A program made the translations under genes and the position numbers. Shown piece by piece: positions 1-64,000 of a DNA stretch of 64,000 nt (position 1 is its first letter; every line of letters begins with the position of its first letter). A model generated the notes under the pieces. The model ran no database searches and had not been told where the DNA came from. It saw only the letters and a program-made list of their open reading frames with translations. The stretch is from Comamonas aquatica NBRC 14918 (GTDB lineage: Bacteria; Pseudomonadota; Gammaproteobacteria; Burkholderiales; Burkholderiaceae_C), in assembly GCF_000739875.1 (NCBI RefSeq), contig NZ_BBJR01000038.1:62001-126000 (forward strand). The letters are read 5' to 3'.

Positions 1-60
1 CGGCGCCGGACATTCCCCGCTACCATGGTGGCCATGCCTGCCTACACCGACTGATCCCAC

Positions 61-975
61 ATGGCCGTCAGCCTCCACGACCAACTGGTTGTTGCCATCT
101 CCTCGCGCGCCCTGTTCAACTTTGAAGAGGAGAACCAGGTCTTCAACCAGGACCCGGGCGCCTACCAGCAACTGCAGCGCGAGCGGCTGGACCTGCCTGC
201 GCCGCCGGGCGTGGCCCTGCCCCTGGTGCGCAAGCTGCTGGCCTTCAACCAGGGCGACCGGCGGCGGGTCGAAGTGGTGGTGCTGTCACGCAACGACCCG
301 GTCAGCGGCATGCGCGTGTTCCGCAGCGCCAAGGCCCATGGTCTGGACAGCATCCAGCGCGGCGTGTTCACGCAGGGGCGCGACCCGTTCGGCTACCTGC
401 GCCCGCTGGGCGCCCACCTGTTTCTGTCGGCCAACGCGGCCGATGTGACCCAGGCGCTGAACCTGGGCTACCCCGCCGCCCGCGTGCTGACGGAATCGGC
501 CGGCGCCAGCAGCGCCCACCCGCAGGAAGTGCGCATCGCCTTCGACGGCGATGCGGTGCTGTTCTCCGACGAGGCCGAGCGCGTCTACCAGGCCGAAGGG
601 CTGGATGCCTTCCTGCGCCACGAGGTCGAGCACGTGGCGCAACCCCTGCCCGACGGCCCCTTCAAGCCCCTGCTGGCGGCCTTGCACCGCCTGCAGCAGG
701 CCGCCCAGGGGGGCGAGACCGGCGGCATGCGCCTGCGCACGGCCCTGGTCACGGCCCGCAGCGCGCCCGCGCACGAGCGCGCCATCCGCACGCTGATGGA
801 CTGGCAGATCGAAGTGGATGAGGCCATGTTCCTCGGTGGCCTGCCCAAGGGGGAGTTCCTGCGCGAATTCGCACCGGACTTCTTCTTCGACGACCAGACC
901 GGCCATGTCCAGTCAGCCAGCGCCCACGTGCCTGCGGGCCATGTGCGCAGCGGCATCGCCAACGCCACACCCTGA
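61..975 (+). CDS. 5'-nucleotidase (cN-I-related family, PF06189)
   Basis: A cytosolic nucleotidase expected to dephosphorylate nucleoside monophosphates. The 304-residue length fits the bacterial family. The N-terminus carries the family signature AISSRALFNFEEEN (about residues 12-25). A strand VVVLSRNDP follows at 72-80, and the acidic motif FDGDAVLFSDE at 161-171 probably supplies metal-binding aspartates. No signal peptide or membrane segment is visible. The ATG at 61 is taken because the family signature starts a few residues later; the leader has no clear ribosome binding site. The next gene is convergent. The family call is firm; substrate preference cannot be read from sequence. Confidence 0.85.
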   Translation: MAVSLHDQLVVAISSRALFNFEEENQVFNQDPGAYQQLQRERLDLPAPPGVALPLVRKLLAFNQGDRRRVEVVVLSRNDPVSGMRVFRSAKAHGLDSIQRGVFTQGRDPFGYLRPLGAHLFLSANAADVTQALNLGYPAARVLTESAGASSAHPQEVRIAFDGDAVLFSDEAERVYQAEGLDAFLRHEVEHVAQPLPDGPFKPLLAALHRLQQAAQGGETGGMRLRTALVTARSAPAHERAIRTLMDWQIEVDEAMFLGGLPKGEFLREFAPDFFFDDQTGHVQSASAHVPAGHVRSGIANATP

Positions 976-989
976 CTGGCGCAGCCATG

Positions 990-1010
990 AAAAAGCCACC
1001 TGACGGTGGC
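990..1010 (-). terminator. Rho-independent terminator of the leftward hypothetical gene
   Basis: On the minus strand the arms GCCACC and GGTGGC enclose a four-base loop and are followed by a run of five T. It lies just past the stop of the hypothetical gene at 1034-1477. It also lies after the convergent nucleotidase gene and may act on both strands. Confidence 0.65.
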
Positions 1011-1033
1011 TAATGGGGTGGACGCTGGGGTGC

Positions 1034-1477
1034 TTACAGACCGCCGGTGCGCTTGACCTTGGGCTCGGCGTAGGTCAGTGGCTCGGTGCGCACCTGCAGC
1101 ATGTTGCGCTCCTGCTGGTCGGTCTTCTGCGCTTCCTGGGCCGCTTCCACCGCCATCGCGCTGGCGCGCCACATCGACTGGATGTGCTCGATCAGCTGCT
1201 TGTAGATGGGCTCCTTGGGCGGCTCCTGCTCTTCTTCCTTGACCTTCTTCTCCTGCACCTCGGTCCAGTCGCGGTCTTCCAGGCTCTTGTCCGAGGGCTT
1301 TTCCGGACTCTTGATGGTGACGGTCACGCCCTCACCCAGCTTGTCCGCGGACTCCACGGCATTCACCGCGTGCACGGGACGCACCGCCGCCGGTCCCGAC
1401 GCACCTGTGGAGTACAGATTGGCACCCTGGGTGTTGGTCCACTGGATGGGAGTACGTTCTACAGGTGGTATTGACAT
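1034..1477 (-). CDS. Hypothetical charged protein, 147 aa
   Basis: I do not recognise this protein. The first 45 residues are rich in Ser, Thr, Pro and Ala. A strongly acidic and basic stretch follows (about 55-90, with many Glu, Lys and Pro), then a region likely to be helical (90-120, ending in AQEAQKTDQQERN). There is no signal peptide, membrane span or cysteine motif, so it is probably a cytoplasmic, partly disordered protein. A clean terminator follows it and about 140 bp of non-coding sequence precedes it, which supports a real single-gene unit. Function is unknown. Confidence 0.6.
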   Translation of the reverse strand: MSIPPVERTPIQWTNTQGANLYSTGASGPAAVRPVHAVNAVESADKLGEGVTVTIKSPEKPSDKSLEDRDWTEVQEKKVKEEEQEPPKEPIYKQLIEHIQSMWRASAMAVEAAQEAQKTDQQERNMLQVRTEPLTYAEPKVKRTGGL

Positions 1478-1616
1478 GGCGAGGCCCTCGATTCACGGAA
1501 TAAAAGCGGCGACAAAAACAGGTTCCGACTGTTCTATCGGCAGCTTGTGGTGAAAATTTAGGAAATTTTTCAACTTTTTGACTGCCGCTCGTCGGAACCG
1601 CTGGTCGCCGCCGCCG

Positions 1617-2087
1617 TTACAGGAACAGCTCCAGGAATTTGTGCGACTGCCGGTCCAGCTGGCGGGCGTCCGGAATCAGGTACTGCACGCCATCCCGGCT
1701 GGCGATCAGCAACTGGTGCTGGTCCTTGAGCTTGCGGATGTCTTCTTCGGCCCGCAGCGTCAGCGTGGTGCGCCCCTTGTCGGTCATGACCGTCCAGACG
1801 CTGGGCACGGAGATGGCATCAATGGCCTCGATGCGCTGCACCACGGGCACGAACTCGCGCACGGCAAAGTCTTCCTCCAGCAGCGCGCGCTGGTCGGCCG
1901 GCAGGTGGTCCAGGTGCTCGATCCAGCAGACCTCTTTGCCATCCGGGCCCACCAGGGAAATCGCTTCCAGCGGCGCCTCCAGGGGGAAGGCCCGCACCGG
2001 GGTCACCGTGTCGTGCCGGGTGCCGTCGGCAAGTTGCACGCACAGCCGCCCATGGCGGTTGCGCTCCAGACGGATTTCGGGGCTCAT
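1617..2087 (-). CDS. DUF1854 protein, cyanophycin-locus associated
   Basis: A 156-residue protein matching the DUF1854 family (PF08909) from memory: an IRLERNRHGRLCVQL-type start, a central VRAFPLEAPLEAISLVGPDGKEV region, and a basic C-terminus. It has no signal peptide or membrane span. Its start overlaps the stop of the ABC transporter gene by four bases (2084-2087), so the two are almost certainly translated together. The pair faces away from cphA'/cphA. Companion genes of this kind recur beside cphA in beta-proteobacteria as far as I recall, which suggests a link to cyanophycin metabolism, but the molecular role is not known. Confidence 0.8.
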   Translation of the reverse strand: MSPEIRLERNRHGRLCVQLADGTRHDTVTPVRAFPLEAPLEAISLVGPDGKEVCWIEHLDHLPADQRALLEEDFAVREFVPVVQRIEAIDAISVPSVWTVMTDKGRTTLTLRAEEDIRKLKDQHQLLIASRDGVQYLIPDARQLDRQSHKFLELFL

Positions 2088-4384
2088 CGGGCACTCTCCT
2101 GTTGTGTCACCACCAGGCCTGCGGCCTGGGCATCTTCCTCGGCGCGGCGCGCCTGGGCCTCGTACAGACGCCAGTAGGCCCCCTTGGCCGCCATCAGCTC
2201 CTCGTGCGGGCCGACTTCGACGATCTCGCCGCGGTCCATGACCACCAGGCGGCTGGCCTTGCGCAGCGTCGACAGACGGTGAGCGATCGCGATCGTGGTG
2301 CGGCCCTGCACCAGGTTGTCCAGGGCTTTCTGGATTTCCTTTTCGGTTTCGGTGTCCACGGCCGAGGTGGCCTCGTCCAGGATCAGCAGGCGCGGGTTGA
2401 TCAGCAGGGCGCGCGCAATGCTGATGCGCTGACGTTCGCCACCCGACAGGCCCTGGCCACGCTCGCCCACGACCGAGTCATAGCCGTGCGGCAGGCGCAG
2501 GATGAACTCGTGCGCATGGGCGGCGCGGGCCGCCGCCACGATCTCGGCGCGCGTGGCATGGGGTTTGCCGTAGGCGATGTTCTCCGCCACCGTGCCAAAG
2601 AACAGGAAGGGCTCCTGCAGCACCAGACCGATCTGGCTGCGGTAGTCGGACACCGCCAGGCGACGGATGTCGATGCCGTCGAGCTGGATGCTGCCCTCGG
2701 TCACGTCGTAGAAACGGTTGATCAGGTTGACCAGGGTGCTCTTACCCGAGCCACTGTGGCCCACCAGACCGATCATCTCGCCCGGCTGGATGTCCAGGTT
2801 CAGGCTGCGGATGACCTGACGGCTGCCATAGCGGAAACCGATGTCATGCATGCTGATGCGGCCCTGCACAGGCTGCGGCAGGGGCACGGGGTTGACCGGT
2901 TCGGGCACGCTGCTGACCTGGTCCAGCACGTCGAAGATGCGCTTGGCACCCGCGGCGGCCTTTTGCGTGATGTTCACAATCCGGCTCATCGAGTCCAGGC
3001 GCACGTAGAAGCGCCCGATGTAGGCGATGAAGGCCGACAGCACACCCACGGTGATCTGGTCCTGGGCCACCAGCCATATGCCAAAGCCCCAGACCACCAG
3101 CAGGCCGATTTCCGTCATCAGCCCCACGGTCGGGGAGAACAGTGACCAGACCTTGTTCACGCGGTCGTTGGCTTCCAGGTTGTGCACGTTCGCCAGGCGG
3201 AAACGCTCGATCTCGCGCTCTTCCTGGGCAAAGGCCTTGACCACGCGCACGCCGGGAATGGTGTCCGACAGCACGTTGGTCACATCGGCCCAGACCCGGC
3301 TGATGCGGTCAAAGCCCACGCTCAGGCGTCCGCGCACCTTCTGGATCAACCAGGCGATGAAGGGCAGCGGCACCAGTGTCACCAGGGCCAGCCAGGGGTT
3401 GATGGACGCCAGGATGACGGCCGTCATCAGGATCATGATCACATCGGTCACGAAATCCAGCGCGTACAGCGACAGGAACATGTTGATGCGGTCCGTGTCG
3501 GCGCTGATGCGGCTCATCAGGTCCCCGGTGCGCTTGCCGCCGAAATACTCCAGCGATTGCTTCATCATGTGGGCATAGGTGGTGGTGCGCATGTCGGCAC
3601 CAATCCGTTCCGACACCTTGGCCATCACCCAGGTGCGCGCCCAGCCCAGGCCCCAGGCCAGCAGGGCCGACAGCAGCAGGCCGCCCAGGTACAGCGCCAC
3701 CAGGTAGGGATCAATCGGCTGACCGCTCTTCTGGTAGGGGATGAGGATGTCATCCATGATGGGGATGGTCAGGTACGGCGGCACCAGCGTGGCCGCCGTC
3801 GACAGCAGGGTCAGCACGAAGCCCCAGATCAGCAGGCCCTGGTAGGGCTTGGCGAAACGGCCGATGCGCAGCAACACCCAGGTCGAGGCCTTGGGGCCCG
3901 CCTGGCGGGCACAGGCCGGGCATTCGTCGCTGTCCGGGGGCAGGATTTCGCTGCACACGGGGCAGCGGTTTTCCTCGACCGGCACCAGGGCCTGGCGGAT
4001 GTCACCGGCCACCAGGGCTTCGCGGAATTGCTCGAAGCGCTGCAGAAAGCGCAGCGCCTGGGCCTGCTGGCCCAGGGTGAAGCGCCACAGGGCCAGGCGT
4101 TGCTGGGGGTTGTGCAGCTCCAGTGTGCCCACGCCAGCGTGGTCAATGAAGCGCAGCGTCAGGTCCGCCGTCAGCGGCCAGCGCTGCCAGTCGCCGTCCG
4201 CGCTCTTGCCGACAATCTGCTGATCCGTCAGCACCAGCAGCCCCTGCGCAAAGCGCAGCGACACCGTCAAGTCAACCGACAGTGCGGCTTGGACGTTCTC
4301 ATGGGGTGCGAGCTGCGCCCGCAATTCAGCCCCCAAAGGGTCATTGAAGACACTGGAAGCGTCTACAGGATGGTGATGTTGCAT
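2084..4384 (-). CDS. Fused ABC transporter permease/ATPase with N-terminal zinc ribbon
   Basis: A 766-residue half-transporter of the exporter type. Residues 1-135 form a soluble N-terminal domain. A zinc ribbon follows, with Cys 141, 144, 155 and 158 in two CxxC pairs. Residues 180-470 hold the membrane domain. The nucleotide-binding domain shows Walker A GHSGSGKST near 541, the signature LSGGERQRIS near 645, and Walker B LLILDEATSA. It would act as a homodimer in the inner membrane. The extra N-terminal domain with a ribbon is unusual for an ABC exporter. It forms a coupled unit with DUF1854 and is divergent from the cphA genes. The substrate is unknown; a role in handling cyanophycin or its dipeptides is inference. 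Confidence 0.85.
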   Translation of the reverse strand: MQHHHPVDASSVFNDPLGAELRAQLAPHENVQAALSVDLTVSLRFAQGLLVLTDQQIVGKSADGDWQRWPLTADLTLRFIDHAGVGTLELHNPQQRLALWRFTLGQQAQALRFLQRFEQFREALVAGDIRQALVPVEENRCPVCSEILPPDSDECPACARQAGPKASTWVLLRIGRFAKPYQGLLIWGFVLTLLSTAATLVPPYLTIPIMDDILIPYQKSGQPIDPYLVALYLGGLLLSALLAWGLGWARTWVMAKVSERIGADMRTTTYAHMMKQSLEYFGGKRTGDLMSRISADTDRINMFLSLYALDFVTDVIMILMTAVILASINPWLALVTLVPLPFIAWLIQKVRGRLSVGFDRISRVWADVTNVLSDTIPGVRVVKAFAQEEREIERFRLANVHNLEANDRVNKVWSLFSPTVGLMTEIGLLVVWGFGIWLVAQDQITVGVLSAFIAYIGRFYVRLDSMSRIVNITQKAAAGAKRIFDVLDQVSSVPEPVNPVPLPQPVQGRISMHDIGFRYGSRQVIRSLNLDIQPGEMIGLVGHSGSGKSTLVNLINRFYDVTEGSIQLDGIDIRRLAVSDYRSQIGLVLQEPFLFFGTVAENIAYGKPHATRAEIVAAARAAHAHEFILRLPHGYDSVVGERGQGLSGGERQRISIARALLINPRLLILDEATSAVDTETEKEIQKALDNLVQGRTTIAIAHRLSTLRKASRLVVMDRGEIVEVGPHEELMAAKGAYWRLYEAQARRAEEDAQAAGLVVTQQESAR

Positions 4385-4605
4385 GTTGAATCGTTAGAAC
4401 CCTGCGTTGGCCAAGCTGCCAAAGGGGTGGGACATAGCGTATTCTCTGCAAGAACACGTGGTCTCCGAGTAGGAGCTGCACCTTTCAACGCAGCAAGAGC
4501 GAGTTTGGCTGACAAGCAGCCCCGGTTTTGCCTCCCGCACACGATGGTCCTCTCTTTTTCAGACTGTGGCCTTTGACCCCAGCCTCCACACCAACGCTGA
4601 CATCC

Positions 4606-6606
4606 ATGGCGACATTCAAAGACATCCAACTGCTTCGTACCACCTACCTGCGTGGCCCCAGCGTCTGGACATACCGTCCAGTGCTTGAAGTGTGGCTGGA
4701 CCTTGGTGAACTTGAAGATTACCCCTCCAACAAGATCGAAGGCTTCACCGAACGCCTGACGACCTGGCTGCCCGGCCTGATCGAGCACCACTGCGGCGTC
4801 GGCCACCGGGGCGGGTTTCTGGAGCGCCTGACCGAAGGCACCTGGTGCGGCCATGTGCTGGAGCACACCATCATCGAGCTGCTGAACATGGCCGGCATGC
4901 CGGCCGAGTTCGGCCAGACGCGCAGCGTCTCGCAGCACGGCGTCTACCGCATGGTGTTCCGCTGCCCCGAGGAATCGGTGGCCCACGTGGCCCTGCGCCA
5001 GGGCCACGGCCTGATCATGGCCGCGATCAACAACCAGCCCTTCGACGTGCCCGCCGCCGTGCAGGCCATCAAGGCCGAGATCGAGAACCGCTACCTCGGC
5101 CCCAGCACCGCCAGCATCGTGAATGCGGCCGCAACGCGCCGCATCCCCTTCATCCGCCTGAACGACGGCAACCTCGTACAACTGGGGTATGGCGCCGCGC
5201 AGCGCCGCATCTGGAGCACCGAGACCGACAAGACCAGCGCCATCGGCTTCGGCATCGCCGAGGACAAGGACCTGAGCAAGCAACTGCTCAAGGCCTGCGG
5301 CGTGCCCGTGCCCGACTGGGAGCTGGTGAAGTCCGCCGACCACGCCTGGGAAGAGGCCGACTACATGGGCCTGCCCGTGACGGTCAAGCCCTACAACTCC
5401 AACAAGGGCCAGGGCGTGGGCGTGAACCTCACAACCGAAGCCGAAGTGCGCGCCGCCTATGACGAGGCACGCAAGCTGACCCGCTACGTGATGGTCGAGC
5501 GCCACATCCCAGGCCATGTGCACCGCCTGCTGGTGGTGGGCGACAAGGTCGTGGCCGCCTCGCGCGGCGAGTACCCCGAAGGCCGCAACAACCCGCGCGC
5601 CAAGGTGGTCACCGTGGACTGCACCGATGAGGTGCATCCCGACGTCGCCTACATGGCGGCCCTGTCCGCCAAGGTCGTGGGCCTGGACATTGCCGGCGTG
5701 GACCTGGTCTGCCAGGACATCCGCCAGCCCCTGCACACCCAGGGCGGCGCCATCCTGGAAGTCAACGGCGGCCCCGGCCTGCTGATGCACCTCAAGCCCA
5801 GCGTGGGCGTGTCCCGCCCGGTGGGCCAGGCCATCGTGGAGCACCTGTTCCCCGCCACCGACGGTGACACCGAAGGCCAGGCCGCCCGCATTCCCGTGGT
5901 CGGCATTGCCGGCACACGCCACAACGCCTTCATTGCCCGCCTGGTGGGCTGGCTGCTGCAGCTGTCGGGCAAGCGCACCGGCGTGGCCAGCAGCGAAGGC
6001 ACCTTCCTGGAAGGCCGCCTGACGCAAAAGGGCGACAACACCCACTGGCATGCCGCACACCGTCTGCTGGTCAATCGCCTGGCCGAAGCCGCGGTCATCC
6101 AGACCACGGCACGCTCCATTCTCGAAGAAGGCCTGGCCTATGACCGCTGCCAGGTTGGCGTGGTCACGGACCTGGACGGTTTTGAAGGCCTGGCCGACCA
6201 CGACGTGCTCGAAGCCGACCAGATGACCCGCGTGCTGCGCACCCAGATCGACGTGGTGCTGAGCCACGGCGCCGGCGTGCTGAATGCCGACGACGCCCCG
6301 GCCGCCGACCTGGCCCGCCTGTGCGACGGCCAAGTGCTGTTCTACACCCAGGACCCCAAGCACCCGCTTGTCGTTACCCACCGCGAAGGCGGTGGCCGCG
6401 CCGTGGTGCTCAACGGCAGCGATGTGGTGCTGGTGCACGGCACCTCCGAACGCGTGCTGGGCACCCTGGAGGTGCTGCGCCCCGTCAACGGCTTCGAGCC
6501 GGACACCCCGGCCCTGCTGGCCGCGATCGCTACGGCCTGTGCGCTGGACATCACGCCCGATCTGATCGCCGCCGGCATCAAGACCTTCGACTACCAGTCT
6601 CTGTAA
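4606..6606 (+). CDS. Cyanophycin synthetase-like protein CphA', degenerate catalytic modules
   Basis: A 666-residue relative of cyanophycin synthetase that precedes full-length cphA. The N-terminal domain and ATP-grasp core align well with the neighbour: both have a TxSxxGxAEDKDL-like entry, a VKPYNSNKGQGV lysine loop and an EVNGGPGL metal motif. Two things differ. The roughly 70-residue insertion present in the neighbour's ATP-grasp domain after VVGxxVxAAxR is replaced by a short linker. The Mur-ligase P-loop, GTNGKTT in the neighbour, reads GTRHNAF here (residues 436-442), losing the Gly-Lys-Thr core. The protein also ends before the C-terminal Mur domain. The start at 4606 is chosen because homology begins there; an open frame extends upstream to 4528. 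It may be a regulatory subunit, a partner of CphA, or an enzyme limited to one reaction. Confidence 0.85.
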   Translation: MATFKDIQLLRTTYLRGPSVWTYRPVLEVWLDLGELEDYPSNKIEGFTERLTTWLPGLIEHHCGVGHRGGFLERLTEGTWCGHVLEHTIIELLNMAGMPAEFGQTRSVSQHGVYRMVFRCPEESVAHVALRQGHGLIMAAINNQPFDVPAAVQAIKAEIENRYLGPSTASIVNAAATRRIPFIRLNDGNLVQLGYGAAQRRIWSTETDKTSAIGFGIAEDKDLSKQLLKACGVPVPDWELVKSADHAWEEADYMGLPVTVKPYNSNKGQGVGVNLTTEAEVRAAYDEARKLTRYVMVERHIPGHVHRLLVVGDKVVAASRGEYPEGRNNPRAKVVTVDCTDEVHPDVAYMAALSAKVVGLDIAGVDLVCQDIRQPLHTQGGAILEVNGGPGLLMHLKPSVGVSRPVGQAIVEHLFPATDGDTEGQAARIPVVGIAGTRHNAFIARLVGWLLQLSGKRTGVASSEGTFLEGRLTQKGDNTHWHAAHRLLVNRLAEAAVIQTTARSILEEGLAYDRCQVGVVTDLDGFEGLADHDVLEADQMTRVLRTQIDVVLSHGAGVLNADDAPAADLARLCDGQVLFYTQDPKHPLVVTHREGGGRAVVLNGSDVVLVHGTSERVLGTLEVLRPVNGFEPDTPALLAAIATACALDITPDLIAAGIKTFDYQSL

Positions 6607-6608
6607 TT

Positions 6609-6650
6609 AAAAAGATAGCTACCAGCGCTTGCTAGATCTACGTTGAATGC
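6609..6650. repeat. Dispersed mini-repeat (ATAGC...AGCGC type)
   Basis: The spacer between the two cphA-like genes contains GATAGCTACCAGCGCTTGCT and then AT-richer sequence. This matches the head of the short repeats near 16866, 22530, 25724, 26040 and 26451. It is a degenerate member and is judged by eye only. Confidence 0.45.
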
Positions 6651-6683
6651 CAATTTGACCCAAATTTAGCGGAAAGACAGACC

Positions 6684-9263
6684 ATGGAAATTTCCCGCAC
6701 CCGTGCCCTGCGTGGCCCCAACATCTGGAGCCGCAACACCGCTATCGAATGCGTCGTGCACTGCACGCCCGACGAAGCCGACTTCACCCGCATCGCCGGC
6801 TTCGAAGACAAGCTGCGCGCCCGCTTCCCAGCCATCGGCAGCCTGCAAGCCCAGGGCATGGACAACACCCTGTCCCTGGCCCACGTGCTGGAAGCCGCTG
6901 GCCTGGCCCTACAGGCCCAGGCTGGATGCCAGGTCACTTTCAGCCGCACCCACGCCACGGTGGAGCCCGGCACCTTCCAGGTGGTGGTCGAGTACACCGA
7001 GGAAGCCGTGGGCAAGCGCGCCATGGCGCTGGCCGAGGAACTGATCCAGGCCGCGCTGAACGACACTGCCTTCGACGCCAAGGCCGCCATCCATGCCCTG
7101 CAGGAGCTGGACGAGGACGAACGCGTCGGCCCCTCGACCGGCTCGCTGGTCAATGCGGCCCTGGCACGTGGCATTCCCTTCCGCCGCCTCACGGCCGGCA
7201 GCCTGGTGCAGCTGGGCTGGGGCTCCAAGGCCCGCAAGTTCCAGGCGGCCGAAGTCGACCAGACCAGCTCCGTGGCCGAGACCATCGCCCAGGACAAGGA
7301 CCTGACCAAGCGCCTGCTGCACGCCGCCGGCGTGCCCGTGCCCATGGGCCGCCCCGTGAAGGACGTGGACGACGCCTGGGCCGTGGCGCTGGAAGTGGGC
7401 CTGCCCGTGGTGGTCAAACCCCAGGACGGCAACCAGGGCAAGGGCGTGACGGTCAACATCACCACCCGCGAGCAGCTGGACAAGGCCTATGCTACGTCCA
7501 TGGAGTTCGGCACCGTGGTCATGGTCGAGCGCTTCCTGCCCGGTCACGACTTCCGCCTGCTGGTGGTCGGCAACCAGCTGGTGGCGGCCGCCCGCCGCGA
7601 CCCGCCCCAGGTGCTGGGAGATGGCGAGCACACCATCCGCGAGCTGGTGGACCTCGTCAACCTGGACCCCCGCCGCGGCTCCGGCCACGGCACGGCGCTG
7701 ACCAAGATCCGCCTGGACGACATCGCCCTGGGCCGCATCGCCGCCGAAGGACTGACCCCCGACTCCATCCCCGCCCAGGGCCAACGTGTGGTGCTGCGCA
7801 ACAACGCCAACCTGTCCACCGGTGGCAGCGCCACCGACGTGACCGATGACGTGCACCCCGAGATCGCCGCCCGCGCCATCGAGGCCGCGGCCTGCGTGGG
7901 CCTGCACATCTGCGGCGTGGACGTGGTCTGCGAAACCATGCTCAAGCCGCTGGAAGAGCAGAACGGCGGCATCGTCGAGGTCAACGCTGCCCCCGGCCTG
8001 CGCATGCACCTGGCGCCCTCGTTCGGCAAGCCGCGCAACGTCGGCGTCCCCATGGTCGACCTGCTGTTCGGCCCCGGCGAGGATGGCCGCATCCCCGTGG
8101 TCGCCGTCACCGGCACCAACGGCAAGACCACGACCACGCGCCTGATCTCGCACATCTTCGCCACGCAAGGCCTGCGCGTGGGCATGACCAACACCGACGG
8201 TGTGTACGTCAACGGCCGCCAGATCGACAGCGGCGACTGCTCCGGCCCCAAGAGCGCGCGCAACGTGCTGGCCCACCCCGAGGTCGACGCCGCCATCCTG
8301 GAATGCGCGCGCGGCGGCATCCTGCGCGAAGGCCTGGGCTTCGACCGCTGCCAGGTGGCCGTGGTCACCAACGTGGGCGAAGGCGACCACCTGGGCATGA
8401 ACTTCATCACCACCGTGGACGACGTGATGCTGCTCAAGCGCGTCATCGTGCAGAACGTGGCCCCCAACGGTTATGCGGTGCTGAACGCCATCGACCCGCA
8501 CGTGGCGCCCATGGCCAACGTCTGCCTGGGCAAGGTGATCTACTTTGGCGCCGACCGCCACCACCCCATCATGGCCACGCACCGTGCCCAGGGCAACCGC
8601 GTGGTGTACGTGGAAGGCGAGCACATCGTCTGCGCCGAAGGGGCCTTCAAGGAAACCCTGGCACTGGCCGAGATCCCGCTGACGCGCAACGGCAGCATCG
8701 GCTTCCAGGTCGACAACGCCATGGCCTCCATCGGTGCCGCCTGGGCCGCCGACCTGCCCTGGGACACCATCCGCCGCGGCCTGGCCAGCTTCCACAACGA
8801 CAGCGCCAACGCCCCCGGCCGCTTCAATGTGATGGACTACCGCGGCGCCACCATCATTGCCGACTACGGTCACAACCCCGACGCCATCCGCGCGCTGACC
8901 CAGGCCGTGTCCAGCATGCCGGCGCAGCGCCGCAGTGTGGTGATCAGCGGCGCCGGCGACCGCCGCGATCAGGACATCGTGGAGCAGACCCGCATCCTGG
9001 GCGCCGCCTTCGACGACGTGATCCTGTACCAGGATGCCTGCCAGCGCGGCCGTGAAGACGGCGAAGTGCTGGCCCTGCTCAAGCAGGGCCTGGTGGGAGC
9101 CTCCCGCACCAGCTACAGCACGGAGATCCACGGCGAGTTCCTGGCCATCGACCATGCGCTGGCGCGCCTGCAACCCGGTGACCTGTGCCTGGTGCTGGTC
9201 GACCAGGTGGAAGAAGCCCTGGCCCACCTGCGCCAGCACGTGGAAGCGGCGGCCAAGGCCTGA
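6684..9263 (+). CDS. cphA: Cyanophycin synthetase
   Basis: The full-length enzyme (859 residues) polymerises aspartate and arginine into cyanophycin, a nitrogen store, using one ATP for each added residue. Three modules are present: an N-terminal domain (1-160), an ATP-grasp domain (about 195-460, with VVKPQDGNQGKGV and EVNAAPGL), and a Mur-ligase-like domain from 475. The Mur domain has an intact P-loop GTNGKTTTT at 477-485 and ends in the expected C-terminal domain containing DYGHNPDA. Unlike its upstream neighbour it keeps both ATP sites. A GGAAAG ribosome binding site precedes the ATG, and a strong terminator follows at 9284. It is probably cotranscribed with cphA' across a 77 bp gap. No cyanophycinase gene is in the window. 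Confidence 0.95.
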   Translation: MEISRTRALRGPNIWSRNTAIECVVHCTPDEADFTRIAGFEDKLRARFPAIGSLQAQGMDNTLSLAHVLEAAGLALQAQAGCQVTFSRTHATVEPGTFQVVVEYTEEAVGKRAMALAEELIQAALNDTAFDAKAAIHALQELDEDERVGPSTGSLVNAALARGIPFRRLTAGSLVQLGWGSKARKFQAAEVDQTSSVAETIAQDKDLTKRLLHAAGVPVPMGRPVKDVDDAWAVALEVGLPVVVKPQDGNQGKGVTVNITTREQLDKAYATSMEFGTVVMVERFLPGHDFRLLVVGNQLVAAARRDPPQVLGDGEHTIRELVDLVNLDPRRGSGHGTALTKIRLDDIALGRIAAEGLTPDSIPAQGQRVVLRNNANLSTGGSATDVTDDVHPEIAARAIEAAACVGLHICGVDVVCETMLKPLEEQNGGIVEVNAAPGLRMHLAPSFGKPRNVGVPMVDLLFGPGEDGRIPVVAVTGTNGKTTTTRLISHIFATQGLRVGMTNTDGVYVNGRQIDSGDCSGPKSARNVLAHPEVDAAILECARGGILREGLGFDRCQVAVVTNVGEGDHLGMNFITTVDDVMLLKRVIVQNVAPNGYAVLNAIDPHVAPMANVCLGKVIYFGADRHHPIMATHRAQGNRVVYVEGEHIVCAEGAFKETLALAEIPLTRNGSIGFQVDNAMASIGAAWAADLPWDTIRRGLASFHNDSANAPGRFNVMDYRGATIIADYGHNPDAIRALTQAVSSMPAQRRSVVISGAGDRRDQDIVEQTRILGAAFDDVILYQDACQRGREDGEVLALLKQGLVGASRTSYSTEIHGEFLAIDHALARLQPGDLCLVLVDQVEEALAHLRQHVEAAAKA

Positions 9264-9283
9264 CCGGCATGCGCCTCCAACGA

Positions 9284-9312
9284 ATGGCTCCTCCCTGAGG
9301 GGCCATTTTTTT
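9284..9312 (+). terminator. Rho-independent terminator after cphA
   Basis: A ten-base-pair stem (ATGGCTCCTC pairing with GAGGGGCCAT, one G-U pair) closes a three-base loop and runs directly into seven T. It lies 20 bp past the cphA stop. Confidence 0.85.
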
Positions 9313-9460
9313 GCGCAGTTCGCCCCCCCCTACCCTGGCACTGCAGTCAACCAGCGGGCAAGCACTTACAGACTGGTCATCGCATCCCGGTATGCTCTGC
9401 CACCGCGCACACAACTTGCTACATCGCACACCCACAGCGCAGTGGTGATCAGGAGAGGAA

Positions 9461-10429
9461 ATGAGTATGTCCAAGGCTGGTGATTTCGAAAACAACGACG
9501 GCGTGTACAAGACCCTGCTGGAATCGACGCAGGCGATTCCCTGGAAGATCGACTGGGCCTCGATGAAGTTCAGCTACATCGGTCCGCAGATCGAGGCCCT
9601 GCTGGGCTGGAGCGTCGACAGCTGGGTCAGCGTGGAGGACTGGGCCATGCGCATGCACCCGGAAGACCGTGAACGCGTGGTGAATTTCTGCGTCTCCCAG
9701 TCCCAGTGCGGGGTGGACCACGAGGCAGACTACCGGGCGCTGACCAAGGACAACGGCTATGTATGGATCCGCGACGTGGTGCACGTGGTGCGCAACCCCC
9801 AGGGCGAGGTGGAGGCCCTGATCGGCTTCATGTTCGACATCAGCGAACGCAAGAAGACCGAGGAAAAACTGCTGAGCCTGCAAAAGGAGCTGGAGGTCCT
9901 GTCCTTCAAGGACGGCTTGACCAACATCGCCAACCGCCGCAGCTTCGACGCCCACTTCGAAGCGGCCTGGGAGCAGGCGCAGCGCGAGCAGCAACCCTTG
10001 TCCGTGCTGCTCTTCGACGTGGACTTCTTCAAGCAGTACAACGACTTGTATGGTCACATCCAGGGCGATGCCTGCCTGATCGATATCGCCCAGACGCTGA
10101 GCCTGGCCCTGGACGGCCCACGGGACCTGGTGGCGCGCTACGGCGGTGAGGAGTTTGTCGTGCTGCTGCCCGGCGCCGACGCCGACGCCGCGCACAAGGT
10201 GGCCGAGCGCTGCCAGCGCCTGATCGAGAAAAAGGCCATCGTGCACGCGCTGTCGCCTTTCAGCCGGCGCGTGACCGTCAGCATCGGTGCGGGCACGGTG
10301 GTGCCCGACGAAGCGGCCCTGCACACCGACTTCCTGCATGCGGTGGACCAGCAGCTGTACGCCGCCAAGCACCACGGCCGCAACCGGATCGAGCACGTGG
10401 CAGTGCCCAACCTGGTCCAGGCCCCATGA
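9461..10429 (+). CDS. PAS-GGDEF diguanylate cyclase
   Basis: A 322-residue soluble signalling protein. An N-terminal PAS fold (about 20-130, with WKIDWASMKFSYIGPQIE and the RMHPEDRERV segment) ends in a DISERKKTEEK linker. A GGDEF domain follows (about 155-315). The active-site signature is GGEEF at 228-232, which is compatible with making cyclic di-GMP from two GTP. The inhibitory I-site expected before it (RxxD) reads GPRD, so product inhibition at that site is probably absent. No membrane span is present, so the PAS domain would sense a cytoplasmic or diffusible signal. A good AGGAGAGG site precedes the ATG; a second in-frame ATG lies at 9467. It sits alone between two hairpins. Confidence 0.9.
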   Translation: MSMSKAGDFENNDGVYKTLLESTQAIPWKIDWASMKFSYIGPQIEALLGWSVDSWVSVEDWAMRMHPEDRERVVNFCVSQSQCGVDHEADYRALTKDNGYVWIRDVVHVVRNPQGEVEALIGFMFDISERKKTEEKLLSLQKELEVLSFKDGLTNIANRRSFDAHFEAAWEQAQREQQPLSVLLFDVDFFKQYNDLYGHIQGDACLIDIAQTLSLALDGPRDLVARYGGEEFVVLLPGADADAAHKVAERCQRLIEKKAIVHALSPFSRRVTVSIGAGTVVPDEAALHTDFLHAVDQQLYAAKHHGRNRIEHVAVPNLVQAP

Positions 10430-10454
10430 CCACCCGACACGCTCACGCTTGACC

Positions 10455-10489
10455 GCAGCGGCCCTGGGGCCAGTCGTGCGGGCCGCTGC
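10455..10489. terminator. Hairpin between convergent genes
   Basis: Ten-base arms GCAGCGGCCC and GGGCCGCTGC flank a 15-base loop between the ends of the GGDEF gene and the leftward MFS gene. There is no T run, so intrinsic termination is uncertain, but the location fits a bidirectional end signal. Confidence 0.4.
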
Positions 10490-10494
10490 AGCCC

Positions 10495-11712
10495 TCAGGC
10501 GGCCTGGGCCTGACCCAGTGCCTGGCGCTGGCTCCAACGCACACCACGCCAGACGCTGAGGCCCGCCAGGGCGGCCAGCCCGGCGCCCACGCTGCAAGCG
10601 CCCTGCCAGCCGGCCAGGTTCCAGGCCCACACGCCCAGGGCCGAGCCGGCCGAGGCGCCGGCGAAATAGCCGGTCATGTAGACCGCATTCATGCGGCTGC
10701 GGGCCTCGGGCAGCAGGCTGGCCACGCTGGACTGGTTGGTCACGTTGATGGCCTGCAGGCCCAGGTCCATCAGCAGCACGCCCACCACAAACCAGGCCAC
10801 GCTGGCCTGCCCCCACCACAGCGGCAGCCAGGACAGCAGCAGCAGCGCCGCGCCCAGGCGCAGCAGCACATGGCTTTTGTCCTGGTCGGCCCAGCTGCCC
10901 GCCAGGTTGGCGATCAGGGCCCCGGTCACCCCCGCCAGGCCGACCAGGCCGATCTGCGCATCGCTGAGTTGCAAGGGCGCACTGGACAGCACCAGGGCCA
11001 TGGTGGCGAACATCACGCTGACCGCGGCAAAGGCCAGCGCACTGGCCAGGGTGCGCTGGCGCAGTGCCGGCTGGGTGCGCAACAGATGCCCCATCGAGGC
11101 CAGCACCTGCGCATACGGCAGGGGCTGGGGGTGGCGCGAGGTGGGCAGCACGCGGCGCATGCACAGCGCCATCACGGCCATGGCCACGGCCGTGACCTGG
11201 TACACCAGGCTCCAGCCACCCAGGGTGGACAGGCCACCGGCCACGCTGCGCGACAGCAAGATGCCCACCAGCAAGCCGCTGAGCACCAGGCCCACATTGT
11301 GCCCCGCATGCCCGGGCGCGGCCAGTGCCGCCGCCATGGGCACCAGCACCTGGGCCGCGACCGAGAACAGGCCGGCCACCAGCGTGCCCAGCATGAACAT
11401 GGCAAAGCTGCCGGACCAACCCACCAGGGCATGGCCCACGGCGGCCAGCAGCATCAGCACCACGGCCATGCGGCGGCGCTCCAGCTTGTCACCCAGCGGG
11501 GTGATGCACAACAGGCCCACGGCATAGGCCACCTGCGCCACGGTCACCGACAGGCCGGCGGCGGCCTGGTCGACGCCGAAGTGCAGCGCAATCGAATGCA
11601 GCAAGGCCTGGTTGTAGTAGTTGCCACCGGCACACAGGCCGCAGGCCACGGCCATCAATAGCAAAGCGGGCGCTGCCAGCACGGAGGGCGGCGCCATCGA
11701 AGAAGAAGACAT
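10495..11712 (-). CDS. MFS transporter
   Basis: A 405-residue inner-membrane transporter of the major facilitator superfamily with about 12 hydrophobic segments. The loop between helices 2 and 3 has the expected pattern TPLGDKLERRRMAVV. The frame is open upstream, but the start at 11712 (MSSSSMAPP) puts a normal short N-terminus before the first helix, whereas the longer version adds a non-hydrophobic Cys/Arg-rich leader of shadow type. It is divergent from creA. It resembles drug or metabolite exporters; the substrate is unknown. Confidence 0.8.
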   Translation of the reverse strand: MSSSSMAPPSVLAAPALLLMAVACGLCAGGNYYNQALLHSIALHFGVDQAAAGLSVTVAQVAYAVGLLCITPLGDKLERRRMAVVLMLLAAVGHALVGWSGSFAMFMLGTLVAGLFSVAAQVLVPMAAALAAPGHAGHNVGLVLSGLLVGILLSRSVAGGLSTLGGWSLVYQVTAVAMAVMALCMRRVLPTSRHPQPLPYAQVLASMGHLLRTQPALRQRTLASALAFAAVSVMFATMALVLSSAPLQLSDAQIGLVGLAGVTGALIANLAGSWADQDKSHVLLRLGAALLLLSWLPLWWGQASVAWFVVGVLLMDLGLQAINVTNQSSVASLLPEARSRMNAVYMTGYFAGASAGSALGVWAWNLAGWQGACSVGAGLAALAGLSVWRGVRWSQRQALGQAQAA

Positions 11713-11921
11713 AGGGAAGATCACGGGTCCAAAGCGGCCTGCGGCCTGCAGACGGCAGGCCACGCGCTGCCGGCCCCAGGAACGGGGGCACGCGCATGCC
11801 AAAGGGACGGCATTGTCGCGCGCCAGCGCTCCGCATGCGGCCGCTTGTATACAAGACACCCCTGGCAGGTCGTGCATGCCGGCGCCCCCCCTGCAGGCCC
11901 GCAGCCCGTATGCTTGCAGCC

Positions 11922-12407
11922 ATGCAACCGAAAACTCAACGACTCTGGATGGCCTGCGCCCTGCTGCTGGGCTGCGGGCAGGCGCTGGCCGAGGCGCAAA
12001 CCATCGGCTCCGTGGACACGGTGTTCAAGCTGCTGGGCCCGGACCACAAGATCGTGGTCGACGCCTACGACGACCCCAAGGTGCCGGGCGTGACCTGCTA
12101 CGTGTCGCGGGCCAAGACCGGCGGCATCAAGGGCGGCCTGGGCTTGGCCGAGGACCGCTCGGAAGCCTCCATCAGCTGCCATGCCACGGGCACCATCAGC
12201 ATCCCGGCACCGCTGCGCCAGCAGGAAGAGGTGTTCACCGAGCGCACCTCGCTGCTGTTCAAGCGCCTGCGCGTGGTGCGCATGGTGGACAGCACGCGCA
12301 ACACCCTGGTCTACATGACCTACTCGGACCGCGTGATCGAAGGCTCGCCGCAAAACAGCGTCACTGCTGTGCCCGTGCCGCGCAGCACACCGATTCCGTT
12401 GAAGTAA
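11922..12407 (+). CDS. creA: CreA family periplasmic protein
   Basis: A 161-residue protein of the CreA family (PF05981), conserved in proteobacteria without a defined function. The N-terminus is a Sec signal peptide (hydrophobic [16 protein letters not shown]). The mature part has the family features [36 protein letters not shown]-like sequence, and a conserved [15 protein letters not shown] region. Two cysteines (in VTCYV and ISCHA) could form a disulfide. The start is set at 11922 so that the signal peptide is normal in length; an upstream ATG at 11910 is possible. Confidence 0.85.
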
Positions 12408-12513
12408 AAAAAAGAGAGCTGGAAGCGCAGATTGGGCGGTGTTTTCAGAATGAAATCACCTTGAGAGCCAATGCATTCCAGCGCCAGCCGCTGCGCTTTT
12501 GAAAGATGGGCCG

Positions 12514-13428
12514 TCAGGGCTGCAGCGCCCGCGCATGCGCGGCGCAGGCCTGGGTGAAGGCCTGTAGCGCGGGCGAGGCATGCTTGCCCGCGCGCTGCAC
12601 GATGGAGAAATGCCGCTCCATGCGCGGCAAGGCCGTGGGCAGCACCACCAGGCTGCCATCGTCCAGCATGGCCTGCACCAGCACCCGCGGCAGGCAACTG
12701 ATGCCCAGGCCCTGGGCCACGCAGCGGGCAATCGCCTCCGAGCTGCCCAGCACCGCCGCCGCCGGCAGCTGCTGCAGGCGCGGCAGCAGCGCGTGCTCGA
12801 CCATTTCGCGCGTGCCCGAGCCCTCTTCGCGCAGCAGCCAGCGCGCCTGGCGCAGCACGGCCACGCCCAGGGGCTTGTCGCGCGCGGCCTGGCACAGCGG
12901 GTCCTGCGGCGCCGCCACGATCACCAGTTCGTCCTGCATCCAGCGCTGCACCGCCAGGCCCGCCCAGTGGCTGCTGCCCTCGATCAGGCCCACGTCCACC
13001 TCCAGCGCCTCCACGGCCTGCGCCACCTCGCGCGTGTTGCCGATGCGCACATCCACGCTGATGTGCGGGTGGCTGCGCGCCAGCGCCGCCAGCACGCTGG
13101 GCAGCACATAACTGCCCACCGTGGTGCTGGCCGCCACGCGCAGGCGCACCGGCAGGCCCGGGCCGTGCGGGCCAAACGCCTGCTCAATGCCGCGCGCCTG
13201 CTCCAGCAGCGACTGCGCCTGCGGCAGCAGGGCACGCCCGGCATCGTTGAGCACCAGGTGCCGCCCCACGCGCTCGAACAGCTGCACGCCCAGCCCGGTC
13301 TCCAGCTGCTGCAGCGCAGCGCTGGTCGCCGACTGCGACAGGCCCACGGCCTCCGCGGCGGCCACCGTCGAGCCGTGGCGGGCCACGGCGCTGAAGATGT
13401 CGAGTTGGCGCAAGGTCAGGTGCAACAT
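12514..13428 (-). CDS. LysR-family regulator, YeiE-like
   Basis: A 304-residue LysR-type regulator. The winged helix lies at the N-terminus (LTLRQLDIFSAVARHGSTVA, then a QSATSAALQQLE recognition helix), followed by a periplasmic-binding-like effector domain. ATG 13428 is preferred over the upstream TTG at 13449 because an AGAAGGG ribosome binding site sits about ten bases before it. It is divergent from yeiH, the same arrangement as yeiE/yeiH in enterobacteria, so it probably controls that gene and itself through the shared 128 bp region. The ligand is unknown. Confidence 0.85.
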   Translation of the reverse strand: MLHLTLRQLDIFSAVARHGSTVAAAEAVGLSQSATSAALQQLETGLGVQLFERVGRHLVLNDAGRALLPQAQSLLEQARGIEQAFGPHGPGLPVRLRVAASTTVGSYVLPSVLAALARSHPHISVDVRIGNTREVAQAVEALEVDVGLIEGSSHWAGLAVQRWMQDELVIVAAPQDPLCQAARDKPLGVAVLRQARWLLREEGSGTREMVEHALLPRLQQLPAAAVLGSSEAIARCVAQGLGISCLPRVLVQAMLDDGSLVVLPTALPRMERHFSIVQRAGKHASPALQAFTQACAAHARALQP

Positions 13429-13479
13429 GCGGGGGCATCCCTTCTTCAACCTGTTTGACAGGTAGATTCAAGAAAAACT

Positions 13480-13494
13480 ATTCGTTATACAAAT
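13480..13494. promoter_or_regulatory. Candidate LysR operator between yeiE-like and yeiH genes
   Basis: An AT-rich imperfect dyad ATTCG-N5-CAAAT with the T-N11-A form typical of LysR boxes lies in the divergent promoter region, which is conspicuously AT-rich against its surroundings. Confidence 0.45.
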
Positions 13495-13556
13495 ATAACC
13501 AAACTATCTAAAGTGATCCCCAGCTCGGCGCCACTGTCCCCTGCGCCAGCCCGGTC

Positions 13557-14630
13557 ATGAACACGCTACCTTCTACCTTTTCCCTCGATACCCCCCTGCA
13601 GTGGCTGCGCGGCACCGCCCCCGGCCTGCTGCTGAGCACCGCCATCGCCCTGCTGGCCCTGGGGCTGGCGGCCCAGCCCTGGGCGGCCGCGCACGGGCTC
13701 AGCGCCCTCACCCTGGCCATCGTGCTGGGCCTGCTGCTGGGCAACACCGTCTACCCGCGCCTGGCCACCGCCAGTGGCCCCGGCGTGGGCCTGGCCAAAC
13801 AGCAGTTGCTGCGCGCCGGCATCGTGCTGTACGGCCTGCGCCTGACCTTCCAGGACATCGCCCAGGTCGGCTGGAGCGGCATTGCGCTGGATGCCCTGGT
13901 GCTGGCCAGCACCTTTGGCCTGGCCTGCCTGCTGGGCCAACGCCTGCTGGGCCTGGACCGGCGCACCAGCCTGCTGATCGGTGCGGGCAGCTCCATCTGC
14001 GGCGCGGCGGCCGTGCTGGCCACGGCCCCGGTCGCCAAGGGCCGCGCCCAGGATGTGGCCGTGGCCATCGCCACCGTGGTGGTGTTCGGCACCGTGGGCA
14101 TGTTCCTGTACCCGGCGCTGTACCAGTGGAACGCCGACCACGGCTGGATTGCCATGGACGCGCAGCGCTACGGCCTGTACGTGGGCGCCACCGTGCACGA
14201 GGTGGCCCAGGTGGTGGCCGCGGGCGCGGCCATCAGCCCCGAGGCCACCAGCACCGCCGTGATCGCCAAGATGGTGCGGGTGATGATGCTGGCGCCCTTC
14301 CTGCTGCTGCTGGCGCTGTGGCAGGCCCGGGAGGACCGCCAGGACGGCACGGCGCAGGCCACGGGCCTGGGCGGCATCCGCCTGCCCTGGTTTGCGCTGG
14401 GCTTTGTGGTGGTGGCCGGCATCCACTCGCTGGGTGTGCTGCCCCGGCCGCTGGTGGAATGGGGGGTGCAGCTGGACAACCTGCTGCTGGCCGTGGCCAT
14501 GGCCGCCCTGGGCCTGACCACCCATGTGCAGGCCGTGCGGGCCGCGGGGGTCAAGCCGCTGCTGCTGGCGGCCCTGCTGTTTGCCTGGCTGCTGGGCGCG
14601 GGCCTGCTGTTCACGCAGTGGCTGGCCTGA
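13557..14630 (+). CDS. yeiH: YeiH family putative sulfate exporter
   Basis: A 357-residue integral membrane protein of the family PF03601 with about ten hydrophobic segments. Typical features are AIVLGLLLGNTVYP, GIVLYGLRLTFQDIAQVG, the re-entrant-like GAGSSICGAAAVLA and VGATVHEVAQVVAAG. Members are named putative sulfate exporters, but the transport function is not well established. The divergent LysR gene is its likely regulator. Confidence 0.88.
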   Translation: MNTLPSTFSLDTPLQWLRGTAPGLLLSTAIALLALGLAAQPWAAAHGLSALTLAIVLGLLLGNTVYPRLATASGPGVGLAKQQLLRAGIVLYGLRLTFQDIAQVGWSGIALDALVLASTFGLACLLGQRLLGLDRRTSLLIGAGSSICGAAAVLATAPVAKGRAQDVAVAIATVVVFGTVGMFLYPALYQWNADHGWIAMDAQRYGLYVGATVHEVAQVVAAGAAISPEATSTAVIAKMVRVMMLAPFLLLLALWQAREDRQDGTAQATGLGGIRLPWFALGFVVVAGIHSLGVLPRPLVEWGVQLDNLLLAVAMAALGLTTHVQAVRAAGVKPLLLAALLFAWLLGAGLLFTQWLA

Positions 14631-14762
14631 CCGGGCCTTGACCTGGTCCCACGGCACGCACGCGGTCGCACCGCCGGACGGGGCGACCATCTTTGTTGAG
14701 GCACCTAAACCCAAACATAGCGCTGCACCCGCCCATCACCACGACACCCGAATGACACCGCC

Positions 14763-14790
14763 AAAAACCCAGGGCCGCAACGCGGCCCTG
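14763..14790 (-). terminator. Rho-independent terminator after DUF2789 gene
   Basis: On the minus strand, arms CAGGGCCGC and GCGGCCCTG with a three-base loop are followed by GGG and five T. It is 24 bp past the stop of the DUF2789 gene. Confidence 0.7.
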
Positions 14791-14813
14791 GAGGTGGTGC
14801 GGGCGCAGGCTGC

Positions 14814-15080
14814 CTACTTGTGCAGCTCCGGCGCCTTGCGCAGGGCCAGGCTCAGCTGGTCCACCACGATGGCCCAGTCGTCATCGCAGCGGATCTTCTC
14901 CTTGAGCATCTGCGCCTGCTGGGGACTCCAGAACGGCGCATCGTGCAGCAGCAGGTCATCGGCCAGGGGGTGGTGCTGGCGGATGAACTGCTGGATGCTG
15001 GCTTCATCGTTGGGCAGGCCCAACTGGGCAAACAGTTCGGTAAAGCCGGGTTGGGATTCACCAGGGGTCAACGTGGTCAT
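14814..15080 (-). CDS. DUF2789 domain protein
   Basis: A small soluble protein of 88 residues. It matches DUF2789 (PF10982) from memory through FTELFAQLGLPNDEASIQQF, then HHPLADDLLLHDAPFW and a C-terminal WAIVVDQLSLAL helix. The start at 15080 is fixed by a strong GGAGGA site five bases before the ATG; longer versions would bury that site in coding sequence. It is a single-gene unit with its own terminator. No function is known for the family. Confidence 0.82.
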   Translation of the reverse strand: MTTLTPGESQPGFTELFAQLGLPNDEASIQQFIRQHHPLADDLLLHDAPFWSPQQAQMLKEKIRCDDDWAIVVDQLSLALRKAPELHK

Positions 15081-15306
15081 CGCATCCTCCATGTTGTGAT
15101 GGGAAAAAGCCTTTGCAGCCGGGCAGTGCCCGGCCATGCCCCCATCTTGCACCAGTTGCTGCGCCCGGCGTGTAGGACTGCCCAGCACCGGGCTGTGTGC
15201 CCACGCGGTCGCGCTGGTCGGTTGGCGCGCACTGAAAAGTTCTTTTCAACGCGCAGCGCCGCAGCCTGGACCGCACGGTGACCGCGCACGCGGCGCAGGC
15301 GCAAAG

Positions 15307-15335
15307 AAAAGGAAAAGGCCGCCCGGGGGAGGCCT
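15307..15335 (-). terminator. Possible terminator after the aldehyde dehydrogenase gene
   Basis: On the minus strand AGGCC and GGCCT enclose a ten-base C/G-rich loop and lead into TTTCCTTTTC. The stem is short and the T run is broken. Confidence 0.4.
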
Positions 15336-15357
15336 GGGAACGGGTGCGCAGCGCGGC

Positions 15358-16800
15358 TCAGACCATGGCGATCGAAACGGCCTTGGGGATCAGGTAGGCC
15401 TCCAGCGCCTCGGTGCCGCCCTCGGAGCCATAGCCCGAATCCTTCACGCCACCAAACGGCATTTCGGCCGAGGCTACGGCCGGCTGGTTGATCCACAGCA
15501 TGCCGGACTCGACGTGCTGGCTCAGCAGGTGCGCGTTCTTCAGCGAGGCGGTGAAGGCATAGGCTGCCAGGCCATAGGGCAGGCGGTTGGCCTCGGCAAT
15601 CGCCTCTTCCAGCTTATCGAAGCTGCGCATGGCGATCATGGGGCCGAAGGGTTCGTTGTTGAACACCTCGGCATCCAGCGGCACGTCGGCCAGGATGGTG
15701 GGGGCGTAGAAGTTGCCCGCATCGCCCAGCGTCTGGCCGCCCATCAGCAGCTTGGCACCCTTGTCCTGGGCGTTCGCCACCAGCGACTGCATGGCGGTCA
15801 CGCGGCGCGGGTTGGCCAGGGGGCCCATCTTGCTGTCGGCCTCCAGGCCGTTGCCCACCTTGATAGATGCAAAGTACGCCACGACCTGCTCGGTGAATTG
15901 CTGTTGCAGGCTCTGGTGCACCAAAAAGCGCGTGGGCGAGATGCAGACCTGGCCGGCGTTGCGCAGCTTGGCGGCACCGGCGGATTTCACGGCCAGCTCC
16001 ACGTCCGCGTCCTCGGCCACGATCACGGGGGCGTGGCCGCCCAGCTCCATGGTGCAGCGCTTCATGTGCGCGCCGGCCAGGGCCGCCAGCTGCTTGCCCA
16101 CGGGGGTGGAGCCGGTGAAGGTGATCTTGCGGATCACGGGGTGGGGAATCAGGTAGCTGGAGATTTCGTGCGGATCGCCATACACCAGGCCGATCACGCC
16201 GGCGGGCACGCCCGCATCCACAAAGCACTGGAACAGCGCGGCCGGCGAGGCCGGGGTTTCCTCGGGCGCCTTGCACAGGAAGGAGCAGCCCGTGGCCAGC
16301 GCGGCGCTGATCTTGCGCACGATCTGGTTGACCGGGAAGTTCCAGGGCGTGAAGGCCGCCACGGGGCCCACGGGCTCCTTGATCACCAGCTGCTGCACAT
16401 CGCCCCGGCGCGCGGGCACGATGCGGCCGTACAGGCGCAGGGCCTCGTCGGCAAACCATTCGATGATGCCCACACCGGCCAGCACCTCGCCCTTGGCTTC
16501 GGCCAGGGGCTTGCCCTGCTCCTGCGTCAGCAGCGCGGCGATGGTGTCGGCGCGCTCCTTGAGCAGCGCCGCCGCACGGCGCATCGCGGCCTGGCGGTCG
16601 TGGGCGCTGGTGTGCTTCCAGATCGCAAAGCCCTTGGCCGCGGCGGCCAGCGCGCGGTCCAGATCGGCCTTGCTGGCATGGGCCACATGGCCGATGACGG
16701 CGCCCGTGGCCGGGTTGTGCACGGGAATCTTCTTGCCGCCAGCAGCGTCTTGCCACTGGCCATCAATCAGCAACTGGGTGTCGGGGTAAGCAGGGGACAT
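15358..16800 (-). CDS. gabD: NAD(P)-dependent succinate-semialdehyde dehydrogenase
   Basis: A 480-residue aldehyde dehydrogenase of the GabD type. The catalytic base Glu252 lies in MELGGHAP and the nucleophile Cys286 in [18 protein letters not shown] and FTGSTPVGK form the cofactor-binding region. The expected reaction is oxidation of succinic semialdehyde to succinate. Support for this substrate comes from the upstream gene on the same strand, an HpaI-type aldolase whose product is succinic semialdehyde. Related substrates such as glutarate semialdehyde cannot be excluded. Confidence 0.85.
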
Positions 16801-16860
16801 GGTGGGTACTCAGCCTGGGAGAAGAAAAGTCGGCCCCCGCACCGTGCGCAGGCCGCCAAG

Positions 16861-16902
16861 GTTTTGATAGCTGCTTGCGCTGGCCAATCAAGGATCAGAA
16901 GC
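16861..16902. repeat. Dispersed mini-repeat
   Basis: The spacer between the aldolase and dehydrogenase genes begins GTTTTGATAGCTGCTTGCGC and continues with CCAATCAAGGATCAG. The head matches the repeat near 22521 and the heads of the long repeats from 25.7 kb. Confidence 0.5.
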
Positions 16903-17010
16903 ACAAACATACCGCAAAGCCAAACAATCAGAGCGCGGCCTGCTTCTGTTTTCCATGTTGCGCCACGGGGCAAAACCGCGCGGCCCATTGTAGGAAGCCG
17001 GCCCAGCGCC

Positions 17011-17829
17011 TCAATACATGGAAACACTGGCGCCCGTGTGGATGTGGCCGGGCTTGAAGCGCTGGGCCAGCGCATCCGCCCCTTGGCGCAGCAGCAGCAT
17101 GTCCATGCCCACGGCCACGAACAGCGCGCCCTGGTGCAGGCAGGTCTGCACGCGCTCGGGCTGGGTCACCAGGATGCCTGGCGCTTTGCCGCAGCCACGG
17201 ATACGCTGCAGCGCGTCGTCGATGATGAAGGTCATGTCCGGGTGCGTGGAATGCCCGGCATAGCCCAGGCTGGCCGACAGGTCCGCCGGGCCGATGAAGA
17301 CGCCGTCCACGCCGTCGACCTGGGCGATCTCCTCCAGGTTGACCAGGGCCTCGCGCGTTTCCACCTGCACCAGCAGGCAGATTTCCTCGTGCGCGCGGCG
17401 CACGTACTCGGCATCGCGCCCGAAGTTGGAGGCGCGCATGCTGCCGCCCATGCCGCGCACGCCATCGGGGGCGTAGCGCACGGCCTGCACCGCGGCCCGG
17501 GCCTCGTCGGCGTTCTGCACAAAGGGCAGCAACAGCGTCTGCGCGCCGATGTCCAGGTAGCGCTTGATCATCACCTTGTCGTTCCAGGCCGGGCGCACCA
17601 CGGCCTGCGTGGGCGTGCAGCCGGTGCGCGCCTGGGCCGCGCCCACGGCCTGCAGCTGCTGCACCATCTGCGGCACATCGGTGGGCGTGTGCTCGGTGTC
17701 CAGCAGCAGCCAGTCGAAACCGCTGCCCGCCAGCAGCTCGCTGACATAGGGCGACGGCAAGGTGGACCACAGGCCGATCTGCGGCTGGCCCGCCTGCAAG
17801 GCGCGCTTGAATAGGTTGGGGGTGGGCAT
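17011..17829 (-). CDS. hpaI: HpcH/HpaI aldolase (4-hydroxy-2-oxoheptanedioate aldolase type)
   Basis: A 272-residue class II pyruvate aldolase. It matches HpaI closely: FDWLLLDTEHTPTD carries catalytic His47, VVRPAWND carries Arg79, and the metal ligands are Glu157 (in LVQVETRE) and Asp183 (in IGPADLS). The family splits 4-hydroxy-2-oxoheptanedioate into pyruvate and succinic semialdehyde. Compared with E. coli HpaI there is a short insertion (QARTGCTPTQ) before the Arg motif. The start at 17829 has an excellent GAAGGAG site; the upstream open frame lacks homology. The succinate-semialdehyde dehydrogenase downstream would take the product. Confidence 0.9.
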   Translation of the reverse strand: MPTPNLFKRALQAGQPQIGLWSTLPSPYVSELLAGSGFDWLLLDTEHTPTDVPQMVQQLQAVGAAQARTGCTPTQAVVRPAWNDKVMIKRYLDIGAQTLLLPFVQNADEARAAVQAVRYAPDGVRGMGGSMRASNFGRDAEYVRRAHEEICLLVQVETREALVNLEEIAQVDGVDGVFIGPADLSASLGYAGHSTHPDMTFIIDDALQRIRGCGKAPGILVTQPERVQTCLHQGALFVAVGMDMLLLRQGADALAQRFKPGHIHTGASVSMY

Positions 17830-18477
17830 GAAACTCCTTCGAAGGCGGTGGATACAAACGGCCCGCAGGCCCGTGCGCACGCCTGCGTGCCCAGGCCCGG
17901 CAGAGCACCGCCGGCCATCGCCCGCGCGATGGTTTCTTGGCAGAGCCTCCCCCGTCTCCCTGGCGCAGACTGCGCACCGTGATAGGGCTCTACGATAACC
18001 GCTGCGGCCCGCAGGGCCTGTCACGCACCGAGCGGGCACCAGGGCCATCCGCGGGGCGCCCCAGGGAAGCCCTGTGTGTCCGCTGCCGCACTGCCCTGCC
18101 ACCGTGGTGCGCATGCCCCCGCGGGGTGTGGGAGCCGTGCCGGTGCAGATGCGCCCGCGCGGTGGCGGTCGGCCACGCCTGTCCTACCGCACGCTGTTCA
18201 GCAATCTGCACCCGCGGACAAGTACTCCGCAAAAAATAGCAATCAGCGCATAACCTACAAGCGCCTAAGGCATTTTTCACCACCAACATTCCGTGTTCAC
18301 ATGGCCATCCATGAACTGGCCCGGGACTGCGACGGCCACCTTGGCACCGCCATGCCCCAGGCCGCCGATGACGGGCGGCACCGCCTGCGCACGCGGTCCT
18401 AGAGGTATTGGTGCCGGCCTGTGGCTGCCTGGCAGTGCGGTCCACCCGTGCCTCCTGCGCACGGTGGCACTGCCGCG
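17830..18477. other. 648 bp without a supported gene
   Basis: Open frames here have low-complexity Arg/Ala/Pro composition and no homology. The left end must hold the promoter of the hpaI-gabD pair. At 18231-18277 an AT-rich stretch, AAAAAATAGCAATCAGCGC followed by CATAACCTACAAGCGCC, looks like another degenerate mini-repeat. Confidence 0.5.
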
Positions 18478-18879
18478 TCACTCGGGCCGCGATGGCTCCC
18501 GCAGGTGGCGGTCCTGGCGGCAGGCGGCCAGCGGTTTCGCCGTGGCCGAGAGGATGTGCGTCACCCGCTGGGTGCGCGCATCGGCCACCACGCGCACACA
18601 GGCGCAGCCATGGCCGTAGTAACCATGGGTGCGCACCCATTGCGCCTCGGTGAAGCTGGGCCAGTCGCCCTCGGCCTGGGCGCCGCCCTGGCTGCCCACG
18701 GTCCAGCGACCATGGCGGTCGTGCAGCCAGGCATTCCCCGGGGTCGGGTTCTGCCACCAGCCGCAACGCAGTTGCGAGGCCGATGCGGCCGCCTGCGCGC
18801 CGGACAGCCCCGTGATCCCCAGCAGCGCGCACAGCACCCACGCGCGCCGGTGGCGCCCCTCACCGGTATCACCCACCAT
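18478..18879 (-). CDS. DUF4087 secreted protein
   Basis: A 133-residue protein with an N-terminal signal peptide (hydrophobic core WVLCALLGITGLSGAQA) and a DUF4087-type domain. The recognisable pattern is RCGWWQNPTPGNAWLHDRHG, then WTVGSQGG and a Cys pair in GHGCACV. It is expected to be periplasmic or anchored outside the cytoplasm. An AGGAG site precedes the ATG. Its start overlaps the stop of the upstream DUF2809 gene by 11 bases, so the two probably form one operon. Function is unknown. Confidence 0.75.
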   Translation of the reverse strand: MVGDTGEGRHRRAWVLCALLGITGLSGAQAAASASQLRCGWWQNPTPGNAWLHDRHGRWTVGSQGGAQAEGDWPSFTEAQWVRTHGYYGHGCACVRVVADARTQRVTHILSATAKPLAACRQDRHLREPSRPE

Positions 18880-19303
18880 TCACTCCTGGTGTGCGATGGA
18901 GCGTTCGCCACCACAGCCCATCCACCACCGCAGCACCGGCAATACCGATAACATAGGCCAGCAGGTCCAGCGGATCAAAGCCATTGCCCAGCACCAGATA
19001 GGCCAGCGGGTGGGCACGCAGCGCCTGCATCCAGGGTGCCTGGTAGAGCTGCAGCAACTCGACCGCGAAGGCGATGGCCAGCGACACCACCACCAGCCGC
19101 CCGGGCGCGATGGCGGGCCGCACCCAGGCCACGCACAGCAGCACCACCCAGGCCCAGAGCGCATCGCCGGGGTAGTTGCCCCACACGGCGGGCAAGGGCA
19201 GATAGCCCCGGCGCGAGGCCAGGCCCACGGCGATGACGGCCAGGGCCAGGAGGTCGAGGAGCGGGCGGGAGCGGGGGCAGGCAGGGGCAGCAGAGGACGG
19301 CAT
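18869..19303 (-). CDS. DUF2809 membrane protein
   Basis: A 144-residue inner-membrane protein with about four hydrophobic segments. It matches DUF2809 by the pattern NYPGDALWAWVVLL, AFAVELLQLYQAPW and DPLDLLAYVIGI, with an acidic or polar residue at the start of each helix. VanZ-like proteins have a similar look. The start at 19303 is chosen over 19396 because the upstream extension is Arg-rich shadow-like sequence. It overlaps the DUF4087 gene. Function is unknown. Confidence 0.72.
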   Translation of the reverse strand: MPSSAAPACPRSRPLLDLLALAVIAVGLASRRGYLPLPAVWGNYPGDALWAWVVLLCVAWVRPAIAPGRLVVVSLAIAFAVELLQLYQAPWMQALRAHPLAYLVLGNGFDPLDLLAYVIGIAGAAVVDGLWWRTLHRTPGVNGG

Positions 19304-19401
19304 CACGGCAAGGCGCAGTCGGCCGGACGCACAGCGGCCGGCGAGGAAAAACCGCGATGGTCGCCGCTCAGCGCGCCGCTGGCGGCGGCGCTTCAATCAC
19401 T

Positions 19402-20385
19402 TCAATCAATGTGCGCGCCCGAGTCCTGGACCACCTGCTTCCAGTGCGCCAGCTCGCCCGGCAGCATGGCCTTGAAGCTCTGCGGGTTGGAGTCCACGCG
19501 CTCGGCGCCCAGGGTCTTGAAGCGCTCCGCCATCTCGGGCTTGGCCAGCACCGCCTGGACGGCCTGGTACAGCTTGTCCACGATCGGCTGCGGCGTGCCG
19601 GCCGGGGCGAACAGCCCGTACCAGCTGGTCACCGCCAGGCCCTTGCCCAGCACGGGAATGTCGGACGCCAGCGAGGTGGGCTGGTCCGCCGCCACGCCCA
19701 GCACGCGCAGCTTGCCGCTGGTGACGAAGGGCATCACGCCCGGAAAGCTGCCAAAGGTCATGGGCAGCTGGCCGGCCACCACATCGGTGGCGGCGGCCGA
19801 GGCGCCCTTGTAGGGCACATGCAACAGATTCAGGCCTTTTTGCTTCTTCAGCATCTCGCCCAGCAGGTGGTTCAGCGTGCCGTTGCCGGCCGAGGCGTAT
19901 TCCACCTTGCCCGGGTGGGCCTTGGCATAGGCCACCAGCTCGTCCAGGCTCTTGGCCGGGAAGTTCGGGTTGACCACCAGCAGGTACGGCGCCACGGCCA
20001 GCTGCATCACCGGCGTGAAGTCCTTGATCGGATCGAACGGTAGCTTGCTGTAGAGCGCCGGATTGATGGTGTAAGCGCTCTGCGCCGTCACCAGAAAGGT
20101 GTAGCCGTCGGCCGCGCTGCGCGCCACCTGGCCGGTGCCCAGGTTGCCGTTGGCACCGGGGCGGTTTTCCACCACCACGGGCTCGCCCAGGCTGGTGCCC
20201 AGGCCCTGCGCCACGGCCCGGGCAATCACGTCATTGGCCCCGCCGGGGGCCTGGGGTACCACGAAGGTGATGGGTTTGGTGGGCCAGCTGGCCTGGGCCA
20301 GGGCGGCGGTGCCGGACAGCGACAGCAGCGCGGTGGTGGTGGCCATCACGGCCTGGCGGCGGGAAAGAAAAGTGGGCAAAGACAT
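19402..20385 (-). CDS. Bug family (TTT) solute-binding protein
   Basis: A 327-residue periplasmic binding protein of the Bug/TctC family. The signal peptide includes SRRQAVMATTTALLSLSGTA (an SRRQ start that could suggest Tat export), and the mature protein begins SWPTKPITFVVPQAPGGAND. Other family marks are GANGNLGTGQVARS and LHVPYKGASAAATD. Such proteins bind small carboxylates or related organic acids. No TctA/TctB membrane genes are adjacent. The start is uncertain (20385 or 20406); neither has a good ribosome binding site. Confidence 0.85.
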   Translation of the reverse strand: MSLPTFLSRRQAVMATTTALLSLSGTAALAQASWPTKPITFVVPQAPGGANDVIARAVAQGLGTSLGEPVVVENRPGANGNLGTGQVARSAADGYTFLVTAQSAYTINPALYSKLPFDPIKDFTPVMQLAVAPYLLVVNPNFPAKSLDELVAYAKAHPGKVEYASAGNGTLNHLLGEMLKKQKGLNLLHVPYKGASAAATDVVAGQLPMTFGSFPGVMPFVTSGKLRVLGVAADQPTSLASDIPVLGKGLAVTSWYGLFAPAGTPQPIVDKLYQAVQAVLAKPEMAERFKTLGAERVDSNPQSFKAMLPGELAHWKQVVQDSGAHID

Positions 20386-20617
20386 CGCAGTACCAAGTTC
20401 GTCCATGAATGCAAACAGCAGGGGGACTTGCGGCTTGTGGCGGGCAAGCCGGCCGCGCGCTGCAGGGGTGCGGGCGCGCGCGACCGGTCGGCGCGGCGCC
20501 CCCTGTGCCGGGGAGGCCGCGCCCTGCCCCGCAGCATAGAGACGGCAGCGCCGGTGGTGCCCCCTGGCAAGCCCCGGGGGCCAGCCTGCCGTCAGCCCAC
20601 GGCATGCCCGGGCTGCC

Positions 20618-20995
20618 TCACTTCAGCACGTAGCTGGCCAGCACGGCCTGGACTTCGTAGATGCTCAGCTTCTTGTTGAACTGCTTCTGGAACGGCGCCG
20701 CCGTGCCGGACACCCAGATCTTCAGCTCGGCATCCAGGTCGAAGGTGCCGGCGGTCTCAATGCTGAAATGGGTGATGCTTTTGTACGGCAGCGAGTGGTA
20801 TTCGACCTTGCTGCCGGTGATGCCCTGCTTGTCGACCAGCACCAGGCGCTTGTCGGTGAAGACGAAGTAGTCGCGGATCAGCTGGTAGGCGTGCTCGACC
20901 CGTTCGCCCGGTGCCAGGATCTGCGCGAATTCCGCCTGGATCTTGTGCGCATCGATCTTCGATGCGTTGCCCAGCATGCCGTCCAGCAATCCCAT
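20618..20995 (-). CDS. Bacterial PH-domain protein (bPH_1)
   Basis: A 125-residue soluble protein. It matches the bacterial PH domain (PF08000) by APGERVEHAYQLIRDYFVFT, DKRLVLVDKQGITGSKVEYHS and PYKSITHFSIETAGTFDLDAELK. The final helix SIYEVQAVLASYVL is also typical. A GGGAG site precedes the ATG. It lies just downstream of the large Hsp70 gene, on the same strand, so it may belong to the same unit. No ligand is known. Confidence 0.88.
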   Translation of the reverse strand: MGLLDGMLGNASKIDAHKIQAEFAQILAPGERVEHAYQLIRDYFVFTDKRLVLVDKQGITGSKVEYHSLPYKSITHFSIETAGTFDLDAELKIWVSGTAAPFQKQFNKKLSIYEVQAVLASYVLK

Positions 20996-21066
20996 GGTGT
21001 CTCCCGTGTTGTGTCAGTGGTGATCTGTGGATTCTAGGCACCGCGGCAGGCCGGCCACACAGGCCC

Positions 21067-23943
21067 TCACAGCAGCACCAGCCCCGGCGGCAGGCTGTCG
21101 CCCAGGCTGCGCCGCTGGTCTTCGGCATCCATGGTCACCACGCTGTCCACCAGCGCCAGCCAGCGCGCGGGCGCTCCGGCGGCGCGCATCTTGTCCAGCA
21201 CCTGGGCGCGCACGGCATCGGGCAAATCGCGCGCGCGGTCGCCGGTCATGCGGGCCATTTGCACCGCGGCAAACATCGCCGTTTCGTGCTTGCGCCAGTC
21301 CTGGGCCAGCGTGGCGTCCAGGAACTCCTGCGCGGCCTCGGGCGGCATCACCAGATGGGCATTCGCCGCCAGGGATTGCCGCGCCGCCAGGCGGCCGATG
21401 GCCCACCAGGTCTGGGGCGAGGCATCCGGGCGCTGCAGGCGCTGCAGCATCCACTGGCCCATCTCCTGGCGGTACTGCCAGGGCACGGCCTCCATGGCTG
21501 CCAGCAGGCGCAGCATGTCGTCGTAGCTGCCGTGGCTGCTCTTGCCGCCGTTGCGCTGCGTCGCCTGCTGCACCGTCTTTTGCATGGCGGCGGCCACGGC
21601 CTCCAGCACCTGCATCTGCTGGGCTTCGTCCAGGCCCGCGGCCACGCGGCGCCAGAACACCCACCACTCCGTCCAGTTGGCCGGGTCCCTGGCGTGGCCC
21701 AGGCCGGCGGCGTACAAGGCCCAGACCTGGCTGATGCGCCAGGCGTCCAGCTCGGCACCGACGCCGGGGCGCAGGCACCAGCCGGCCAGGTTCAGCCACA
21801 CGCGCTCATGGTCGGCCGTGCGGCGGCGGCGCTTGGCGCGCGCCAGCAGGGCGTCGAACAGGGCGCGCAGCAGACCCAGCTCCCAGCTGTCGCGCGGGCC
21901 CAGCAGCTTTTCCAGGGCCGGGCGCAGCTGGCGCACGTCCTTGGCGCTCACGTCCTGGGCCTGGGTGCCAAAGATGCGGTCGATCAGGGCCACGGCGGCC
22001 GGCAGCTGCGTGGCCAGGGGTTTCAAGCCTTTTTGGCCTTCTGCGCTGGCTGTATCTGCGCTGACCGCTATGGTTTCCGATGGTGCCACCGCCCCGCGGG
22101 TGTTGAAGGGCAGCAGCCAGGACTGGGCCGCGTCGGCCACGCCGTCCTGCACGCGCAGGCAGCGCACCTCCAGCGTGCCAACCTCGGTCATGCGGGCTTG
22201 CAACTGTACTTCCACCTGGGCCTGGGCCCGGCCTTCAGGGGCGGGCAGCACGGTGGCGATGGGCGGCAGCTCCACCCAGCCGTCGCCGGTCACTGCGGTG
22301 ATCTGCCCGGCCTGCGCCACGGGCTGGCTGTGGCTGTGCGCCAGCAGGTTGAAGCGCACGGCCTGGCCCAGCTTGAGCGCAAAGCGCCGCCCCGACAGCA
22401 CCAGGCGCACGCCCTCTTCCGTGCCCTTGGGCAGCAGGCACAGGGCCTGCGGGGCAGCGCCGGGCGCCCCCGGCAGCAGCAGCCAGTAGCTGCGCGCCGA
22501 GCCACCGCCGATGCGCGGCATGGTTTTGATAGCTACAGGCGCGCGCTGGCTATGCGCCAGAGGCTGATTGGATACAGATGCCTGCGCTGGCGGTAGCGCT
22601 TGCAGGCCCAGCCCATAGGCCGCTGCGCCGCGCGCCACGGCCCAGTCGGGGTGCGGGTTGTGCAGCACGCGCACCGGGCGGCCGCGCCAGCCGTCCAGCA
22701 ACTGCGTCAGCCGCTGCACCAGCGCATGGGCGTGGAACACACCGCCGTTGAGCAGCACGGTGTCGGGCAGCGCGCCGTCGGCGTGCTGGCGCAGGAACTG
22801 CGCCAGGTGGCGGCTGATGGCGGCATCGGCCGGGTACGGCAGGCCAAAGCCGCGCAGCGCGCCCTGGCGCCGGGCGGGCACCGCATCGATCGGCGCGGGT
22901 GGCAGAAAGCCTTCCACCACCCACTGCTGCACCTGGGCGCGCGTGAGCGTGGCGGACTGCGCCTGGGCCAGCAGCTGGCTGCCGCCGCCCAGCAGGGTGA
23001 TGCGCACCTGTTCGGGCGCCCCGGCGGCCAGCAGCTGTTCCTTGGCCACGCGGCAGCGCTGCACCAGCTGGGCAAAGCGCTGCGCGGGCAGGCGCTGGCC
23101 GGCGCCGGCCAACGCGGCCTCCAGCTGGTGGGCCAGGGCCAGGTCCATGTTGTCGCCGCCCAGCATCAGGTGCTCGCCCACGGCCGTGCGCGTGAGCAGG
23201 GGCAGGCCGCCGTCGGCCGCAGGCTCGACCCGGATCAGGGTCAGGTCGGTGGTGCCGCCGCCCACGTCCACCACCAGCACCAGGCGGCTGTCGGCCAGCT
23301 GTGCGGCCAGTTGCGGGCCCTGCAGCAGCAGCCAGTCGTGGAAGGCGGCCTTGGGTTCTTCGAGCAGCTGCACCTGCGGCAGGCCGGCCAGCTGCGCGGC
23401 CTCCAGCGTCAGCGCGCGCGCGCCCTCGTCGAACGAGGCGGGCACCGTCAGCACCACGCTTTGCTGCGCCAGCGGGGCCTGCGGGTGGGCCTGGTCCCAG
23501 GCGGCGCGCACATGGGCCAGGTACGAGGCCGAGGCCGCCAGTGGCGAGACCTTGACCACCTCGTCGCCCGCGCCCCAGGGCAGGATGGGCGCCGTGCGGT
23601 CCACCCCGGTGTGCGACAGCCAGCTTTTGGCGCTGGCCACCAGCCGCCCGGGCACGGCCGCGCCCAGCTCGCGCGCCCAGCGACCGATGACGGCCGGTGC
23701 GGCGGCCGAGGCACCCTGCGGCGGCCAGGGCTGCTGCCAGGCCTCGCCCAGCTCACCCGGGGTGGCTTGGTAGCGCACCGAGGGCAGCAGGGGCTGGGCC
23801 ACGACCTCGCCCGCCGCGCTGCGCTGCGGGAGGTTCAACAGGGCGATGTCGGCCGCCGTGCCGCGCACGGGCACGCTGGCGACCACGGTGTGGCTGGTGC
23901 CCAGGTCGATCCCGACGACAAAGGCCGCGCTGGCAGGGGACAT
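21067..23943 (-). CDS. Hsp70-family protein with C-terminal DUF3731
   Basis: A 958-residue DnaK-like ATPase. The phosphate-1 motif is GIDLGTSHTV (11-20), the second is VVDVGGGTTDL (about 218-230), and VLLNGGVFHAHALVQRL marks the adenosine-binding region. The C-terminal third (from about 690) replaces the usual peptide-binding domain and fits DUF3731. Two stretches, near residues 455-474 and 621-640, are encoded by dispersed DNA repeats in frame. The upstream Fur-like gene ends 19 bp before the ATG. Together with the second Hsp70 and DUF2760 genes it probably forms a dedicated chaperone locus of unknown client. Confidence 0.88.
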   Translation of the reverse strand: MSPASAAFVVGIDLGTSHTVVASVPVRGTAADIALLNLPQRSAAGEVVAQPLLPSVRYQATPGELGEAWQQPWPPQGASAAAPAVIGRWARELGAAVPGRLVASAKSWLSHTGVDRTAPILPWGAGDEVVKVSPLAASASYLAHVRAAWDQAHPQAPLAQQSVVLTVPASFDEGARALTLEAAQLAGLPQVQLLEEPKAAFHDWLLLQGPQLAAQLADSRLVLVVDVGGGTTDLTLIRVEPAADGGLPLLTRTAVGEHLMLGGDNMDLALAHQLEAALAGAGQRLPAQRFAQLVQRCRVAKEQLLAAGAPEQVRITLLGGGSQLLAQAQSATLTRAQVQQWVVEGFLPPAPIDAVPARRQGALRGFGLPYPADAAISRHLAQFLRQHADGALPDTVLLNGGVFHAHALVQRLTQLLDGWRGRPVRVLHNPHPDWAVARGAAAYGLGLQALPPAQASVSNQPLAHSQRAPVAIKTMPRIGGGSARSYWLLLPGAPGAAPQALCLLPKGTEEGVRLVLSGRRFALKLGQAVRFNLLAHSHSQPVAQAGQITAVTGDGWVELPPIATVLPAPEGRAQAQVEVQLQARMTEVGTLEVRCLRVQDGVADAAQSWLLPFNTRGAVAPSETIAVSADTASAEGQKGLKPLATQLPAAVALIDRIFGTQAQDVSAKDVRQLRPALEKLLGPRDSWELGLLRALFDALLARAKRRRRTADHERVWLNLAGWCLRPGVGAELDAWRISQVWALYAAGLGHARDPANWTEWWVFWRRVAAGLDEAQQMQVLEAVAAAMQKTVQQATQRNGGKSSHGSYDDMLRLLAAMEAVPWQYRQEMGQWMLQRLQRPDASPQTWWAIGRLAARQSLAANAHLVMPPEAAQEFLDATLAQDWRKHETAMFAAVQMARMTGDRARDLPDAVRAQVLDKMRAAGAPARWLALVDSVVTMDAEDQRRSLGDSLPPGLVLL
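22020..22081. repeat. Dispersed repeat inside the large Hsp70 gene (copy A)
   Basis: Plus-strand sequence GTTTCAAGCCTTTTTGGCCT followed by GCGCTGG...GCGCTGACCGCTATGG. The same architecture and reading frame recur at 29437-29497 in the other Hsp70 gene. It encodes ETIAVSADTASAEGQKGLK. Confidence 0.7.
22519..22578. repeat. Dispersed repeat inside the large Hsp70 gene (copy B)
   Basis: GGTTTTGATAGCTACAGGCG, then GCGCTGGCTATGCGCCAGAG and GCTGATTGGATAC. This is the intergenic mini-repeat type (compare 16861 and 25724), here read as protein near residues 455-474. Confidence 0.65.
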
Positions 23944-23962
23944 CGTCACGCGGTGTGCCCCC

Positions 23963-24355
23963 TCAGGCCGGCTGCGCCGCGCAGTCGCTGCAGCGGCCGT
24001 AGAGCGTGATTTCGTGGCTGTCCACCTCGAAGCCCGGGGGCGCCAGGCTGGCCAGATCGCCGGGGCAGGCATGCACGTCGAACACGCGCGCACAGACGCG
24101 GCACTGGAAGTGGTGGTGGTGGCCGTGGTGGGCCACCTCGTACATGGGGCTGCGCCCGGGCAGGTGCACCTCGCGCAGCAGGCCCTCCTCGGCCATGGCC
24201 TTGAGCGCGCGGTACACCGTGGCAATCCCCAGGCCCGGCAGCGTGGCCTGCGCCAGCTCCAGCACCTCCTGCGGCGCCAGCGGCCGGTCGGCCTGCGTCA
24301 TGGCCTGCTGGATGGCGGTGCGCTGCTTGGTGGATCGTTGCATGGAGGAGTTCAT
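23963..24355 (-). CDS. Fur-family metalloregulator (Zur-like)
   Basis: A 130-residue repressor. The winged helix includes TKQRTAIQQAMTQADRPL and ATVYRALKAMAEEGLL. The metal site has the HHHHFQC segment (79-85), and two CxxC pairs (Cys85/88 and Cys122/125) form the structural zinc site. Histidine-rich HHGHHHH is prominent. Fur, Zur and PerR branches cannot be separated with certainty; Zur or a stress-type Fur is my reading. It lies between the DUF1624 gene and Hsp70 on the same strand with short gaps. The start may be 24355 or 24343. Confidence 0.82.
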   Translation of the reverse strand: MNSSMQRSTKQRTAIQQAMTQADRPLAPQEVLELAQATLPGLGIATVYRALKAMAEEGLLREVHLPGRSPMYEVAHHGHHHHFQCRVCARVFDVHACPGDLASLAPPGFEVDSHEITLYGRCSDCAAQPA

Positions 24356-24417
24356 GGCGGCGGGGGCGGCTTCTCAAGGAAGCGGTATTGTGCCGCCGTG
24401 GCCCCTCCGACGGTGGC

Positions 24418-25602
24418 CTACAGGTACTTGAGCCAGGTCAGGTCGCGCCGGCGCTGCTTGAGCGCGGCAAACCAGCGCACGGCCGGGTACAGGGCCACGG
24501 CCAGCAGGGCCGAGATCACCCACAGCCACAGCAGGCGGTCCAGCCCGAACAACTGGCCCTGGTTGGTGCCCCAGGCCGCCACCGCCGCCAGGTACATGCA
24601 CTTCAGCACATACAGGTGCAGCACATAGAAGAACATGGGCGCCGCCCCCAGCGTGGCCAGCGGCGCCAGCCAGCGGGCACCGGCCCGCGCCTCGAACCCG
24701 CGCAGCAGCAGCAGGCCCACGCCCAGCGTCAGCAGCAGGAACAGCAGCGACGGCGGGTACTTGGTCACGTTGAACCAGGCCATGACCGTGTGCAGCGTGG
24801 TCGCCCCCGCCTGCCAGGGCGCATCGCCATAGACATTCAGCGTGCGCAGCAGCGCAAAGCCCAGCAGGCTGGCCACCCCCGCCACCAGCAGCAACTGCCG
24901 GCGCCGCGCTGCATCGCAGGCCTGGCCAAACCAGGGGCCGATGCCATAGCCCAGGGCGATCACGCCCACCCAGGGCAGCACCGGGTAGGAGGTGCGCAGC
25001 TGCACCCCGGCCAGCTCCAGCCAGCCCCGGTCATGCAGGATGGCCCAGGGCGCATGCAGCAGATGGCCGGCGGGGAAATGCAGGCCGTCCAGCAGGTTGT
25101 GCCCCGCCACCAGCACCACGCCCAGCACCAGCAAGGCCCGGCGCGGCAGCCACACCAGCATCGACAGCGCCAGCATGGACAGACCGATCGCCCAGATCAC
25201 CTGCAGGAACACCTTGGCCGGCGGAAACTGGAAGGTCCAGGCGAAGTTGATCACCGTCACTTCCAGCAGCACCAGGAACAGGCCGCGCCGCCACAGAAAA
25301 CCCGAGGCCGCCGCCCGCGCCTGCCCGGCATCGGCATGGCGGCTGGCGTACAGGTAGGCACTCAGCCCCGTCAGGAACACAAACACCGGCGCGCACAGGT
25401 GCGCCAGCATGCGCGGGACAAACAGGCCCGGCGGCGTGTCGGCCACCACCATCGGGTCGGGCACCTGCAGGTGCAGGTAAAAGGTTTCGCGGACATGGTC
25501 CAGCAGCATGAACAGCATGACCAGGCCACGCAGCGCATCGATGGATTGCAGCCGGCCAGCGCCAGCCAGCGCACTGGGCGCAGAAGCAGAGAAGTTTTTC
25601 AC
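24418..25602 (-). CDS. DUF1624 membrane acyltransferase-like protein
   Basis: A 394-residue integral membrane protein with about ten hydrophobic segments, matching DUF1624 (heparan-alpha-glucosaminide N-acetyltransferase-like). The N-terminal pattern RLQSIDALRGLVMLFMLLDH is diagnostic, with the conserved His in LLDHVRE; CAPVFVFLTGLSAYLY and MFFYVLHLY follow. The likely role is acyl transfer across the inner membrane to an envelope sugar. The start codon is GTG at 25602; an in-frame stop lies two codons upstream, so it cannot start earlier. A perfect dyad sits directly before it. Confidence 0.85.
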   Translation of the reverse strand: MKNFSASAPSALAGAGRLQSIDALRGLVMLFMLLDHVRETFYLHLQVPDPMVVADTPPGLFVPRMLAHLCAPVFVFLTGLSAYLYASRHADAGQARAAASGFLWRRGLFLVLLEVTVINFAWTFQFPPAKVFLQVIWAIGLSMLALSMLVWLPRRALLVLGVVLVAGHNLLDGLHFPAGHLLHAPWAILHDRGWLELAGVQLRTSYPVLPWVGVIALGYGIGPWFGQACDAARRRQLLLVAGVASLLGFALLRTLNVYGDAPWQAGATTLHTVMAWFNVTKYPPSLLFLLLTLGVGLLLLRGFEARAGARWLAPLATLGAAPMFFYVLHLYVLKCMYLAAVAAWGTNQGQLFGLDRLLWLWVISALLAVALYPAVRWFAALKQRRRDLTWLKYL

Positions 25603-25606
25603 GGTT

Positions 25607-25628
25607 TATTGATAAGGATTTATCAATA
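25607..25628. promoter_or_regulatory. Perfect palindrome at the DUF1624 start: operator candidate
   Basis: Arms TATTGATAA and TTATCAATA are separated by GGAT and end four bases before the GTG start of the DUF1624 gene. A bound protein there would block ribosome or polymerase access. No other copy was noticed in the window. Confidence 0.55.
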
Positions 25629-25720
25629 TCATACCGATGCATGCCCAGCATTCGGCCAGTTGTGAGGTGGGCGCCCTGTTGGCGAGCAGGGTTTTGGGGG
25701 TGGCTTGAAAAGAGGAGCAT

Positions 25721-26027
25721 GTAGCGCTTGCTGGATAAGCGCTAGAGGCTGATTTGGTGCTGGTTGCTGTTTTGGCTTTTGCCGGCCGCTTGTCGCGCGG
25801 CAGGCGACTTCCTTTTCTTGCTCGTGCAAGCAAAGTAAGCAAAAGAAGCGCGCCCTGCTGCCCGTGACCCTGCGCTGCGCTCCGGGCAACCTGCGGTGCT
25901 CGGTCCCAGGGTGGGGCCGCAGAACTCACTGCGCTCCTGCGGCGCCTCGGCACAGGTCGAAGGGGTGAGAGGCGGAACCCCGTGCCTGCATGCGCTGTGT
26001 GTGGGGGTGGAAAGTTCTTTTCAACCA
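25721..26027 (+). repeat. Long repeat, copy 1
   Basis: The unit opens with AGCGCTTGCTGGATAAGCGC and GAGGCTGATTTG, then has CCGCTTGTCGCGCGGCAGGC, a hairpin at 25809-25838 (two mismatches), CAGAACTCACTGCGC, and a tail GTGGGGGTGGAAAGTT. Frames within it are not genes. Confidence 0.8.
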
Positions 26028-26438
26028 TGTGAGCAGGTGGCGCTTGCTACATCAGCGCTAGAGGCTGATTTGATGCTGATTGTTGTTTGAGATTTTGCTG
26101 GCCGCTTGTCGCGCGGCAGGCGACTTACTTTTCTTGCTTGCACAAGAAAAGTAAGCAAAAGAAGTGCACACCTCTACCCGTGCCCCTTTGGGCTTTGCTA
26201 CGCAAAACCCAAGCGGGCAGCCTCTGTGCTCGATCCCAGGGTAGGGCCGCAGAACTCACTGCGCGGCTATGCCGCTCCGTTCAAACAGCTGCGGCCAGTC
26301 AGGTCACGAAGCCGATGCGTCCTACGGCGCATCGGCCCACCCTGCGCTCTGCGCGCCTCGGCACGGGCAGAAGGGGTAGGTGGCGAGACCCTGTGCCTGC
26401 TTGCTCTGTGCGTGGGGGTAGAAAGTTTTTTTCAGCAA
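26028..26438 (+). repeat. Long repeat, copy 2 (with about 95 bp extra)
   Basis: A direct copy that starts GTGAGCAGGTGGCGCTTGCT. Its hairpin (26124-26155) has a perfect 13-base-pair stem, CTTACTTTTCTTG pairing with CAAGAAAAGTAAG. Between CAGAACTCACTGCGC and GCCTCGGCAC it carries about 95 bp absent from copy 1. Confidence 0.8.
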
Positions 26439-26595
26439 TGTGAGCAGGTGGCGCTTGCTGGATAAGCGCTAAAGGCTGATTTGGCTCTGATTGTTGTTTG
26501 AGGTTTTGCTGGCCGCTTGTCGCGCGGCAGGCGACTTCCTTTCCTTGCTTTCCCAAGAAAAGGAAGCAAAAGAAAGGAACCCTGCTAGCGCCACG
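26439..26595 (+). repeat. Long repeat, copy 3 (left half only)
   Basis: It repeats GTGAGCAGGTGGCGCTTGCT, the GAGGTTTTGCTGGCCGCTTG segment and the hairpin (26535-26566; CTTCCTTTCCTTG with CAAGAAAAGGAAG, one mismatch), then stops near the end of the small membrane-protein gene. Confidence 0.78.
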
Positions 26596-26630
26596 TATTG
26601 GCAGCCCCCATGCCGACACTTTATGAGCAG

Positions 26631-27059
26631 TTAATTTTTTTGATCCCAACCAGTAACGTAGCCGTCTTCCACCGTGATTCGAAGACCAAACCGGTTGCCA
26701 CCCTGATGGCGGTATTTCCACACATCGCGCGTCTTAGTTTTAAGAAGCTTGTGATCCACAGCAACTGGTGGGCCAAGGGCATCAAGCAGCTGCGCCTCAC
26801 TTTGCCCTTGCCAAAAATATCCTTGAAATATTTTTTGCACCACCTCTTCGTTCGCGTACTTCCCTCGCAGATAGAGCAGACGCTTTTGCTTCTTGTCGTG
26901 CTGAAACCAAAAGAAGAATGCCACCGCTCCGGCAAGCACAACGACGGGAATGATCCAGCCCACGGCTTCGAAAATCTTTGCGATACCAGCAATAGGAAGC
27001 GCAATCAGTGCAAAAACTCCTATGCCCGTGCTCTCCGCCTTTGTAAATCGACGCGCCAT
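26631..27059 (-). CDS. Small membrane protein with two N-terminal helices, unknown function
   Basis: A 142-residue protein. Two hydrophobic helices (about 11-27 and 33-51; GVFALIALPIAGIAKIFEAV and WIIPVVVLAGAVAFFFW) are followed by a basic HDKKQKR stretch and a soluble domain with FWQGQSEAQLLDALGPPVAV and RFGLRITVEDGYVTGW. The domain recalls small BamE/SmpA-like folds, but I would not assign it. A strong GAGGAGAAAG site precedes the ATG. Base composition is clearly less GC-rich than the flanks. Long repeats lie on both sides in opposite orientation, which suggests it was acquired. Confidence 0.8.
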   Translation of the reverse strand: MARRFTKAESTGIGVFALIALPIAGIAKIFEAVGWIIPVVVLAGAVAFFFWFQHDKKQKRLLYLRGKYANEEVVQKIFQGYFWQGQSEAQLLDALGPPVAVDHKLLKTKTRDVWKYRHQGGNRFGLRITVEDGYVTGWDQKN

Positions 27060-27244
27060 GCGCTTTCTCCTCAGTTATCTAATTGGGGTTATCGACGGCA
27101 TACCAGATGCATGTCCAGCTCGCCTCGGACTATAGAAAATTTGCAGGTCCAGAAGCAATGAAGTTGTCGTGCCGTTCAAACGGACCATCCTCTTTGCCCA
27201 ACGCACAGCGCCACCCGCGCGCGCAAGCGTCGCGCGCCCCATCT

Positions 27245-27475
27245 CGTGGATGTTCCTCATATTTCCGGCGGCTGTTTGAACGCAGCGACGCAGGAGCGCA
27301 GTGAGTTCCGCCGGACAGCCGCCTGCAAGGCGCGCCTTTTCTTTCCCCGGTTTCTTTTGGCAAGACAAAAGAAATCGGGTCGCCGCCGCGCGATAAGCGG
27401 CCTCTGCAAGCAAACACACAACAAAAACATAGCTACATGCGCAATCCCCAAAAGCGCTAGAGCCAAAAAACACTA
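27245..27475 (-). repeat. Long repeat, copy 4, inverted and diverged
   Basis: Read on the minus strand it has, in order, a mini-repeat head (27425-27470, TAGCGCTTTTGG and ATGTAGCTATG), CCGCTTATCGCGCGGCGGC, a 14-base-pair hairpin (27346-27379, one G-U pair), and GGAACTCACTGCGCTCCTGC. This is the same order as copies 1-3. Confidence 0.72.
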
Positions 27476-27493
27476 AAAAAACACCCACCAAAC

Positions 27494-27527
27494 AAAAAGC
27501 CTGCTGACCACCAGGCCAGCAGGCTTT
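27494..27527 (-). terminator. Rho-independent terminator after the second Hsp70 gene
   Basis: On the minus strand an 11-base-pair stem (AAAGCCTGCTG pairing with CAGCAGGCTTT) closes a ten-base loop and ends in five T. It is about 38 bp past the Hsp70 stop, so this transcript ends before the repeat island. Confidence 0.85.
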
Positions 27528-27564
27528 GAAAAGCTCTTTTCACAAGCTGGAGCGAGGAGGCCGC

Positions 27565-29553
27565 TTACCCCTCGTCAGACGCAGTCTCCGCACGCACATC
27601 GAATTCCACCTTCCAGCGCTCCGTGCCGCCCACCGGCACGGCATTCAGCTCCAGGGTGCCAATGTCGGTGACGCGCGCCGCCAGGGTGACGGGGACGACC
27701 TCGCCAGCCGCGCGGCCGGCGGCGGGCAGGTGCAGTTCGATCTCCTGCAGCTCGACCAGCTCCTCGGGGCCCCAGAAGTCCAGCATGGTGCCCACGGCGT
27801 CACTGCGGCGCACGCTGGAGCCGAAGAAGCGCAGGCGCACGGGTTCGCCCACGACCAGGCCCAGCTCCAGGTCGCTCAGCGCGGCCTCGGTGCCCTCTTC
27901 CATGCCAAACGGGGCCAGGCACAGGGCGGAAATGGGCGGCTCCATGCCGGGGATGGCGGGCATGTTGGACTCCACGCCCACGTAGTACGACTGGGCCGTG
28001 CCGCCACGGATGCGCACGCCGCGGCCGGTGGTGGTGATGTGGCCGTAGTAGGCCGCTCCCCGGGCGACGGCCAGGTCCAGGTTGGCGCCATCCAGCAGGC
28101 GCGCGGGCTCGCAGGCCTCGTCGTCCAGCCAGCCGTTGATGACTTCCAGGATGCGCTGCTCGATCTGCGGGGCCTTGAGCACGCCGCCGTTGAACAGGAT
28201 GGCCGTGGGGTGCAGGAAGGTGGAGCCGTCCACCTGGTCACCGTTCAGGCCGTCGATCTCGGCCAGGGCGTGGACCTGGCGCGTCAGGAAGGCGGCCAAG
28301 TGGCGCGTGACGGCGGCGTCCTGCGCATAGGGCAGGCCCAGCTGCGTGAGCGCGGCGCGGGCGCGGATCTGGGGCTTGTCGCTGACCTGGACTTTGGGGA
28401 AGAAGCCTTCGACCAGCAGGGCCAGCACTTCGTCGCGCGTAACTTCGGTGCGGATGCTGCCGCCGATCAGCTTGCTGCCCCGGCTGGGCACGACCACGGG
28501 CACAGCCTGCAGGTGGGCATCGGCCAGCAATTGCTCTTTGGCGGCACGGCAGCCGTGGGCCAGGGCGCGGGTCTGCCAGGCGTCCAGCGGCTTGCCCTCT
28601 TGCGCCAGCTTGCGCGCCACGCCATAGGCCAGGGCCAGGTCCATGTTGTCGCCACCCAGCAGGATGTGCTCGCCCACGGCAATGCGCTGCAGCGCCAGGT
28701 TGCCGTCGCGCTCCAGCACGGCGATCAGGGACAGGTCGGTGGTGCCACCGCCCACGTCCACCACCAGGATGATGTCGCCGTGGCGCACCTGCTTGCGCCA
28801 CTGGCCGCCGCTGGCCTGGATCCAGCTGTACAGCGCGGCCTGGGGCTCTTCCAGCAGCGTCAGATTGTGGAAGCCGGCGGCCTTGCAGGCCTCGGCCGTC
28901 AGCTCGCGCGCGGCGGGGTCGAACGAGGCGGGGATGGTGACGGTGATGTCTTGCTGGGCGAACGGGGCCTCGGGGTGGGCCTGCTCCCAGGCCCAGCGCA
29001 GGTGTTCCAGATAGCGTGTGGAGGCGGTCAGCGGCGAGATGCGCGCGACTTCAGCCGGGGCATCGGCCGGCAGGATGGCCGCGCGGCGGTCCACACCGGG
29101 GTGGCACAGCCAGCTTTTGGCGCTGGACACCAGGCGGATGGGCGTGGCCGCGCCGCGGCTGCGGGCGAATTCGCCGGTGATGAAGGCGCTGTCGGCTGCG
29201 TGTGGCGCCTGGCCGGGCAGCGTGCGCTCGGCCACGGTCAGTTCGCTCTCGTGCGGCAGGTACAGGAAGGAGGGCAGCAGCGGCTGGCCCGCCACGCTGG
29301 CGGGCGCGGTGAGCTGGGGAATGTCCAGCACGCCCTGCACCACCTGTTCGCCGTCGCTGGCGGCCTTGTCCACATAGGACAGCGCGCAGTGCGTGGTGCC
29401 CAGGTCAATGCCGATGCTGTAGCGCGCGCCCGCAGTTTTCAAGCCATTTTGGCCTGCAGCGCTGGTGGTGTCTTCGCTGGGTGCTACGGTATTTGCAGGC
29501 GCGGCCGCGGGTGGTACCGCCCCGGCGGCGGCGATGGAAGCCAGCATGTTCAT
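27565..29553 (-). CDS. Hsp70-family protein, DUF2760 partner
   Basis: A 662-residue DnaK-like ATPase lacking a classical substrate-binding domain. The phosphate-1 motif IDLGTTHC begins near residue 49, VVDVGGGTTDLSL is the second, and ILFNGGVLKAPQIEQRI the adenosine motif. The first 45 residues form an unusual extension, of which about 21-40 is encoded by a dispersed repeat. The stop of the DUF2760 gene lies three bases upstream of the ATG, so the two are tightly linked. It is paralogous to the 958-residue Hsp70 at 21-24 kb, with the same order of motifs. The client is unknown. Confidence 0.88.
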   Translation of the reverse strand: MNMLASIAAAGAVPPAAAPANTVAPSEDTTSAAGQNGLKTAGARYSIGIDLGTTHCALSYVDKAASDGEQVVQGVLDIPQLTAPASVAGQPLLPSFLYLPHESELTVAERTLPGQAPHAADSAFITGEFARSRGAATPIRLVSSAKSWLCHPGVDRRAAILPADAPAEVARISPLTASTRYLEHLRWAWEQAHPEAPFAQQDITVTIPASFDPAARELTAEACKAAGFHNLTLLEEPQAALYSWIQASGGQWRKQVRHGDIILVVDVGGGTTDLSLIAVLERDGNLALQRIAVGEHILLGGDNMDLALAYGVARKLAQEGKPLDAWQTRALAHGCRAAKEQLLADAHLQAVPVVVPSRGSKLIGGSIRTEVTRDEVLALLVEGFFPKVQVSDKPQIRARAALTQLGLPYAQDAAVTRHLAAFLTRQVHALAEIDGLNGDQVDGSTFLHPTAILFNGGVLKAPQIEQRILEVINGWLDDEACEPARLLDGANLDLAVARGAAYYGHITTTGRGVRIRGGTAQSYYVGVESNMPAIPGMEPPISALCLAPFGMEEGTEAALSDLELGLVVGEPVRLRFFGSSVRRSDAVGTMLDFWGPEELVELQEIELHLPAAGRAAGEVVPVTLAARVTDIGTLELNAVPVGGTERWKVEFDVRAETASDEG
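29437..29497. repeat. Dispersed repeat inside the second Hsp70 gene
   Basis: TTTTCAAGCCATTTTGGCCT, then GCAGCGCTGG...CTTCGCTGGGTGCTACGG. It encodes NTVAPSEDTTSAAGQNGLK, the same frame and nearly the same peptide as copy A in the other Hsp70 gene, but at the N-terminus. Confidence 0.7.
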
Positions 29554-29556
29554 GGT

Positions 29557-30186
29557 TTACAGCTCCACCTCGGCCTGGGCCAGCACCTTGGCGGCCTGGG
29601 GGTCGGTCAGCTGAGGCAGCTGCACCTGCGTCACCTGCCAGCCGCGGTGGCCCAGGGTGCCGGTGAAGGGCGCCTGGCCGACGACATGGCCGGTCAGGCG
29701 CACGGCGGCGGCGTCAAACCCGGCGGGCAAGGTGATGCGCGCGCCCTCGGCCTCGGGGCGCACGGGGGCGATCGTGAAGTGCTCACCCAGCACCTTGCGG
29801 CAGCCGGCGTGCACCACGCGGGCGGCGGCGCCAATCTCGGCGTCGGTGTAGGGGGGCACGTCTTCCTGGATGAAGTCCACGAAGCGCGCCTCGCGCTGCA
29901 GCAGGCCCAGCAGTTGCAGGGCGGCGGTGTCGGTGGGTACCTCGACGCGCAGCTCGACCGTCTTTTCGACGATGGTTTCCACGGGCACTTCCACGCGGAC
30001 CTCGACGATCTTCTCGACGGGCACCTCGACACGGATTTCGCGCGGCGCGACGTCGGCGGCCAGGGCCTCACCGGCGCGCAGGCGGGTCACATCGGCGGCC
30101 AGGCGGCCATTGCCCAGGATGGCGAAGAAGCTGCCGATCGCGATGGCGATGCGGCTCAGGAACGAGGGAGGGGTATTGGAGCTCAT
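29557..30186 (-). CDS. DUF2760 protein
   Basis: A 209-residue protein that matches DUF2760, a family I know as an Hsp70 neighbour. The N-terminal SFLSRIAIAIGSFFAILGNG segment is hydrophobic and could anchor it. Residues 51-84 contain three near-repeats of RVEVPVEKIVE, probably an extended coiled or strand-rich linker. The C-terminal domain includes ALQLLGLLQREARFVDFIQE and a conserved HAGCRKVL. The start at 30186 is chosen for the family N-terminus; the frame is open further upstream. It is first in a two-gene unit with Hsp70. Confidence 0.82.
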   Translation of the reverse strand: MSSNTPPSFLSRIAIAIGSFFAILGNGRLAADVTRLRAGEALAADVAPREIRVEVPVEKIVEVRVEVPVETIVEKTVELRVEVPTDTAALQLLGLLQREARFVDFIQEDVPPYTDAEIGAAARVVHAGCRKVLGEHFTIAPVRPEAEGARITLPAGFDAAAVRLTGHVVGQAPFTGTLGHRGWQVTQVQLPQLTDPQAAKVLAQAEVEL

Positions 30187-30762
30187 GGTGGGTCTCAGGC
30201 CAGGCCGGCATCCGTGCACAGGCACCGGGGATGCAGGTCCGCAAAAAATGGGGACAGGGCGCGCGGGGCGGGGCCGCGCCACACGCCGGCTGACGGGCGC
30301 GCGCCCGCAGGAGGGCCGATGTTACCCAAAGCCCTATGCCTTGACCGGCGCCAAGGCTTCCGGGCGAATGTCGCACTGCTGCGTGCCGGCATCCGCATCG
30401 CACCATAATGGTGCCTTCACATCCATCCTTCCCATGGTCTCCACGCTCGCACCGACCCTCGCCGGCTTGCGCCTTGCGGCTTTCGCCCAGGTGCCGCAGG
30501 CCTGTGCCCGCGTGCTGCGGCACCAGCGCACACGCCGCCATGGCGTGCCGACCGCCTTCGTGAGCCTCAGCGGCGTCACGGCCATGCTTTCCGCCGCCGT
30601 GCGGAAGGTGTAAGACCCACACCCTCTTCCCTCCGCACGGCCGCCACCTCTTGCACACCGCAAGGGCGCCTGCGCCACCACGGCCCCACCACGTCTGCTG
30701 CGACGTTCCGGCCCCGCCACGCGCCCGTTCTCCCCCTCCCCCGGAACCGACGAGCTTGCACC
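30187..30762. other. 576 bp intergenic region with a palindrome at 30400-30414
   Basis: Two divergent transcripts start from this region (DUF2760 leftward, the solenoid gene rightward). It contains a perfect 15-base palindrome, GCACCAT-A-ATGGTGC, with CATAAT inside that could serve as a -10 element. A 59-codon frame from 30434 to 30613 has no homology that I recognise and is not called. Confidence 0.5.
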
Positions 30763-31641
30763 ATGGACATGGAACTGACCCAAACCTTCTTGCGCGGCAA
30801 AAACCCCTGCGCCACCGGCTACCGCTGGTTTGTGCGCCACGAGCTGGGCGGGAAGGACTACCAGAGCGCTATGGACACCCAGGTGCGCGCCGGCCGCGTC
30901 GAGGATGCGCGCTGGCTGCTGCAGAACTTCGGCCCTACCAACACGGTGCTGGAGCTGGACCACCTGGAGGCCGACCACTGCGTGTTCGCCGGCACGCTGA
31001 TCGTGCACGGCGACGTGCGCGTGCCCGGCCAGCTGCTGGTGGGCCGCAGCCTGCAGGTGGGCGGGGGTCTGCGCGCCGGCCAGGTGGAGGTGGGCGAGGA
31101 CCTGCACAGCGGCGGCGCCCTCTTTGCCGACACGCTGCTGCAGGCCGGTGGCAGCATCAAGGCGGCCTGGAGCGTGGACGTGCAGGGCCAGCTGCGCGCC
31201 GAGGAGCTGCGCACCGGCTGGGAGCTGCGTTGCGGCGGCCCGGTGGCGCTGCGCGGCAGCGCCTTCATCGGCCAGGACGTGGAGGTGCAGGCCGGCCTGC
31301 ACTGCGGCAAGGGCCTGCGCGCCGGGGGTGCGGTGGCAGTGCAGGGGCTGCTGGAGGTGGGCGACGGCCTGGCGGCCCAGGGCGACATCGTCTGCGGCAA
31401 CCACATCCAGGCCGGCTGGGGCATCAAGGCGCGCGGCGACATCCGTGCGGCCTGCAGCATCCGCGCGGGCGAAACCCTGCAGGCCGAGGGCGAGATCGCC
31501 GCTGGCCCGGGCTATGACGTGTTTGCCGGCATGAACGTGCAGATGGACGCCTGGCCGGACTGCGCCTGGGTGCGCGCCCTGCGCAAGCCGCAGGCCCTGA
31601 TCAGCGGCTGGTGGGAAGAGCAGGCGCCGGCCTGGGCCTGA
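30763..31641 (+). CDS. Beta-solenoid-like repeat protein (bactofilin-like look), unknown function
   Basis: A 292-residue soluble protein. Residues 1-55 form a small domain with FLRGKNPCATGYRWFVRHEL, which I have seen in other uncharacterised proteins. From about 65 to 265 the sequence is a run of short strands with regular Gly and hydrophobic spacing: VFAGTLIVHGDVRVPGQLLV, LQVGGGLRAGQVEVGEDLHS, and so on, as in polymer-forming bactofilins or other right-handed solenoids. The C-terminus is Trp-rich. No signal peptide or membrane span is present. It could be a scaffold protein; that is inference from composition only. Confidence 0.78.
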   Translation: MDMELTQTFLRGKNPCATGYRWFVRHELGGKDYQSAMDTQVRAGRVEDARWLLQNFGPTNTVLELDHLEADHCVFAGTLIVHGDVRVPGQLLVGRSLQVGGGLRAGQVEVGEDLHSGGALFADTLLQAGGSIKAAWSVDVQGQLRAEELRTGWELRCGGPVALRGSAFIGQDVEVQAGLHCGKGLRAGGAVAVQGLLEVGDGLAAQGDIVCGNHIQAGWGIKARGDIRAACSIRAGETLQAEGEIAAGPGYDVFAGMNVQMDAWPDCAWVRALRKPQALISGWWEEQAPAWA

Positions 31642-31732
31642 GCCCACGGCCCCGCGCCCGGGCCGCATGGCCGACCGACCCGCCGCCGCGCGCTATGCTT
31701 GCGGCTTTCCTGACCTGCGCGAGCGCCCAACC

Positions 31733-32131
31733 ATGCCCCCTGAGATCGAAGCCGTAGACGCCCAAAAGCACCGCCGCGGGCTGTCGCGCATCTGGCACGC
31801 CTATGGCTATTCCGTGGCCGGCCTGGTCACGGGCTTCAGGGAGTCGGCCGCCTTTCGCCAGGAAGTGCTGCTGGCGCTGTGCCTGCTGCCCGCCAGCTTC
31901 TGGCTGGGGCAGACCTGGGTGGAAACCGCGCTGCTGGCCGTGGTCGTGGTGCTGGTGCTGATCACCGAGCTGCTGAACACAGGCATCGAGGCGGCCATCG
32001 ACCGCATCGGCCCGGAATGGCACGCCCTGTCCAAGATGGCCAAGGACGTGGGCAGCGCCGCCGTGCTGCTGAGCCTGCTGCTGTGCGGCGGCGTCTGGGC
32101 GGCGGCACTGTACCAGCGCTTCGGCGGCTGA
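31733..32131 (+). CDS. dgkA: Diacylglycerol kinase
   Basis: A 132-residue membrane enzyme that phosphorylates diacylglycerol to phosphatidate, recycling lipid head-group by-products. Three hydrophobic helices are visible. The signature ITELLNTGIEAAIDRIGPEW then HALSKMAKDVGSAAV contains the catalytic Glu and metal-binding residues. The start at 31733 gives a normal soluble N-terminus; an upstream in-frame ATG at 31667 lacks support. Confidence 0.92.
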   Translation: MPPEIEAVDAQKHRRGLSRIWHAYGYSVAGLVTGFRESAAFRQEVLLALCLLPASFWLGQTWVETALLAVVVVLVLITELLNTGIEAAIDRIGPEWHALSKMAKDVGSAAVLLSLLLCGGVWAAALYQRFGG

Positions 32132-32205
32132 TTGCCCGCACCGCCGCCGTGCCGCGGCGGCGCGCCGTACACTGCGCAGTCACTGTTTCTTCGAGGGCCC
32201 ACCCC

Positions 32206-32910
32206 GTGTTCACCGGCATCATCCAAGCCGTGGCAAGCATTGCCGCGCTGCACGACCAGGACGGTCTGCGCACCTTCACCATGGAATTTCCCGCAGGCTT
32301 CTGCCAGGACCTGGCGATTGGCGCCAGCGTCTCGCACGACGGCGTGTGCCTGACGGTGACCGAGTTGCTGTCGCCCACCCGCGCCACCTTCGACGTGATG
32401 CAGCAGAGCCTGGCCATCACCACGCTGGGCCAGTACCAGGTGGGCGACGTGCTGAACGTGGAGCGCGCCGCCAAGGATGGCGCCGAGATCGGCGGCCACC
32501 CGCTGTCCGGCCACGTCGATTTCACCGCGTCGGTGCTGGAGGTGCTGAGCACCGAAACCAACCACAAGATCCGCTTCGGCATCCCCGAGGCCTTCCGCCC
32601 CTACGTGTTCGCCAAGGGCTACATCGCCATCAATGGCGCCAGCCTGACGGTGGCCGAGGTGGACCGCCAGGCCGGCTGGTTCGAGGTCTGGCTGATCCCC
32701 GAGACCCTGCGCATGACGGTCTTCGGCCACAAGCGCGTGGGCGACCTGGTCAACATCGAGATCGAACGCAGCACCCAGGTGGTGGTGGACACGGTGCGCG
32801 AGACCGTCGAGGCCAGCCTGGGCCGCCTCAAGCCGGTGCTGGAAGCCCTGCTGCAGGAAAAAGGCCTGCGTCTGGACGACTTCGTGGACGTGCCGCGCAT
32901 GCCGTCCTGA
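32206..32910 (+). CDS. ribE: Riboflavin synthase alpha chain (E. coli type)
   Basis: A 234-residue enzyme that dismutates two 6,7-dimethyl-8-ribityllumazine molecules to riboflavin. The internal duplication is clear: FTGIIQAVASI and VCLTVTEL in the first lumazine-binding half; ISINGASLTV-like sequence and IPETLRMTVFG in the second. The match is to the E. coli form, including EIGGHPLSGHVDF and a long C-terminal VVVDTVRETVEASL helix. The start is GTG at 32206, which gives the canonical VFTGII N-terminus. A strong terminator follows. No other rib genes are nearby. Confidence 0.92.
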   Translation: MFTGIIQAVASIAALHDQDGLRTFTMEFPAGFCQDLAIGASVSHDGVCLTVTELLSPTRATFDVMQQSLAITTLGQYQVGDVLNVERAAKDGAEIGGHPLSGHVDFTASVLEVLSTETNHKIRFGIPEAFRPYVFAKGYIAINGASLTVAEVDRQAGWFEVWLIPETLRMTVFGHKRVGDLVNIEIERSTQVVVDTVRETVEASLGRLKPVLEALLQEKGLRLDDFVDVPRMPS

Positions 32911-32932
32911 GCCGGGCGATTGCATGCCGCAA

Positions 32933-32976
32933 CGGCCTGCCACGCAGATACAGCGTGCGCAGGCCGCTATTTTTTT
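32933..32976 (+). terminator. Rho-independent terminator after ribE
   Basis: CGGCCTGC and GCAGGCCG form an outer stem and CACGC with GCGTG an inner stem around AGATACA. CTA and seven T follow. Confidence 0.85.
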
Positions 32977-33430
32977 CAGCGCTGCACGGCGGCAGCGCGG
33001 CCGCATACACCGGCACCGGCGGCAGGGTGGCGCCGCAACTCGATGGCACCTAGCAGCGAGCGCCCCACAGGTCCACCTGCACCAGCCTGCTGCGCGGGCC
33101 CAAGCTGCTGCGGTGGCGGCAGCGCCTGCAGGCCCCACGCCCCACCATCGCCAACCACCAACCCCGGCCACCGGGCTGCGCCGGGTGGCAGACCAGGCCC
33201 CCTGACAGCCTCAGCGCTGCAGGCGCAGCCCGGGCACGGCGCTGGCCGCCAGCGCACCATGGCAGGGCGGGGTCATGCAGGGCCCACATGACCTCCTTCC
33301 GTTTCATCGTTATGACAGGGCCAGCATTTACGGGATAGTTGATGCAAGTGCTTGACGCAGCGCAGCCACCACGATCTGCCGCGATCAGCACGACCCTTGC
33401 CCCGCCTGCTGTTTTGGAAGGAAAAGAAGA
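32977..33430. other. 454 bp without a supported gene
   Basis: GC-rich sequence with no frame showing homology or protein-like composition. The last 130 bp are less GC-rich and should contain the promoter of the binding-protein gene at 33431. Confidence 0.5.
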
Positions 33431-34333
33431 ATGCGCTTTCTGGTACGTCGCCTCACCCTGGCCTGTTCGCTGTTGACCGCCGCCCTGGGCGCCCATGCCC
33501 AATCCGTGGAGGGCAGCACGCTGTCCAAGATCGAGAAGGCCGGCAAGGTCGTGATCGGGGTGCGCGAAAGCTCGGCCCCGATGGCCTATGCGCTGGGCTC
33601 CAACAGCAAGTTCGTGGGCTACCACGTGGAGCTGTGCGAGAAGGTGCTGGCGCAGATCGCCCCCAAGGCCACCATCGAATACCTGTCGATGACGGCGCAA
33701 AACACCCTGCCCCTGGTGCAGAACGGCACGGTGGACCTGGGCTGCGGCCCGACGACCAACAACCTGGGCCGCCAAAAGCAGGTGGCCTTCGCCCTGACCA
33801 CCTACGTCAGCGAGGTGCGCATGGCCGTGCGCGCGGATTCGCCCGTGACCTCGTTCAAGCAGCTCAACGGCAAGACCGTGGCCGCCTCGGCCGGCACCAC
33901 CGCCGTGCAGCTGCTGCGCAAGTACGGCCGCGAGCACAACGTGGAACTGCCCACCGTGCTGGGCAAGGACCACTTTGAAAGCTTTCTGATGCTGGAGTCG
34001 GGCCGCGCCGAAGCCTTTGTGCTGGACGACAACCTGCTGGCCGGCGTGATCGCCAACTCCAAGGCGCCCCAGGGCTACAAGATCGTCGGCGAGGTGCTGG
34101 GCTCGGAACCCATCGCCCTGCTGTTCCGCAAGGACGACCCGAGCTTCAAGCAGGCCGTGGACGGGGCGCTGCGCCAGATGATGCAGTCTGGCGAAGTGGC
34201 CAAGATCTACGACAAGTGGTTCATGCAGCCCATCCCGCCCAAGGGTGCGCCGCTGAACCTGCCCATGGGCGACACGCTCAAGCGCCTGATGCAGGAGCCC
34301 AACGACAAGCCGCTGGAAGCCTACGCCAGCTGA
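33431..34333 (+). CDS. Amino-acid ABC transporter substrate-binding protein, orphan
   Basis: A 300-residue periplasmic protein of family 3, GltI/GlnH-like. A Sec signal peptide (RLTLACSLLTAALGAHAQS) precedes a mature start with LSKIEKAGKVVIGVRESSAP. Other marks are FVGYHVELCEKVL, LVQNGTVDLGCGPTTNN and VAASAGTTAVQLLRKY. Aspartate or glutamate is a plausible ligand by family. No permease or ATPase gene is adjacent. A good GGAAGGAAAAG site precedes the ATG and a strong terminator follows, so it is a monocistronic gene. Confidence 0.88.
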   Translation: MRFLVRRLTLACSLLTAALGAHAQSVEGSTLSKIEKAGKVVIGVRESSAPMAYALGSNSKFVGYHVELCEKVLAQIAPKATIEYLSMTAQNTLPLVQNGTVDLGCGPTTNNLGRQKQVAFALTTYVSEVRMAVRADSPVTSFKQLNGKTVAASAGTTAVQLLRKYGREHNVELPTVLGKDHFESFLMLESGRAEAFVLDDNLLAGVIANSKAPQGYKIVGEVLGSEPIALLFRKDDPSFKQAVDGALRQMMQSGEVAKIYDKWFMQPIPPKGAPLNLPMGDTLKRLMQEPNDKPLEAYAS

Positions 34334-34431
34334 ACGGGCTGCGCACTCGGCCGCTCGGTAGCTATGTAAACCAAAGCGGCTGGCGCACGCCAAACATGGG
34401 TTTCACACCCATTGCGACTTGAAACCGAATC

Positions 34432-34460
34432 AGGAGCTGCGCCAGCAGCTCCTTTTTTTT
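34432..34460 (+). terminator. Rho-independent terminator after the orphan binding protein
   Basis: Arms AGGAGCTGC and GCAGCTCCT enclose GCCA and run into a T tract of eight. It ends against the stop codon of the convergent LysR gene. Confidence 0.88.
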
Positions 34461-35400
34461 ATGGCTTCGCCGGCACCGACCAGCCTTCGGCCGAGGCCAG
34501 CATGAAATCGCCCGCGGCCGCCTGCAGCCAGGTGCGCAGCGCCTGCAGCGGCGGGTAGTCGCCGCGGCTGGTGGGCCAGACCAGGTAGTAGCGCTCGGCG
34601 CTTTCCATCTCCGGCAGCTGCGGCAGGGCGCGCACCAGGTCGCCCTGGGCCAGCTCGCGCTCGATCAGAAAGCGCGGCAGCAGCGCCACGCCGACGCCGG
34701 CAATCGCCGCCTGCGCGGCGGTGGCGAACTGGTCGAACAGCATGCCCTGCGGATCGCCACTGGTCACGGCATGGCCGTGCAGCCAGCGCCGCCACGCATC
34801 CGGGCGCGAGGCCAGGTGCAGCAGCGGCGCCTGCAGCAGATCCTGCGGCTGGCTGAAGCCGTACTGCGCCTGCACCTGCGGGCTGCAGGCCGGCACCACG
34901 GTCTCGGTCATCAGCAGCGCCATCTCGGCCCCCGGCCAGTGCGGCAGGCCGAAATGGATGGCGGCGTCCACAGCCTCGAGCTGGAAGTCGAACTGCGACA
35001 GCCGCGTGGTCAGGTTGATGGTGATGCCAGGGTGCGCGCTGAGGAACTGCGGCAGCCGCGGCGCCAGCCAGCGCGTGCCGAAGGTGGGCAGGATGGCCAG
35101 GTTCAGGCTGCCGCCCTGGGGATTGGCCTTGAAGCCCAGCGTGGCACTGGCGATGCGCGCCAGCGCGCCGCGGATCTCCTGCGCATAGGCATGGCCGGCG
35201 GGGCTCAGGCGCACGGTCTGGCGCTCGCGCACGAACAGCTCGGCCTGCAGGCGCTCTTCCAGCGCGCGGATCTGCCGGCTGACGGCGCTTTGCGTCAGGT
35301 GCAGCTCGGCTGCCGCTGCCGTGAAGCTCTGGTGCCGCGCCGCCGCCTCGAAGGCGCACAGCAGGGACATGGGGGGCAGGAAACGGCGGGACAGCTGCAT
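34459..35400 (-). CDS. LysR-family regulator, GcvA-like
   Basis: A 313-residue LysR regulator. The winged helix shows SLLCAFEAAARHQSFTAAAA and LTQSAVSRQIRALEERLQAE; the effector domain includes LNLAILPTFGTRWLAPRL, the GcvA/AmpR-type signature. It is divergent from the 2-oxoadipate and aminotransferase genes, and the shared region contains a pair of TGACC dyads. I infer that it controls that operon, probably in response to a lysine-breakdown intermediate. Confidence 0.87.
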   Translation of the reverse strand: MQLSRRFLPPMSLLCAFEAAARHQSFTAAAAELHLTQSAVSRQIRALEERLQAELFVRERQTVRLSPAGHAYAQEIRGALARIASATLGFKANPQGGSLNLAILPTFGTRWLAPRLPQFLSAHPGITINLTTRLSQFDFQLEAVDAAIHFGLPHWPGAEMALLMTETVVPACSPQVQAQYGFSQPQDLLQAPLLHLASRPDAWRRWLHGHAVTSGDPQGMLFDQFATAAQAAIAGVGVALLPRFLIERELAQGDLVRALPQLPEMESAERYYLVWPTSRGDYPPLQALRTWLQAAAGDFMLASAEGWSVPAKP

Positions 35401-35477
35401 GGAAGAACACTCCGGGGGAACAAGGGCGGCACGCGCCCGCCAGCGGGCTGCGCGCCGCAGGTCATTCTGTATGGGTA

Positions 35478-35513
35478 TGACCTGGGGGTCAGATTATCGT
35501 TTGACCCAGGTCA
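35478..35513. promoter_or_regulatory. Paired TGACC dyads: likely LysR binding region
   Basis: Two adjacent palindromes, TGACCTGGGGGTCA (35478-35491) and TGACCCAGGTCA (35502-35513), are spaced by ten AT-rich bases. Outer arms TGACCTGGG and CCCAGGTCA also form a larger inverted repeat. They lie between the divergent LysR and 2-oxoadipate genes, 97 bp before the latter. Confidence 0.65.
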
Positions 35514-35609
35514 ATCCGCCCCCCTACATTCCCCCATACGCAGGGGCGCTGCCGGTGCCGCCACATGGCCGCCCCGCCCCTTTCCCCCGGAACCCGACTG
35601 CCCCCCCTC

Positions 35610-37013
35610 ATGAGCACCACGCACCACACCCCTGCCCACCTGGTCTCCAGCGACGAGATTCGCACCCGCTTCTCGCGCGCCATGTCCGAGATGTACCGCA
35701 CCGAAGTGCCCCAGTACGGCACGCTGGTGGAGCTGGTGGCCGACATCAACGCCCAGGTGCTGCAGGCCGACCCTGCCCTGCAGGCGCAGATGGCGCACAG
35801 CGGCGAGCTGCCACGCCTGGACGTGGAGCGCCACGGCGCCATCCGCGTGGGCACGGCCCAGGAGCTGGCCACGCTGCGCCGCCTGTTTGCCGTCATGGGC
35901 ATGCAGCCCGTGGGCTATTACGACCTGTCGGTGGCCGGCGTGCCCGTGCACTCCACCGCCTTCCGCCCGGTCACGGATGCGGCCCTGCTGGCCAACCCGT
36001 TCCGCGTCTTCACCTCGCTGCTGCGCCTGGAGCTGATCGCCGACCCGGCCCTGCGCGCGCAGGCGGCCGCCATCCTGGCGCGGCGCAACATCTTCACCCC
36101 CGGTGTGTTGGAGCTGATCGTCCAGGCCGAAGCCGCCGGCGGCCTGGACAGTGCCGACGCCGACCGCTTCGTGCGGGAAGCGCTGGAAACCTTCCGCTGG
36201 CACAGCGAGGCCACCGTGGATGCCGCCACCTACGACGCGCTGCAAAAGTCCCACCGCCTGGTGGCCGATGTGGTGTGCTTCAAGGGCCCGCACATCAACC
36301 ACCTGACGCCGCGCACCCTGGACATCGACGCCGCCCAAGCCGCCATGCCCGCACGCGGCATGGATGCCAAGGACGTGGTCGAAGGCCCGCCGCGCCGCGC
36401 CTGCCCCATCCTGCTGCGTCAGACCAGCTTCAAGGCCCTCAAGGAGGCCGTGCGCTTCACCGATGCCGGGGCGGACCGTGCCGGTGCGCACACCGCGCGC
36501 TTCGGCGAGATCGAGCAGCGCGGCGTCGCCCTGACGCACCAGGGCCGCGCCCTGTACGACCGCCTGCTGGGCGAGGTGCGCAGCATGGGCAATGCCGGCA
36601 GCGCCGCGGCCGACTACCCCACGCGCCTGGCACAGGCCTTCGCCCAATTCCCCGACAGCCACGCCGAGCTGCGCCGCCAGGGCCTGGCCTTCTACCGCTA
36701 CAGCCTGACGGCCCAGGGCCAGGCGCAGGCAGGCGATCTGGCGGCCGACGCCGACCTGGAACAACTGCTGGCCCAAGGCCTGGCCCAGGCCGACCCCATC
36801 ACCTACGAAGACTTCCTGCCCGTGAGCGCAGCCGGCATCTTCCAGTCCAACCTGGGCGGGGATGAGCAAAAGCACTACCAGGCCCACGCCGCGCAACAGG
36901 CCTTCGAGGCCGACCTCGGTGCCCCGGTGCTCGACGAGATCGCGCTGTACGCGCAGGCGCAGCAGCGCTCCATCGACGCCGTGCGCGCCGCCCTGGGCGC
37001 CGTGGCCGCCTGA
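35610..37013 (+). CDS. hglS: 2-oxoadipate dioxygenase/decarboxylase (HglS/YdcJ, DUF1338)
   Basis: A 467-residue member of the DUF1338 family. HglS converts 2-oxoadipate to D-2-hydroxyglutarate in lysine breakdown, using iron. Residues matching the known site are His75 and Arg79 in RHGAIR, His231 in HINHLTPR, and a Glu in FGEIEQRG (300 or 302). Strong family blocks are YDLSVAGVPVHSTAFRP, FRVFTSLLRLELI, and PILLRQTSFKALKE. The start at 35610 fits the family; an upstream ATG at 35565 is possible. The aminotransferase downstream would make its substrate. Confidence 0.88.
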   Translation: MSTTHHTPAHLVSSDEIRTRFSRAMSEMYRTEVPQYGTLVELVADINAQVLQADPALQAQMAHSGELPRLDVERHGAIRVGTAQELATLRRLFAVMGMQPVGYYDLSVAGVPVHSTAFRPVTDAALLANPFRVFTSLLRLELIADPALRAQAAAILARRNIFTPGVLELIVQAEAAGGLDSADADRFVREALETFRWHSEATVDAATYDALQKSHRLVADVVCFKGPHINHLTPRTLDIDAAQAAMPARGMDAKDVVEGPPRRACPILLRQTSFKALKEAVRFTDAGADRAGAHTARFGEIEQRGVALTHQGRALYDRLLGEVRSMGNAGSAAADYPTRLAQAFAQFPDSHAELRRQGLAFYRYSLTAQGQAQAGDLAADADLEQLLAQGLAQADPITYEDFLPVSAAGIFQSNLGGDEQKHYQAHAAQQAFEADLGAPVLDEIALYAQAQQRSIDAVRAALGAVAA

Positions 37014-37074
37014 ACGCCCCGCCTGGCCCCGGCGGCCGGAGCGATCCGGCCGCCACCTGACTGGATTGCCCTGT

Positions 37075-38325
37075 ATGCACACCCCTTCCACGGCGGACGG
37101 CATGGCCGCCTTCGCCCCGCTGTTTGCCGAGCCCGCGGGCTCGCCCATCCGGGAGCTGTTCCCCTACCTCAGCCGCCCCGGCATGATTTCCCTGGCGGGG
37201 GGCTATCCCTCGCCCAGCCTGTTCGATGCCGAGGGACTGGCGGCCGCGGCCACCCAGGCCCTGGGCCAGGGCCCGGCGCTGCTGCAATATGGCGCCACTG
37301 AAGGCCTGCCCGTGCTGCGCGAAGCCCTGGCCGGCCAATGCCAGGCGCGCGGCATGGCGGCCGCCGCCAGCGACATCCTGGTGACCACCGGCTCGCAGCA
37401 GGCGTTCGACCTGCTGGTGCGCGTGCTGGTGGCCCCCGGCGACACCGTGCTGGTGGAAGTGCCCGCCTACCCCGCCACCTTGCAGGCCCTGCGCCTGGCG
37501 CAGGCGCACATCGTGCCGGTGCCCATGGACGCCGAGGGGCTGCAGACCGAGGCCCTGGCGCAGTTGCTGGCCGAGCTGCCCGCCGCACAGCGGCCCAAGC
37601 TGCTGTACACGGTGCCCAATTTCTCCAACCCCCGCGGTACCTTGCTGAGCGCAGCGCGCCGCAGCGCCCTGGTGGAGCTGGCACAGCGCTATGGTTTTTG
37701 GGTGGTGGAAGACGATCCGTACGGTGAACTGCGCTTCGATGCCGCCGGCGGGGACGCAACGCCCCCACCCGCCACCGTCTACGCCACCGCCCAGCAGGCG
37801 GTGGGTGCAGGGCGCAACCCGGTGCTCTACCTGTCCAGCCTGTCCAAGACCGTGGCGCCGGCGCTGCGCGTGGGCTGGATGCTGGGCGATGCCGCCGTGC
37901 TGCGCCGCTGCACCATCGCCAAGCAGACCGTGGACCTGTGCACCGCGCCGCTGACCCAGGCCATGGCCGCCTGCTACCTGCACAGCGGCCGCTACCCGGC
38001 CACGGTGGAGCGCGCGCGCGCCACCTACCAGCAGCGCATGCAGACCCTGGTGCAGGGCTTGCAGCAGCACCTGCCCGGCCACATCCGCTGCAGCCCACCG
38101 GCGGGCGGGATGTTTGTCTGGGCCCAGATCGACCACGGCATCGACCCGCAGCGCCTGTTTGACGCGGCCGTGGCCGCCCAGGTGCTGTACGTGCCGGGGC
38201 AGGCGTTCTTCCCGCACGCCCCGGACCGCCACACCATGCGCTTGTCGTTCGCCGCGCCGGATGTGCCGCAGATCGAGCAGGCCGTGCAGCGCCTGGTCCA
38301 CGCCGTGGCCCAGGCGCGCGACTGA
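37075..38325 (+). CDS. PLP-dependent aminotransferase, probable 2-aminoadipate transaminase
   Basis: A 416-residue fold-type I aminotransferase of the MocR/2-aminoadipate (LysN-like) class, without a DNA-binding domain. Marks are MISLAGGYPSPSLFD, LLQYGATEGLPVLREAL, VPNFSNPRGTLLS, VVEDDPYGELRFD and the PLP lysine Lys258 in YLSSLSKTVAPALRVGW. It lies 61 bp after the HglS-type gene and on the same strand. That pairing points to 2-aminoadipate to 2-oxoadipate conversion in lysine catabolism; the substrate is inferred from context. Confidence 0.85.
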   Translation: MHTPSTADGMAAFAPLFAEPAGSPIRELFPYLSRPGMISLAGGYPSPSLFDAEGLAAAATQALGQGPALLQYGATEGLPVLREALAGQCQARGMAAAASDILVTTGSQQAFDLLVRVLVAPGDTVLVEVPAYPATLQALRLAQAHIVPVPMDAEGLQTEALAQLLAELPAAQRPKLLYTVPNFSNPRGTLLSAARRSALVELAQRYGFWVVEDDPYGELRFDAAGGDATPPPATVYATAQQAVGAGRNPVLYLSSLSKTVAPALRVGWMLGDAAVLRRCTIAKQTVDLCTAPLTQAMAACYLHSGRYPATVERARATYQQRMQTLVQGLQQHLPGHIRCSPPAGGMFVWAQIDHGIDPQRLFDAAVAAQVLYVPGQAFFPHAPDRHTMRLSFAAPDVPQIEQAVQRLVHAVAQARD

Positions 38326-38357
38326 CACGGCACGGTGGCGGGGGAGCGCCCCGCGCC

Positions 38358-39164
38358 TCAGTCCCAGGCGGGCGCCAGCCCTTCGGGGTTGACCTCGCGG
38401 CCATGGCGCTCCAGCGTGGCGATCGCGGCCATGTCCTCGGCATCCAGGGTCAGATCCTGCGCGCGCAGATTGCTGGCCAGGTGCTCGCGCCGGGTCGAGG
38501 AGGGAATCACCGCATAGCCCAGCTGCAGCGCCCAGGCCAGGGCCACCTGGGCCACGGTGGCTTGGTGCTTGGCCGCAATCCGGGCCAGCACCGGGTCCTG
38601 CAGCACCTTGCCGTAGGCCAGCGTCATGTACGAGGTGACGGCAATCCCCTGCGCCTGCAGGAAGGCCGTCAGCCGGTGGTTTTGCAGGTAGGGGCTCAGC
38701 TCGATCTGGTTGGTGGCGATCTCGCCGGGGCCCACGATGTCGATGGCTTGCTGCGTGAACGCGATGTTGAAGTTGGAGATGCCGATCTGGCGGGTCAGGC
38801 CCAGGGCCTTGGCCTCGGCCAGGGCCGCCATCGTTTCAGCCAGTGCCACGCCGTTGCCGGGCGCAGGCCAGTGGATCAGCGTCAGGTCCACCTGGTCGGT
38901 GCGCAGCTTCGCCAGGCTCTCGCGCAGGCTGGGCACCAGCCGGGCCCGGCTGTAGTGCTCGGTCCAGATCTTGGTGGTCACGAACAGCTCGGAACGCGGA
39001 ACGCCGCTCTCGGCGATGGCCTGGCCGACTTCGGCCTCGTTGCCATAGATCTGCGCGGTATCGATGGCGCGGTAGCCCACGTCCAGCGCATTGCGCACCG
39101 AGTCGATCACGGTCTGGCCGTTCAGGCGAAAGGTGCCGACGCCAAAGCAAGGGATGTTGGTCAT
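38358..39164 (-). CDS. dkgB: 2,5-diketo-D-gluconate reductase B
   Basis: A 268-residue aldo/keto reductase that closely resembles E. coli DkgB over its whole length. The catalytic tetrad is Asp35 and Tyr40 (in [11 protein letters not shown]), Lys65 (in VTTKIW) and His97 (in TLIHWPAP). NADPH-binding sequence [14 protein letters not shown] and the end EGLAPAWD are conserved. It reduces a range of aldehydes and ketones, such as methylglyoxal or diketogluconate. It lies 18 bp after the MFS gene and is probably cotranscribed with it. Confidence 0.92.
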
Positions 39165-39182
39165 ATCAAGACTCCAGAAAAA

Positions 39183-40355
39183 TCACAAGGAAGAAGTGCA
39201 GACAGCCGCCGGACTGCGGTCACGCCGGCCCAGCCAGGCCAGCCCCAGGCCGCTGGCGGCCAGGGCCGCGCCCACCAAGGGCACGGCGGCATAGCCCCAG
39301 CCCAGGCTGATCACCAGCCCACCCAGCGCCGCCCCCAGGGCGTTGCCCAGGTTGAAGGCGCCCACATTCACGGACGAGGCCAGACTGGGCGCCTGGGCTG
39401 CCGCCTGCATCACCCGCATCTGCACCGGCGGCACGATGCCAAAGGCCGCTGCCCCCCACACCACCAGACCGATGGCGGCCCCCAGCTGGGTCATCAGCAG
39501 CAGCGGCAGCACGGCCATGGTCAGGGCCAGCGTCGCCAGGATGAGCAGGGTGGCGCCGTCGAGCGACCAGTCGGCCAGCCGTCCTCCCAGGCTGTTGCCC
39601 AGGGTGAAACCGACCCCGATCAGCACCAGTGCCAGGGCCACAAAGCCGGGGCTGGCCTGCGTCAGCTCGGTCAGCACCGGTGCCACGTAGGTGTAGAGCG
39701 CGAACATCGCCCCCGACCCGAGGACCGTGGTCCCCATGGCCAGCAACACGGACGGCTGCACCAGCACCGCCAGCTCACGGCGCACGTTGGGGCGCGGGCC
39801 GGCCTCGCCTGCGGGCAGTGCCAGCCAGAGGGCAACCATCGTGATCAGGCCCAGCACGGCGGTGCCGCCGAACGCCAGGCGCCAGCCCAGTTGCTGCCCG
39901 ACCCAGGTCGCCACCGGCACGCCACCGATGTTGGCCACGGTCAGGCCCATGAACATGGCCGCGATCGCGCTGGCCTGCTTGTCCTTGGGCACGACGCTGG
40001 CGGCCACCACGGCCCCGATGCCAAAGAACGCCCCGTGGTTGAGGCTGGTGATCAGCCGCGACAGCAGCAGGCTGGTGTAGCCCGGCGCCAGGGCGGACAG
40101 CAGGTTGCCGACCGTGAAGATCAGCATCAGCGCCACCAGCGCCTTGCGGCGGCCCCAGCGGCTGAACAGCAGGGTCATCACCGGCGCGCCCAGCATCACG
40201 CCGATGGCATAGGCCGACACCAGCATGCCGGCCGTGGGAATGCTGACCTGCACGCCCTCGGCAATCACCGGCAGCAGACCCATGGGACTGAACTCGGTCG
40301 TGCCGATGGCAAATGCACCCACGGCCAACGCAAACAAAGCAAGAGAAGATTTCAT
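39183..40355 (-). CDS. MFS transporter, AraJ/YdhP type
   Basis: A 390-residue 12-helix exporter of the drug:H+ antiporter-1 family. It begins LALFALAVGAFAIGTTEFSP, a hallmark of AraJ/YdhP/SotB members, and has the loop LFSRWGRRKALVAL. It is first in a two-gene unit with dkgB and is divergent from a LysR gene. Export of a sugar or an electrophile handled by DkgB is possible but unproven. Confidence 0.87.
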   Translation of the reverse strand: MKSSLALFALAVGAFAIGTTEFSPMGLLPVIAEGVQVSIPTAGMLVSAYAIGVMLGAPVMTLLFSRWGRRKALVALMLIFTVGNLLSALAPGYTSLLLSRLITSLNHGAFFGIGAVVAASVVPKDKQASAIAAMFMGLTVANIGGVPVATWVGQQLGWRLAFGGTAVLGLITMVALWLALPAGEAGPRPNVRRELAVLVQPSVLLAMGTTVLGSGAMFALYTYVAPVLTELTQASPGFVALALVLIGVGFTLGNSLGGRLADWSLDGATLLILATLALTMAVLPLLLMTQLGAAIGLVVWGAAAFGIVPPVQMRVMQAAAQAPSLASSVNVGAFNLGNALGAALGGLVISLGWGYAAVPLVGAALAASGLGLAWLGRRDRSPAAVCTSSL

Positions 40356-40371
40356 GGCCAGCAGTGTGCCC

Positions 40372-40393
40372 GCTTAATATTTGCAGATTAAGC
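40372..40393. promoter_or_regulatory. Inverted repeat in the MFS/LysR divergent promoter
   Basis: GCTTAAT and ATTAAGC are separated by eight bases. Nearby is a ten-base palindrome TTGAATTCAA (40414-40423), seven bases before the LysR ATG. Both are operator candidates. Confidence 0.5.
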
Positions 40394-40430
40394 CCCTTAT
40401 CAGCCAAATTCTTTTGAATTCAATTCAACA

Positions 40431-41333
40431 ATGAAAACCACCCTCGACGAGCTGCAGGCCTTGGTGGCCGTGGTCGATGCGGGCTCCATCACGGCCGCGG
40501 CAGAGCTGCTGGGGCTGACGGTGTCGGCCACCAGCCGCTCCCTGGCCCGGCTGGAAGACAAGCTGCAGACCACGTTGCTGCGCCGCACCACGCGGCGCCT
40601 GGAATTGACCGAGGAAGGTGCCGCCTTCCTGCTGCGTGCCCGCGCCATCCTGGCGTCCGTGGACGAGGCGGAAGAGCTGATGGCGGCACGCCGCACGTGC
40701 CCGGCCGGCCGGCTGCGGGTCGATGCCGCCACCCCGTTCATGCTGCATGTGCTGGTGCCGCTGATCGCGGGCTTTCGCGAGCGCTACCCGGAGGTGGAGC
40801 TGGAGCTGACCTCGAACGAGGGCTTCATCGACCTGCTGGAAAAACGCACCGATGTGGCCTTCCGCATCGGGGCGCTGAAAGACTCCACGCTGCACGCCCG
40901 CCCGGTGGGCAGCAGCCGTGTGCGGGTGCTGGCCAGCCCCGACTACCTGCGGCGCCACGGCACGCCCCGGGACCCCGGCCAGCTCGCCCAGCATGCGCTG
41001 CTGGGGTTCACCCAACCCGAAACCCTGAACGACTGGCCCCTGCGCGATGCCAGTGGCGCCAGCGTGCACATCCAGCCCAGCATTGCTTCGTCCAGCGGCG
41101 AGACGCTGCGCCAGATGGCGCTGGAGGGCTTGGGGATCGTCTGCCTGTCGGACTTCATGACGGCCGCAGACCGCCGCAGCGGGGCGCTGGTGCCGCTGTT
41201 TGCCGCCGCGACGCTGGATGTGCGCCAGGCCATCCATGCCGTCTACTACCGCAACACGGCACTGGCCCCACGCATCACCTGCTTTGTGGACCACATCGTG
41301 CAGGCCCTGTCCACACGGCCGTTCAGCCCCTGA
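40431..41333 (+). CDS. LysR-family regulator, YafC-like
   Basis: A 300-residue LysR regulator of the CrgA/YafC-like group: LDELQALVAVVDAGSITAAA and TVSATSRSLARLEDKL in the winged helix, then RLRVDAATPFMLHVLVPLI and DVAFRIGALKDSTLHARPV in the effector part. In E. coli, dkgB lies beside yafC, the same pairing as here. It probably controls the divergent MFS-dkgB unit. Confidence 0.87.
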   Translation: MKTTLDELQALVAVVDAGSITAAAELLGLTVSATSRSLARLEDKLQTTLLRRTTRRLELTEEGAAFLLRARAILASVDEAEELMAARRTCPAGRLRVDAATPFMLHVLVPLIAGFRERYPEVELELTSNEGFIDLLEKRTDVAFRIGALKDSTLHARPVGSSRVRVLASPDYLRRHGTPRDPGQLAQHALLGFTQPETLNDWPLRDASGASVHIQPSIASSSGETLRQMALEGLGIVCLSDFMTAADRRSGALVPLFAAATLDVRQAIHAVYYRNTALAPRITCFVDHIVQALSTRPFSP

Positions 41334-41412
41334 GGCGCTGCAGGCCGCCCGTGGAAACGACCCGGGGTGGTCCAGGGCAGGCCTGCCGATACAGTGGGGG
41401 CCGGAGCCAGGC

Positions 41413-42717
41413 TCAGCGTGCCAGGTGGGCTTGCACCGCGTCCGCCACGGACAGCAGCTCCCGGTCGCTGTGGCGCTTGCCCACCAGCATCAGGCCGACG
41501 GGCAGTTCCCCGGCGGCGCGCGGCAGGGGCAGCGAGACCGCGGGCAGATCGTAGAAGTTGAACACCGAGGGATTGCGCAGCACCAGCATGTTGGTGCGGT
41601 GGAAGGTGTCGGCATCGTCCAGGCTCTCGATGGTCGGCGCCACCACCGGCACGGTCGGCAGAGCCAGCAGGTCGAAGTCGGCCAGCGCGGCATCCAGCTG
41701 CGTTTGCAACTGCGCCCGGGCCTGCTGCACCCCGACGTAATGGGTGGCCGTGATGGTCTCGCCGCGGCGAATGCGCGACAGCACCAGGGCATCCAGCTGG
41801 TCGGCCTGGCCCGCGGCCAGCAGCTCGCGGTGGATGTGTGCGGCCTCGGCGGCGATCAACGTGCCCTGCTCCTGCAACTGGAACGGTGCGCCCAGCCAAG
41901 CGTCCAGATTCACATCCGTGGTGCGCACCTGGGCAGCGCGCAGCCCGGCCAGGGTCTGCTCGAACGCGGCCAGCACCTGGTCCTCCGTCTGGGTGAACAG
42001 CAGGCCACGTGGCACCGCCACGCGCAGGCCCGCCACCGTGCGTGGCACCAGGGGCGCCCAGGGCTGCTGGGCCAGCACGGCGTCCGTCTGGGCGCAGTCC
42101 AGCACGCTGCGCGACAGCGGGCCCACCGTATCCAGGGAGAACGACAGCGGGAACGCCCCCTCGCGTGGCACCCGGGCCTGCGTGGGCTTGAACCCGGTCA
42201 CCCCGTTCAAGGCTGCGGGAATGCGGATGGAACCGCCGGTGTCCGAACCGATGGCGATCTCGCACATCCCCCGCGCCACGGCCACGCCGGCCCCGGACGA
42301 AGAGCCCCCCGGAATGCGCGCTGCATCCCGGGCATTGCCCGGCGTGCCGTAATGCGGATTGATGCCGATGCCCGAGAACGCGAACTCGGTCATGTTGGTC
42401 TTGCCGATGATGACTGCGCCCGCAGCACGCAGGCGCTGCACGATCACGGCATCGCGCTCGGCCGGCGCTGCCGTATGCCGCACCTTGGAGCCCGCAGTCG
42501 TGGTCTCTCCCGCCACATCAAACAAGTCCTTGACGGACACGATGCGCCCATCCAGAGGCCCCAGGCAAATGCCAGCAGCCGCGCGAGCATCGGCCGCCGC
42601 GGCGGCCTGCAAGGCCGTGTCGGCATACACCTGGGTGAAGATGCGCGCACCTTCGGCGCCAGCATCGGCAATCGCCTGCAAAGCGGCGCGGGTGCGTTCG
42701 AGGGAGGTCGTGGTCAT
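41413..42717 (-). CDS. Amidase (amidase-signature family)
   Basis: A 434-residue hydrolase with the Ser-cisSer-Lys triad: Lys63 in VSVKDLFDVAG, the Ser-rich loop RIPGGSSSGAGVAVA (139-141), and the nucleophile Ser163 in GSDTGGSIRIPAAL. It would hydrolyse an amide to the acid plus ammonia in the cytoplasm. It is the last gene of a long leftward catabolic run, ten bases after a truncated DUF2848 gene. Substrate is unknown. Confidence 0.88.
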   Translation of the reverse strand: MTTTSLERTRAALQAIADAGAEGARIFTQVYADTALQAAAAADARAAAGICLGPLDGRIVSVKDLFDVAGETTTAGSKVRHTAAPAERDAVIVQRLRAAGAVIIGKTNMTEFAFSGIGINPHYGTPGNARDAARIPGGSSSGAGVAVARGMCEIAIGSDTGGSIRIPAALNGVTGFKPTQARVPREGAFPLSFSLDTVGPLSRSVLDCAQTDAVLAQQPWAPLVPRTVAGLRVAVPRGLLFTQTEDQVLAAFEQTLAGLRAAQVRTTDVNLDAWLGAPFQLQEQGTLIAAEAAHIHRELLAAGQADQLDALVLSRIRRGETITATHYVGVQQARAQLQTQLDAALADFDLLALPTVPVVAPTIESLDDADTFHRTNMLVLRNPSVFNFYDLPAVSLPLPRAAGELPVGLMLVGKRHSDRELLSVADAVQAHLAR

Positions 42718-42727
42718 GGCGGTTTTA

Positions 42728-43201
42728 TCAGGCGACTTCGGGCAAAACTTGAACTTCGTAACGGTGGCGCAGCGAGCGCTGCAGCACGGGGTCGTGCAAT
42801 TCCATCTCGAAATTCTGAGAGGGGCGGATACCCCCGATGGCCGGTACGGTACCGCAGGTCATGACATGACCTTCGGCAAACGCCGTGGCACCGGTCGCCC
42901 CCAGATAGCCCTGGATCAGGTCTTCGGGGGTGCGCAACGTGGCTATGCTGCCATCCTGGTAGGGCTTGCGCTCGCCATCTTCCACGATCCACGAGCGCAG
43001 GACCAGCGCATCGATGTGGTCCGCCACATCGGCGTACAGCCAGGCATCGGTGGCCGCGGGCTTGGCGCAGACCTGCTTGGACAAGGCCACGCTGTGGGCT
43101 TCCAGCTTGCGGTCGGTGTGGTCCGAGGCGATGCTTAGGCACAACTGCCCCCCGGCCTGGAAAACCAGGGCTTCGACTTCGCCAGACGAATGCGGCCCCA
43201 C
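42728..43201 (-). pseudogene. DUF2848 gene lacking its 5' third
   Basis: The 157 residues match the C-terminal two-thirds of DUF2848 proteins (usual length about 220, from memory). The frame opens directly at the internal segment GPHSSGEVEALVFQAGGQL, which should be preceded by about 65 residues. The only start is GTG at 43201, and an in-frame TAA lies two codons upstream. No ribosome binding site is visible. The rest is intact, with SDHTDRKLEAHSVALSKQVC and LVLRSWIVEDGERKPYQDG. A deletion or insertion upstream probably removed the 5' end. A functional short form is possible but less likely. Confidence 0.65.
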
Positions 43202-43273
43202 GACTTATACCGATCACTCCCCGAACCGCTTTTTAATGCATAGCATGCTGCTCAAGCACTAAGCGCCTTTCCA

Positions 43274-43305
43274 TGCATTTTATGCAACATTTGGCTGCAT
43301 GCAGC
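43274..43305. promoter_or_regulatory. Cluster of perfect palindromes upstream of truncated DUF2848
   Basis: TGCATTTTATGCA (43274-43286) and GCTGCATGCAGC (43294-43305) lie eight bases apart in an AT-richer stretch that also contains AATGCATAGCATGCTG near 43235. They could be operators or a recombination scar at the point of truncation. Confidence 0.45.
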
Positions 43306-43399
43306 ACCCGGAAAGGCGGCCTGGCACTGGCACCGATGCTGGTGACCCTGTGTGCAGACGCTGCCCGCCGTGGACTTCTGCCCCCATCGTTCGACGGAC

Positions 43400-44323
43400 T
43401 CAGCCCGCGGGACCGCGGTGGATCGGCAGCCCGGGGGTGTCCAGCACGGTGGTCAGAATGCGGCCGTGCGTGGAGTCGGTGACAAAGAGCTGCGTGCGCA
43501 GGGTGCCGCCAAACGCCAGGTTGGTGGTCGAACTGCCCGGCACGCCGCGCAGCACCTGCACCGGTTCCGCCCGGTGGTTCAGCACCCAGACGTAGCCCAG
43601 GCCCGGGTTGGCCACCAGGACATGGCCCTGGGCGTCCACCGCCAGACCGTCCGGGCCACTGGGCCCGTACGAGGTGAAGAACTGGCTGACCTTGGCCACG
43701 CTGCCATCGGGCAGCAGGGGCACGCGCCACACGCAATTGCCGCGGGTGACCGCCAGGTACAGCACACAGCCATCGGGCGACAGGGCCACTCCATTCGGGC
43801 TGGGCACGTTGTGCAGCAGCAGGTCCAGCTGACCATTCGGGCGCAGGCGGTACAGGCGCCCGCAGGGGTCGTGCAGGCCGCTCTGGCCCTGGTCGGTGAA
43901 GTACAGGTTGCCTTCGGCATCGAAGACCAGGTCGTTCACGCCCTTGAAACGTTCGCTGTTGCGCCGCTCCAGGAAGGGGGTGACGGTACCGCTGGCCACA
44001 TCCAGCTGCATCAGGCCGTTCTTGTAGTCGGTGATGAGCAGGGTGCCGGGGCGCAGAAACTTCATGCCATTCGGTTCGCCGTCGTACTCGGCCACCAGGC
44101 TCCAGGCGCCCTGCGCATCGATGCGGAAGATGCGGCCCCAGGGGATGTCGGTCACGTACAGATGGCCGGCCTCGTCCAGCACAGGGCCTTCGAGGAAGGA
44201 GTCGGTGATGGTGCCGCCCCGGTTGGCATCGGCCCAGGCGCTGCGCTGGGCACGGCGGAAGGCATCGGGCATGGTGCTGAACGTGTCCAGTTCACGAACT
44301 TCGGGAGGGTGCAGCAAAAACAT
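43400..44323 (-). CDS. SMP-30/gluconolactonase-family lactonase
   Basis: A 307-residue six-bladed beta-propeller of the SMP-30/gluconolactonase/LRE family. Metal-binding positions are suggested by EGPVLDEAGHLYVTDI (Glu near the start), GVNDLVFDAEGNLYFTD (Asn) and GPDGLAVDAQGHVLVAN (Asp). No signal peptide is visible. The expected reaction is hydrolysis of an aldonolactone or related ester. It follows an amidohydrolase of the lactone-acting COG3618 type, which fits a sugar-acid lactone pathway. Confidence 0.85.
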   Translation of the reverse strand: MFLLHPPEVRELDTFSTMPDAFRRAQRSAWADANRGGTITDSFLEGPVLDEAGHLYVTDIPWGRIFRIDAQGAWSLVAEYDGEPNGMKFLRPGTLLITDYKNGLMQLDVASGTVTPFLERRNSERFKGVNDLVFDAEGNLYFTDQGQSGLHDPCGRLYRLRPNGQLDLLLHNVPSPNGVALSPDGCVLYLAVTRGNCVWRVPLLPDGSVAKVSQFFTSYGPSGPDGLAVDAQGHVLVANPGLGYVWVLNHRAEPVQVLRGVPGSSTTNLAFGGTLRTQLFVTDSTHGRILTTVLDTPGLPIHRGPAG

Positions 44324-44406
44324 GAAAGCAGCTTTCTTCGGGATGGAATCAGGGCCCGACCGGCCTGGGCTTGCAGTGCCCAGGGTCGGGACCGGCGATG
44401 AAATTG

Positions 44407-45282
44407 TCAACAGTGGCCGAAGCCATAGAGCTGGGCGGGGTTGTCCACCAGGATGCGGTCCATGACCGCCGTGGCGCCACACCAGGCCTGCAGCAGGTCC
44501 ACCAGGTCGGCATCGTTCACCGTGCCAGGGGCCTCGGTGGTGTGCGGCCAGTCGCTGCCCCACACCAGCCGCTCGGGCGCCGCCTGCACCAGGGCGCGGC
44601 CCAGTGGCAGCGTGTCGGCATAGCTGGGGCCGTGCACCGTGGAGCGCATGTAGGCCCCCGAGAGCTTGACCCAGGTGTTGCCGCCATCCAGCAGCCGGCG
44701 CAGCGCGCCACAGGCCTCGGCGGCCGGCCCTTGGGCCGGGTCGATGCGGCCCAGGTGGTCGATGACCAGCGGCACGGGCAGCGCGGCCAGCACGCGGGCC
44801 CACGCCACGATCTGCTGCGGGTGCATGAAAACCTGCAGGTGCCAGCCCGGCAGGCGCGCCACCTTGCGCGCCAGGGTGGTCAGCATTTCAGTGGTGGTCT
44901 CGCCCCAGGACTGCGGCGAGACAAAATTCACGCGCAGGCCACGCACCCGGCGCGCGTGCAGGCGGTCCAGCTCGGCCGCGGCCACATCGTGTGCCACCAC
45001 GGCCACGCCACGCGCATCGTCGCCGAACTGGTCCAGCGCATCCAGGGTGCAGGCGTTGTCGGTGCCATAGGTCGAAGGCGTGACCACCACCGTGCGCGAT
45101 GTGCCCAGGCGCTGCTGCAATTGCCGGTAGGCGGCCACGGGCGCATCGGGCGGTGTGCGCTCCCAGTGCGGCGACGGGGCGAAGCGCGGGTCGAAGATGT
45201 GCATGTGGCTGTCGCAGGCCAGCGGCGGCAGCGCGCGCGCGGGCCGGTTCAGGCCCACGGAATGCGGTACGGCAGCGGTCAT
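44407..45282 (-). CDS. Amidohydrolase-2 family lactonase or isomerase (COG3618-like), copy 1
   Basis: A 291-residue TIM-barrel hydrolase. It has the metal motif CDSHMHIFDPRF (His26, His28), VVTPSTYGTDNACTLDAL, VIDHLGRIDP and the C-terminal WGSDWPH Asp. The family includes 2-pyrone-4,6-dicarboxylate hydrolase and D-galactarolactone isomerase; the PSTYGTDN block reminds me most of the latter. Its start overlaps the stop of the Bug protein gene upstream (ATGA at 45279-45282), so the two are translationally coupled. A paralogue with a similar partner lies at 50306. Confidence 0.87.
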   Translation of the reverse strand: MTAAVPHSVGLNRPARALPPLACDSHMHIFDPRFAPSPHWERTPPDAPVAAYRQLQQRLGTSRTVVVTPSTYGTDNACTLDALDQFGDDARGVAVVAHDVAAAELDRLHARRVRGLRVNFVSPQSWGETTTEMLTTLARKVARLPGWHLQVFMHPQQIVAWARVLAALPVPLVIDHLGRIDPAQGPAAEACGALRRLLDGGNTWVKLSGAYMRSTVHGPSYADTLPLGRALVQAAPERLVWGSDWPHTTEAPGTVNDADLVDLLQAWCGATAVMDRILVDNPAQLYGFGHC

Positions 45283-46250
45283 TGCTTGTCGAGGCCGACC
45301 TTGGCGGCCACGGCCTCCCACAGTTGCGCATCGGCCTTGAGCTTGTCGGCGAAGGCCGGGCCGCTGACCACGCCGGGCACCGCGCCCAGGTCGTCGGCGA
45401 AGGCCTGCACATCGGCACTGGCCATCGCGGTTGCGATTTCCTTGCGCAGCTTTTCCAGCACTGGCTCGGGCGTGCCCTTGGCAGCCCACAGGCCCGTGAA
45501 ATTGACGACCTTGTAGGCGGGTGCGCCCGCCTGGGCGAAGGTGGGGACGCCCGGCATTGCCTTCAGCCGCTGGTCGCCGCTCACGGCCAGCAGGCGCACC
45601 TTGCCGCCGCGCACCTGCCCCATCACACCGGGGGTGGAGGCGATCTGGAAGTCGATGGTGCCGCTCAGCAACGCCATCGTGGCCTCGCCCGCGCCCTTGA
45701 ACGGTACGTGGGTGGCCTTCAATCCGCTGGCACCTTCCAGCGCCACGGTGGCGAAGTGCGGCATGGTGCCGGCGCCACCCGTGCCGTAGTTGAGCTTGCC
45801 GGGTTGGGCCTGCGAGTACGCCACCATGTCGCCCAGTGTCTTGAACGGCGAGTTGGCGGCCACCACCACCGCCGTGGGCGCGAAGTTGAAGCCGGCCACG
45901 GGCACCAGGTCCTGCGCATAGTCCCACGGTAATTTCTTAAAGACATGCGGCAGGATCGAGTACGTGGTGTCGTTGGCCATCAGCGTGTAGCCGTCGCCGG
46001 GCGAACGCGCCATCTGCGCCGCGCCGATGGTGCCGGTGGCGCCGGCCTTGTTCTCCACATAGAAGCTCTGACCGGTCTGCTCGGTGAGCTTCTGCGCGAT
46101 GCGGCGTGTCACCTGGTCCACGGCGCCGCCGGGCGGGTACGGCACGACGATCTTGACGGGCTTTTCCGGATACGCCGTTTGCGCCTGTGCACCGGCAGCG
46201 GCACAAGCCAGCGCCAGGACGGCGCACAGGGTTAATTTCATGCGATTCAT
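45279..46250 (-). CDS. Bug family (TTT) solute-binding protein, partner of amidohydrolase copy 1
   Basis: A 323-residue periplasmic protein with signal peptide LTLCAVLALACAAAGAQAQ and mature start AYPEKPVKIVVPYPPGGAVD. Family marks are NKAGATGTIGAAQMARSPGD and THVPFKGAGEATMALL. The start at 46250 is set by a GGAGAC site seven bases before it; a longer frame exists. The ATGA overlap with the amidohydrolase suggests that the bound ligand is that enzyme's substrate or a precursor. Confidence 0.87.
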   Translation of the reverse strand: MNRMKLTLCAVLALACAAAGAQAQTAYPEKPVKIVVPYPPGGAVDQVTRRIAQKLTEQTGQSFYVENKAGATGTIGAAQMARSPGDGYTLMANDTTYSILPHVFKKLPWDYAQDLVPVAGFNFAPTAVVVAANSPFKTLGDMVAYSQAQPGKLNYGTGGAGTMPHFATVALEGASGLKATHVPFKGAGEATMALLSGTIDFQIASTPGVMGQVRGGKVRLLAVSGDQRLKAMPGVPTFAQAGAPAYKVVNFTGLWAAKGTPEPVLEKLRKEIATAMASADVQAFADDLGAVPGVVSGPAFADKLKADAQLWEAVAAKVGLDKQ

Positions 46251-46403
46251 GGGCTTTGTCTCCATTGGAAATGCCAGGCTGCGCGCCAAGATGGCGTTGG
46301 CGCCTGGCTTGTTCTGCACCACGCCGGTGGGGCCGCTGGCGGCAAGGCCAAACACCCACTGCACCGGCTTGAAAGGCTAGGCCTGTGCAAACCAGGCTCT
46401 TTT

Positions 46404-46422
46404 TGCTATTTATTAAATAGCA
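46404..46422. promoter_or_regulatory. 19-bp perfect palindrome between two Bug genes
   Basis: TGCTATTTA-T-TAAATAGCA lies in an AT-rich 220 bp gap before the Bug gene at 45279-46250. A separate promoter and operator for the downstream genes is likely; a terminator for the upstream gene is the alternative, but no T run follows on the minus strand. Confidence 0.5.
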
Positions 46423-46471
46423 TTTATTACTTATCCGTAAAGCTCCAGGCGAGGATTAGATTGAGAAAGGC

Positions 46472-47443
46472 CTACTCTTTCTTGATGCCAGCGGCCTTGA
46501 TGGTCTCGGCCCACCGTGCAGACTCTGCTGCAAGGCGCTTACGGAACTCATCCGGCTGCGAGCCCACGATCTCAGAGCCCAGCGCTTCGAAGCGCGCCTT
46601 GACCTCGGGCATCGCCAGCACTTCCCGAACGGCGGCGTTGAGCCGGGTCACGATGTCAGCGGGCGTGGCGCTGGGCACGAACATGCCGTTCCACTCATAG
46701 ACCTCGTAGCCCTTCACACCGGTTTCGCTGATCGTGGGAACCGTAGGAAACAAAGGGTTGCGCTTGCCCGAGGTGATGGCCAGAGGCTTGAGCGCCCCAC
46801 CCTTGATGTGGCTGCTCAGCGCGGGCAGGTTGAAAAATCCCATTTCCACTTCACCCGCCAGAATCGCCTGCAACGCCAATCCGCCAGCGCGGTACGGCAC
46901 GTGCAACATCTTGATACCTACGCCCTGGCTGAACAGCTCGGAGCCCATGTACTGCACCGTGCCCTGGCCACCGGAGCAGAAGGTCAGCTTGCCTGGCGCA
47001 TTGGCTGCTGCGGCGATGAGTTCCTGCAGCGTGTTGTAGGGCGAATTCTTGGGCACCACGGCCAGCATCGGCGTCACGCCAACCAACGCCACCGGCTCCA
47101 GGTCCTTCGCAGCATCGAACGGTAGCTTCTGCAGATGGGGGTTGATAGACAACGGTGTTGCGTCGTACAGCACCGTGTAGCCATCCGCCGCAGCCTGCGC
47201 GACCGATGCCGCACCGATGACACCGCTGGCACCCGCCTTGTTCAGGACAACGACAGACACTTGCAGCTTGGTCCCCAGATGCTGGGCCAGCACCCGAGCC
47301 AGAGCATCGGCAGTGCCACCCGGTGCGTAGGGCACCACCAGCGTGATCGGCTTGCTCGGCCAGTTCGATGCTGCAGCGGGAAGCGCGCCGAATCCTGAGG
47401 CTGCCAGGACAGCGGCGAACACATTGAAATTGCGACGATTCAT
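46472..47443 (-). CDS. Bug family (TTT) solute-binding protein
   Basis: A 323-residue periplasmic protein. The signal peptide starts MNRRNFNVFAAVLAASGFGA and the mature part NWPSKPITLVVPYAPGGTAD. Marks are NKAGASGVIGAASVAQAAAD and LHVPYRAGGLALQAIL. An AAAGGAGACC site precedes the ATG. It follows the hydroxyacid dehydrogenase gene on the same strand. No TctA or TctB gene is nearby. It probably binds a carboxylate fed to the adjacent enzymes. Confidence 0.87.
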   Translation of the reverse strand: MNRRNFNVFAAVLAASGFGALPAAASNWPSKPITLVVPYAPGGTADALARVLAQHLGTKLQVSVVVLNKAGASGVIGAASVAQAAADGYTVLYDATPLSINPHLQKLPFDAAKDLEPVALVGVTPMLAVVPKNSPYNTLQELIAAAANAPGKLTFCSGGQGTVQYMGSELFSQGVGIKMLHVPYRAGGLALQAILAGEVEMGFFNLPALSSHIKGGALKPLAITSGKRNPLFPTVPTISETGVKGYEVYEWNGMFVPSATPADIVTRLNAAVREVLAMPEVKARFEALGSEIVGSQPDEFRKRLAAESARWAETIKAAGIKKE

Positions 47444-47524
47444 GGCCTATGGTCTCCTTTGGAATTGAAATGGATGCACATCAGAAAGGGCAATGAATCC
47501 GCATGACGGATCCATTGCCCCCTC

Positions 47525-48457
47525 TCAGACCGTGGCAGTTCGGTGCAACACCGCCAGCGCGTTGCGCGCGGCGCCCACACCCATGTTGACGTAGGCATCG
47601 CTGGTCACACCGCCGATGTGGGGGCTGAGGATGAAGCGTGGCTCGCCCTGAAAGGGGTGGCCGGCCGTCATCGGCTCCACCGCAAAGCTGTCCAGGCCAG
47701 CAGCCATCACCTGGCCGGAACGCACAGCGTCCAACAGTGCGGTTTCGTCGATCAGGCCACCGCGCGCCGTGTTCACCACGATCACGCCGGGCTTGCACTG
47801 CGCCAGCGTGGCAGCGTTCAGCATGCCGCGGTTCTCGTCGGTCAGCGGGCAGTGCAGCGAGATGGCATCGGCCTCGCGCCAGATGGTTTCGAGCGGAACG
47901 CTATGCACATAGTCCGGCAGGTGCTTGGCGAACGGGTCGAAGCCGATCACGCGCATGCCCAGGGCGTCGGCCATCTTGGCGAAGCGCAGGCCGATGGCGC
48001 CCAGGCCCACCAGGCCCACGGTGCGGCCACCCAGCTCCAGGCTCTTGTGCGTGGCCTTGTCCCAGTGGCCGGCGTGCATGCGGGCATCGAGCTGCACCAC
48101 CGACTTGGCGCAGGCGAGCAACAGTGCCAGGGCCTGTTCGGCCACGGCGGCGGCGTTGGCGCCCACAGCGGCCACCACCTCAATGTCACGCGCTTTCGCC
48201 GCCACCTTGTCGATGGTGTCGGTGCCGCTACCGTGCTTGGAGATGACCTTGAGCGACGGGGCCGCGTCCATCACGGCCGCGCCCACCTTGCCGTAGCGCA
48301 CGATGATGGCCACAGGGTCGTGCTGCTTGCACAAGGCCAGCATGTCCTCTTCGGTGGGGGCCTTGCCGGCGTAAACGATCTCGTAGCCGGTGAGCAGGTC
48401 CAGCGCCTGTTGCGCCAGGTCGGCACCTGTGATGATGAGGGCGGGTTTGGTGCTCAC
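47525..48457 (-). CDS. D-2-hydroxyacid dehydrogenase
   Basis: A 310-residue NAD-dependent dehydrogenase of the D-3-phosphoglycerate/2-hydroxyacid family. The Rossmann motif is GLVGLGAIGLRFAKMADALG; catalytic Arg is in NTARGGLID and His in FILSPHIGGVTSDAY. The N-terminal catalytic part has IVRYGKVGAAVMDAAPSLKV. The start is GTG at 48457 with a good AAGGAG site, overlapping the stop of the aldolase gene by four bases. The pair suggests successive steps on a hydroxy or oxo acid. Confidence 0.87.
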   Translation of the reverse strand: MSTKPALIITGADLAQQALDLLTGYEIVYAGKAPTEEDMLALCKQHDPVAIIVRYGKVGAAVMDAAPSLKVISKHGSGTDTIDKVAAKARDIEVVAAVGANAAAVAEQALALLLACAKSVVQLDARMHAGHWDKATHKSLELGGRTVGLVGLGAIGLRFAKMADALGMRVIGFDPFAKHLPDYVHSVPLETIWREADAISLHCPLTDENRGMLNAATLAQCKPGVIVVNTARGGLIDETALLDAVRSGQVMAAGLDSFAVEPMTAGHPFQGEPRFILSPHIGGVTSDAYVNMGVGAARNALAVLHRTATV

Positions 48458-49140
48458 AGCGATTCTCCTTCCTTCAGCACGCCGGCGGCGCGCAGTGCGG
48501 CGGGCAGCCACTTCGATGCCGTGTCGCCACGCGCGATCGCTTCGATGCGTGCGGCCTCGTCGGCCACCTTCTTGTCGGCCAGGGCCATCATGGCGGGCGC
48601 CTTGGCGCGTTCGATCACGACCACGCCGTCGGCGTCGCCCACCACCAGGTCACCGGGGTTCACCACGGTGCCGCCGGCCGAGATGGGGTGGTTGATGCGA
48701 CCGGGCACGTACTTGGTGGGACCGGCGGGGTTGAAGCCGGCGCTGAACACGGGGAAGTCCAGGTCCAGGATTTCCAGCTTGTCGCGGATGGCACCGTCAA
48801 CGATCACGCCGGCCAGGCCAATCTTCTTGCAGGCGCTGAGCATCAGCGTGCCCATCAGGGCGGCCGTCTGGTCGCCCTTGCCATCGATCACCAGCACGTC
48901 GCCGGGCTTCGCCAGCGCGATGGCGGCGTGGATCATCAGGTTGTCGCCGGGGCGCACCTCGACGGTGAAGGCGGGGCCTGCCACCTTCATGTCCTGGTGC
49001 ACGGGGGCGACGCGGGCGTGCATGGTGCCGCGGCGGCCTGCCACGTCGGCCAGGATGGCAGCCTGGAAGGTACTGGCTTTGGCAACGACATCGGCGCTGA
49101 CGCGTTCGATGTCACGGATGACTTCGGGAAGTTGGCTCAT
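48454..49140 (-). CDS. RraA-family aldolase (HMG/CHA aldolase type)
   Basis: A 228-residue protein of the RraA/HMG-CHA aldolase family. Catalytic Arg119 and Asp120 are in GVIVDGAIRDKLE, and the DGKGD motif (86-90) follows DVLVI. A C-terminal tail beyond the RraA core (VADEAARIEAIARGDTASKW) is typical of aldolases that split 4-hydroxy-4-methyl-2-oxoglutarate or 4-carboxy-4-hydroxy-2-oxoadipate, rather than of the RNase E inhibitor. Many members also decarboxylate oxaloacetate. The start could be 49140 or 49152. Confidence 0.85.
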   Translation of the reverse strand: MSQLPEVIRDIERVSADVVAKASTFQAAILADVAGRRGTMHARVAPVHQDMKVAGPAFTVEVRPGDNLMIHAAIALAKPGDVLVIDGKGDQTAALMGTLMLSACKKIGLAGVIVDGAIRDKLEILDLDFPVFSAGFNPAGPTKYVPGRINHPISAGGTVVNPGDLVVGDADGVVVIERAKAPAMMALADKKVADEAARIEAIARGDTASKWLPAALRAAGVLKEGESL

Positions 49141-49266
49141 GGTGATGCTCATTGGGTGAAATAAAAGAAAAAGTGGCATGGCTGACGCCACAGCGGCAAC
49201 GGTTCAGTCGCGGTTCACTTGGCACTGCTGGCAACGACGGCAGCGGTGGCGGGTGGACCAAACTCC

Positions 49267-50286
49267 TTATTCAGCTTTGATGTTTCCGTCTTTGATGACC
49301 TTGGCCCACTTGGCGGAATCGGCCTTCTGCAGGTCACCCAGTTGCTTGGGTGTGCCGCCGACCAGCGTGACTCCCAGCTTGTCGACCAGGGACACGACGG
49401 CCGGGTCCTTCAGGGCGTTATTGATTTCGTGGTTCAGGCGCTGCACCACTGCGGTGGGCGTCTTGGCGGGCGCAAACACGGCCTGCCATTGCTCGACCAC
49501 GAAGTCCTTCATCCCGACCTCGCCCATGGTGGGCACAGCGGGCAGCGCCTTGAGCCGCTGGCCCGAGGTGACGGCCAATGCCCGCAGCTTGCCGGCCTGC
49601 ACGTGGGGCAGCGCGGCGGCCACGGGCGCGAACATGAACTGCACCTGCCCCGCCAGCGTGTCCTGCAGGGCAGGCGTATCGCCCTTGTAGGGCACGTGGA
49701 TGAAGCGTGCGCCCGTCTGCTGCTGCAGCAATTCCCCTTGCATCTGCAAGATGGTGCCGTTGCCGCCCGAGGCATAGGCCAACTGGCCCGGCTGGGCCTT
49801 GGCCGCGGCCACCAGCTCGGCCACTGTCTGGAACGGCTGGTTCACCCCTACCACCAAAATGTGCGGAATGGTGCCGATGGTCACCACTGGCTCAAAACCG
49901 GCGATGGGGTCGTAAGGCAGCTTGCCCAACAAATGCGGCGCGATGGCCTGCGGGCCGATGGAGGTGCCAAGCACGGTGTAGCCGTCCGGCGCGGCCTTGG
50001 CGACGTAGGCAGCACCGATGGTGCCTGTGGCCCCTGCCTTGTTGTCCACGATCACGTTCGTCCCGAGAGACATGCCTACGCGTTGCGCCACGTTGCGCCC
50101 CAGCACGTCGGTGCTGCCGCCCGGCGGATACGGCACCACCCAGGTGATGACTTTGCCGGCGGGCCAGTCTCCTTGTGCCTGCGCTGGAGACACAGACAGC
50201 AGCCCCAACAGCGCAGCGCCTGCGGCAGTGATCAGGATGCGGCGTGTGCGACCCGGTGAGAAAGAGGTGGCAGTCGATACGTTCAT
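49267..50286 (-). CDS. Bug family (TTT) solute-binding protein
   Basis: A 339-residue periplasmic binding protein. A long basic N-region (SPGRTRRILITAAGAALLGL) leads into the signal peptide, and the mature part begins WPAGKVITWVVPYPPGGSTD. Marks are NKAGATGTIGAAYVAKAAPD and IHVPYKGDTPALQDTL. A GGAGAC site precedes the ATG. It lies between an amidohydrolase and the RraA-type aldolase. Confidence 0.87.
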   Translation of the reverse strand: MNVSTATSFSPGRTRRILITAAGAALLGLLSVSPAQAQGDWPAGKVITWVVPYPPGGSTDVLGRNVAQRVGMSLGTNVIVDNKAGATGTIGAAYVAKAAPDGYTVLGTSIGPQAIAPHLLGKLPYDPIAGFEPVVTIGTIPHILVVGVNQPFQTVAELVAAAKAQPGQLAYASGGNGTILQMQGELLQQQTGARFIHVPYKGDTPALQDTLAGQVQFMFAPVAAALPHVQAGKLRALAVTSGQRLKALPAVPTMGEVGMKDFVVEQWQAVFAPAKTPTAVVQRLNHEINNALKDPAVVSLVDKLGVTLVGGTPKQLGDLQKADSAKWAKVIKDGNIKAE

Positions 50287-50305
50287 GTTTGTCTCCGGAT
50301 GGTTG

Positions 50306-51229
50306 TTATGAGGACGCAAGAGGCGCGAAGCCGTACAGTGCCGCCGGGTTGTCCACCAGCACGCACTGCAGCGTGGTGGGGCCCCCGTTTTGTTGGACCC
50401 AGTCATTCAAGCGGTCGATCTGCCTGGCGTCGTCAGGCATGGGCTGCAACCCAGATGAGGCCGTGGCATGCGGCCAGTCGCTGCCCCACAGCACGCGCTG
50501 GGGTGCGGCGCGCAGGTAGCCTGCGGCCAGCGCATCAAGCGCCGGGTCGTCGACATGGTGGTGTTCACTCACGATGTAGCCGCCGGACAACTTGATCCAC
50601 GCTTGCCCGCCCTGCAGCAGATCAAGCAGCAGGGCATGGACGGGGTGTCGACCGGCCAGCCTGGGAGCGATGCGCCCGAAGTGGTCGAACACCACAGGCA
50701 CCGGAAGCTGGCGCAACACCTTCGCCTGCGTGACCAGCATGTCCGGCGCCATCAGCAACTGCAGGTGCCAGCCCAGCGGGGCGATGCGGTGCGCCAGCGG
50801 CCGCAACAAGTCCACCGAACCCGACACGCCGAGCGACAGATTCAGTCGCACGCCGCATACGCCGAGGGCATGCAGGCGCTGCAGTTCGGCATCACTCTCG
50901 CTGCCGTCGATCACTGCCACGCCCCGGGCATCGGACCCCAGAGAGGCCAGTGCTTCCAGCATGCAGCGGTTGTCGGTGCCGTAGGTGGACGGGGTGACCA
51001 GCACGGTGCGCGTGGTGCCAATGCGCTGTTGCAAGGCGCGGTAGTCCTGTACCGAGGCATCGGGCGGCAGCAGCCTGGCCCCCGGGGTCGCCGGGAAGCG
51101 GCTGTCGTAGACGTGCACATGGCAGTCGCAAGCGCCCGCCGGGAGTGCCGTGCGGGGCGCAGCAGTGCCCGCTGAGAAGCGTACGGGCCTGGCCTGGCTG
51201 TCGCGATGCATGTCGATGTCCATTCGCAT
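50306..51229 (-). CDS. Amidohydrolase-2 family lactonase or isomerase (COG3618-like), copy 2
   Basis: A 307-residue paralogue of the protein at 44407-45282. It keeps the metal motif CDCHVHVYDSRF (His37, His39), VLVTPSTYGTDNRCMLEAL, VVFDHFGRIAP and WGSDWPHA. It is flanked by Bug genes on both sides with gaps of 19 and 17 bp. The start is uncertain (51229, 51223 or 51211); none has a strong ribosome binding site. Confidence 0.86.
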   Translation of the reverse strand: MRMDIDMHRDSQARPVRFSAGTAAPRTALPAGACDCHVHVYDSRFPATPGARLLPPDASVQDYRALQQRIGTTRTVLVTPSTYGTDNRCMLEALASLGSDARGVAVIDGSESDAELQRLHALGVCGVRLNLSLGVSGSVDLLRPLAHRIAPLGWHLQLLMAPDMLVTQAKVLRQLPVPVVFDHFGRIAPRLAGRHPVHALLLDLLQGGQAWIKLSGGYIVSEHHHVDDPALDALAAGYLRAAPQRVLWGSDWPHATASSGLQPMPDDARQIDRLNDWVQQNGGPTTLQCVLVDNPAALYGFAPLASS

Positions 51230-51246
51230 CGAGAACGAATGCGAGC

Positions 51247-52251
51247 TCAGTTCAGGCTGGCGCCCGAGTCCTTCACGATCTTGGCCCAGCGCGGCACTTC
51301 GGCTTGCAGCAACTGGCCGAAATCCTTGGTGCTACCGCCCAGGACATCGCCGCCTTCGGAGCGCAATTTCTCGGCGACGTCCGGCTCAGCCAGGGCGGCG
51401 TTGATGGCGGTGTTCAGCTTTTGCACCACCGCGTCAGGGGTGCCCGCCGGCGTCAATATGCCGAACCAGGTGATGGCCTCAAAGTTCTGGCTGCCCGATT
51501 CGGACATGGTCGGGGTCGAGGGCAACTGGCCCGAGCGCTGCTTGGAGGTGACCATCAAGGGGTGCAGCTTTTCATTACGCACCTGACCGATCAGCGAGGG
51601 GATCGAGCCCACGAACAGATCGATTTGCCCGCCGGACAAATCCGTGATCGCCTGCGCGATCCCCTTGTAGGGAATGTGGCGCAGCTTGATGCCGGTGGCC
51701 TGCTCCACCTGCGTCACCGCCAGATGGGCCACCGTGCCGTTGCCGGAATAGCCCACGGTGATCACGTCCGGCTTGGCCTTGGCGAGCTTGAGCACTTCGG
51801 CCATCGACTTGAAGGAGGTACCCGCACCGCTGACCATGAGGATGGGCGAGGACGACACCAGGGCCACGGGCACCAGGTCCTTCAGCGGGTCATAGGGCAG
51901 CTTCTTGTACAGGGCCGGGTTGATGGCCAGGTTGCTGGTCTGGCCCATGACCAGGGTGTAGCCGTCGGGCATGGACTTGGCGGCGGCATCCACCCCCAGG
52001 TTGCCCCCCGCGCCGGGGCGGTTGTCGACGACGATGTTCCAGCTGGTTTTCTCGGTGATTTTTTGCGCCACGGAACGCGCAATCATGTCCGTGCCACCAC
52101 CGGGCGGGAAAGGCACGATCAGGCGGATGGGCTTGGCCGGGTAGGCGGCTTGCGCCTGCGCACCCACCGCGGCCGTGGCCAGCAGGGTGGCGCCGAACAC
52201 CCAGGTGCACAGGCGTGCCGGGGTGGAAAGGACTCGTTTCGTGATGGTCAT
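51247..52251 (-). CDS. Bug family (TTT) solute-binding protein, first gene of the cluster
   Basis: A 334-residue periplasmic binding protein with signal peptide LCTWVFGATLLATAAVGAQA and mature start AYPAKPIRLIVPFPPGGGTD. Marks are NRPGAGGNLGVDAAAKSMPD and RHIPYKGIAQAITDL. A CGGAGAC site precedes the ATG. It is the first leftward gene after the IclR divergence point and so is the best candidate for direct control by that regulator. Confidence 0.88.
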   Translation of the reverse strand: MTITKRVLSTPARLCTWVFGATLLATAAVGAQAQAAYPAKPIRLIVPFPPGGGTDMIARSVAQKITEKTSWNIVVDNRPGAGGNLGVDAAAKSMPDGYTLVMGQTSNLAINPALYKKLPYDPLKDLVPVALVSSSPILMVSGAGTSFKSMAEVLKLAKAKPDVITVGYSGNGTVAHLAVTQVEQATGIKLRHIPYKGIAQAITDLSGGQIDLFVGSIPSLIGQVRNEKLHPLMVTSKQRSGQLPSTPTMSESGSQNFEAITWFGILTPAGTPDAVVQKLNTAINAALAEPDVAEKLRSEGGDVLGGSTKDFGQLLQAEVPRWAKIVKDSGASLN

Positions 52252-52344
52252 GCGTTGTCTCCGTCTTGTGTTTTGGAATATCCGCCCGGTCTTTGCGCCA
52301 GGTGGTGCACGACTGTAGAAAAAAGTTTCGCTGCGTACAATGAT

Positions 52345-52361
52345 GTTTCGAACAGTGAAAC
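52345..52361. promoter_or_regulatory. Candidate IclR operator and promoter
   Basis: GTTTC and GAAAC flank seven bases, 10 bp before the iclR-type ATG; a further GTTTCG lies at 52325. TACAAT at 52336-52341 could be a -10 element for the rightward gene. Confidence 0.5.
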
Positions 52362-52371
52362 CAATTCCACC

Positions 52372-53208
52372 ATGAGCAACCCTTCCCACCGCCGCACACC
52401 GCCGCGCGCTGACGCGACCTCGGTCCAGGCCCCCCCCTCCCCAGGAGCCCTGCCTGGCGATGCCGATGACAACCAGCCCCCCTCGACCGGCAGCGTGACG
52501 GCAGTCCTGCGCGCGATGCAGGTGCTGGATGCTTTTGCCCTGGGAGAGTCCCACCTGCCACTGGCCGAACTCAGCCGTCGCTGCCAGCTGCACAAGACCA
52601 CGGTGCTGCGCATCGCCCGCACCCTGGCCCTGTCGGGCTATCTGGTGCAGCGCGAGGATGGGGACTGGCGCCTGGGCCCTGCGGCAGGCTGGCTGGGCGC
52701 ACGCTACCAGGCCGGCTTCGACGTGCAGAACGTGCTGGAACCTGCGCTGCGCGCCCTGACCCTGGCCAGCGGAGAAAGTGCCGCGTTCTATGTCCGGGAA
52801 GGGAATGTGAGAACCTGCCTGGTGCGTGTCGAAGGTCCCCAGGCCTTGCGCCACCATGCCCGCATGGGCGAAGGCCTACCGCTGGACCGGGGATCACCAG
52901 GACGCGTGATCCTGGCCTTTTCCGGGGAGCCCGGCGAGCTGTACGAAGACATCCGCCAGCGCGGCTATCACTGGTCCATCGGCGAGCGTGAACAAGGGGT
53001 GGCCACCATTTCCGCCCCGGTTTTCGGCAAGCACTGGCGGCTGCTGGGATCGGTGTGCGTGTCAGGTCCGGCCTCACGCCTGTCGCAGCAAAGGCTGGAG
53101 GAGATCGCGCCGACGGTAATTGCGGCGGCCAATCAACTGTCCTACGAACTGGCCGGCAACACCGGCACGACCACCACGCCGGCCAGGGTCAGCCATTGGC
53201 ACCCGTGA
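52372..53208 (+). CDS. IclR-family regulator
   Basis: A 278-residue IclR-type regulator. After a Pro-rich N-terminal extension of about 40 residues comes the winged helix (AVLRAMQVLDAFALGESHLP, then LAELSRRCQLHKTTVLRI). The C-terminal GAF-like effector domain includes SGESAAFYVREGN, HARMGEGLPLDRGSPGRVIL and SAPVFG. It is divergent from the catabolic run of Bug, amidohydrolase and aldolase genes and is their likely regulator. Confidence 0.88.
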   Translation: MSNPSHRRTPPRADATSVQAPPSPGALPGDADDNQPPSTGSVTAVLRAMQVLDAFALGESHLPLAELSRRCQLHKTTVLRIARTLALSGYLVQREDGDWRLGPAAGWLGARYQAGFDVQNVLEPALRALTLASGESAAFYVREGNVRTCLVRVEGPQALRHHARMGEGLPLDRGSPGRVILAFSGEPGELYEDIRQRGYHWSIGEREQGVATISAPVFGKHWRLLGSVCVSGPASRLSQQRLEEIAPTVIAAANQLSYELAGNTGTTTTPARVSHWHP

Positions 53209-53360
53209 CCCATTGATGGGGTATCGCCGCGCGCACTGCGGCAAGTTTCAAGGGCACCGGTGGGCGTAGGCCATGCAGGTGCAGGCGCCTCCGCGAGCCC
53301 CCATGTTCGTCGGAACCGGCTGCGGGCCGTTGGTCCCCCCGAAAGCCTGGCAATCACAGC

Positions 53361-54902
53361 CTATGGCGACTTCATCCCCAGCCGCTTGGCCAGTTTGTGC
53401 AGGTTGCTGGGATCGAGCTCCAGCGCACGCGCGGCCTGTGCCCATTGGCCGTGGCAGGCCTGCAGCGCCTGCCGGATGGCGGCACGCTGCGCCTCATCCA
53501 CCACCATGCGCAGGGAGAGCCCCGGTGCCACCGGGGGCACGACGGAAGGCAGGTCCGAGGGCAGCTGGGGCTGGACATCCAGCCCCAGCCAGTCGGCTTC
53601 CAGCGTGACGATCTCGCTGCGCTGCGCGCCGTGGCTCAGCGCCTTGAGTGCAGCACGGCTGATGACGTGCTCCAGCTCGCGCACATTGCCGGGCCAGGGG
53701 TAGCGGCGCATGGCGTCTTCGGCCGATGCCGACAGCCGCAGACTGCGCAGGCCCAGGCGGGCGCGGTTGAGCTCGGCAAAGAAGCCCGCCAGCAGCAGCA
53801 CATCGTGGCCGCGCTCGCGCAGTGGCGGAATCGGCACCGGGTAGACCGACAGCCGGTGGTACAGATCGGCGCGAAAACTGCCCTCCTGCACCCGCTCCTG
53901 CAGATTGCGATTGGTGGCGGCGATGATGCGCACATCCACCTTGCGCGGGCGGTCCGCGCCCAGGCGCTGGATTTCGCCGTTCTGCAGAGCCCGCAACAGC
54001 TTGGCCTGGATGGACAGGGGCAGCTCCCCCACCTCATCCAGGAACAGGGTGCCGCCCTCCGCGGCCTCGAAGCGTCCGGGACGGTCGGTGATCGCCCCCG
54101 AGAACGCACCGCGCGCGTGGCCGAACAGCTCGCTCTCGGCCAGGGCCTCGGGCAGGGCCGCGCAATTCACGTGCACCAGGGGCCTAGCGCTGCGGCGTGA
54201 CATCTGGTGCAGGCGCCGGGCAAATAGCTCCTTGCCCACCCCGGTCTCGCCAAGCAGCAGCACGGGCAGCTCCGTGTCGGCCACCACCTGCAGCTCCTTA
54301 AGCAAGCGCTGCAGGGCTGGGCTGTCACCGATGATCTCGCCCTCGGGACGTGCCACCAGGCTTTCCGCCACCGTCCCCGCCGACTGGCGCGCACCGCGCA
54401 GCGCCGTCTCCAGCCGGGTCACGCGCACGGCGGCCTCGATCAGGGGCACCAGCTGCTCCAGGTCGCGCACGGCCTTGCCCGCAAAGGTGCCCACAGTCAA
54501 TGCGTCCAGCGTCAACACGCCCCAGCACTGGCCCTCGACCTCCAGCGTCACGCCCATGCAGTCGTGCACATCCAGGGGCTGGCCCGCCTGCTCGATCACC
54601 AGGCCATCGTAGGGGTCCGGCAGGCTGCTGTCATGCGCAAAGCGCACCACTTCGCCCGCACGCTTGAGCAGGGTCGCCAGGCGCGGGTGGTCGGCAATTG
54701 GAAAGCGCCGCCCCAAGGCGTCGCGCGACAGCCCCTCCACCGCCACGGGCCGCAGGCTGCTGGTTTCCTTGTCCAGGCCCAGCAGTGCCACGGCCCCGCA
54801 GCCGAAATGCATGCGCAGCAGCTCGACCATGCGCTGCAGACGCACGGCAATCGGCAACTCCATGGAGAGATCGGTCAGCAACAAAGCGTGCAGAGGATTC
54901 AT
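53361..54902 (-). CDS. norR: NorR nitric-oxide-responsive sigma54 activator
   Basis: A 513-residue bacterial enhancer-binding protein. The N-terminal GAF domain (about 1-165), which binds NO at a non-haem iron in NorR, contains the His113/Cys115 motif DVHDCMG. The AAA+ domain has Walker A GETGVGKE (218-225), the sigma54-contact loop GAFSGA (265-270, a T-to-S variant of GAFTGA) and Walker B FLDE (287-290). The C-terminal Fis-type helix-turn-helix ends WAQAARALELDPSNLHKLAK. It is divergent from nirK, with its boxes in the shared region, the first almost on its own start codon, which suggests autoregulation. Confidence 0.93.
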   Translation of the reverse strand: MNPLHALLLTDLSMELPIAVRLQRMVELLRMHFGCGAVALLGLDKETSSLRPVAVEGLSRDALGRRFPIADHPRLATLLKRAGEVVRFAHDSSLPDPYDGLVIEQAGQPLDVHDCMGVTLEVEGQCWGVLTLDALTVGTFAGKAVRDLEQLVPLIEAAVRVTRLETALRGARQSAGTVAESLVARPEGEIIGDSPALQRLLKELQVVADTELPVLLLGETGVGKELFARRLHQMSRRSARPLVHVNCAALPEALAESELFGHARGAFSGAITDRPGRFEAAEGGTLFLDEVGELPLSIQAKLLRALQNGEIQRLGADRPRKVDVRIIAATNRNLQERVQEGSFRADLYHRLSVYPVPIPPLRERGHDVLLLAGFFAELNRARLGLRSLRLSASAEDAMRRYPWPGNVRELEHVISRAALKALSHGAQRSEIVTLEADWLGLDVQPQLPSDLPSVVPPVAPGLSLRMVVDEAQRAAIRQALQACHGQWAQAARALELDPSNLHKLAKRLGMKSP

Positions 54903-54903
54903 G

Positions 54904-54959
54904 GTGAAAACTACCTTTCGCGGGTTGTTTCAACCCTAAGGCATCAGGGTAGTTACGAC
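54904..54959. promoter_or_regulatory. Three NorR boxes (GT-N7-AC)
   Basis: Three sites fit the NorR consensus GT-N7-AC: 54904-54914, 54924-54934 (within the dyad GGGTTGTTTCAACCC) and 54949-54959. Their centres are 20 and 25 bp apart. The last lies about 42 bp upstream of the sigma54 promoter, a normal enhancer arrangement. Confidence 0.82.
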
Positions 54960-55000
54960 CTTGATCCATGTAAACATTTGTTTTTGTTTCATTTTTTTCT

Positions 55001-55014
55001 GGCCTGTTCCATGC
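55001..55014 (+). promoter_or_regulatory. Sigma54 (-24/-12) promoter of the nirK operon
   Basis: CTGGCCTGTTCCATGCA contains GG at 55001-55002 and GC at 55013-55014 with exactly ten bases between them, as sigma54 requires. Transcription would start near 55025, about 40 bp before the nirK ATG. Confidence 0.75.
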
Positions 55015-55064
55015 ATGGATCCGGGTGACGGCAAATCCGCCCTCACCTCTCGGAGATATTCACC

Positions 55065-56504
55065 ATGAAACAGCTCTCTCTGAATGCACTTTCTCTGGCC
55101 CTGTGCGCACTGACCCTGGCAGGTACCGCCCCCGTGCTGCAGGCCGCCCCCAACCAGGCTCAACCCGCGGCCTCGGCGGCCAAGGCCCCGCAGGCCGTCA
55201 AGCGCTTTGTGCTGCACACCAATGTGGTGGACGGCAAGATGGTCTACGTGGATGACAAGGGAGTGGTCAACCCCACCTTGCATGTGGCCGTAGGCGACAC
55301 CGTGGAGATCGAGCTGTTCAGTGGCGAAGGCGCGGAGCACGACTTCATCATTGACGAGCTGGGGGTGGCTTCGCCCAAGTTCAGCGCCACCCAGAAGCAG
55401 AAGCTGCGCTTCCAGGTCACCCAGGCCGGGGAATTCCAGTACTACTGCTCCATCCCGGGCCACCGGCAGGTGGGCATGTTCGGCACCCTCAAGGTGTCGG
55501 GGGAGTCGCTGCCGGCCGCCACCGCCAGCAGCAACGCGGCCGTGGCGCTGTATGCCCCCGCAGCCACCCCGCTCCGGGCCGCAGACCCCGCGGCTGTGGA
55601 CATTGCCGCCGACCCGAACAAGCTACCCGCCCCCATGGCTGCGCATGCGCCTCGGGTCCAGAAGGTGCGCCTGGAAACCGTGGAGCTGCCAGGCAAGCTG
55701 GACGACGACACCAGCTTCACCTACTGGACCTTCAACCGCCAGGTGCCCGGGCCGATGCTGCGCGCCCGCATCGGTGACACGATCGAGCTGACGCTGGCCA
55801 ATTCCAAGGACAGCAAGGCCATCCACTCCATCGACCTGCACGCCGTGACCGGGGGACACGGTGGGGGTGCCGACACCCAGGTCGCCCCCGGCCAGGAAAA
55901 GACCATCACCTTCAAGGCCCTGCACGCCGGCCTGTTCGTCTACCACTGCGCCACCCCGCTGGTGCCGCAACACATCGCGGCCGGCATGTACGGAATGATC
56001 CTGGTCGAGCCCGAACAAGGCCTGCCCAAGGTGGACCGCGAGTTCTATGTGATGCAGGGCGACATGTACACCCAGCGCCCGATTGGCGCCAAGGGGCACC
56101 AGGAGGTGGACCTGCAGAAGATGTCCGATGAACTGCCCAGCTACTACGTCTTCAACGGTGCCGTGGGCGCCCTCAGCAAGACGCACAAGATGCAGGCCAA
56201 GGTGGGCGAGACCGTGCGCATCTACTTCGGGGTCGGCGGCCCCAACAAGGTGTCCTCCTTCCACGTAATTGGCGAGGTGTTCGACAAGGTCTACAGCGAA
56301 GCCGCCCTGAACACCATCAAGCACAGCGTGCAGACCACCCTGGTCGCCCCCGGCGGCGCGACCATCGTGGAACTGAAGATGGACCACCCCGGCAGCTACC
56401 TGCTGGTGGACCACGCCCTGTCACGCACCGGCAAGGGCGCCGTCGGTGTGCTCGAAGTCACCGGCGACAGCACCCCCGGCGTCTACCACTCCGGCGCGCT
56501 CTGA
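55065..56504 (+). CDS. nirK: Copper nitrite reductase with extra N-terminal cupredoxin domain
   Basis: A 479-residue periplasmic enzyme that reduces nitrite to NO. A signal peptide (LSLALCALTLAGTAPVLQAA) is followed by an extra cupredoxin domain (about 45-150) with a complete type 1 copper set: His92, Cys128, His133, Met138. The two-domain NirK core follows. Its type 1 ligands are His254, Cys295, His303 and Met308; its type 2 ligands are His259, His294 and His400; active-site Asp257 is present. The core looks AniA-like (DLHAVTGGHGGG). The extra domain could pass electrons within the molecule. A CGGAG site precedes the ATG. It is the first gene after the NorR-controlled promoter. Confidence 0.94.
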   Translation: MKQLSLNALSLALCALTLAGTAPVLQAAPNQAQPAASAAKAPQAVKRFVLHTNVVDGKMVYVDDKGVVNPTLHVAVGDTVEIELFSGEGAEHDFIIDELGVASPKFSATQKQKLRFQVTQAGEFQYYCSIPGHRQVGMFGTLKVSGESLPAATASSNAAVALYAPAATPLRAADPAAVDIAADPNKLPAPMAAHAPRVQKVRLETVELPGKLDDDTSFTYWTFNRQVPGPMLRARIGDTIELTLANSKDSKAIHSIDLHAVTGGHGGGADTQVAPGQEKTITFKALHAGLFVYHCATPLVPQHIAAGMYGMILVEPEQGLPKVDREFYVMQGDMYTQRPIGAKGHQEVDLQKMSDELPSYYVFNGAVGALSKTHKMQAKVGETVRIYFGVGGPNKVSSFHVIGEVFDKVYSEAALNTIKHSVQTTLVAPGGATIVELKMDHPGSYLLVDHALSRTGKGAVGVLEVTGDSTPGVYHSGAL

Positions 56505-56586
56505 CCCTGCGCAGCGCGCCACATCACCTGCAGCCCCGGCACGGGGCTGCCTTCCCCCCTCCGACACCTTGATGAGGACACCCTCC

Positions 56587-57264
56587 ATGTCTTACCTGGA
56601 ACAATCCCTGGGCCAGCTGGCCCGCCGCATTCCTGGCGCCACCGGCTTGTTCGATGCCCACCAGCTGGATTTCTGCTGCGCGGGCAACCGCAGCCTGCGC
56701 ACCGCCACGCAAAGCCTGGGCATCGATCCCCAGCCATTGGTGGAGGCGCTGCAAGCGCTGGAGCAGCGCGCCACCCCCGAGCCTGCCCAGGACTGGAGCA
56801 GCGCCAGCGATGCGCAGCTGATCGCGCACCTGCTGGTGCGCTACCACGCCGTGCACCGCGAACAGCTGCCCGAACTGATCCGCCTGGCGCGCCGCGTGGA
56901 GCAGGTGCATGGTGACCGCGAGGATTGCCCGAATGGCCTGGCCGACCACCTGGAGGCCATGGCCCAGGAGCTGGACAGCCACATGCGCAAGGAAGAGCTG
57001 GTGCTGTTCCCGATGATCACGCAGGGCCGCGGCGGCATGGCCAACATGCCGATCGCCGCCATGCGCGCTGAGCACGACGACCATGGCAGCGAGCTGCGCC
57101 GCCTGGATGCGCTGACCCAGGGCATCACCCCGCCGCGCGACGCCTGCACCACCTGGCGCGCGCTCTACACCGGCCTGCGCAGCTTCCGCGACGACCTGAT
57201 CCAACACATCCACACCGAAAACAACATCCTGTTCGAGCGCTTCGCGCCCGCGCAGGTGCTGTGA
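56587..57264 (+). CDS. ytfE: Iron-sulfur cluster repair di-iron protein (RIC/YtfE/ScdA)
   Basis: A 225-residue cytoplasmic protein that helps to restore Fe-S clusters after nitrosative or oxidative damage. The N-terminal ScdA domain includes GATGLFDAHQLDFCCAGNRS with the Cys pair. The hemerythrin-like part supplies di-iron ligands in LLVRYHAVHREQLPEL, DSHMRKEELVLFPMI, RAEHDDHGSELRRL and IHTENNILFERF. The ATG at 56587 fits the family start. It lies between nirK and the NO reductase gene and is surely part of that NO-responsive unit. Confidence 0.92.
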   Translation: MSYLEQSLGQLARRIPGATGLFDAHQLDFCCAGNRSLRTATQSLGIDPQPLVEALQALEQRATPEPAQDWSSASDAQLIAHLLVRYHAVHREQLPELIRLARRVEQVHGDREDCPNGLADHLEAMAQELDSHMRKEELVLFPMITQGRGGMANMPIAAMRAEHDDHGSELRRLDALTQGITPPRDACTTWRALYTGLRSFRDDLIQHIHTENNILFERFAPAQVL

Positions 57265-57286
57265 ACATTGATTGGGAGGCTCCACC

Positions 57287-59566
57287 ATGGGTCCGTACAA
57301 AAAGCACTGGTTCACCCTGATCGGCCTGTGCATCGTGATGTTTTCGCTGCTGGGCTACCTGGGTGCCGACATCTACCGCGCCGCGCCGCCCATTCCCGCC
57401 CAGGTGGTCACCGCCCAGGGGCACAAGCTCTTTGGCCAGGACGACATCCTGGATGGCCAGACCGCCTGGCAGTCGGTGGGAGGCATGCAACTGGGCTCTA
57501 TCTGGGGCCACGGTGCCTACCAGGCCCCCGACTGGACGGCAGACTGGCTGCACCGCGAGCTGAGCGCCTGGCTGGAGATGGCCGCGCAGGAGCGCCACCA
57601 CAAGCCCTACGGCGATCTGGACGTGGGCGCCCAGGCCGCGCTGCGTGCTGAACTGCAGGCCGAGTACCGTGGCAACCGCGTGGGAGCCGACGACACACTG
57701 ACCGTCAGTGAGCGCCGTGCCCAGGCCATGGCCCAGACGGCAGCCTATTACGACCAGCTGTTCTCCGACGCTCCCGCCCTGCGCGGCAGCCGCGAGAGCT
57801 TTGCCATGAAGGAAAACACCCTGCCCAGCGCCGAACGCCGGGCACAGATGACCAAGTTCTTCTTCTGGACCGCGTGGGCCGCCGCCACCGAGCGCCCCGA
57901 CAGCAAGGTCACCTACACCAACAACTGGCCGCACGAGCCACTGATCGGCAACGTGCCCAGCAGCGAGAACGTGGTCTGGTCGATTGCCAGCGTGGTGATC
58001 CTGCTGGCCGGCGTGGGCTTCCTGGTCTGGGGCTGGTCCTTCCTGCGCCACCAGGACGGGGAAGACACGGCCGCACCGGCCCAGGACCCGCTGACCCGAT
58101 TTGCCCTCACGCCCTCGCAGCGGGCCCTGGGCAAATACCTGCTGCTGGTGGCCGGCCTGTTCATCTTCCAGGTGATGCTGGGGGGCTTCACCGCGCACTA
58201 CACGGTGGAAGGCCAGGAGTTCTACGGCATCGACGTGTCGCAGTGGTTCCCCTATTCGCTCACCCGCACCTGGCACATCCAGAGCGCCCTGTTCTGGATC
58301 GCCACGGGCTTCCTGGCGCTGGGCCTGTTCCTGGCGCCGGTGATCAACGGCGGCAAGGACCCCAAGTTCCAGAAGCTGGGCGTGGACGTGCTGTTCTGGG
58401 CGCTGGTCTTTGTCTGCGTCGGCTCCTTCGTGGGCAACTACCTGGCCATCGCCCAGATCATGCCGCCGGAGTGGAACTTCTGGCTGGGCCACCAGGGCTA
58501 CGAATTCGTGGACCTGGGGCGCTTCTGGCAAATCCTGAAATGGGTGGGCATGCTGCTGTGGCTGGTGCTGATGCTGCGCGGCGTGCTGCCGGCACTGCTG
58601 GCCCGCAATGGTGAAGACAAGAACCTGTTGGCCCTGCTGACCTGCTCGTGCGGCGCCATCGGCCTGTTCTACGGCGCAGGGCTGTTCTACGGCGAGCGCA
58701 CTAGCCTGACCATCATGGAGTACTGGCGCTGGTGGGTGGTGCACCTGTGGGTCGAGGGCTTCTTCGAAGTCTTTGCCACCACCGGCCTGGCCTTCGTCTT
58801 CTCCAGCATGGGCCTGGTTTCGCGCCGCATGGCCACCACCGCCAGCCTGGCCTCGGCCTCGCTGTTCCTGCTGGGCGGCATTCCTGGCACCTTCCACCAC
58901 CTGTACTTTGCCGGCACCACCACCCCGGTCATGGCCGTGGGGGCCGCCTTCAGCGCGCTGGAAGTGGTGCCCCTGATCGTGCTGGGCCATGAGGCCTGGG
59001 AGAACTGGCGCCTGCAACGCCGCGCGCCCTGGATGCAGCAGGTGAAATGGCCGCTGATGTGCTTCGTGGCCGTGGCCTTCTGGAACATGCTGGGTGCCGG
59101 GGTGTTCGGCTTCATGATCAACCCGCCCATCTCGCTGTACTACGTGCAGGGCCTGAACACCACGCCGCTGCACGCCCATGCCGCGCTGTTCGGGGTGTAT
59201 GGCTTCCTGGCCCTGGGCTTTACCTTGATGGTGCTGCGCTATGTGCGCCCGCAACTGGTGTTCAGCGAAGGGCTGATGAAAACCGCCTTCTGGTGCCTCA
59301 ACGGTGGCCTGGTGCTGATGATCGCCACCAGCCTGCTGCCCATCGGCATCCTGCAGTTCCACGCCAGCGTGAGCGAAGGCCTGTGGTGGGCCCGCAGCGA
59401 AGCCTTCATGCAGCAGCCCTTGCAGGAAACGCTGCGCTGGGTGCGCACCTTCGGTGACGTGGTGTTCATCGTCGGTGCAGTGGCCATGGCCTGGCAGGTG
59501 GTCAGCGGCGTGCGCGGGACCTCGGCCGCCTCACACCCCAGCTCCACCGTCATTCCGGCGAAATAA
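57287..59566 (+). CDS. norB: Quinol-dependent nitric oxide reductase (qNOR)
   Basis: A 759-residue single-subunit NO reductase that reduces 2 NO to N2O with quinol. The N-terminal helix and large periplasmic domain (about 35-220, with GQTAWQSVGGMQLGSIWGHG) define the quinol type. The core has haem and FeB ligands: His330 (HIQSALFW), His486 with Glu490 (VVHLWVEGFFEVF), His537/538 (GTFHHLYF), and His629/631 (HAHAALFG). The ATG at 57287 has a GGGAGG site; a TTG at 57272 is less likely. No separate norC is present. Confidence 0.94.
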   Translation: MGPYKKHWFTLIGLCIVMFSLLGYLGADIYRAAPPIPAQVVTAQGHKLFGQDDILDGQTAWQSVGGMQLGSIWGHGAYQAPDWTADWLHRELSAWLEMAAQERHHKPYGDLDVGAQAALRAELQAEYRGNRVGADDTLTVSERRAQAMAQTAAYYDQLFSDAPALRGSRESFAMKENTLPSAERRAQMTKFFFWTAWAAATERPDSKVTYTNNWPHEPLIGNVPSSENVVWSIASVVILLAGVGFLVWGWSFLRHQDGEDTAAPAQDPLTRFALTPSQRALGKYLLLVAGLFIFQVMLGGFTAHYTVEGQEFYGIDVSQWFPYSLTRTWHIQSALFWIATGFLALGLFLAPVINGGKDPKFQKLGVDVLFWALVFVCVGSFVGNYLAIAQIMPPEWNFWLGHQGYEFVDLGRFWQILKWVGMLLWLVLMLRGVLPALLARNGEDKNLLALLTCSCGAIGLFYGAGLFYGERTSLTIMEYWRWWVVHLWVEGFFEVFATTGLAFVFSSMGLVSRRMATTASLASASLFLLGGIPGTFHHLYFAGTTTPVMAVGAAFSALEVVPLIVLGHEAWENWRLQRRAPWMQQVKWPLMCFVAVAFWNMLGAGVFGFMINPPISLYYVQGLNTTPLHAHAALFGVYGFLALGFTLMVLRYVRPQLVFSEGLMKTAFWCLNGGLVLMIATSLLPIGILQFHASVSEGLWWARSEAFMQQPLQETLRWVRTFGDVVFIVGAVAMAWQVVSGVRGTSAASHPSSTVIPAK

Positions 59567-59630
59567 CAACGATTGAAAGAAAGACCGTGCGTGCGCCTTC
59601 CTGGGGTGCACGCGGCGGGAGGACCCTCGA

Positions 59631-60044
59631 ATGCAGATCGACAAACTCAAGCACCAGCACGCCGACATCCTGGCGCGCCTGGCCGCCCTGCGCCAACTCA
59701 CCCATGCGGGCGTGGCCCCGAACGCACCCGCGATTGCCGCTGGCATTGTGGGGATGAGCGCCGTGATCAAGCTGCACCTGGCCGTGGAGGACCAGGCCCT
59801 GTACCCAGCCCTGCAGCGCAGCCACGATGCCGATATGGCGCACATGGGGCAGCTGTACCAGGACGAAATGGCGCAGCTGGCCGAGGCCTATGACGGCTTT
59901 GTACGCCGCTGGAACACCGCCCAGCGCCTGCGCGCGGACACCGAAGGGTTCCGGGCCGATGCCAACGATGTGCTGCGCCGCCTGCACGCCCGCATGCAGC
60001 GCGAGAACCGCGAGTTTTACCCGCGCATCGAGGCACTGGCCTAG
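59631..60044 (+). CDS. Hemerythrin-domain protein
   Basis: A 137-residue cytoplasmic four-helix protein. Possible di-iron ligands are in LKHQHADILARL, IKLHLAVEDQALYPAL, and the C-terminal RENREFYPRI. It lies 64 bp after the NO reductase gene, before a terminator, and so is probably the last gene of the NorR-controlled unit. NO or O2 binding, or iron supply for repair, is plausible. Confidence 0.85.
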   Translation: MQIDKLKHQHADILARLAALRQLTHAGVAPNAPAIAAGIVGMSAVIKLHLAVEDQALYPALQRSHDADMAHMGQLYQDEMAQLAEAYDGFVRRWNTAQRLRADTEGFRADANDVLRRLHARMQRENREFYPRIEALA

Positions 60045-60071
60045 GTCCTTGGTTTTTGAGAGTGGCACCTT

Positions 60072-60098
60072 GGGCCCTGCTTGCAGGGTCTTTTTTTT
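60072..60098 (+). terminator. Rho-independent terminator of the nirK operon
   Basis: CCCTG and CAGGG pair around CTTG, followed by TC and eight T. Confidence 0.75.
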
Positions 60099-60276
60099 GC
60101 GGGGAGGCTCACATCCGAAGCCATGCATGACGGCGCTGCACCGGGCCTCGCCCCCCCTGAAACCCCGCTTTAGGGCATCCAGACCCGGCATTCCCCCGGT
60201 GTTGCCAGGCACAGGAAAAATGGTTGAAATCGGTACCACTCGCTGCACATTCCCCCCGGACTGCGGAAGGATTCAC

Positions 60277-60606
60277 ATGGCACTTGCACATGCATCACCC
60301 GGCCAGGCCCTCGACGTACGCCCACTGGGGCCGCGCCTTGCGGACGCGAAAACTTCGGCCCTGTTCAAGTCGGAGGATCTCGAGATCCTGCGCTTGGTCC
60401 TGCTGGCGGGCCGGTCCTTCCCGCAGCACAAGGTGCCCGGGGAGGTCACGATCCACTGCCTCGAGGGCAGCCTCGACATTCAGCTGGAGGCGCGCAGCGT
60501 CCGGCTGGAAGCCGGCGCCCTGCTGTTCCTCACCCGGCACACGGTGCACGCGGTCCACGCCGTGACCGACGCCAGTGCCTTGGTCACCATCTGCCTGAAG
60601 CCCTGA
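60277..60606 (+). CDS. Small cupin protein
   Basis: A 109-residue single-domain cupin: LVLLAGRSFPQHKVPGEVTI (motif 1, His and Glu present), then HCLEGSLDIQLEARSVRLEA and LTRHTVHAVHAVTD (motif 2). It is probably a small metal-binding or sensing protein. A GGAAGG site six bases before the ATG at 60277 fixes the start. Small cupins of this kind are often linked to anaerobic or NO metabolism, but here the terminator upstream makes it a separate unit. Confidence 0.85.
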   Translation: MALAHASPGQALDVRPLGPRLADAKTSALFKSEDLEILRLVLLAGRSFPQHKVPGEVTIHCLEGSLDIQLEARSVRLEAGALLFLTRHTVHAVHAVTDASALVTICLKP

Positions 60607-60682
60607 GCCTGGGACTGTCGGACCGCAGGCGCTGCCCCGCGTACCGCATTCGCGGCATGCGGTGGGCCATGCCAGCCGCCCG

Positions 60683-62080
60683 CTACGAGGACGGCGCGGC
60701 CATCAAAACCTCGGAGGACCACCCGCCGCCCAGGGCCTTGTACAAGGCCACATGGCCCTGCAAGCGCTCCAGTTGCAGTTGCACCGACTGGTCCTGGGCC
60801 GCGTAGAGCACGCGTTGTGTCTCCAGCAAAACCAGCAGGCTTTCCGCACCGGCGCGGTAGCGCACCTCGGCCAGCACCAGTGCACGCTGCGCTTGCTCCA
60901 GCTCTTGCCCCTGTGCCTGGATCTGCGCGTCCACCCCTGCCAGGGTGTGCAGTGAGGTCTGCACCTCCCCTGCGGCCTGGACGATGGTCTGCCGGTACGT
61001 GGCTAGGAGTTCGGCCTGTCGGGCCTGTGCCCGCTCGTGCCCCGCCGCCAGCCGCCCCGCATCAAAGACCGGAGCCACCAGACCGGCGGCCAGCGTGTAC
61101 AGGGGGTTGTCGAACAGGCGATGCCACCGGTCATCACCACTGCCCAGGCTGGCAGTCAGCGTCACGCGCGGCAGCAGGGCGGTGCGGGCGGCCGCCACGT
61201 CGGCGTGCGCCGCGGCCAGCTGCGCTTCCGCCCGTGCCACGTCAGGGCGGCGCACCAGCAATGCCGCGGGTAGCCCGGCATCCAGCGCCGAGGGCCGCAA
61301 CGCCATCACGCTGCGTGCCGCGATGGGGACATCCTGCGCCTGCCCCAGCAGCATGCCCACCGTGGTTTGCGCCTGGGCCCTCTGCTGCTGCAGCAGGGCC
61401 AGGCTGCGCTGCTGTGTGGCCACCAGCCCGCGCTGCTGGGCCAGGTCCAGCGGCGAAGCAGCCCCCGCCCGTACCCTGGCGTCCACCAGTTGCAGCAAGC
61501 GTTCCGCTGCGCGAAGATTGGACTGGGCAATGTCCGCGCGTTCGCGCAGCGCCACCGCTTGCAGCCAGGCACTGGCCACGCCTGCCGTGACCGTCAGGCG
61601 CACGGTGTCGCGGTCATGGGCACTGGCCCGCCACGCCGACTCGGCCGCAGCCCGTGCAGACCGGTTGCGCCCCCAGAAGTCCAGTTCGTAGCTGGCCGAC
61701 AGGCTGCCCCCATAGCGCGCGCCGCTGACCGAGGCCTGGCCACCGAGGCGGTCTTCCCGGCGCGCCTCCACGCCGGCGGTCAACTCCGGCAGCAACTGGG
61801 CGCCTGCCAGGCGGGCACTGGCAGCCGCCTGGTGCACACGGGCGGTGGCGGCGGCCACATCCCAGCTGTCACGCTCGGCCTGGGCCACCAGGGCATCGAG
61901 TTCGGCGCTGCCCAGGCTGTGCCACCAGGTCCGGCTGACCCCGGACAAGCCCCCCTGTGGCGCCTGCTGCCACTGCGCAGGCAGGGCCGGCGCCCAGTGG
62001 GCGGTGTCCGCCCCGGGTGCAGTGCATCCCGTGAAGGCCAAGACCGCCGCACATGCGCCGGCGGTGGTAAATCGCTGCAT
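60683..62080 (-). CDS. Outer-membrane efflux lipoprotein (NodT/TolC family)
   Basis: A 465-residue outer-membrane channel subunit. The N-terminus is a lipoprotein signal with lipobox LAFTGC (Cys19). The two TolC repeats include SARYGGSLSASYELDFWGRN-like sequence, VRAGAASPLDLAQQRGLVA and LLVRRPDVARAEAQLAAAHA, typical of NodT members. Its start lies two bases after the stop of the macB gene, so it is the last gene of that efflux operon. Confidence 0.9.
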   Translation of the reverse strand: MQRFTTAGACAAVLAFTGCTAPGADTAHWAPALPAQWQQAPQGGLSGVSRTWWHSLGSAELDALVAQAERDSWDVAAATARVHQAAASARLAGAQLLPELTAGVEARREDRLGGQASVSGARYGGSLSASYELDFWGRNRSARAAAESAWRASAHDRDTVRLTVTAGVASAWLQAVALRERADIAQSNLRAAERLLQLVDARVRAGAASPLDLAQQRGLVATQQRSLALLQQQRAQAQTTVGMLLGQAQDVPIAARSVMALRPSALDAGLPAALLVRRPDVARAEAQLAAAHADVAAARTALLPRVTLTASLGSGDDRWHRLFDNPLYTLAAGLVAPVFDAGRLAAGHERAQARQAELLATYRQTIVQAAGEVQTSLHTLAGVDAQIQAQGQELEQAQRALVLAEVRYRAGAESLLVLLETQRVLYAAQDQSVQLQLERLQGHVALYKALGGGWSSEVLMAAPSS

Positions 62081-62082
62081 TC

Positions 62083-64000
62083 CTACTCTCCTGCCAAAGC
62101 CCGCACCGGATCCAGCCGGGCTGCCGTCTGCGCGGGCTTGTAGCCAAAGACCAGCCCGGTGATCACCGCACAGGCGAAAGCACCCAACATGGCGCGCACG
62201 GAAAACACCACCGGCACCCCCACGGCGATCAGCACCGCCCCCAGCGCCAGCCCTACGACCAGACCGGCGCTGCCGCCAACCAGGGTCACCAGGCTGGCCT
62301 CCGTCAGGAACTGCCGCAGGATGTCGCGCTGGCGAGCACCCACGGCCATGCGGATGCCGATTTCGCGCGTCCGCTCCTTCACCGTCATCAGCATCACATT
62401 CATCACGCCGATGCCGCCCACCACGAGCGAGACGGCGGCAATCAGGCCCAGCATCATGGCCATGCTCTGGCGGGTGGCATCCTCCGCCTGGATGCGCGCG
62501 GCCGCGTTGCCGATGCCAAAGTCTTCCCGCCCGCCATGGCGGGCGATCAGCAATTGCCGCATGGCGGTTTCTGCCGCGTGGACGTCCGCGGAAGACAGGG
62601 CCTCGACCACCACATAGTCCGGCTGGGTCTGGCTTTGGTAGACCCGGGCGCGACCTGCGTTGTAGGGGATGAACACCATGTCGTCATAGTCCTGCGCCCC
62701 GGACTCCGCGCCGCGCTCACTCATCACCCCGATCACCTCGAAAGCCGAGGTGCCGATGATGAGTTGCTGGCCCAAGGGATGGGGGGTATCGGGGAAGAAA
62801 TGCTGCCAAGCCTTGTGCCCCAGCACGACCAGGGGGGCCAGGTCGTGGTCTTCCGCGGCGGTGTAAAAGCGCCCTTGCGCCACCGACCAGTGGTGGACGG
62901 CCGGCATCTCCTCGCTGGCCGCAAACACATAGAGCTGCTTGTCCACGCTGCCGTACCGCACCGTCACCGGGTCACCGATCACGGGCAGCACGCGCCGGAT
63001 CTCTGCCAGCTCGCGCACGGCCTGCAGGTCTTCCTCTGTCAGCTGCCCTGCCGGCCCGCCTGTGGCCGGGGGCTTGCTGCCCATGTACAGGATGGCCGTG
63101 CCCATGGTGCCCATGCGCTCCATGACCTGGCGGCGTGCACCTTCGCCAATCGCCAGCATCACGATCACCGAGGCCACACCAATCACGATCCCCAGCAAGG
63201 TCAGGCTGGTGCGCACCCGGTTGATGACCATGCCACGCCAAGCACTGCGTGCCGCTTCCCGCAGGTCGGCCCACCAGACCGTCGTGACCGCAGGCGACCG
63301 TGCCAGTGCTGGGGGCGGCGCCAAGGCCGCCTCCCGGGGCGCCGGGGCAGGCTCCCGGCTGTCGCTGACGATGCGGCCGTCGTGGATTTCAATCACCCGC
63401 CGTGCCTGGGCCGCCACCGCCCGGTCGTGCGTGATCAGCACGATCGTGTGCCCGGCATCGGCCAGTTCGTGCAGCAAGGCCATGACTTCGGCCCCGCTGT
63501 GGGAGTCCAGGGCCCCGGTGGGTTCATCGGCCAGGATGACGTGCCCCCCATTCATCAGCGCGCGCGCAATCGATACCCGCTGCTGCTGCCCGCCCGACAG
63601 CTGGTGGGGCCGGTTGTGCCGCCGGGCCTCCAGGCCCAGCCGCGCCAGCAACTGCTGGGCCCGCTGCGCCCGAGCGTCCTGGTGCAGGCCGGCATAGATG
63701 GCCGGCATTTCCACGTTCTCCTGGGCGGTCTCGCTCGCAATCAGGTGGTAGCCCTGGAACACGAAGCCAAAGGCTTCGCGGCGCAGCCAGGCCAAGGCGT
63801 CCGCATCCAGCAGCCCGACATCCTGGCCCTGAAAGTGGTAACTGCCGTGGCTGGGGCGGTCCAGGCACCCCAAAATATTCATCAGCGTGGACTTGCCCGA
63901 TCCCGAGCTGCCCACCACCGCCACAAACTCCCCCGCGTGAATCTCCAGGTCGATGCCATGCAGCACGGTCACTTGCGGTGGGCCACCACGGCCACCGCCG
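62083..64000 (-). CDS. macB: MacB-type ABC efflux permease/ATPase (5' end beyond window)
   Basis: At least 639 residues of a MacB protein; the frame stays open to the right edge, so the true start is outside. The ATPase domain has VVGSSGSGKSTLMN (Walker A), LSGGQQQRVSIARALM and ILADEPTGALD. The permease part has the first helix TSLTLLGIVIGVASVIVMLA, a large periplasmic domain, and three C-terminal helices including VKERTREIGIRMAVGA. A Gly/Pro-rich stretch (GGGRGGPPQ) precedes the ATPase domain, which is unlike a usual MacB N-terminus. MacA and a promoter are expected further right. Confidence 0.9.
   Translation of the reverse strand, partial: GGGRGGPPQVTVLHGIDLEIHAGEFVAVVGSSGSGKSTLMNILGCLDRPSHGSYHFQGQDVGLLDADALAWLRREAFGFVFQGYHLIASETAQENVEMPAIYAGLHQDARAQRAQQLLARLGLEARRHNRPHQLSGGQQQRVSIARALMNGGHVILADEPTGALDSHSGAEVMALLHELADAGHTIVLITHDRAVAAQARRVIEIHDGRIVSDSREPAPAPREAALAPPPALARSPAVTTVWWADLREAARSAWRGMVINRVRTSLTLLGIVIGVASVIVMLAIGEGARRQVMERMGTMGTAILYMGSKPPATGGPAGQLTEEDLQAVRELAEIRRVLPVIGDPVTVRYGSVDKQLYVFAASEEMPAVHHWSVAQGRFYTAAEDHDLAPLVVLGHKAWQHFFPDTPHPLGQQLIIGTSAFEVIGVMSERGAESGAQDYDDMVFIPYNAGRARVYQSQTQPDYVVVEALSSADVHAAETAMRQLLIARHGGREDFGIGNAAARIQAEDATRQSMAMMLGLIAAVSLVVGGIGVMNVMLMTVKERTREIGIRMAVGARQRDILRQFLTEASLVTLVGGSAGLVVGLALGAVLIAVGVPVVFSVRAMLGAFACAVITGLVFGYKPAQTAARLDPVRALAGE

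Follow-up and report, generated by a model that had tools for sequence, protein, structure and literature searches.

A Burkholderiales repeat family of convergent, structurally conserved arms, some pairs of which enclose foreign-looking genes

Four arm copies between two genes of Comamonas aquatica

In the 64,000-nt stretch of the Comamonas aquatica genome that we analyzed (the window), an acyltransferase-like gene (Pfam HGSNAT_cat; 24418..25602, minus strand) and an HSP70-like gene (27565..29553, minus strand) flank four copies of a long repeat, hereafter the arm, together with one low-GC open reading frame (ORF). Copy 1 (25721..25965, plus strand) comprises a head, the block CCGCTTGTCGCGCGGC at 25786, a hairpin that we call C, and a residual part carrying AACTCACTGCGC at 25923; its junction is mostly missing, and our junction model, R2, finds no match in it at E 0.0001. 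The most complete arm is copy 2 (26038..26400, plus strand), in which hairpin C is followed by a three-way junction of stems P1, P2 and P3 (26229..26358, plus strand; R2 match of 128.7 bits). Copy 3 (26449..26582, plus strand) is truncated after hairpin C, where the low-GC gene follows, and likewise has no R2 match at E 0.0001. Copy 4 (27206..27475, minus strand), towards which the 3' end of the HSP70-like gene points, is a divergent inverted arm whose equally divergent junction is still recovered by R2 (27206-27331, 48.3 bits).

The first-pass annotation of this DNA had recognized these copies, three direct and one inverted, and we find them close to where it placed them. Of the common order of parts that it ascribed to them, the CCGCTTGTCGCGCGGC block is present throughout (25786, 26102 and 26513, with an inverted variant differing by one base at 27385), but AACTCACTGCGC is limited to copies 1, 2 and 4, and is missing from copy 3, which ends shortly past hairpin C. 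On recounting, hairpin C has 11 of 13 Watson-Crick pairs in copy 1, for which no count had been given (25808..25839, plus strand; exceptions C-T and T-C), 13 of 13 in copy 2 (26124..26155, plus strand) and 12 of 13 in copy 3 (26535..26566, plus strand; exception C-A), in agreement with the perfect stem and the single mismatch previously read in copies 2 and 3. The 14 pairs of copy 4 (27346..27379, minus strand; 13 Watson-Crick) also stand, but the G-U reported among them is a G-T only on the plus strand of the window, and becomes an A-C when the arm is oriented as copies 1-3. Four copies are too few to establish the compensatory change that had been claimed from them; it is the wider family, discussed below, that establishes it. 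Since copies 1-3 resemble one another at 81-85% over some 150 nt, and copy 4 resembles them at only 56-61%, one recent tandem duplication is an insufficient explanation of the array.

The ORF that separates copy 3 from copy 4 (26631..27059, minus strand; 142 aa) has a GC content of 0.50, as opposed to 0.68 for the window, which bears out the earlier observation that oppositely oriented copies surround a gene of different base composition. Its predicted structure is a low-confidence model (mean pLDDT 63.7) in which two long helices at the N terminus are accompanied by three strands, and for which the top Foldseek match, BamE at E 0.2, is not significant. Homologs occur in three of 200 genomes of the family, our own genome counted, and in the two other genera a motif scan and reading of the surroundings revealed no arms nearby.

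Architecture, pairing and spread of the arms

Copies elsewhere define the full arm. Its outermost part is the head; next come two hairpins, the short B and then C, the latter trailed by AAAAGAA or a similar motif, and a linker leads on to the junction, which measures about 130 nt. Within the junction, the long stem P1 closes the structure, while P2, which contains a small internal hairpin, is followed by a conserved linker that stays unpaired and by stem P3. In the repeat unit, a short spacer separates two convergent arms, each about 290 nt long. We modeled hairpin C (R1) and the junction (R2) separately. A further small hairpin, AGCGCTT...AAGCGCTA (AGCGCTT...AAGCGCT), lies at 25723-25744 and on other contigs of the same genome (L011-L020); it is frequent in arm heads but is likewise seen on its own (the pattern has 11 matches on the two strands of the genome, and none when reversed), and is probably a separate repeat.

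The convergent arrangement emerged from a survey of all 146 R2 matches in 10 genomes: among the 74 neighboring matches at most 4 kb apart, 57 are convergent, nine divergent and eight point in the same direction. The spacers of the 57 convergent pairs fall into two sets, with 54 of 23-167 bp, none of 168-846 bp, and three of 847, 1077 and 1288 bp; these three widest pairs are the present locus (847 bp), one on another contig of the same genome (C67) and one in genome G001. Of 62 convergent pairs collected by hand, with partnerless single arms and repeated loci left out, 55 have spacers of up to 366 bp and seven of 847-2496 bp, a proportion that is not a rate because some of the loci were picked for their wide-looking pairs. 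With two more from the family list (L369, L370), there are nine wide pairs with spacers of 0.85-2.5 kb, and in eight of them the spacer has a lower GC content than its surroundings, the exception being L288.

The wide spacers differ in content. On C67 (L081 3786-4547), a 253-aa ORF lies between the arms, its only Pfam match being a sub-cutoff one to the protelomerase domain (E 0.0064). L213 holds a DUF1963 protein of 610 aa, L138 a RelE-like ORF and an HTH ORF (both sub-cutoff in Pfam), and L077 both a stretch judged PLD-like by eye and an ORF matching DUF4325, as well as ATPases at sub-cutoff scores. The spacer of L220 has a 125-aa ORF without a family, that of L288 several such ORFs, that of L369 a 362-aa frame starting inside arm sequence, and that of L370 two ORFs with starts that look lipoprotein-like by eye. 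PADLOC was applied to five of the enclosed proteins and gave a single weak match, to DrmA (26 bits) for the protein of L077, which we do not take as evidence of a defense system. The bracketing of genes by opposed copies, first noted at the present locus, is therefore seen at other sites as well, and some of the pairs enclose genes that look foreign. The two sites of our own genome even share one layout: a full arm, a truncated arm, a gene and a divergent inverted arm. Two other local arrangements were also observed. On a third contig of this genome (C57; L082 3163-3560 and 5120-5540), divergent-type compact units with spacers of 23 and 91 bp lie on either side of a long ORF. In genome G014 (L073 3172-3522 and 3892-4241), two units 720 bp apart have identical spacers and identical scores, and are a recent local duplication.

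The arms are widespread in the family. R1 matches occur in 42 of 61 genomes, namely 36 of the 37 from the genus of C. aquatica (its own included) and six of 24 others in Burkholderiales. R2 matches were found in at least 36 of 100 genomes of the family, each of a different genus, and in at least 14 of 300 genomes of the order, both figures being lower bounds because scoring was confined to 34 and 11 candidates per genome, respectively. A degenerate arm pattern recovered at least 120 stretches in named genomes; among the matches listed, most come from Comamonadaceae and relatives, with some from Alcaligenaceae (Candidimonas, Paralcaligenes) and unplaced metagenome-assembled genomes (MAGs). This pattern had no exact match in viral contigs, and a plasmid search yielded two partial, distant matches. 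The arm match is the same (4-122, 75.8 bits) in a Ramlibacter MAG (L164) and a Stagnimonas MAG (L173) from one sample series, and the latter record may be a mis-binned contig. Rfam gave no match at gathering score for the present locus (best sub-threshold E 0.05), and a search of one open-access library found no description of the junction, other than that of a possibly related repeat, BRE, to which we return below.

Covariation and the nature of the folded molecule

The fold is maintained by paired substitutions well beyond the present locus. In an alignment of 37 junctions made without reference to structure (MAFFT), in part of whose rows P1 is off register by one column, 82.3% of the cells are paired, as against 61.9% after shuffling, and 33 of the 38 pairs have undergone double changes. 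In a larger set of 109 matches (107 distinct), drawn from 80 of the 120 named loci (L149-L228) and aligned to the model, and hence biased towards it, 92.3% of the cells are paired, as against 63.8% after shuffling and 31-45% when the partners are shifted by 1-3 columns; double changes affect 36 of the 38 pairs. For hairpin C, 49 distinct sequences give 94.2% paired cells versus 77.6% shuffled, with double changes in 10 of the 14 pairs. All three sets were checked against shifted partners as well as shuffles, and in all of them the cells count sequences and not events. Further pair types are no more numerous than in shuffles for the 37 junctions (64 vs 68.5) or hairpin C (17 vs 17.0), and exceed chance in the 109-match set (111 vs 97.8). 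The excess of compensatory changes that the earlier reading depended on is thus found family-wide.

That reading took selection on an RNA or a cruciform as the simplest cause. Strong covariation together with conserved unpaired stretches would indeed suit a single structured RNA, transcribed from one strand and selected at every site, for which a preponderance of G-U over A-C would be anticipated on the strand modeled. The junctions have 55 G-U and 71 A-C among 3747 cells (31 and 61 without the four outermost pairs), whereas the 408 pairs of 19 distinct tRNA genes from the same genus include 24 G-U and no A-C, although ARAGORN, with which they were predicted, may favor standard pairs. The absence of a wobble preference on the modeled strand is therefore evidence against a single sense-strand RNA. 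As an A-C excess on this strand is a G-U excess on the other, an RNA of opposite orientation retains some room: the inner pairs show 57 A-C to 30 G-U after merging at 90% identity (p = 0.005), and hairpin C shows 29 A-C to two G-U cells. This excess fades with merging, to 40 vs 30 at 80% (p = 0.28) and 22 vs 24 at 70% for the inner pairs, and to eight vs two events (p = 0.11) for hairpin C; over all junction pairs, the merged counts of G-U and A-C are 51 vs 65 at 90%, 44 vs 47 at 80% and 30 vs 26 at 70%. Given these counts, and with no Rfam family reaching threshold, we consider a single structured RNA improbable. Of the previous proposal, then, the conserved fold stands, with a cruciform or another folded DNA as one possible form of it, while a single RNA oriented as copies 1-3 is disfavored. 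Folded DNA, or RNA made from both strands, fits the pair counts best.

Perfect Watson-Crick stems with G-U as rare as A-C are also what would be predicted if no selection were at work and template switching between the arms of a palindrome rewrote the stems, introducing double changes in single events. The arms of genome G032 allow recent changes to be followed. They can be sorted into two types, of 21 and 17 arms (one aberrant arm left out), and, relative to the consensus of their type, these 38 recent arms have 43 one-sided stem changes and not a single two-sided one. In pairwise comparisons of arms with loop divergence below 0.10, two-sided differences amount to at most 0.54% of pairs. The two consensus sequences themselves differ on both sides in 10 pairs, nine of which are Watson-Crick in both, and on one side in seven. 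Compensation looks stepwise, because recent changes are one-sided and two-sided pairwise differences so scarce, and the stems look constrained; template switching, which moreover leaves the conserved unpaired stretches unaccounted for, seems to us very improbable. In the two types, the divergence is 0.020 and 0.014 at stem sites and 0.147 and 0.074 in unpaired columns, so that in these resident copies the stems are 5-7 times slower to change, which led us to abandon neutral decay of the G032 copies and suggests constraint at the resident site and not only during movement. The fold is strongly conserved, apparently as DNA and not as a single RNA.

Mobility and comparison with known systems

Signs of transposition are clearest in G032. 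Here the arm pair sits inside an element of about 755 bp, whose other full-length copies share 84-93% identity with the reference copy, except for one at 78%, and whose ends are formed by CCTGATTAG and its inverse; 10 of 15 copies tested combine these terminal inverted repeats with an exact 8-bp target duplication. Across 71 flank pairs, 8-bp duplications occur at 14 loci, where the null gives 2.2 on average and 5 at most, the four outside the G032 ten lying within hairpins. Other lengths compare with the null as 40 vs 31.7 (5 bp), 31 vs 13.9 (6 bp), 4 vs 3.6 (7 bp), 2 vs 0.43 (9 bp) and 6 vs 0.63 (10 bp); clean element ends coincide only with the 8-bp duplications of G032. We looked for terminal inverted repeats and a target duplication at the present locus and found neither, and the other genomes examined yielded no convincing terminal inverted repeat with a duplication. 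The G032 end pattern (ends only, up to two mismatches, 41 genomes) has 39 matches in G032, six in three other genomes and none in our own, with one match for the reversed pattern. The ends listed for G032 include no facing ones at the distance of 0.8-4 kb that an autonomous partner would have, and no cognate transposase for the arms was found. One derivative of 137 bp (L304 1501-1637) has the same ends and an 8-bp duplication around a central B-like palindrome, and no arms; it is either an internal deletion or the ancestral empty form. As it shows that the ends can dispense with the arms in G032, the arms may be passengers.

Presence and absence at orthologous sites point the same way as the duplications. 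Arms accompany the HSP70 gene at three of 30 orthologous loci, namely our own, that of G034 (a compact pair) and that of G010 (one arm), and in G004 the HSP70 and acyltransferase genes lie about 0.2 kb apart with no element. With respect to genes, compact units occupy gaps between convergent genes more often than control gaps of at least 150 bp do (24/53 vs 53/197, p = 0.012) and gaps between divergent genes less often (5/53 vs 42/197, p = 0.05). These counts come from a crude codon-based gene caller, which left 34 of 93 units without a gene on one side and miscalled the present locus, whose true layout is tandem, as divergent; six wide pairs were counted separately, and two tandem cases (L123/L346 and L148/L347) were counted twice.

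This placement raises the alternative of a bidirectional RNA element, in which the arms serve as terminators or 3'-end stabilizers in transcripts of both strands between facing genes. Because any G-U becomes an A-C when read from the opposite strand, only Watson-Crick pairs would last in such an element, in keeping with the equal rarity of the two mispairs, the mirror-image layout of the arms, and the enrichment and depletion just described. However, the enrichment is modest, as 29 of the 53 placed units lie outside convergent gaps and the two tandem cases are double-counted; moreover, a terminator needs no three-way junction of 130 nt with conserved unpaired sequence, and the target duplications of G032 are left unexplained. 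We therefore hold this alternative to be somewhat unlikely.

Among known systems, the integron attC sites are structure-conserved sites that lie beside small accessory genes and all point the same way. The arms resemble them in their conserved structure and in adjoining small accessory genes, but they are longer and predominantly face each other. A cassette system of a kind not yet described might nevertheless be envisaged, with the arms folding as three-way junctions in DNA and being recognized by a recombinase or transposase, so that genes enter, leave or spread between them; the 142-aa gene, the 253-aa gene on C67, and, in other genera, the toxin-antitoxin-like pair (both members below Pfam cutoff) and the DUF1963 gene would then be cargo of one machinery. 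We rate this as unlikely.

A closer likeness is to REPINs and BIMEs. Their unit is an inverted doublet, mainly extragenic, with a hairpin-forming spacer and compensatory changes (PMC3116915), and the convergent pairing and compensated hairpins of the arms match this. The arms are unlike the short REPs in their length and three-way junction, and in that some pairs enclose genes. If the family were a true REPIN family, it would be mobilized by a RAYT (Y1) transposase, and a single Y1_Tnp gene is indeed present in 10 of 11 Comamonas-group genomes (L359-L368), in arm-free surroundings and of domesticated appearance. At none of these 10 Y1 loci, however, are there arms (R1 has no match, and R2 one match at E 0.13); our own genome has arms without a Y1 match, and G004 a Y1 match without a hairpin-C match. 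The 8-bp duplications of the single species G032 are a further departure from the REPIN pattern, such duplications being, to our knowledge, not expected of Y1 enzymes. Mobilization by a RAYT is accordingly highly improbable in our estimation.

In G032 alone, the elements are like miniature inverted-repeat transposable elements (MITEs) in their terminal inverted repeats, 8-bp target duplications, size of about 755 bp and many copies; they are unlike them in the elaborate paired arms inside, in the failure to find such ends and duplications beyond G032, and in that no partner transposase was found. The family thus behaves like a REPIN or a MITE, but fails the RAYT test, and satisfies the description of a MITE only in G032. 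The third relative to be considered, BRE, is a betaproteobacterial repeat of about 90 bp, usually intergenic and sometimes in tandem, in Bordetella and Comamonadaceae (PMC3110155). It is like the arms in these habits; its description, in the portion available to us, differs in dealing with single units and tandem arrays and makes no mention of convergent pairs or cargo (PMC3110155). BRE may represent a fragment of the arm.

Taken together, the best reading of the family is that of a MITE- or REPIN-like mobile repeat with elaborate arms. More specifically, we tentatively propose, with slightly less than an even chance of being right, that the present locus is a single site of a Burkholderiales repeat family whose members, with two convergent arms per unit, are non-autonomous and either still or formerly mobile. 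Convergent pairing, covariation, the lack of a G-U preference, the G032 duplications, the presence/absence pattern and the cargo support this proposal; against it are the confinement of ends and duplications to G032, the absence of the end pattern from our own genome, the armless G032 derivative, the failure to find a cognate transposase, the excess of 6- and 10-bp duplications, and the slow change of stems in resident G032 copies. On this mobile-repeat proposal, the arms would fold in single-stranded or extruded DNA, and the folded arm would be the feature recognized by the moving machinery or by a host factor. Units would settle chiefly at gene ends, and the genes between arms might have been gained via recombination through the repeats or via the same machinery.

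The junction is common in the family, being present in at least 36 of the 100 sampled genera, and no Rfam model matches the present locus. The arm is a clear example of a fold that is strongly conserved and yet behaves unlike a single RNA. The gap in spacer size between the compact and the gene-bearing pairs, in turn, makes the capture of genes by a non-coding repeat directly testable.
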